From IMG/VR virus record IMGVR_UViG_3300003937_000128, positions 1 to 21,211 of that record: 21,211 bases of DNA; one strand, 5' to 3'. Below are positions 1-21,211 of this stretch, piece by piece (within the stretch, counting starts at the first letter, position 1; every line of letters begins with the position of its first letter). Both the position numbers and the translations under genes were made by a program. A model generated the notes under the pieces. It was not told the origin of the DNA. It was given only the letters and a program-made list of their open reading frames with translations, and did no database searches. The stretch is from a virus.

Positions 1-75
1 TCCTTTGAAAACCTCTTCTTGATGTTCTAAAATATGATTTTGGATTACCTCTTCAATCTTTTTATAGAGATCCAT
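1..75 (-). CDS. Hypothetical protein, 3' end outside window
   Basis: The first 25 codons of a gene read from an ATG at 75 and run off the window at base 1 without a stop. The visible part (begins MDLYKKIEEVIQNHI) is a charged amphipathic helix and is not recognised. Its start overlaps the last 14 bases of the preceding gene, the close packing used throughout this operon, which supports it as real. Confidence 0.6.
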   Translation of the reverse strand, partial: MDLYKKIEEVIQNHILEHQEEVFKG

Positions 76-253
76 TGTCTTCTATTTTAATTACTTGTTC
101 GATGATAGCAGTAATTTCTTTACTTGTCAATCCATTTAGAAATTTCCAAGTAGGATCATTTTTATCCCATTCAAGGGTAAATGTACCATCTTTATTTTGC
201 TCAACTTTAAGAGAATCACTAATTGCTACATTAGCATCCATATCATTAGTCAT
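62..253 (-). CDS. Small conserved cyanophage protein of unknown function
   Basis: This 63-residue acidic protein begins MTNDMDANVAISDSLKVEQ and contains a stretch WDKNDPTWKFLNGLTSKEI, followed by a helix (EITAIIEQVIK). It resembles, from memory, small hypothetical proteins of T4-like cyanophages; no function is known to me. I chose the ATG at 253 rather than a GTG at 292. The ATG overlaps the preceding stop by only 8 bases (ATGACTAA), whereas the GTG would intrude 47 bases into the CP12-like gene. The protein has no signal peptide, membrane segment or cysteines. Confidence 0.75.
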   Translation of the reverse strand: MTNDMDANVAISDSLKVEQNKDGTFTLEWDKNDPTWKFLNGLTSKEITAIIEQVIKIEDNGSL

Positions 254-476
254 CGAATACCTTACACATAGGGGAACCAGGGTGATCATCACAGAACTTA
301 TCTAGAACTTTATCTTGATGTCTGTTTTGTGGATCAGCAATCTTACCTTCTGTAGTAGGATCCCACTCATCAGGTGAGTGTGTCTCATTACAATGTAGAT
401 CTACCTTATACTCATTCCACTTATCATTAGGATCATAAAGTGGATCTGATGGATCTTTTTGGCGTGGTTGTGACAT
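246..476 (-). CDS. cp12: CP12-like peptide with C-terminal cysteine loop
   Basis: This 76-residue hydrophilic, probably disordered protein ends in LDKFCDDHPGSPMCKVFDD. That matches residue by residue the C-terminal loop of CP12 (pattern L-E-x-Y/F-C-D-E-N-P-x4-C-R-V-Y-D-D), including the C-x8-C spacing (C62 and C71) and the acidic end. CP12 is a redox switch that ties GAPDH and phosphoribulokinase into an inactive complex and so holds back the Calvin cycle. Cyanophages are known to carry CP12 and are thought to use it to push carbon into the pentose phosphate pathway. The usual N-terminal cysteine pair is missing: only C29 is present, followed by EWDPTTE where cellular CP12 has an AWDxVEE-like core. 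The ATG at 476 overlaps the preceding stop (TAATG). The CP12 identity rests on the C-terminal third. Confidence 0.72.
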   Translation of the reverse strand: MSQPRQKDPSDPLYDPNDKWNEYKVDLHCNETHSPDEWDPTTEGKIADPQNRHQDKVLDKFCDDHPGSPMCKVFDD

Positions 477-655
477 TAGTTTTGTTCCTTATTGAATAGT
501 TTACGACACTTCTTTACTTCTTTGAGTTCATCCTTGATCATTTGATAAGCATCTTCAGGAGTGATACGTCTTGACATTTCCATGGCAATAGTGTATTCAA
601 CTCTTGTACCAAAGTGTTTAAGTGCTTCTTCAAATGAGTTTAGTTCTTCGTACAT
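476..655 (-). CDS. Small hypothetical protein, 59 aa
   Basis: The gene begins with ATG at 655 and ends with TAA at 478-476; both ends share bases with the neighbouring genes (TAATG overlaps). The protein begins MYEELNSFEEALKHFGTRV and ends in a basic helix (LKEVKKCRKLFNKEQN). It is all-helical in appearance, with one cysteine and no membrane segment. Function is unknown. The exact overlaps on both sides are the main evidence that it is translated. Confidence 0.7.
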   Translation of the reverse strand: MYEELNSFEEALKHFGTRVEYTIAMEMSRRITPEDAYQMIKDELKEVKKCRKLFNKEQN

Positions 656-906
656 TATTCACCAGTTGCGTAATGAATGTGTAACTTATGTATTTCTTTT
701 TGTACTTGAATCATTTCATCTTGAAGGCGAGTGATTTTATCATCGTGTGCCTTTAACCAGTCATCATTAAAGTTTTTTTCATAATCTGGTGGTGGAACAT
801 ATCTATCTTCCGCCCATTCTGGTGGAGCATCAGTTTTCCAAGGATAGAGTTTATACTCTAACTCAGAAACTATACCCCATAACCAGATATGAATGGAGCG
901 AATCAT
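655..906 (-). CDS. Small hypothetical protein with hydrophobic N-terminus
   Basis: This 83-residue protein opens with a hydrophobic, tryptophan-rich stretch (MIRSIHIWLWGIVSELEYKL) that could lie on or in a membrane. A proline-rich acidic middle (PPEWAEDRYVPPPDYEK) follows, then a C-terminal coiled-coil-like helix (ITRLQDEMIQVQKEIHKLH). The order suggests a short membrane-associated coiled-coil protein, but I do not recognise the family. The start overlaps the preceding gene by ATGA (906-903) and the end overlaps the next by TAATG. Confidence 0.7.
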   Translation of the reverse strand: MIRSIHIWLWGIVSELEYKLYPWKTDAPPEWAEDRYVPPPDYEKNFNDDWLKAHDDKITRLQDEMIQVQKEIHKLHIHYATGE

Positions 907-1154
907 AGTTTGCCACTAACAAATCCATCACCTACAACTCTAGTGTACTGTTCAAGTGTTCCATCTTGCTCACACTTAAGATGCCAACGTGTCATAGTAG
1001 TGACACCATCTTTAGTTGCACCAGTCATCATTTTACGACCTTGTTTGGTCATAGTAGAGAATAGACCATACCTAGTCTCCCAAACATAGAAAACATCATC
1101 AATTAGTTCTGCACCTTCAGGTACAATTACTTCATCAGTTGCTGTCTGAATCAT
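903..1154 (-). CDS. Conserved cyanophage hypothetical protein, 83 aa
   Basis: The protein runs from ATG at 1154 (MIQTATDEVIVPEGAEL) to TGA at 905-903. It carries a compact motif, FYVWETRYGLFSTMTKQGRK, followed by TMTRWHLKCEQDG. From memory, this aromatic and basic segment recurs in small hypothetical proteins of T4-like cyanophages; the role is unknown. I chose the ATG at 1154 because the longer reading needs a TTG at 1199 inside the coding part of the preceding gene. AAGGA just upstream of 1154 could serve as ribosome binding site, though the spacing is short. Confidence 0.75.
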   Translation of the reverse strand: MIQTATDEVIVPEGAELIDDVFYVWETRYGLFSTMTKQGRKMMTGATKDGVTTMTRWHLKCEQDGTLEQYTRVVGDGFVSGKL

Positions 1155-1377
1155 TTTCCTTAGTCTCAATTTGGTCACGAATGAATCCAAAGGGTCCAAT
1201 TTTACCCTCTTCTTCCATTCTTTTCTTCATAACAACAGAACCAAGAGACTCCATAATTTTTAGGATGTCTTCTGCTTTTGCACCTTCGCCCAGTTGTTTT
1301 GCAACGTAAAAGTATTTGTCGAAGAACTCTCCGCTATACTTTTCGTAGTCTTCAACCGTTATTGATTTGTCTTTCAT
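1135..1377 (-). CDS. Small hypothetical protein, 80 aa
   Basis: The protein begins MKDKSITVEDYEKYSGEFF, is rich in helix-forming and acidic residues, and ends ETKENDSDSN. It carries AKQLGEGAKAEDILKIMESLGSV in the middle, which looks like two packed helices. It has no membrane segment and no cysteine. It is not assigned to a family. Its 3' end overlaps the next gene by 20 bases and its start lies 26 bases inside the end of the gene before it. Confidence 0.72.
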   Translation of the reverse strand: MKDKSITVEDYEKYSGEFFDKYFYVAKQLGEGAKAEDILKIMESLGSVVMKKRMEEEGKIGPFGFIRDQIETKENDSDSN

Positions 1378-1522
1378 GAGGTCTTTTCAGTTTAAGGTTG
1401 GCAATTTTGTGTGCAGTATCTTGTGTGGATTTACTTAATTGTTTTACTGCGGCAATAAGTTCAGGAGTTTCTTCCCATTCCCATATATCACCTTTAGGTG
1501 ATGTAAATTGTCTGGTTGTCAT
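1352..1522 (-). CDS. Small hypothetical protein, 56 aa
   Basis: ATG at 1522 starts MTTRQFTSPKGDIWEWEETP, and the frame stays open to TGA at 1354-1352. The start is joined to the preceding gene by an ATGA overlap (1522-1519). The protein has a tryptophan-rich N-terminus, then a single helix (ELIAAVKQLSKSTQDTAHKI) and a basic tail. The last 26 bases overlap the following gene. Function unknown. Confidence 0.65.
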   Translation of the reverse strand: MTTRQFTSPKGDIWEWEETPELIAAVKQLSKSTQDTAHKIANLKLKRPHERQINNG

Positions 1523-1761
1523 GAATAAAACTCCCTAACGGCTTTAAGTGTGGTAAGCAAATGCATGTTACCTTTGAAGTATCCTAGCACAATAACACTC
1601 AATGTGGCAAGTATCACTCCCAAAAACATTAAAGTGGGAACGATAGGATCTTCAGGTAAGGTTGTCGCTGAAGTAACTACCTTTTCGGAGTTTGTATCTT
1701 TGGATGTGTTTTGTTCTGTGCTCTTCACATTCAAAGTGACAGATTCTGTTTTCTTTTCCAT
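1519..1761 (-). CDS. Small single-pass membrane protein, start uncertain
   Basis: An 80-residue reading from ATG at 1761 has a hydrophilic S/T/K/E-rich N-terminal half and one clear membrane segment (VPTLMFLGVILATLSVIVLG, about residues 41-60). A short basic tail follows. The stop is joined to the next gene by ATGA. The long form overlaps the previous gene (1652-1894) by 110 bases in another frame, far more than any other overlap here. A start at the internal ATG at 1629 would give a 36-residue peptide that keeps the membrane segment and avoids the overlap. Neither start has a convincing ribosome binding site. The membrane segment is well supported; the N-terminus is not. Confidence 0.5.
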   Translation of the reverse strand: MEKKTESVTLNVKSTEQNTSKDTNSEKVVTSATTLPEDPIVPTLMFLGVILATLSVIVLGYFKGNMHLLTTLKAVREFYS

Positions 1762-1894
1762 CAATGTATTCTAATCTAAAGGGAAAACTTGAAAAAGGGT
1801 GTCTATCTTCAATAGGAAGTTCTTTCCTCTTTACCTTTGCTTTGGGTTTTGCTTTAGGTTTAGGAGTTGCAGAGACTTTCTTTTTTACAGTCAT
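1652..1894 (-). CDS. Conserved cyanophage hypothetical protein with basic tail
   Basis: This 80-residue protein begins with a Lys/Pro/Ala-rich stretch (TPKPKAKPKAKVKRK), like the tails of DNA-binding proteins. A compact region with RHPFSSFPFRLEYIDGKENR and then CHFECEEHRTKHIQRYKLR follows. The C-x3-C-x2-H arrangement with further histidines could bind a metal. From memory this region recurs in cyanomyoviruses, so this frame is the more reliable one where it overlaps the membrane-protein gene. ATG at 1894 is joined to the preceding stop by ATGA. Nucleic-acid binding is a guess from charge only. Confidence 0.72.
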   Translation of the reverse strand: MTVKKKVSATPKPKAKPKAKVKRKELPIEDRHPFSSFPFRLEYIDGKENRICHFECEEHRTKHIQRYKLRKGSYFSDNLT

Positions 1895-2115
1895 TTGAAA
1901 CCTTTACTTTCTTTTTGAATCTTCCTATCCAAAACCTCAATGTGTGAAATAAATTTTCCACGTCCACGAGTCCACCAAATTTCCTGTGCTAGCATATAGT
2001 CATCAACTACAATACTTTCACCAGTTTTTGAAACAACTTTATATTGATGGCGACCATAATCACCATCAGATGTCTCGGTGAAGTATTGGGGGTCGTCAGG
2101 TTGAATCAGTTCCAT
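1891..2115 (-). CDS. Conserved cyanophage hypothetical protein, 74 aa
   Basis: The protein begins MELIQPDDPQYFTETSDGDY and continues with GRHQYKVVSKTGESIVVDDY, a two-strand beta pattern. A helix containing EIWWTRG and a strand SHIEVLDRKI follow. It resembles, from memory, short conserved proteins of T4-like cyanophages of unknown role. It is joined to the next gene by ATGA, and its start lies 20 bases inside the end of the gene before it. No cysteines or membrane segments. Confidence 0.74.
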   Translation of the reverse strand: MELIQPDDPQYFTETSDGDYGRHQYKVVSKTGESIVVDDYMLAQEIWWTRGRGKFISHIEVLDRKIQKESKGFK

Positions 2116-2269
2116 CGGGTGCTTTTCGGTGATTGTATTCTATCACATATTTTTCACAAACGGTGGTGTCGTCTGTTACCACATAATGTTTTAAGATGTA
2201 GTGTGGATCCAGTTTTTGCCCTATAGTGTGGAGTTGCCATATAATTTCATTATTGTCTCTCGCGTCCAT
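2096..2269 (-). CDS. Small hypothetical protein, 57 aa
   Basis: ATG at 2269 is preceded by a strong ribosome binding site, TAAGGAG at 2283-2277, with good spacing. The product begins MDARDNNEIIWQLHTIGQKL and continues DPHYILKHYVVTDDTTVCEK; it reads as a small alpha/beta protein. TGA lies at 2098-2096, overlapping the next gene by 20 bases. The short gap before it (2270-2304) is one of the few non-coding gaps in this block. Function unknown. Confidence 0.7.
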   Translation of the reverse strand: MDARDNNEIIWQLHTIGQKLDPHYILKHYVVTDDTTVCEKYVIEYNHRKAPDGTDST

Positions 2270-2304
2270 CAGCAAACTCCTTAGCGTTATAATTATCTAT
2301 TAAA

Positions 2305-2463
2305 TTATAAAGCAAACTTGTTACTAATAGCTAGCAAAGTATCATATGGAATCCAGGAAGGTTCTTCATCAACAAATTGTACTTGAACTTCTGTAATTAC
2401 TTCTTCAAGATCTTTGCGATAAGTTTTTCGCGTATTCTTGACATAACTCATTGGACTAATCAT
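2305..2463 (-). CDS. Small hypothetical protein, 52 aa
   Basis: ATG at 2463 overlaps the stop of the 2OG-Fe(II) oxygenase gene by 8 bases (ATGATTAG). The product begins MISPMSYVKNTRKTYRKDLE and continues as a helix and strand (EEVITEVQVQF), then WIPYDTLLAISNKFAL. A second ATG at 2451 is an alternative start. Not recognised. Confidence 0.62.
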   Translation of the reverse strand: MISPMSYVKNTRKTYRKDLEEVITEVQVQFVDEEPSWIPYDTLLAISNKFAL

Positions 2464-2995
2464 AGAGAGATTCCTTGTTAATATTGAATGAAATGATAAT
2501 GCGTTCTATATCTGATTTTACAACTGGCGATGAATGTGCTAGAGCAGATGGAAAAAATATAATATCACCCTCCTTTACATCTGGTATATATTCTATTAAG
2601 TTGCCATTCCAAAAATCAATGTAAGGTGAATAAAACTTTGTAGGTAAATGTGTTTGATCCAACTGAACATAAAGTACAGCACTATATCCTAATGCTCCGT
2701 GATTGTGAAGTTCATGAGATCCTCCTCTCATATACTTCTGTGCCCACATATTCTTAAAATTATATGGAAAAGTAAAAAACTTATCTAATTCATTAAAGGT
2801 TGGGTTAAGTAAATCAAAAATTTTTTCAGAATACTTTGGTTTAATATTTTTTTGATGAAATTTATAAAAATCTGTATAATAATTTCTACCAGTATCATCC
2901 AAATCCATAAGAGAAATAATTTCTTCCTTATGATTACTCCATTCTTCAATAGATTGAGAAAGAATTGGAACTATGAATGCTTCGTGGACTTTCAT
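2456..2995 (-). CDS. Putative 2OG-Fe(II) oxygenase with HxH iron motif
   Basis: This 179-residue protein has the double-stranded beta-helix pattern of 2OG-Fe(II) dioxygenases. The proposed iron ligands are H97 and H99 in SHELHNHGALGYSAVLYV, and H154 in FPSALAHSSPVV. R165 in IERIIISFNI would hold 2-oxoglutarate. Histidine stands where most family members have the aspartate of HxD, as in the phage and marine-bacterial group typified by Pfam 2OG-FeII_Oxy_5. Such enzymes hydroxylate protein or small-molecule substrates; the substrate here is unknown. Unlike the other four oxygenases in the window, this gene sits among tiny genes. It is joined by ATGA to the gene before it and overlaps the next by 8 bases, so it belongs to that operon. 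Confidence 0.8.
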   Translation of the reverse strand: MKVHEAFIVPILSQSIEEWSNHKEEIISLMDLDDTGRNYYTDFYKFHQKNIKPKYSEKIFDLLNPTFNELDKFFTFPYNFKNMWAQKYMRGGSHELHNHGALGYSAVLYVQLDQTHLPTKFYSPYIDFWNGNLIEYIPDVKEGDIIFFPSALAHSSPVVKSDIERIIISFNINKESLYD

Positions 2996-3186
2996 CCAGA
3001 AAATTTTCCTTTGAGATCCACAACTTTGTTAACTTCATCAACTGCCGCAGACATTCTGTCAGAAAGAATATCCATTATGTCACCATAGATGAATTCATTT
3101 TCAACATAATCATCAAAATACTTATCCAACGCTTCTTTAAGGTACCTCTTACGGTGCCATTCAGTTGAATAGGGTTTGTAATCCAT
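2992..3186 (-). CDS. Conserved cyanophage hypothetical protein, 64 aa
   Basis: The protein begins MDYKPYSTEWHRKRYLKEAL, followed by an acidic stretch (DKYFDDYVENEFIYGDIMDI) and a C-terminal helix. I recall closely similar short proteins in several cyanomyoviruses; none has a known function. It is the first gene after the sigma70-like promoter at 3237-3209, which would give a leader of only about 15 nt. Its end is joined by ATGA to the 2OG-Fe(II) oxygenase gene, so the two are probably co-expressed. Confidence 0.78.
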   Translation of the reverse strand: MDYKPYSTEWHRKRYLKEALDKYFDDYVENEFIYGDIMDILSDRMSAAVDEVNKVVDLKGKFSG

Positions 3187-3208
3187 AATGTGAGGTTATT
3201 ATGATGCT

Positions 3209-3237
3209 ATTATAACACTATCTATTGCTTGGGTCAA
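3209..3237 (-). promoter_or_regulatory. sigma70-like promoter
   Basis: On the minus strand TTGACC (3237-3232) and TATAAT (3214-3209) are separated by exactly 17 bases. This fits the bacterial housekeeping consensus (5/6 and 6/6) and lies just upstream of the gene starting at 3186. It overlaps the last codons of the preceding gene. It would allow early transcription by host RNA polymerase of the downstream small-gene block including the 2OG-Fe(II) oxygenase and the CP12-like gene. Confidence 0.72.
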
Positions 3238-3394
3238 TACCCAATTCCTTAAGATATTCTGTCCACCAGTCTGGATCTCTCTTACACTTCCAATCAGGAA
3301 CTGGTAAGTTATGAAGCGAATACCACTCGTTAATCGCTTCATCGATAGTCTGTGCGATCTGTAAATTCTTCTTCCTCTTTATCAAGGTCTGCAT
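3218..3394 (-). CDS. Small conserved hypothetical protein, 58 aa
   Basis: The C-terminal part has a distinctive tryptophan-rich pattern, INEWYSLHNLPVPDW, then DPDWWTEYLKELGIDPS, which I recall from small cyanophage proteins of unknown role. The start is uncertain. ATG at 3394 gives 58 residues and a 56-base overlap with the preceding membrane-protein gene. ATG at 3445 gives 75 residues and a larger overlap. Neither has a clear ribosome binding site. The short form is given because the added residues look like an out-of-frame shadow of the neighbour. Confidence 0.6.
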   Translation of the reverse strand: MQTLIKRKKNLQIAQTIDEAINEWYSLHNLPVPDWKCKRDPDWWTEYLKELGIDPSNR

Positions 3395-3548
3395 ACGGAT
3401 TGTCCACGTATGGTCCTCGTTTTCGTAAAGGTTCTTTTCCGACATAAGAGTTTTCTGTGTTGATTGCAGATACCCATACGGCAAGTTTCATTACTATAAA
3501 AATTAAAACCAGTGGTGTAAAGCAACCGATTAAAATTATTGGATTCAT
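3339..3548 (-). CDS. Small membrane protein, 69 aa
   Basis: Residues 1-28 (starting MNPIILIGCFTPLVLIFIVM) form one strong membrane helix at the N-terminus. A cytoplasmic-looking tail rich in charged residues follows (GPYVDNPYADLDKEEEEFTD). Similar N-terminal-anchor peptides occur in cyanomyoviruses, from memory. ATG at 3548 is joined to the glutaredoxin-like gene by ATGA. It may act at the host membrane, but nothing in the sequence says how. Confidence 0.75.
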   Translation of the reverse strand: MNPIILIGCFTPLVLIFIVMKLAVWVSAINTENSYVGKEPLRKRGPYVDNPYADLDKEEEEFTDRTDYR

Positions 3549-3781
3549 AGTAGATTATTCTCTTGAAAATAGTGTAATGTATCTTTGAGTCCACCAATAT
3601 GCTTATATCCAATAGAAACTTGTGGATACTCCGCACCTTCACCAAACTCAGAAACAAATGCTCTCTGAGTAAAATGGTTATTTAATTTATATTCCTGTAT
3701 TTGACTATTAAGTTTTTCTAAAAGCATTCTAGCACGTTCACATTCTTGATTTCCGTTCGTATATAACACTATTGAGTTCAT
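3545..3781 (-). CDS. Glutaredoxin-like protein with a single active-site cysteine
   Basis: This 78-residue protein matches the thioredoxin/glutaredoxin fold and its usual length. It has strand-loop-helix MNSIVLYTNGNQECERARML at the N-terminus, then the cis-proline loop EYPQVSIGYKHIGGLKD, where glutaredoxins have VPQ-x-F/I-x-G-x-x-IGG. In place of CPYC it has NQEC, so only C14 remains and the usual first, attacking cysteine is replaced by asparagine. T4-like phages use a glutaredoxin (NrdC in T4) to reduce ribonucleotide reductase. With one cysteine the protein may instead handle glutathione adducts or have lost redox activity. ATG at 3781 has AGGA at suitable spacing. Confidence 0.78.
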   Translation of the reverse strand: MNSIVLYTNGNQECERARMLLEKLNSQIQEYKLNNHFTQRAFVSEFGEGAEYPQVSIGYKHIGGLKDTLHYFQENNLL

Positions 3782-3798
3782 TAGTTTTCCTATGTTAG

Positions 3799-4098
3799 TT
3801 ACAATGTTCTTTCTAATCTATTAGTCGCTTGTTCAGGAAAATCTCTAGGGCGACTATCTGTTGCGTTATCGGTTCTAGGTGAACCTTCATTTGCCTTCAT
3901 TGTATGCTGATAGTTAGGTCGTGGATATCTAATGCAAAATGGATCAGGCATCCAATATGTTACTTGCCATTCTTGATCAGGACATAACTCAAGATGTTTT
4001 TCTACAGTGTGAGAGAAACTACCCAATTGTATGTATCCATCATGACTAATACATCTACCATTACCAACATCAACCAAGAACATCATCTTACTACTCAT
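3799..4098 (-). CDS. Hypothetical protein, 99 aa
   Basis: The protein begins MSSKMMFLVDVGNGRCISHD and continues with a beta-rich region, DQEWQVTYWMPDPFCIRY. The C-terminal 30 residues are polar and probably disordered (TDNATDSRPRDFPEQATNRL). It has three cysteines (16, 39, 55) and no membrane segment. The start is joined to the preceding 45-residue gene by ATGA. A gap of 17 bases separates its stop from the glutaredoxin-like gene. Family not recognised. Confidence 0.72.
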   Translation of the reverse strand: MSSKMMFLVDVGNGRCISHDGYIQLGSFSHTVEKHLELCPDQEWQVTYWMPDPFCIRYPRPNYQHTMKANEGSPRTDNATDSRPRDFPEQATNRLERTL

Positions 4099-4232
4099 AG
4101 TATTTTTTGTTCTGGGTTGAGGTTCTTTACAAATTGCACGGGATCTTTTTCTGATTTATGAACCCAATGATACCGAATACATTCAAACTCAGGATCCCAA
4201 GTCTGAACGCAGATATAATCAGTTTTGTTCAT
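4095..4232 (-). CDS. Small hypothetical protein, 45 aa
   Basis: ATG at 4232 begins MNKTDYICVQTWDPEFECIR, followed by YHWVHKSEKDPVQFVKNLNP, and ends with TGA at 4097-4095 sharing ATGA with the next gene. It reads as a small two-cysteine alpha/beta peptide rich in aromatics. It overlaps the preceding gene by 14 bases. No function can be given. Confidence 0.62.
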   Translation of the reverse strand: MNKTDYICVQTWDPEFECIRYHWVHKSEKDPVQFVKNLNPEQKIL

Positions 4233-4398
4233 AGTATGTTATCAATTTTTGGACTTGTTTCTTATCACAACCACAGGGAGCATTATTTAAGCATATAAGA
4301 ATCAATTCACTATCACTAATCGGAGGCTTAATTGTGAATCCCCATTTGTCAACTTCACCTTCTACAGGTGCTTCGCAAGGATCAAATTCGTGTGGCAT
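4219..4398 (-). CDS. Small cysteine-containing hypothetical protein, 59 aa
   Basis: ATG at 4398 shares bases with the preceding stop (TAATG). The product begins MPHEFDPCEAPVEGEVDKWG and contains CLNNAPCGCDKKQVQKLI. The four cysteines (C8, C36, C42, C44), three of them close together, suggest a metal site or disulfides; no known zinc-finger pattern fits. Function unknown. Confidence 0.65.
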   Translation of the reverse strand: MPHEFDPCEAPVEGEVDKWGFTIKPPISDSELILICLNNAPCGCDKKQVQKLITYYEQN

Positions 4399-4712
4399 TA
4401 GTCACGTTGCCTCCAATCATCAGGTTTTTCTTGGTGAAACCAACTCTTAATATCGTCAGCATCAGTGAACCCCGTTTTATGATTGGATGGATCGGGGTCT
4501 CCTAAACCCATCCTATTCAGAAAATCGTCGGTACTACCTTCTTCAATTTCTTGAGAAGATTGTCGTCGTGCTTTTTGTAACCAATCACGAGCAGTAGTGT
4601 GACTTTTTGCCAACTTCTCTGCCCAGATCATATCGTCTAATTTTACCTCTTCGCCATTTGCAATACATTTACAAATAAACTCCAATCTCAGACGGTATTG
4701 AGTAGATAACAT
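4398..4712 (-). CDS. Conserved cyanomyovirus protein, 104 aa, unknown function
   Basis: The protein begins MLSTQYRLRLEFICKCIANG, continues through an HTT-ARDWLQKARRQ segment, and ends SWFHQEKPDDWRQRD. I recall near-identical layouts in many T4-like cyanophages, where it is a conserved hypothetical. The helical, basic middle (residues 29-52) has the look of a helix-turn-helix, which is only an impression. A late-promoter-like box lies 22 bases upstream of the ATG at 4712, so it may be made late as well as in the small-gene operon. Confidence 0.8.
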   Translation of the reverse strand: MLSTQYRLRLEFICKCIANGEEVKLDDMIWAEKLAKSHTTARDWLQKARRQSSQEIEEGSTDDFLNRMGLGDPDPSNHKTGFTDADDIKSWFHQEKPDDWRQRD

Positions 4713-4732
4713 AAAGTTACGCTTCGTTACTT

Positions 4733-4951
4733 TTATTTATTTTCTTCCATCAATCTCTTCGACAAACTAAGAGAGCGACGGTATATCATATATTTTACCA
4801 CAGGATTTCTAGGATTGTTAGTCAACCACCAGATTTGGCGTCTTATGTAAGTATTTGCTAACTTAAATCCATAATAAAAAATGGCAGCAGCACCTTCATC
4901 TGTAAGGACAAAGTATGCTACTACCACAAATAGTATGAATAATAGAGTCAC
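4733..4951 (-). CDS. Small membrane protein, GTG start
   Basis: This 72-residue protein begins with a membrane helix (residues 1-17, starting MTLLFILFVVVAYFVL), then a second weaker hydrophobic stretch (AAAIFYYGFKLANTYI). A basic tail with RRQIWWLTN and RRSLSLSKR follows. The start codon is GTG at 4951, supported by the four-base GTGA overlap with the preceding stop and by the absence of an ATG that would keep the membrane helix. It could be an N-in or N-out anchor with a positively charged soluble tail. Role unknown. Confidence 0.72.
   Translation of the reverse strand: MTLLFILFVVVAYFVLTDEGAAAIFYYGFKLANTYIRRQIWWLTNNPRNPVVKYMIYRRSLSLSKRLMEENK
4734..4741 (-). promoter_or_regulatory. T4-type late promoter box (AATAAATA)
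   Basis: AATAAATA on the minus strand differs from the T4 late consensus TATAAATA by one base. It sits 22 bases before the ATG at 4712. Its TAA is the stop codon of the upstream membrane-protein gene, the same arrangement as at the two clearer late boxes (12120-12113 and 20987-20980). In AT-rich DNA an 8-base box can arise by chance. Confidence 0.42.
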
Positions 4952-5127
4952 TTAGACTCCTCATATCTTCTTTTTTCAAGGTATTCAATCATCTCTTGCC
5001 TCCACTCCATCAATTCATAAAAACACTCTTGATTATGAGCACAACCTCTTAATCGTTGATCTGGTTTTAAGACACTCTCAAGCATTAAACCAAGTGCATC
5101 GCGTCTTTTTTCATATTTTGTGCTCAT
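4948..5127 (-). CDS. Small hypothetical protein, 59 aa
   Basis: ATG at 5127 shares ATGA with the preceding gene, and the stop shares GTGA with the next. The protein begins MSTKYEKRRDALGLMLESVL, contains RGCAHNQECFYELMEW with two cysteines, and ends in a charged helix (RRYEESK). It looks all-helical. No family assigned. Confidence 0.66.
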   Translation of the reverse strand: MSTKYEKRRDALGLMLESVLKPDQRLRGCAHNQECFYELMEWRQEMIEYLEKRRYEESK

Positions 5128-5354
5128 TTTTTTTGTCTTCTCTTGGTAGTTTTGAGTTGATTTTTGATGAAATCTACAGATTGTTTGTAGGTTTTCAGAA
5201 CCTTAATTTGATTACCATTATGTATAATCATAAATTTTTTCCCTAATGGGATTGCTGCCCACACACCATCATTAGTACAGTAACCTAGAGGATTTCCAGG
5301 TTTCGGTAACAAGATACCAGGGCAAGAAATAAAAGGTTTCTGAAATTTATTCAT
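5124..5354 (-). CDS. Hypothetical protein with basic tail, 76 aa
   Basis: The protein begins MNKFQKPFISCPGILLPKPG and contains GYCTNDGVWAAIPLGKKFMI, a beta-rich region. It ends in a very basic tail (KTTKRRQKK). I place the start at ATG 5354 because it overlaps the preceding stop as ATGA, the pattern used across this operon. ATG at 5387 would add 11 residues that overlap the previous gene by 37 bases. Two cysteines (11 and 26). The basic tail could contact nucleic acid; function unknown. Confidence 0.68.
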   Translation of the reverse strand: MNKFQKPFISCPGILLPKPGNPLGYCTNDGVWAAIPLGKKFMIIHNGNQIKVLKTYKQSVDFIKNQLKTTKRRQKK

Positions 5355-5494
5355 CCAAAAATTGCGGTAACGCTGACAACTGTGCATCCAGGGTTACGTG
5401 CTAATGCAACTTTCTTGGCATCAGAATAGTCAACAGCAACTACATTTTCCTCAAAAACTGTGCCTGCCTTGAACAGAGTGACTTTGCAACGCAT
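5351..5494 (-). CDS. Conserved cyanophage protein, 47 aa, first gene of the small-gene operon
   Basis: This 47-residue protein begins MRCKVTLFKAGTVFEENVVA and continues YSDAKKVALARNPGCTVVSV, a beta-beta-alpha-beta pattern. I recall very similar small proteins in many cyanomyoviruses, always without known function. ATG at 5494 follows an AGAGGAA ribosome binding site at good spacing and lies about 24 bases after an extended -10 promoter. This is therefore the first gene of the block running down to base 1. Confidence 0.78.
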   Translation of the reverse strand: MRCKVTLFKAGTVFEENVVAVDYSDAKKVALARNPGCTVVSVTAIFG

Positions 5495-5517
5495 GGTGGA
5501 TTCCTCTCGGTGTTGTT

Positions 5518-5546
5518 ATTATAGCAGATCAGAGCGATCTGATGAA
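5518..5546 (-). promoter_or_regulatory. Extended -10 sigma70-like promoter
   Basis: On the minus strand TGCTATAAT provides an extended -10 (TATAAT at 5523-5518). A weak -35 (TTCATC, 5546-5541) lies 17 bases upstream. It overlaps the 3' end of the nuclease gene and precedes the small-gene operon. The 12 bases TCTGCTATAATA also occur at the promoter before the helicase gene (7249-7238), so the two units may be controlled alike. Confidence 0.68.
5525..5541. repeat. Inverted repeat inside a promoter (operator candidate)
   Basis: CAGATC and GATCTG are perfect inverted 6-base arms around 5 bases, lying between the -35 and -10 of the promoter above. It has no U-tract, so it is not a normal terminator. 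The position suits a repressor site. Both arms contain GATC, a possible adenine-methylation site. It also covers the stop codon of the nuclease gene. Confidence 0.45.
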
Positions 5547-6053
5547 GGATAAATCAAAATCTTCAGATTCTCTAAAGTAATCGCGCACTTCCTCCCGCTC
5601 CTCTAGGCGGTTATAACCAGTGAGAAAGAAGTCAGAGATTTTAGGGTCTGCACTCGCCTTCACACAAGCACCATTGTCTTTGATGTTCTTTAATTTTGAA
5701 TTAGGAATACAACATCCCTTCCCCTTCTTTACATCAGTGATAATAAAGTAATCAGCAAGTTTGTCCTCATATTCTCCCGCCTGACGACGATTCTTAAGAA
5801 TCAGTCCTCTCACCGCCATCTGGGATTTATTCCTAAATTGAGTTACTTTTGATTCATAAGTTGTTCCATTGGGACCAATCAAATCAATGCCAGGAAGATT
5901 TACTCTAGTGAGAAGACCATTACTATACTCAGCAAGTGCTTTCTCTACAAGTTCTCCTGCTTTGGGATACCTTAGATTGTTGTCAGTGTAATCATGAATC
6001 GTTTCTAAGAGTTTAGATAAACGATCAAGTTGAAATGTGTTAAAGTCAATCAT
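5529..6053 (-). CDS. Putative PD-(D/E)XK-type nuclease (restriction-endonuclease-like)
   Basis: In this 174-residue protein the centre, LPGIDLIGPNGTTYESKVTQ (residues 53-72), has the PD-(D/E)XK nuclease pattern. D57 precedes a short hairpin and E67-S-K69 forms the ExK end of the second strand. A following strand, LADYFIITDVKKGKGCCIP, is typical of small type II-like restriction enzyme cores. By analogy D57, E67 and K69 would bind metal and cut DNA. The gene is joined by ATGA to the SF2 helicase before it, suggesting that helicase and nuclease act as one motor-nuclease complex, as R subunits do. The acidic C-terminal tail is unassigned. A transposase-associated or Holliday-junction nuclease is possible, but the helicase and methylase context favours a restriction-like role. 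Confidence 0.62.
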   Translation of the reverse strand: MIDFNTFQLDRLSKLLETIHDYTDNNLRYPKAGELVEKALAEYSNGLLTRVNLPGIDLIGPNGTTYESKVTQFRNKSQMAVRGLILKNRRQAGEYEDKLADYFIITDVKKGKGCCIPNSKLKNIKDNGACVKASADPKISDFFLTGYNRLEEREEVRDYFRESEDFDLSFIRSL

Positions 6054-7213
6054 CGGCGGATTACGGAGATTGCAGGTTCACCCTGCTGGAATACGGTGTC
6101 AACAACTGCCTGAACGCTTCTAGCGGTGCCTACACCCACTCTATCGTAAACAGGAACACAAACCAACCCAAAGGTTTTTTGAACGCCTCCTAGGCGTATC
6201 ACACGCCCGATGGATTGGGAGATTCCAATATAATCCATATTACGCATAAACAACACAGCATCAAGTCCTTTGACGTTGATACCCTCAGAGAGAATAGAGT
6301 GGTGCATCACAACAAAACGAGTGTCATCTTCACCCCAAGCATTCAAAGTTTTGAAAAACTTTTCGCGTGAAACTTTCTGACCATTGATGATTGCACCAGT
6401 TTTGGATGTAATAATCATCCAGTTGTATCCACGTTCTGTAAGTCTTTCACAGAACTCAGATTCAGAAACAAGACGCATAATCTGTTTCGTAGAACGTGCA
6501 GCGATCAAGATCTTTGCAGGTTTTTGATCATCTATTGTCTCAAGCAGATTAGTGGAATCACTCTGCTGATATTCTCCTCTTGGCAATTCTTTGACAATGA
6601 CTTTTGGAGGTAAGATGTAACCTTGATCAACAAGATGAGGAGCACTAACATTACAGATAACTTGTCCATAAACTTGACCATCATTCATTCCTGGTTTGAA
6701 TACAGTAAGACTATGCTTAGGAGTAGCAGTAAAGAAGTAGCAACGATCAGCATCGTTAGAAAAGAACTCAGTGGCAGGAAAAAAGTTACGCTGAACACTG
6801 TTATGTGCTTCGTCAAAGTAAATTGTATTCACTTTGATTTCTGCTTCCATCACACGATGTAGAGAATGATATGTGGTAAAAATAAGTTGCTTACGATATG
6901 CTTGTCTACTCCAGTTACTAATCAGTGCGGGTTTGGTGCTACTGAAGTGCTCAGTTTCCCCACTATGAACGTGAAACACAGCAACATCATCGATGTGCTC
7001 TAAAAACTCTTTACATAGTTGTTGAGCAAGTAGAATCCTAGGAGCAACAACAACCAAAGTGGTACGATAACCATCCAATGCCTGAAAGGTATCGATAGCA
7101 TTTTGTATCATACACATAGTTTTGCCACCACCCGTGGGGATGATGACCTGACCTTTTTCATTCGCCAGCATTGCGTCAACTGCTTGGCGCTGGTGTGGGC
7201 GGAGATTGATCAA
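6050..7213 (-). CDS. SF2 DEAH-box helicase, restriction-subunit-like
   Basis: This 387-residue protein has a complete set of superfamily 2 helicase motifs. These are a Q-like start LRPHQRQAV (residues 4-12), Walker A PTGGGKT (26-32), Ia VVVAPRILLAQQL (54-66), DEAH (134-137), FTAT (161-164), SEGINVKGLD (309-318) and QSIGRVIR (333-340). It uses ATP to translocate on or open DNA. It is short for UvsW of T4-like phages and lacks extra domains, reading more like the helicase core of type III/ISP-like restriction enzymes. The start is TTG at 7213, set by the LRPHQ motif and by AAGGA nine bases upstream; no in-frame ATG precedes it. It has its own extended -10 promoter. ATGA couples it to the nuclease gene. 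A UvsW-like recombination role cannot be excluded. Confidence 0.85.
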   Translation of the reverse strand: MINLRPHQRQAVDAMLANEKGQVIIPTGGGKTMCMIQNAIDTFQALDGYRTTLVVVAPRILLAQQLCKEFLEHIDDVAVFHVHSGETEHFSSTKPALISNWSRQAYRKQLIFTTYHSLHRVMEAEIKVNTIYFDEAHNSVQRNFFPATEFFSNDADRCYFFTATPKHSLTVFKPGMNDGQVYGQVICNVSAPHLVDQGYILPPKVIVKELPRGEYQQSDSTNLLETIDDQKPAKILIAARSTKQIMRLVSESEFCERLTERGYNWMIITSKTGAIINGQKVSREKFFKTLNAWGEDDTRFVVMHHSILSEGINVKGLDAVLFMRNMDYIGISQSIGRVIRLGGVQKTFGLVCVPVYDRVGVGTARSVQAVVDTVFQQGEPAISVIRR

Positions 7214-7238
7214 GTGCTGTCTTCCTTTGTATGAATAT

Positions 7239-7267
7239 ATTATAGCAGAAAACCGCCCACCAGGAAA
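7239..7267 (-). promoter_or_regulatory. Extended -10 sigma70-like promoter for helicase-nuclease unit
   Basis: TGCTATAAT on the minus strand (TATAAT at 7244-7239) gives a perfect extended -10. The -35 position (TTTCCT, 7267-7262) is weak and lies inside the terminator hairpin of the preceding gene. Transcription would start about 20 bases before the TTG start codon. Confidence 0.65.
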
Positions 7268-7280
7268 CCCAGTGGACGGT
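7247..7280 (-). terminator. Strong intrinsic terminator
   Basis: On the minus strand two 13-base arms (7280-7268 and 7264-7252) pair fully, counting G-U pairs, around a TTT loop. TTTTCT follows. It begins 15 bases after the stop of the ParB-like gene and isolates that gene from the helicase unit. The U-tract runs straight into the TGCTATAAT promoter, so terminator and promoter are fused. Confidence 0.8.
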
Positions 7281-7294
7281 CTGTGAATTGGTCG

Positions 7295-8611
7295 TCAACG
7301 TAAGAGGCAGTAGGTGCCTCTCTGGTTAGGATAGAAATAGATACGTCCATCGTCACGTAAAGCTTGCAATTCTGCAAGGATTGTGCCGCGATAACTCTTT
7401 TCACTCTTAAATTGACTTAGAGCAAAGCGATATGTGCGAACAACATCATATGCTTGCTGTGCAGTAAAGTTCTCATTCACCCCAAAGTTTGATGAAAGCA
7501 ACTGATAAGTAAGTTCCAAGAGATTTACTGATTCATACTTAACAGGTTCTTGAACTTTCTTGGTATTGCGAATCCGAATCAGTTCATCATAACAATCGGT
7601 GTCAACAATCTGAGGTGGGCGAGAACCGAGAACAAGATATTCGCGGAGATCTTCTTCACTATCAGAGTAAACTGAACTCAGATTGTCAAAGATGCCATCA
7701 AGTTCATCCAATCGGTTGTTGATGAGGAGTTCAATCTCATCAGCAGTGTTGATATTGGTGGTATTCACATAGAAGTTCAAACGTGTCTTAATACCTTTTG
7801 CAGCGTTTGCAAAGAAGGTAGGAAGGAAATCACGTAACCAAACTTTCTGACTCGCCTCAAACAAACGATCAACTATTTTGGTAGTAATTTCAGCACCACC
7901 GTCAAGAATGGTAAAGTTACAGTTTGAAAAGAAACGAACCACTTGAGGGCGAGTGTAATTCGTCAAAAACGAATCTTTCACCTCAGAATTAAGAATATTC
8001 TTCTTTAAGTTATACCGAGTGAGTGCAATTTCATGAATTGCAAACGTTTCAACCCATTCGTCAATCATATTTTGGGTGATGTTAATACCCTTTTCTTGTT
8101 GACGTCTAACCCAGGCAATTCCGCGTGCCTTGTAGTCATCATAGTTGGAAGAAGTACCATCAGGTTGTGGTTGCCAAAGCAAACCAACTTCATCCATAAC
8201 GTCACCCTCATCATATCCTTCATTAATGTCATATACATCAATGAGCATATACTTATACCCGTTAGCAGAGTACCACAACCAACGATGATTGCCGTTGATT
8301 AGGAAATCTTCAAGGTCACCATTCTCCTTCCGAAGCATTACAGGAGGGAGTTTTCCTACTTTATATCCCCTTTCAAGGGATTTTCCCACAGTATCAAGAA
8401 CGCGACCATCATTGCCACGCTTTCGTCCAGAATTTTTCTTGAGTTTGATGTCTTTTACATCCACAAAAGTGGTGTAAAGATACTTACAAGAAGCATACTT
8501 AGGGCGTTGATACCCACGAACTTCTTTTACCAGTTCGTTACGCTCTTCCTCTGTCTTAGGATGTGGAACGTAATTTTCAGGAATGTTGATTCCAAAACCT
8601 TTATCAGACAT
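7295..8611 (-). CDS. ParB-like protein with C-terminal DpnI-type winged helix
   Basis: In this 438-residue protein, residues 45-127 resemble the ParB/sulfiredoxin fold. FVDVKDIKLKK is followed by GKLPPVMLRKENG and FLINGNHRWLW (residues 103-113), where GNHRW corresponds to the G-x-(H/R)-R box of ParB-like CTPase or nuclease domains. The last 60 residues, with YRGTILAELQALRDDGRIYF and QRGTYCLL, match the winged helix found at the C-terminus of DpnI and related restriction enzymes (pattern RxxIRQQLQxLRDxGxIxFxGRGxYRL), which reads DNA and in DpnI senses methyladenine. The middle 250 residues are unrecognised. It is a monocistronic unit with its own promoter and terminator, beside an adenine methyltransferase, so a methylation-reading nuclease or regulator is a fair inference. 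The ATG at 8611 lacks a clear ribosome binding site. Confidence 0.7.
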   Translation of the reverse strand: MSDKGFGINIPENYVPHPKTEEERNELVKEVRGYQRPKYASCKYLYTTFVDVKDIKLKKNSGRKRGNDGRVLDTVGKSLERGYKVGKLPPVMLRKENGDLEDFLINGNHRWLWYSANGYKYMLIDVYDINEGYDEGDVMDEVGLLWQPQPDGTSSNYDDYKARGIAWVRRQQEKGINITQNMIDEWVETFAIHEIALTRYNLKKNILNSEVKDSFLTNYTRPQVVRFFSNCNFTILDGGAEITTKIVDRLFEASQKVWLRDFLPTFFANAAKGIKTRLNFYVNTTNINTADEIELLINNRLDELDGIFDNLSSVYSDSEEDLREYLVLGSRPPQIVDTDCYDELIRIRNTKKVQEPVKYESVNLLELTYQLLSSNFGVNENFTAQQAYDVVRTYRFALSQFKSEKSYRGTILAELQALRDDGRIYFYPNQRGTYCLLR

Positions 8612-8642
8612 AATCAGTTAGTTAATGCAATGTGCAACGTAG

Positions 8643-8656
8643 TGAGGAATCCCTCA
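8643..8656. repeat. Inverted repeat in leader of ParB-like gene
   Basis: TGAGG and CCTCA form perfect inverted 5-base arms around 4 bases, just after the predicted transcription start. It may be an operator or a 5' leader hairpin. The gene it precedes lacks a ribosome binding site and encodes a DNA-binding protein, so self-control is possible. Confidence 0.4.
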
Positions 8657-8667
8657 ACCACAAACAC

Positions 8668-8696
8668 AATATACAACGAATCCGATGCCCTGTCAA
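8668..8696 (-). promoter_or_regulatory. Near-consensus sigma70 promoter for ParB-like gene
   Basis: TTGACA (8696-8691) and TATATT (8673-8668) lie exactly 17 bases apart on the minus strand, the best -35 box in the window along with 10846-10841. It lies in the gap between the methyltransferase gene and the ParB-like gene and gives a leader of about 50 nt. Confidence 0.78.
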
Positions 8697-8707
8697 CCCC
8701 TCATTGA

Positions 8708-9109
8708 TTAGAAGAACTTATCTAACCCAACTGGTTCCCCAAAGGAATAATCATACTCTAGTGCATCAGCACACACATAGTGTGGGTGAGTGACATCAAC
8801 ACTAAGATTGGCACACAATTCCTTATGATTATCTTCCATCATCTCTACTGCATATAACATATGATCCAAAATATGTTCTTCGGTATGATATTCTAGTAGT
8901 TTTTTCTTGAGTGCAATCAAAAAGTTTCCACATCCAGCAGAGTTGTCAATAAAGGTGCTCTCTGGATCTTGTAGTAATTTAATATCAATCTCATCAATCA
9001 TACTCTCAACAAGTTCCATCGGAGTGAATACTTCTTGAGTCTCTTTAATTCTTTCATCAGATCTTTGAATATTAGATCCGACATCAATATTATGTTTATT
9101 CTTTGCCAT
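8708..9109 (-). CDS. N6-adenine DNA methyltransferase, AdoMet-binding half
   Basis: This 133-residue protein holds the first half of an N6-adenine methyltransferase core. It has TQEVFTPMELVESMIDEI (the N-terminal lead-in of type I/IIG-like methylases) and motif I FIDNSAGCGNFLIAL (residues 53-67), which binds S-adenosylmethionine. Motif II AVEMMEDN and a motif III-like VCADALEYD follow. It stops at GLDKFF, just where the catalytic NPPY strand would come next, and it has no motif IV. The NPPY half is encoded by the preceding gene, overlapping by 14 bases. The start is ATG 9109 with GAGG upstream, not the longer GTG at 9124. The two proteins would have to assemble to methylate DNA. Confidence 0.8.
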   Translation of the reverse strand: MAKNKHNIDVGSNIQRSDERIKETQEVFTPMELVESMIDEIDIKLLQDPESTFIDNSAGCGNFLIALKKKLLEYHTEEHILDHMLYAVEMMEDNHKELCANLSVDVTHPHYVCADALEYDYSFGEPVGLDKFF

Positions 9110-9683
9110 CTTTTTCCTCAACACATTTCATATAGGTTGTAATCAAGTCGTTCTTTCCAAAATGATATCGACCATTGCATTGACCTGCTGCTTCTCTAAA
9201 CTTATCAGCAAATTCTACCATATTATCCACTACTTTAGAATCTCTTACTCTGATGAAATGATGACCCTTAGCATAGTGAGTAAAGTTCTCTGTTTTAACT
9301 CTACCACTAGGACCACAACCATACTCACCAACAAATACATCTGCTTCATCTCTTCTCTCATAAGGAAGAAACTCGAAGTCAGGATGTTCTCTCATCATAG
9401 GAATCTCACCAACTCCTATTGCAAATCTTGAAGTATTTTTTACTTTCCAATGTTGTTTTACTGCACTAATACCACCAGGAAAAGTAGAAGGATCAAGATC
9501 TTCATCAACATCACAATGAAGATGTCCCACAATCTTATTCAAACAGGAAGGTTTCCGCACCGAAGTAGGAAGAACAGCACGAATATCATCAGTATGTTCT
9601 GACAACTTATTAAGAAACTTAATAGCTAGATTCCCACCCACACCATATGGTGGATTAATAATAGCAAGAGTAAACTTTTTCAT
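9096..9683 (-). CDS. N6-adenine DNA methyltransferase, catalytic NPPY half
   Basis: This 195-residue protein begins MKKFTLAIINPPYGVGGNLA, carrying motif IV (NPPY, residues 10-13) almost at its N-terminus, where it binds the flipped adenine. AVLPTSVRK is like the later core strands. The remainder, with HWKVKNTSRFAIG and a region of mixed strands to residue 180, may be the end of the core and the target-recognition part. Motif I is missing and is supplied by the next gene. ATG at 9683 shares ATGA with the upstream 2OG-Fe(II) oxygenase, so the pair is in the oxygenase operon. The sequence target is unknown. A solitary protective or regulatory methylase is an alternative to a restriction partner. 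Confidence 0.78.
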   Translation of the reverse strand: MKKFTLAIINPPYGVGGNLAIKFLNKLSEHTDDIRAVLPTSVRKPSCLNKIVGHLHCDVDEDLDPSTFPGGISAVKQHWKVKNTSRFAIGVGEIPMMREHPDFEFLPYERRDEADVFVGEYGCGPSGRVKTENFTHYAKGHHFIRVRDSKVVDNMVEFADKFREAAGQCNGRYHFGKNDLITTYMKCVEEKDGKE

Positions 9684-10189
9684 TCTATGTTATTATACTT
9701 TATGGCAAGTGTAAATCTATAACGATTCCTAAAAGAAGTTGCTCTGTGTGGAATATCTGCACTAAAGTATAGCAGACGATTGGGTAAAGGTGCAACACCT
9801 ACAAAGTTACCGTTAATATAAAACTCTGTTGCCCCACCATCATCTAGATCCCAAGTATCATTTACATAATACAAACACGTTATATCTGAATGAATGCTAC
9901 TGTCAGTGTGAAAGTATGGATTTTCTGATGGGGCAAACGAATTGACATACATTCGATCTAAAACTAAACCCTGAGCAAAAGGTTCAGTTTTTTCTTTGAA
10001 GAATTTATAGATGTCTTCAGTCTCATCAATATCACAAACCATACCTGTTGGTGGTAACTCAGGGCGATCATATTCACCGTAACCATATTTTGCATTAATG
10101 CAATAATATAAAACAGACTTATGATCTTCTTCTGTCAAAAAATTATCTTCAACATTTACAATATTATCCGTTCCACTCTTGGTCTCCAT
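9680..10189 (-). CDS. Putative 2OG-Fe(II) oxygenase with HxD motif
   Basis: This 169-residue protein has the core of a 2OG-Fe(II) dioxygenase. Its iron ligands are H94-T-D96 in NPYFHTDSSIHSDIT and H148 in ADIPHRATSF. R156 or R158 in RNRYRFTLAIKY would bind 2-oxoglutarate. DDGGATEFYINGN between them is the GGxTxF strand typical of prolyl-4-hydroxylase-like enzymes. The gene overlaps the preceding oxygenase by 26 bases and is joined by ATGA to the NPPY methyltransferase half, so it is co-translated with both. Possible substrates are a tail-fibre or adhesin protein, host proteins, or methylated DNA bases; only the operon context hints at the last. Confidence 0.85.
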   Translation of the reverse strand: METKSGTDNIVNVEDNFLTEEDHKSVLYYCINAKYGYGEYDRPELPPTGMVCDIDETEDIYKFFKEKTEPFAQGLVLDRMYVNSFAPSENPYFHTDSSIHSDITCLYYVNDTWDLDDGGATEFYINGNFVGVAPLPNRLLYFSADIPHRATSFRNRYRFTLAIKYNNIE

Positions 10190-10796
10190 ACTCTAATACT
10201 CTCAAATTAAAAGAAAATGTAACTCTAGGATAATCAGTTTTAACACAAGGTAAAACTCGATGTTGTAAATATGTAGGAAACATTAAAAATGATCCTTCTT
10301 CAACGTTTGGCACATAATATTCACCAACCCAATCCCTTTCCATCGCAATACTTAATTGACGAATCTGTGCGATAGGATCTCTAAATTCTGGGGGAGTATG
10401 TTCTCCTTTATTGTAAGATAGAAAGTGAATACAAGACCAATGAAAAGGATTTAGTGCTTCTCCAATATGATCATGAAGTTCTTGATATTCACCATCAGTA
10501 TATACATTATACCATATATTATCGTCAACTAATCGAACTCTATATTTTTTATCAAAAAACTCATCTAAACATTTACTATATTCAGATTCAAGAATAGATC
10601 TATATTTTTCAATAATATCAATCCCTTCAGGTTCACTTTGAAAAGAAGTTTTAAGTTTATTTGTACTCCAAGTTTCTGGAGGAGTAAGATATTCAGATGC
10701 TTCCATTATCTCAGATAACATAAGATTCTTAAGATAATCATTATCTGAGATTTCTGTCTGGTATATTGTTACCGGAAATAAATCTAAAGCTTTCAT
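10164..10796 (-). CDS. Putative 2OG-Fe(II) oxygenase with HxH motif
   Basis: This 210-residue protein opens with LDLFPVTIYQTEI, the start typical of the Pfam 2OG-FeII_Oxy_5-like group. It contains W-YNVYTDGEYQELHDHIGEA with H108 and H110 as iron ligands, H179 in FPTYLQHRVLP and R191 in YPRVTFSFNLR. Histidine replaces the usual aspartate, as in the oxygenase at 2456-2995, so these two may be related. It is the first gene behind a near-consensus sigma70 promoter, with AAGGA just before the ATG. Substrate unknown. Confidence 0.84.
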   Translation of the reverse strand: MKALDLFPVTIYQTEISDNDYLKNLMLSEIMEASEYLTPPETWSTNKLKTSFQSEPEGIDIIEKYRSILESEYSKCLDEFFDKKYRVRLVDDNIWYNVYTDGEYQELHDHIGEALNPFHWSCIHFLSYNKGEHTPPEFRDPIAQIRQLSIAMERDWVGEYYVPNVEEGSFLMFPTYLQHRVLPCVKTDYPRVTFSFNLRVLEYGDQEWNG

Positions 10797-10817
10797 TCCT
10801 TCAAACCCAACAAAGGT

Positions 10818-10846
10818 ATTCTACTCATATTTGAGTATCTTGTCAA
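10818..10846 (-). promoter_or_regulatory. Near-consensus sigma70 promoter of oxygenase-methyltransferase operon
   Basis: TTGACA (10846-10841) and TAGAAT (10823-10818) are 17 bases apart on the minus strand. The spacer includes a perfect inverted repeat, TACTC and GAGTA around 6 bases (10837-10822), a possible repressor site. The promoter separates the two downstream oxygenases and the methyltransferase from the late region. Confidence 0.75.
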
Positions 10847-10847
10847 G

Positions 10848-11510
10848 TTATGTGTGACTAAAGAAACTTGTGATCGCATATCGACCATAACCATCATAGT
10901 AATCAGAGTTTTCTATTTTTACTTCATTCACTCCGTGTTGTACCCAACCAGGAAAAATTATGGTGGAATTATCTTGACAATCAAATGTATAATCATACTT
11001 TGGAAAAATTAACTCTCCACCAGTAAACTTTTTAGGTTTCCTATAAAAATATGAAAATGCCAGATAGTTGATAGTTTTATCTGTATGTGGTTCATAGTAT
11101 TCTCCATCGTGATAATATCTTACTTTAGTTACATCGTGAGTGGTCTCTGTTGCAAGAGAAACGCAATCATGTATTTTTGAGAAGATATCTAATACACCAC
11201 TATCAAATAATTTTCTATTTACAGTTAATATATTTGATAAAGATCTATAATTAGGAGAACCTACAATATCTTCACGAGTATTATCACTATAATCTTTATA
11301 CAGTTGATCTAACATAATTGCTTTGGAATTTGTAGCATCAATAATTCCACCAAAGTCTTTTGCTTCTAGCAATTTTCCAGGTTTTGTATAAAAATTTAGT
11401 TCTTCCCAAATGAGATTCAGTTCTTCTTTATTATAAAAATTATGTAAGACCAGATGTGGAAATGGTTCTTCAAAAACATCTGCTTCTATTTGTTCATTTT
11501 TGTTCTTCAT
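10848..11510 (-). CDS. Putative 2OG-Fe(II) oxygenase with HxD motif
   Basis: In this 220-residue protein the prolyl-4-hydroxylase-like core is clear. VRYYHDGEYYEPHTDKTINY gives H142-T-D144, FTGGELIFPKYDY is the central strand, and NSTIIFPGWVQHGVNEV gives H192. GRYAITSFF with R210 is the 2-oxoglutarate site. The N-terminal 120 residues (with FPHLVLHNFYNKEELN) match the usual lead-in of phage and marine bacterial oxygenases of this type. It overlaps the preceding oxygenase gene by 17 bases and lies downstream of the late box at 12120-12113, so it is probably made late with the virion proteins. Confidence 0.86.
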   Translation of the reverse strand: MKNKNEQIEADVFEEPFPHLVLHNFYNKEELNLIWEELNFYTKPGKLLEAKDFGGIIDATNSKAIMLDQLYKDYSDNTREDIVGSPNYRSLSNILTVNRKLFDSGVLDIFSKIHDCVSLATETTHDVTKVRYYHDGEYYEPHTDKTINYLAFSYFYRKPKKFTGGELIFPKYDYTFDCQDNSTIIFPGWVQHGVNEVKIENSDYYDGYGRYAITSFFSHT

Positions 11511-12093
11511 ATTCCTCTGGATCAGATTGTAACCACCCCCAAGATGTTAAAAGATATTTTGTTCCCCCAATAGGAGCATTTCCTCGATGAGTATGTGTAA
11601 AGTTTGTAGGGAATATAATGACATCACCTCTCTTTGCCTTTTCTCGTTTATTCTGATATAAGAATTCTGTTTCTCCTCCTTCAAAATCATCATTCAGATA
11701 TAATTGAACGACAAATATTCTTCCTGTAGAAGTAAGTGAACTACTTTCATAGTGCCAAGTATGAAAACCACCTCCAGGTGGTATCTTTTTTAATTTACAA
11801 TCATAAAGTAAGAATCTAGATCTATTAAGAAGACTATATGTCTCTAGATAGTCATTAACACAAGGTGTAATCTTAGGTAATACAGACTCAACAATACGAT
11901 GTGATGAATTTAGATCTAACTCGTATTTGGGTGTATTTGATATATTTTTTGTAATATGATCTTCTAAATGTAATCTACTCTTGTCATAGAACATACATCC
12001 ATCATTCTCAAGAAAATGTATGTAATCTATAATTTCTGAGCAATCTTCTTTACTAAAGACACCTTCATATCGGTGTATGAAATCGGTGAGCAT
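11494..12093 (-). CDS. Putative 2OG-Fe(II) oxygenase with HxE-like motif
   Basis: This 199-residue protein contains PPGGGFHTWHYESSS (H114-Y-E116, glutamate in place of the usual aspartate, with H111 nearby), DDFEGGETEFLYQNKR, and RGDVIIFPTNFTHTHRGNAP. H167 or H169 is the distal iron ligand and K179 in GTKYLLTSWGW would bind 2-oxoglutarate, as lysine does in prolyl 4-hydroxylases. The HYE motif, from memory, recurs in cyanophage members, so activity is likely kept. It is the first gene after a late box 20 bases upstream of its ATG and directly follows the glycine-rich adhesin gene, making virion proteins plausible substrates. Confidence 0.84.
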   Translation of the reverse strand: MLTDFIHRYEGVFSKEDCSEIIDYIHFLENDGCMFYDKSRLHLEDHITKNISNTPKYELDLNSSHRIVESVLPKITPCVNDYLETYSLLNRSRFLLYDCKLKKIPPGGGFHTWHYESSSLTSTGRIFVVQLYLNDDFEGGETEFLYQNKREKAKRGDVIIFPTNFTHTHRGNAPIGGTKYLLTSWGWLQSDPEEYEEQK

Positions 12094-12112
12094 AACAAAA
12101 ATCAGTTTTTAC

Positions 12113-12120
12113 TATTTATG
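12113..12120 (-). promoter_or_regulatory. T4-type late promoter box (CATAAATA)
   Basis: CATAAATA on the minus strand matches the T4 late box TATAAATA at 7 of 8 positions. It lies 20 bases before the ATG of the oxygenase at 12093. Its TAA is the stop codon of the glycine-rich gene. It would place the two oxygenases at 12093-10848 under late control. Confidence 0.6.
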
Positions 12121-13153
12121 CCACCCCATTACCAATGCCACCACGAATGTCACCAGATGATGAAATGAGAGAGGCATTTCTTAATCTGATGGAGCTACCG
12201 CCGCCACCACCAGATCCACCTCTTCCATATTCTTCACCTCTATCTGTCAGTCCACCATCTTCACCTCTTTCTCCAGGTTGACCATTATTGCCACCATTTC
12301 CACCGCGTCCAGCAACCGCTTCATTACGATTATTACCACCTTCTCCACCTGATCCACCATTAAATTCTGATCCATTATTTCCTCTTTCTCCACGGCTGAA
12401 GCGACCACCTCCACCACTAGTTCCACCACGAGTACCAAACAAAGCACCAGCTCCACCGCCGCCACCGCCGCCTCCAGCGGAGCGATCGGCTCCCCTATCT
12501 TCTTGGCGTGATCCACCACCGCCACCGCCGCCACCGCCGCCTCCAGCGATGACACCACCACCAAATACATTGACTCTTGCAGAATATGTAAGACCTAATG
12601 CACTATTACCATTTTCACCTCTTTCCGCTGTGGCATCACTACTCCCACCTCGGTGTCCTCTTCCACCTCTTCCACCAGCACCGAATATTCTTCCGTTACC
12701 ACCAACATCAACTCTTAATTCAGCACCATTCCAACTTTGACCAGTTTTTAGAGCACATCTACTTTGATCACCACTTCTTTCATTTTCAATTGTTTTATTA
12801 ACGTGAATGTAAACTTTTTTACCACTTGGATTTGATGGTCTACTTTTGAATCCACCAATCACTGTTACATTATTTGCCTGGTATCTCTGATAACCATTTT
12901 GAGGTCGTCTCTCTGTTCCACCACTATGATAATTTACAACAATATTCAACTTCTTACTATAAAAATCACTAAACCTGATGGTTCCTGATTGTGGAATAGT
13001 TGCATTTAGACTATCATTATTGTCAAGACCTAAGTTAGATAATGCACCAACATTTTGTCTGACTCGATAAGCACCTAGATTTTTTCCAGGTGGTTGTCCA
13101 AACTCATTGATGATATTGGAAAATGATATTGTCCCTGAACCTTGAAGTGCCAT
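12116..13153 (-). CDS. Glycine-rich putative receptor-binding adhesin (gp38-like position)
   Basis: In this 345-residue protein, residues 1-75 form a domain seen, from memory, in many cyanophage tail proteins. It has two copies of a short motif, SGTISFSNI (6-14) and SGTIRFSDF (56-64), followed by KKLNIVV. The middle (90-150) is beta-rich. Residues 150-340 are extremely glycine-rich, with runs of up to eleven glycines and collagen-like triplets (GQPGERGEDGG). In T4-group phages with adhesins of the gp38 type, glycine-rich segments form polyglycine-II helices that cap the long tail fibre and bind the receptor. The gene order here (fibre, structural protein, glycine-rich protein) fits that role. 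Four 2OG-Fe(II) oxygenase genes follow. No signal or membrane segment. The role is inferred from composition and position. Confidence 0.72.
   Translation of the reverse strand: MALQGSGTISFSNIINEFGQPPGKNLGAYRVRQNVGALSNLGLDNNDSLNATIPQSGTIRFSDFYSKKLNIVVNYHSGGTERRPQNGYQRYQANNVTVIGGFKSRPSNPSGKKVYIHVNKTIENERSGDQSRCALKTGQSWNGAELRVDVGGNGRIFGAGGRGGRGHRGGSSDATAERGENGNSALGLTYSARVNVFGGGVIAGGGGGGGGGGGSRQEDRGADRSAGGGGGGGGAGALFGTRGGTSGGGGRFSRGERGNNGSEFNGGSGGEGGNNRNEAVAGRGGNGGNNGQPGERGEDGGLTDRGEEYGRGGSGGGGGSSIRLRNASLISSSGDIRGGIGNGVA
12455..12479. repeat. 25-base direct repeat, copy 1
   Basis: This GC-rich 25-base stretch recurs without a mismatch at 12524-12548 and encodes part of a glycine run in the adhesin. 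The DNA is much richer in G and C than its surroundings. Such repeats could let the glycine segments expand, shrink or exchange by recombination. Confidence 0.75.
12524..12548. repeat. 25-base direct repeat, copy 2
   Basis: Identical to 12455-12479. The 44 bases between the copies encode a short charged stretch (SRQEDRGADRS) that separates two polyglycine runs. Recombination between the copies would remove 69 bases (23 codons) and keep the reading frame. Confidence 0.75.
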
Positions 13154-13154
13154 A

Positions 13155-15143
13155 TTAGGTAGAAGTTACGGTTTCCCAAGCAGATCCTGTATAGACCTGT
13201 AATTTATTAAGTGTGGTGTTATAGATCATTGCACCTGAAATAGGTACTTGTGAATTCCTATCTGTTGTAGAAAGTTTAGGTGGAACCATAAATCGGTTGC
13301 CAGATTGAATGGTAGTTGATGTGACAATACCTGCACTTGCAAAGTCAACAGCACCAGTTGGTTCTGAAGTACCGATTGCGATAGCACCAAATCCTGCAAC
13401 TTTAGTCGGTCCATAAATTTCAACTTCTTCAACAGATGCAGTTGTTCCAATACCGATAGATCCATTTTGATCTATGAATAAAGATCTCAGTAAATTATCA
13501 CCATCCTCAAATGCGTCACTCTGTGAAATATCAATTATATGACCAGGTCTAGCTGTGGTAACACCTAAAGTGAATGTGGAAGTTTCATCAAGTGAGAGTG
13601 TTGCACCACTGCCAACAGTAATACCTGTGAATGTTGATACTCCACTTGTAGCATTTACATTTCCTTCTAAAGTTGATGTAATTGATAAAGATGTGAAACT
13701 ATCCGTGACAACAGCAGGTGCAGTAATTGTTCCACCAACAATAAGATTGGATAATGTGTTTACATCTCCAGCAAAAGTTGCACCACCACCAACGTGAAGT
13801 TTAGCACTTGGTTCAGTAACACCAATACCTAAGTTACCTTCATAGGTGAGAGTCATTATGCGATCATCTGCCTGATGATGCCAGAAGAAACTACCAGTAT
13901 TGATACCAATTGTGGATACATCTAAGTAGAAGTTAAAATTACCCTTTCCGTGATTGATTAAATCAAAGGAATCTGTACTACTGTATGGATATAATCCACT
14001 AAGATTGCCATATCTAATCTCTGCATTACGTCCAGTTATACTATCAGATTTACCAACAGAAACTACTGCTGCTTGAGTATCACTGATAACTGCAATTCTA
14101 GATGCTAAACCTTCTCTCTTGATGATTAAGTCAGTGCCAGGAACTGAAGTTCCGATGCCAATATTACCATCAACAATTAGTGTTGTTGATACAGTCGCAA
14201 CACCAACAGTAAGATCTGCAATATCGACATCTGCCGTTGGTGTAAGTGATGCTGCTGTTGTTGCTGTTCCTGTTAAATTACCACTAACGTCACCAGTTAT
14301 ACCACCAATAAAACTAGATGAAGAAACTGCTGCTGCGGTTAAAACGCCTACAATAATATCTGGTGTTCCACTCAAACTTAATGCTGTTGATGCAGTTCCT
14401 GTTACATTACCAACCACATCTCCTGTTACATTTCCTACAAGATCACCTGTAAATGTGTTGGCAGTAATGATTCCACTTACAACAAAATCATTAGGAATTT
14501 TTGAGTTTTCTAATACGGGAAGTCTATCGTTACCAATAGTACCATATACAATATTGCTTGCATTAAGATCGGTTATATCAGATCCAATACCAACAAATGT
14601 TCCAGATGTAGTGACACCAGTGATTAAAACATTACCTACAGAACTTATACCGACACCTGTAGTAAATCCTACTAACGAAGTATCTGCTGACCCACCAATT
14701 TGAAAAGTAAATCTAGGATCTATAGTTGCTATACCTACATTTCCTGCTGCATATATGCTTGTGTATCCCAACCCAGCGTCAATGTCAATCCATTGTGATG
14801 TTGGCATTCCTTGAAGGAATCTAGCATCACCAAAGTAAGTGACAATTCCTGTGACAGAATCAGCAGCAGTAATAATACCACTCGCAATACTTACTCCAGC
14901 ACCAACTAATTTGGATCCAAGATTAATTGTACCAATTCCAGCAGAGTCATAAACAGTCAATAATTGACTGAAAGATGAAGTTGCACTAGAGAATCCAGAA
15001 ATTTTAACATTTCCACGAACATCTAGAAGTTCTGTTGGAATCGTAGTCCCAATTCCAACCAGACCCGTCCCATTAACAACTAAATTATCGTCATCTACTT
15101 GAACTCCATTGCGAAAGTTGAACTGCTTATTAAAATTCGCCAT
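13155..15143 (-). CDS. Virion structural protein, tail-fibre-like repeat protein
   Basis: This 662-residue protein is low in charge and rich in Gly, Thr, Ser, Val and Ile, with no cysteines in a catalytic setting. It is built of short beta-strand repeats. Examples are VGIGTTIPTELLDVRGNVKI near the start, the tandem GDLVGNVTGDVVGNVTGTAS and GDVSGNLTGTATTA (about 230-290), and repeated GIGT or GIGV plus P motifs. These are typical of trimeric fibre shafts, in which GIGT-x-x-P-x-x-L-x-V repeats precede many S74 fibres. The C-terminus (MIYNTTLNKLQVYTGSAWET) is a motif common at the ends of phage tail proteins. It lies 2 bases before the adhesin gene (TAATATG) and 15 bases after the S74 fibre, so it is probably part of the same tail-fibre assembly. 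Confidence 0.82.
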   Translation of the reverse strand: MANFNKQFNFRNGVQVDDDNLVVNGTGLVGIGTTIPTELLDVRGNVKISGFSSATSSFSQLLTVYDSAGIGTINLGSKLVGAGVSIASGIITAADSVTGIVTYFGDARFLQGMPTSQWIDIDAGLGYTSIYAAGNVGIATIDPRFTFQIGGSADTSLVGFTTGVGISSVGNVLITGVTTSGTFVGIGSDITDLNASNIVYGTIGNDRLPVLENSKIPNDFVVSGIITANTFTGDLVGNVTGDVVGNVTGTASTALSLSGTPDIIVGVLTAAAVSSSSFIGGITGDVSGNLTGTATTAASLTPTADVDIADLTVGVATVSTTLIVDGNIGIGTSVPGTDLIIKREGLASRIAVISDTQAAVVSVGKSDSITGRNAEIRYGNLSGLYPYSSTDSFDLINHGKGNFNFYLDVSTIGINTGSFFWHHQADDRIMTLTYEGNLGIGVTEPSAKLHVGGGATFAGDVNTLSNLIVGGTITAPAVVTDSFTSLSITSTLEGNVNATSGVSTFTGITVGSGATLSLDETSTFTLGVTTARPGHIIDISQSDAFEDGDNLLRSLFIDQNGSIGIGTTASVEEVEIYGPTKVAGFGAIAIGTSEPTGAVDFASAGIVTSTTIQSGNRFMVPPKLSTTDRNSQVPISGAMIYNTTLNKLQVYTGSAWETVTST

Positions 15144-15157
15144 CTCAGGATGCTTTT

Positions 15158-18100
15158 CTAGTTATTTAGTTTATCTTCAAGAGAAGAAACTTTATCGGAA
15201 AGTTCCTTGATTGCTTCAATCAAAAGTGGAACAAGTTTGTCATACTTAACAGTCAAATACTCATCATTAAATGGTGCGGCAGTAACTGCTTCTGGAAGAA
15301 CTTTTTCAACTTCCTGTGCAGAAACACCAACAAATCGCTTAGTAGGATTAAATTGACCTCCTTGCTCACTAGCAAACTCATTCCAATTATATGTGAATCC
15401 ACTCAGAGCATTAACTTTGTCAAGTGCATTAGAAATACCAACCTTATTAGTCTTTAAGCGATCATCAGATGCAAAGGCAGCAATATCACCATCACATTTT
15501 AATTCAGATGCTCCAGTATTAAACCTAATGTTTTGATCCCTCATTAACTGTTGAACTTGTCCACTACCAACCTGTGAGGGATTCATCATAAGTGACATGT
15601 CGTGGTTAGTAAATCCCCTACCATCAGTTCCATAAACTGGTACTTCATTTGCTACATCAGCAGTTCCAGCAAATCTAGTTGCAGTAACAGTGCTGCCATC
15701 GATAGTTACCTGATCAATGGTCGCAGATCCAGAAACAGATAATGTACCATTGATTGTAGTATTATCTAATGTTGTGTTTCCATCAACATTAAGTCCATCA
15801 AGTTGTGTAGTTCCATCTACATCAAGGTTACCTGTAACAACTAAGTTATCATCAACTGTTGTTGTTCCACCAGCAGAATCAAGAGTTAATCCACCAGTTG
15901 CAGTATCAATTTCAGTGTCACCACTTACACCAATTCTAATCTCATTAATGTGTGCTTGAGAGAATGGTTTTGCTGCTGTACCAAGATATGCACCCTCATC
16001 AGCATCAGGAACAATACCAGTATCAACTCTCACTTCTCCACCTAAAGTGGAGATACCAACAACGTTCAGATTATCCTTAACATCAAGTTCTTGACCGATG
16101 ATTACATTTTTGCCGATTGCTGCACCACCAGCAACTCTCAATGATGCATTTTTATCTGTTACATCTTCTGCACGATTACTATTTGAAACATCAATTTTAC
16201 CAGTAACTCTCAAGTCACTATTAAGAATGAGTGGCTTGTTCATTCTTACAGTTCCGTTGAATGTAACGGGACCATCAAACTGTGAAAGAATCTGACCAGA
16301 TGATCCACCTTCAACTAAGATTCTTTCTTTAACAATAACTTCGTCAAATACTACAGAAAGTCTGTTAGGATCTTCACCTGTGATTGTTGGTGTTGGAACA
16401 TCAAATGTTGTTTGCTCACCAGATTGTGCAGAATACTTGGTATTGCCAATATAGAAGTCACCATCACTGTCCATACCTGTGTATAGAACAGTACCACAAG
16501 ATGTCTCTTGTGCCTGTACTAAGAACTCTTCATTCTCAGAAAGTGTTCTTACCTGAACTTGAGGTAAACCTGTTGAGTAGTTACCAGGACCATAACCAAG
16601 ATATTCAAACGTATGACCAGAAGCACGAAGAATAGATGGTCTATGAAGTGCGATAGGATCTAATTTGATCTTCTTAATTAGAGTACCTACCTTATGACTT
16701 TCAATAACGGTTCCCATTGAACCACGAATAACTTCAAGAAGATTATTTCCTGCTCCAGTTAGAGCAGAACTCTTCACACGCATAATTTCGTTCCCAACCT
16801 GAACATATGATCCAAGGGGAAATCTAGATGGGATTAAGTTATCAGCAAGATTCGTAGGTAGTTGAACCTTTAACTTATCTTCTGTCGTAACATCTGCACT
16901 ATTTTCATTACCTTCTAATAGAAGAACTTCATTATCATATAAAACAGATCCTCTTACACCAAGATTTTCACTTGCACTGTTTGCACTAGCATTTTGAGCA
17001 TCGAGAATATGTTTTAGGACATATTTTGGATCAGTTATTGCAGTTTTAGATAGAACTGTAAAAGTTAATGGTGATGGGACACTATTAATAACATGAACAC
17101 CTAGACTATCATCATTCGCATTACGAATAGTAATTCTACTACCTGCAAGTAATCCGTGTCCTTGTGCGGTTGTAATTGTCGTTGTAATTACATTAGTTGT
17201 TGTATCAGTAGAAGATGTTGGGGTTCCAGTAACTGTTGCAACACGACCAGCATTGATAATATACTGCCCAACATTTATTCTAGGATCAGAGTTAGTTTTG
17301 ATGATACCAATCTGTGAGGTTCCAGGAACAGATGTAATTCTATAATATCCATCTTGTGCGGTTCCAATACCAGTTACCTGAACATAGTTATCCGTTGCAG
17401 TTGAAATACCAGATGTAACAATATCAATATTTGCTTGGTTTGTTCCACCAATTGTTGTTCCATCAAAATATAGTTTTTCACCACCACTATAACCAGAACC
17501 ACCTTCAGTAATCTTGGCAGCAGTAACTTGTCCACCACTAACAGTACATTCCGCAGTAGCACCATCCCACGCAAAGGAACTATCATTGAGTAGTTTTACG
17601 TTATAATATATCCCATCAGCGTGCCCTGACCCAGCATTCAGAGCACTAAAACTACGAACTCCATTTAATTGGTGCTCACTTTCTAAGGATAATGTTGCAT
17701 TAGTTCCATTATCTGCAGATGCTGTAACTTTATTTCCGTGAGCAAATGTATCAAAATAGATATCAACTGTTTCTCTAGTTAAACTTCTCTTCAAGTCATT
17801 AGTAACAACCTGACCAATTGGTGCTCTCTTTGCGAAAGAAACTGCTGCTTCAGGGTTATCTGAATGATTATCTCTATCTAATTGTGGATAGAGATCTATT
17901 ACACTTTGACTAAACTTATCAGCAGTAAATTCTTGAGGGAGAGAGTTTCCAGCATTAATAACATAAAGATAGAAAACGCCATCTTGAACATTAAAGATGT
18001 ATGGTCTAATAGTTTCTACACGATAAACATAATAATTACTCTGTACATCTGCTCTTCTAAATCTTGGTAGTGATTTATTTCTAATGTGTGGTTGACTGGT

Positions 18101-20947
18101 GATATTACCAGGAGCATGTACAGAGTTAAAAACGTCTATATCTGGAATTTTGAATTCTTTATCATTATCTACTACATCAACTTTAAATGTTCCATTAAAA
18201 CCTAGAGTTGCTTTTGCATTAGTATTAGTTGAACTTTGAACATCACTGATAATAACAGTGTCGCCAAGTTTTAATCCATGGGGTTTATCAGATCTAATAG
18301 AAATTAGATTTGTAGAATTATTATATGTGCAAGTTGAAATAAATCTAGTATTGCGATCAAAGTCATAATCAGCAGTAGTAATACTAGTTTCAGTAAAGTC
18401 CGTGACCTCTCTTACATTAGTTACAGCAGAATCTTGTAAAACAAATCCAGGAACAGGATCTCTAGTGTTAACTAATTCCTTGGGAACAACATAACGTAAC
18501 TTATAAATTTTATCATCAAGACTTCTATTATCTTCTTTTCTCTTGAGATAAGAGATTTCAGATTCAGGTGTAGTTACTTGCGTGTTAATATATTGAAATA
18601 GGGCACTATTTACATCAGTATGAATAAACCAATGATTTTCATTAGGATCATACTGAATTGGGTGACCTAATTCACCTGCTTTCTTATCAGAAATTCTACT
18701 TTCAACTCTTAATTTTGTCCCACCATATGTTGTGATATAAATTGGAGTTTGCGATTCAGCATTTGCAATTGAAGATGCAATCTGAATTTGTGCTCCTGAT
18801 AGGTTAAGACTATCTGGGCGTGCATTAGATTGTCCAGAGTTTGTATTTCTCTCTGAAGTAATTGCATAATAAACTTTATTTTCTTCTAATCCTTCTGGGA
18901 GATCACCATCTTCACTAAAGATACGAATAGACTCACCATTCTTTAGATTGTGTTGTGTGATGTTATAGATCGAAACCTCAGGTCTATTCAGAGGAGTTGT
19001 GACAGTTACATCATTATAAAGTTTAACGGAACTGTTAATACCATCTGCTGTAGGGTTAGCTGCAGTAACAGGACCATCAGTCATAAAGATGTCTGCATAA
19101 TAACTGTCATCTTCGAGATATACTCTATCACCTACCTTCGCACCAACTCTATAACCCTGAGAAATAATTGGAGGTGCAATATCTTCATTAGAATAACCTA
19201 AGAGATACAAGTGATTGTTAATACCAACTGCTTTAGTTTTGGTTACATCAAACTGAACCCACTCAACATCAATATCATCTTCAACAAGTGCCTGTGGTGT
19301 TATAATATTGGTTATAAAACCTTTATCATCCTTACCAAATGGATCTCTCTTAAATCCATCTGCAGCCAGTGAGAATTGTCCAAAGTTGGAGTTGGAGTTG
19401 GTAATTGATGCGTCACCACCACTCAAACATTCAAAATGCTTATGGAAACCAATAGCGAACACAGAAACGACTTGAATGACTGAATCATTCGACATCTTAA
19501 TGTGCTTAGTCTGCCACCCTTCTCTATAAACAGCATCAGAATCAAGGTGGAATACTGTCTGATTATTAGTAGATGAAGCACCTGAAGATAACTCATCTCC
19601 TGCTACTCTGCTAACCGCAATGCCGCCGTAAAGTCTACTGGTAGGATCATACTTAACGAATGCACGGTCATCCTTCTGGAGGGACACAGCGGTGAACTGT
19701 GCAACAACCATGGAGCGGAAACCATCTGCTTTACTACCATCAGCGTGCATACCGTTCATACCGAAGACGGAACGAAGTGATACGTTGAAAATATATGGTG
19801 ATGCACCAGATACAGTATCAGTTTCAATAGTTACACTACCATCTGCTCCAGGCGCAAGACCTGCTCCAGGTCCAGCAGGAAGATTAGATCTTACGAATGG
19901 GAGAGAATATGTAAATGCAGTGTCACTGAGAACATTAACAACTTTCGTAGATATATTGTAATCTGCAATATTAATACCACGAATTTTAATAGGTGTTCCA
20001 GAGTTTAATCCGTGTGCAATTTGGGTGGTAACTGTAACAATGTTTCCAGGAGTCGCACCATCACCAGAAATAATTCTACTGATTTTGATTGGATCTGATG
20101 CAAAGGCACCAACAATTTCCCATTCTGGTCTCTGTTTAGAGAATGAATCTGGGGATGCAGGGAACTTCTGATCAATTTCTCTACCAGATGCTCTATTGAA
20201 GGCATTACTGACCTTACTATAGAACATATCAAGGTCAGTAATATCATATCCAGAGGGGATATTTACACCATCAGCATATTCAAAGCAAGTAAGTTTGTGG
20301 TGTGAGAATGTAGGAACTGATTTATTATTTTCGGAAAAATCTCTAGGATCAGTGTAGACCAATCCTGTTTCATCACCATCAAAGAATGTAAACTGCCAGA
20401 AGTAACAGGCACCAGTAATTCTGAAGATTGCTGAATCTGGTGCATTAGGATCTGTTGGGTTTGGAACGTATTTTGGTCTAACCTTCGTCTTTCTTAAATC
20501 TAGACCAACAATAGATGTTCCACGGGGAATAATGATACCACCATTAATACTATTAAACTTATACAGGATATTATCTTCCTGGGTAAGGTCAAAGTTGGAA
20601 TTGAGAGTAAGAGTTAATTCAGATCCTGCAAATGTCTCTGCTCCACCAGGAGCAACTGCTGTTGCAACATTTGCTACATCCTTAATCGCATATCCAGGTC
20701 TATTATCAATTAAATGCTCACCAGGAAACACTAAAATGGTAGTTTTTTCTACTAAATCGTTATCATCACCTCTCAAATATGAGAATCTAGCAGACTCAAT
20801 TAGAGCACGCTGGATAGTTTTAAAAGGTTTTGTTAATGAGTTACCTTGGTTCTCAATACCATCAGTAGAGTCAAGGTCATTGGGGTTAACATATAGAATG
20901 CGACCTTCGGCATTCTTAATAAAATTCTCAAGCTTATTAAGAGGCAT
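15158..20947 (-). CDS. Giant tail-fibre-like virion protein with C-terminal S74 self-cleaving chaperone
   Basis: This 1929-residue protein begins with a region like the start of a right-handed beta-helix (GRILYVNPNDLDSTDG, then LTKPFKTIQRALIESARFSY), as in pectate-lyase-like phage proteins. A very long beta-rich middle follows. Near residues 1690-1770 are short fibre repeats (GNLDVDGTTQLDGLNVDGNT and similar). The C-terminal 103 residues are a Peptidase_S74 intramolecular chaperone: SDDRLK places S1827 and K1832 five apart, as in the Ser-Lys dyad of endosialidase, with YNWNEF, VGVSAQEVEKVLPEAV and YDKLVPLLIEAIKEL following. Such domains drive trimer folding and then cut themselves off before the serine. 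The ATG at 20947 lies about 33 bases after a late box. Attachment to the baseplate or tail is inferred. Confidence 0.85.
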   Translation of the reverse strand: MPLNKLENFIKNAEGRILYVNPNDLDSTDGIENQGNSLTKPFKTIQRALIESARFSYLRGDDNDLVEKTTILVFPGEHLIDNRPGYAIKDVANVATAVAPGGAETFAGSELTLTLNSNFDLTQEDNILYKFNSINGGIIIPRGTSIVGLDLRKTKVRPKYVPNPTDPNAPDSAIFRITGACYFWQFTFFDGDETGLVYTDPRDFSENNKSVPTFSHHKLTCFEYADGVNIPSGYDITDLDMFYSKVSNAFNRASGREIDQKFPASPDSFSKQRPEWEIVGAFASDPIKISRIISGDGATPGNIVTVTTQIAHGLNSGTPIKIRGINIADYNISTKVVNVLSDTAFTYSLPFVRSNLPAGPGAGLAPGADGSVTIETDTVSGASPYIFNVSLRSVFGMNGMHADGSKADGFRSMVVAQFTAVSLQKDDRAFVKYDPTSRLYGGIAVSRVAGDELSSGASSTNNQTVFHLDSDAVYREGWQTKHIKMSNDSVIQVVSVFAIGFHKHFECLSGGDASITNSNSNFGQFSLAADGFKRDPFGKDDKGFITNIITPQALVEDDIDVEWVQFDVTKTKAVGINNHLYLLGYSNEDIAPPIISQGYRVGAKVGDRVYLEDDSYYADIFMTDGPVTAANPTADGINSSVKLYNDVTVTTPLNRPEVSIYNITQHNLKNGESIRIFSEDGDLPEGLEENKVYYAITSERNTNSGQSNARPDSLNLSGAQIQIASSIANAESQTPIYITTYGGTKLRVESRISDKKAGELGHPIQYDPNENHWFIHTDVNSALFQYINTQVTTPESEISYLKRKEDNRSLDDKIYKLRYVVPKELVNTRDPVPGFVLQDSAVTNVREVTDFTETSITTADYDFDRNTRFISTCTYNNSTNLISIRSDKPHGLKLGDTVIISDVQSSTNTNAKATLGFNGTFKVDVVDNDKEFKIPDIDVFNSVHAPGNITSQPHIRNKSLPRFRRADVQSNYYVYRVETIRPYIFNVQDGVFYLYVINAGNSLPQEFTADKFSQSVIDLYPQLDRDNHSDNPEAAVSFAKRAPIGQVVTNDLKRSLTRETVDIYFDTFAHGNKVTASADNGTNATLSLESEHQLNGVRSFSALNAGSGHADGIYYNVKLLNDSSFAWDGATAECTVSGGQVTAAKITEGGSGYSGGEKLYFDGTTIGGTNQANIDIVTSGISTATDNYVQVTGIGTAQDGYYRITSVPGTSQIGIIKTNSDPRINVGQYIINAGRVATVTGTPTSSTDTTTNVITTTITTAQGHGLLAGSRITIRNANDDSLGVHVINSVPSPLTFTVLSKTAITDPKYVLKHILDAQNASANSASENLGVRGSVLYDNEVLLLEGNENSADVTTEDKLKVQLPTNLADNLIPSRFPLGSYVQVGNEIMRVKSSALTGAGNNLLEVIRGSMGTVIESHKVGTLIKKIKLDPIALHRPSILRASGHTFEYLGYGPGNYSTGLPQVQVRTLSENEEFLVQAQETSCGTVLYTGMDSDGDFYIGNTKYSAQSGEQTTFDVPTPTITGEDPNRLSVVFDEVIVKERILVEGGSSGQILSQFDGPVTFNGTVRMNKPLILNSDLRVTGKIDVSNSNRAEDVTDKNASLRVAGGAAIGKNVIIGQELDVKDNLNVVGISTLGGEVRVDTGIVPDADEGAYLGTAAKPFSQAHINEIRIGVSGDTEIDTATGGLTLDSAGGTTTVDDNLVVTGNLDVDGTTQLDGLNVDGNTTLDNTTINGTLSVSGSATIDQVTIDGSTVTATRFAGTADVANEVPVYGTDGRGFTNHDMSLMMNPSQVGSGQVQQLMRDQNIRFNTGASELKCDGDIAAFASDDRLKTNKVGISNALDKVNALSGFTYNWNEFASEQGGQFNPTKRFVGVSAQEVEKVLPEAVTAAPFNDEYLTVKYDKLVPLLIEAIKELSDKVSSLEDKLNN

Positions 20948-20979
20948 CTTATTCTGACAACTATTAGATTTCTATGTTT

Positions 20980-20987
20980 TATTTATC
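20980..20987 (-). promoter_or_regulatory. T4-type late promoter box (GATAAATA)
   Basis: GATAAATA on the minus strand matches TATAAATA at 7 of 8 positions. It lies about 33 bases before the ATG of the giant fibre gene, and its TAA is the stop codon of the preceding gene. It is the likely start of the late transcript through 20947-12116. Confidence 0.6.
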
Positions 20988-21211
20988 CGTGAAAATCTTC
21001 CTCGTCTACAGAATAAATCAAATCATCAGGTAAAATCTCAGAGTTTAATATCTCTATTACATCAAAGCAAGGGTGGCATTGCTCCATTATCAAATAATTA
21101 GATCCTTTATATACATCTTCAATTTCATATTCTGGATTTGTATTTGCTATAGCAATCAAATCTCGATCATATAAATGTCCATCTGGTAATTCATCAAAAG
21201 TAAATGGTATG
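20983..21211 (-). CDS. Hypothetical protein, 5' end outside window
   Basis: The last 76 codons of a gene enter at the right edge and end at TAA (20985-20983). The visible part includes FTFDELPDGHLYDRDLIAIA and a C-terminal acidic tail (LIYSVDEEDFHG). Near the middle is MEQCHPCFDVIEIL, with a C-x2-C pair that could bind a metal. The high Asp/Glu content is notable. Family not recognised from this fragment. Confidence 0.7.
   Translation of the reverse strand, partial: IPFTFDELPDGHLYDRDLIAIANTNPEYEIEDVYKGSNYLIMEQCHPCFDVIEILNSEILPDDLIYSVDEEDFHG

What the first reader, a model, noticed from the sequence alone, without database searches (positions are those of the whole stretch)
8708..9683. Adenine methyltransferase split into two genes in swapped order
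The gene transcribed first starts with LAIINPPYG (catalytic motif IV). The gene transcribed second carries EVFTP and the AdoMet-binding motif DNSAGCGNF and ends at GLDKFF, exactly where the NPPY strand would follow in a normal enzyme. Joined as second-then-first they would make an ordinary gamma-type N6-adenine methylase; in the genome the order is reversed. A sequencing frameshift cannot produce this. It looks like gene-level circular permutation, perhaps from tandem duplication followed by loss of opposite halves, leaving an obligate two-subunit enzyme.
Basis: partly seen in the sequence, partly recalled or inferred. Interest (0 to 1): 0.82.

Follow-up and report, generated by a model that had tools for sequence, protein, structure and literature searches.

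The report
Two-gene phage DNA adenine methylase
This marine phage makes a DNA-methylating enzyme as two separate proteins, one that should hold the methyl donor and one that carries the catalytic site, and hundreds of relatives do the same with the genes in this order, which points to a widespread two-part enzyme whose catalytic half can be exchanged.

Summary
On the minus strand, a 195-aa protein that starts at motif IV (FTLAIINPPYG) is followed, overlapping by 14 nt, by a 133-aa protein with motif X (EVFTP) and motif I (DNSAGCGNF) that ends where NPPY should follow. It is no artefact: of 149 distinct relatives of the small protein in IMG/VR, about 132 have an NPPY gene upstream, none is fused, and both genes are under purifying selection (omega about 0.1). 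P-SSM2, S-CAM7 and S-SKS1 show the same pair.

Best explanation: a two-subunit N6-adenine methyltransferase, with a small AdoMet-binding subunit plus a catalytic subunit. Aeromonas phages carry both halves fused in this same permuted order; that model matches beta-class methylases over both halves. The closest experimentally active relative is M1-2.DrdVI (two genes, GCAGCC, m6A), in the opposite gene order. Many catalytic partners keep a Rossmann half with a spoiled motif I; the window type has lost it. Gene order is therefore secondary, and simple duplication with loss of opposite halves is not proved. In phage ACG-2014f one AdoMet subunit stays constant while catalytic cassettes are exchanged, and another NPPY-only chain lies 100 kb away. 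Methylation by the window pair is untested.

The parts
9096..9683 (-). catalytic subunit gene (195 aa): motif IV NPPY to motif VIII and C-terminal region; no motif X/I
   Evidence: aligns with residues ~64-250 of the L034 model, which matches M.TaqI
9645..9656 (-). motif IV NPPY (residues 10-13)
   Evidence: sequence; near-invariant in alignment A7 (a minority of relatives read NYPY or NFPY)
8708..9109 (-). AdoMet-binding subunit gene (133 aa from ATG 9109; GTG 9124 also possible): motifs X, I, II, III
   Evidence: nearly all relatives start just before KNKHN
9020..9034 (-). motif X EVFTP
   Evidence: sequence; invariant in A1
8921..8947 (-). motif I DNSAGCGNF
   Evidence: sequence; D, AG, G, N, F invariant in A1
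9096..9109 (-). 14-nt overlap of the two genes, with GAGG six nt before the ATG: likely translational coupling
   Evidence: sequence; overlaps of 4-20 nt between the pair in P-SSM2, S-CAM7 and S-SKS1
7295..8611 (-). linked gene, 438 aa, ParB-like N-terminus and DpnI_C-like winged helix (weak)
   Evidence: found next to 44 of 149 related loci
6050..7213 (-). linked SF2 helicase (ResIII)
   Evidence: Pfam E 8e-17; a helicase near 119 of 149 related loci
5529..6053 (-). linked 174-aa protein with a PD-(D/E)XK-like pattern (GIDLIGPNGTTYESK)
   Evidence: sequence only; no family hit; homologues in 6 loci, beside the helicase in those inspected

Best explanation
The two genes encode one N6-adenine DNA methyltransferase made of two subunits. 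The small protein supplies the AdoMet-binding half of the Rossmann fold (motifs X, I-III; strands beta-1 to beta-3). The larger one supplies the catalytic half (motif IV NPPY to VIII; strands beta-4 to beta-7) and what corresponds to the small recognition domain of M.TaqI. They should pair through the beta-1/beta-4 edge. They belong to a wider family with a separate, nearly constant AdoMet subunit that serves different catalytic chains; many of those chains keep their own half-fold with a spoiled motif I, and the window type has lost it entirely. The catalytic-first order is the usual phage order and matters little for a two-chain enzyme; fused in that order it gives a beta-class-like permuted chain. 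With the linked helicase and nuclease-like genes it probably marks phage DNA as part of a phage-borne restriction-modification cassette. Shown by sequence: split, conservation, selection, fused relatives, spoiled motif I. Inferred: physical pairing, methylation, restriction role.
For: Conserved pair in about 132 of 149 distinct IMG/VR loci and in complete cyanophages. Purifying selection on both genes; pairwise distances of the two correlate, r = 0.85, 0 of 1000 permutations as high. Single-chain permuted relatives: PX29p083, phiAS5_215, Aeh1, Ah1, ZPAH1 orf67; a split catalytic chain (L145) aligns with PX29 residues 3-264 (E 1e-21) and the window AdoMet subunit with 282-362 (E 2e-13). The PX29 model matches beta-class methylases over both halves: M.MboIIA Z 10.6 over model 1-371, also CcrM and RsrI. 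L034, a sibling with an N-half, folds as a full M.TaqI-like enzyme (pLDDT 93; Z 12.2 over 231 residues). Bacterial two-gene relatives: the window subunit aligns with the first DrdVI methylase gene (E 6e-11), and M1-2.DrdVI genes were cloned and expressed in E. coli ER2796 and matched to m6A at GCAGCC (PMC6430315). Escherichia phages with an intact NPPY relative are absent from the list of phages with an AdoMet subunit. ACG-2014f genomes without an adjacent catalytic gene have a motif-I-less NPPY gene 100 kb away.
Against: The PX29 model is weak (pLDDT 57, pTM 0.52). In relatives with an N-half, that half docks on the catalytic half in the model, so where the trans subunit binds there is unclear. 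No biochemistry on any phage pair was found. That the 212-aa and 539-aa genes of pDrdVI are M1 and M2, and that each alone is inactive, is inferred, not read. Two loci (L157, L162) show an AdoMet subunit without a nearby catalytic gene. The mirror-tree signal is partly plain co-inheritance.
Confidence: 0.8

Rival explanations
1. Gene-level circular permutation in this lineage: an intact gamma-type gene was duplicated in tandem and opposite halves were lost, leaving IV then X-I as two genes.
For: Partners with a spoiled cis motif I next to an intact trans motif I look like half-way stages; single-chain permuted relatives exist.
Against: The two halves have different nearest relatives; AdoMet subunits stay 54-98% identical beside very different catalytic families; bacteria have the two-subunit state in the opposite order; L034 and L181, with an N-half, nest inside the short forms, so loss is not a simple one-way series.
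Confidence: 0.25
2. Only one half is functional; the other is a relic, or the small protein acts on its own, for example as an AdoMet-binding regulator.
For: Some ACG-2014f isolates and L157, L162 have the small gene without a catalytic gene beside it.
Against: dN/dS about 0.1 in both genes; near-invariant NPPY and motif I; in the ACG-2014f case a motif-I-less NPPY gene is present elsewhere.
Confidence: 0.06
3. Frameshift, assembly error, or programmed frameshifting that yields one permuted chain.
For: The ORFs overlap and a +1 shift in the overlap would join them.
Against: The NPPY half comes first, so no indel restores a normal-order enzyme; overlap length and sequence vary between relatives, and several pairs are separated by hundreds of nt.
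Confidence: 0.03
4. The pair is a self-protecting methylase only; helicase and nuclease-like genes nearby are unrelated replication or host-DNA-degradation genes.
For: The helicase is a separate small protein without a known restriction domain; the nuclease call rests on a short pattern; neighbours vary.
Against: Relatives are fused to or overlap with nuclease/helicase genes (MA01, L127, L189, L195), and DrdVI relatives have a GIY-YIG helicase gene beside them.
Confidence: 0.4

Closest known systems
M1-2.DrdVI (plasmid pDrdVI, Deinococcus wulumuqiensis 479; PMC6430315)
   Same: Two methylase genes: a short one with motif X and canonical motif I, and a long one with NPPY and a spoiled motif I (DPCTKSGVF); sequence homology of the small subunit; a helicase gene follows; m6A activity shown in E. 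coli for DrdVI
   Different: Order is AdoMet subunit first; the catalytic chain keeps its pseudo-half; GIY-YIG fused to helicase; the window catalytic chain is trimmed to NPPY onward
gamma-class N6-adenine methylases (M.TaqI; Eco57I and N6_Mtase Pfam families)
   Same: NPPY and EVFTP/motif I sequences; sibling L034 superposes on M.TaqI 40-410
   Different: Two chains, gene order IV then X-I
beta-class amino-methylases (M.MboIIA, CcrM, RsrI)
   Same: Motif order IV...X-I; the single-chain Aeromonas relative matches them over both halves
   Different: Gamma-like motif sequences; the window form is two proteins
M.AquI and M.EcoHK31I (split cytosine-C5 methylases; PMC3404938)
   Same: One methylase made of two polypeptides in nature
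   Different: C5 enzymes; split in the variable region or around motif IX, not between AdoMet and catalytic halves
phAPEC8 gp188 and XbC2 gp125 (intact phage relatives of the catalytic half)
   Same: Homologous from NPPY to the C-terminus
   Different: Motifs X and I in cis, normal order

Membership tests
DrdVI-type two-gene m6A methylase | separate small protein with motif X and canonical motif I | tested here: met
   window subunit vs first DrdVI methylase gene E 6e-11; EVFTP and DNSAGCGNF
DrdVI-type two-gene m6A methylase | NPPY chain without a canonical motif I | tested here: met
   window NPPY protein begins at beta-4
DrdVI-type two-gene m6A methylase | catalytic chain keeps a pseudo AdoMet half | tested here: not met
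   absent in the window; present in siblings L034, L181
DrdVI-type two-gene m6A methylase | gene order AdoMet subunit, catalytic subunit, GIY-YIG-helicase | tested here: not met
   order reversed; helicase linked but without a GIY-YIG hit
DrdVI-type two-gene m6A methylase | m6A methylation needing both genes | not testable with these tools
   no assay possible
gamma-class N6-adenine methylase | motifs X-I-IV in this order in one chain | tested here: not met
   two ORFs, IV first
gamma-class N6-adenine methylase | gamma-type motif sequences and M.TaqI-like fold | tested here: met
   PF02384 above cut-off; sibling model Z 12.2 with M.TaqI; the window protein itself was not folded
beta-class amino-methylase | order IV...X-I forming one Rossmann core | tested here: inconclusive
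   met by the single-chain relative's low-confidence model; the window pair itself not modelled
split C5 methylases such as M.AquI | two polypeptides forming one C5 enzyme | tested here: not met
   amino-methylase motifs and profiles, not C5

The most novel reading that the evidence does not exclude
A conserved stand-alone AdoMet-binding subunit is a shared part that several interchangeable catalytic/specificity chains plug into, some encoded in swapped cassettes beside it and some 100 kb away in the same phage genome; the split exists because it lets phages exchange methylation specificity (and linked nucleases) while keeping one cofactor half.
Probability: 0.4. Interest if true: 0.82.

Novelty: new variant of a known kind. 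Interest (0 to 1): 0.63.

Why it matters
A single Rossmann methylase fold is divided between two genes exactly at its cofactor/catalysis boundary, in many marine and enteric T4-like phages and in some bacteria. It gives visible states (intact cis half, spoiled cis half, no cis half, fused again in permuted order) relevant to how the permuted classes of DNA methylases arose, and makes testable whether one cofactor subunit can serve several catalytic chains. It also gives a likely function to phage families now listed as unknown (phrog_4376, phrog_5172).

Tried and rejected
Frameshift or assembly artefact: rejected, see rivals. First attempts at the PX29 alignment mixed the halves; repaired before folding. 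Near-DNA search of phages with the window: no match. Scan with the Klebsiella small subunit in viral contigs: none. A one-way 'N-half loss' story: weakened by the tree, whose intact outgroups sit on very long branches. Own-genome test for a full-length methylase: not possible, the record is only the 21-kb window; complete P-SSM2 has one copy of each half plus a gene annotated Dam. Paper searches for a split phage adenine methylase found none, but the library is open-access only.

Full report
What is there. The window (a 21-kb virus record) is T4-like cyanophage DNA by its relatives. On the minus strand 9096-9683 encodes a 195-aa protein beginning MKKFTLAIINPPYG, and 8708-9124 encodes EVFTP...DNSAGCGNF...GLDKFF. 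Relatives of the second start at the inner ATG (9109), giving 133 aa and a 14-nt overlap. The first ORF's ATG overlaps the stop of the gene before it, so the genes are probably translationally coupled.

Each half has one half of a methylase and no more. The second protein passes PF02384 N6_Mtase and covers all of phrog_4376 (unknown function); the first matches phrog_5172 only from position 92. Intact phage relatives of the first, phAPEC8 gp188 and XbC2 gp125, carry YYTN...EPSAGEGAF (or EPSAGGGAF) and then NPPF in one chain; aligned to them the window protein starts exactly at the NPPY strand.

It is conserved. P-SSM2 036/037, S-CAM7 075/076 and S-SKS1 215/214 have the same order with 4-20 nt overlap. 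IMG/VR holds about 349 relatives of the small protein. Three sets of best 80 gave 149 distinct proteins: an NPPY gene lies upstream, overlapping or one small gene away, in 125 by pattern and 7 more by eye; 15 cannot be tested; 2 have none in reach; none is fused. Both genes have dN/dS about 0.1 and their distances correlate (r 0.85, 0 of 1000 permutations), though co-inheritance alone gives part of that.

The upstream partner varies while the small subunit hardly does. Besides the short window type there are catalytic chains with a 75-aa N-half whose motif I is non-canonical in several ways (GDPxGxHS, LAKEPGxG, GVFDTFLTL, PKDAYGRF, NALSGSIA), and chains of 1,041-1,148 aa in which that part follows a helicase region. 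L034, a close sibling with the GDPTGLHS half, folds with high confidence (pLDDT 93) and matches M.TaqI 40-410 over 231 residues, Z 12.2: its N-half is a Rossmann half without the GxG motif and without motif X. The window protein equals the rest. In the catalytic-chain tree L034 and L181 nest among short forms, so halves have been lost or regained more than once and the direction is open.

The swapped order also exists in one chain. Aeromonas phages PX29, phiAS5, Aeh1, Ah1 and ZPAH1 encode proteins of about 390-415 aa that begin at NPPY and end EFFTP...FEPSCGDGN or a close variant. A split cyanophage catalytic chain aligns with the first part (E 1e-21) and the window AdoMet subunit with the last (E 2e-13). 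The PX29 model is of low confidence (pLDDT 57) but its best solved matches (top 19, Z 8.4-10.6) are amino-methylases of the beta-class order and its N4-cytosine relatives, and run through both halves. So permuted halves can form one core, in beta-class order although the motifs are gamma-like. Klebsiella PKO111, Shigella PSD9, Vibrio phi-ST2 and Aeromonas Ah1 have further split, swapped pairs, most with a GIY-YIG-like domain on the catalytic chain (Pfam hit for PKO111, the others judged by eye).

Bacteria have it too, the other way round. Actinobacteria (13 of 396 sampled genomes with a short form at E < 1e-15) and 71 plasmid records carry a 210-310-aa AdoMet subunit; in those inspected it is followed by an NPPY chain that has a spoiled motif I (DPxTKSGVF), or by a helicase whose C-terminus carries the spoiled half and then a chain starting at NPPY. 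One of these plasmids is pDrdVI. Fomenkov et al. list M1-2.DrdVI, GCAGCC, m6A, as cloned and expressed in E. coli (PMC6430315); Bibersteinia has a relative resembling M1.DrdVI at one end and M2.DrdVI at the other, near a GIY-YIG translocase (PMC4996451). The window subunit aligns with the short DrdVI gene at E 6e-11. That these two genes are M1 and M2 is my reading of gene order and length. So a two-gene m6A methylase of this kind is known and active; the phage form differs in order, in trimming and in neighbours.

A shared subunit? In phage ACG-2014f the AdoMet gene is constant (98% identical between two isolates) while the DNA next to it is replaced exactly at a repeated ~70-bp terminator/promoter-like stretch: nuclease-like gene + catalytic chain + helicase in 14 records, GIY-type helicase + a different catalytic chain in 2, a nuclease-like gene in US24, nothing in C7 and US4. 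C7 still has a 301-aa protein starting MKFDVVIGNPPYQ, without motif I, 100 kb away, identical in C90. This fits one cofactor subunit serving several catalytic chains, but no complex has been shown.

Function. The window pair is followed by a ParB-like/winged-helix protein, an SF2 helicase and a PD-(D/E)XK-like protein; a helicase lies near 119 of 149 related loci. Together with DrdVI and the fused MA01-type enzymes this suggests phage-borne restriction-modification; protection of phage DNA alone remains possible.

Weighing. Two-subunit methylase: about 0.8. Novelty: a new variant of a known kind, because DrdVI already shows an active two-gene enzyme.

Noticed in passing
L005, L265-L270 (Synechococcus phage ACG-2014f isolates): Methylase/nuclease/helicase cassettes are exchanged beside a constant AdoMet-subunit gene at a ~70-bp terminator/promoter-like repeat that recurs in the region; an NPPY-only chain lies 100 kb away.
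   Followed up: partly
window 2456-2995, 9680-10189, 10164-10796, 10848-11510, 11494-12093 (-): Five ORFs that look by eye like 2OG-Fe(II) oxygenases, four of them consecutive and upstream of the methylase pair.
   Followed up: no
window 5529-6053 (-): 174-aa protein with a GIDLIGPNGTTYESK pattern, overlapping the helicase stop by 4 nt, without any convincing family hit.
   Followed up: partly
L120:1997-3484 (Klebsiella phage PKO111 gp114): Protein in phrog_314 'homing endonuclease' is a GIY-YIG domain fused to an NPPF methylase half; with gp115 it lies between primase and a pyrophosphohydrolase gene.
   Followed up: partly
L240:6642-9956 (Nocardioides kribbensis): Helicase whose C-terminus carries LVFTP and a spoiled motif I (FADLFSTAGLF), followed by a gene that starts at NPPY: the pseudo-half sits on a different protein.
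   Followed up: partly
L003 and L121 (Synechococcus phage S-CAM7): Two different split methylase systems in one phage species (gp055-057 type and 075/076 type).
   Followed up: partly
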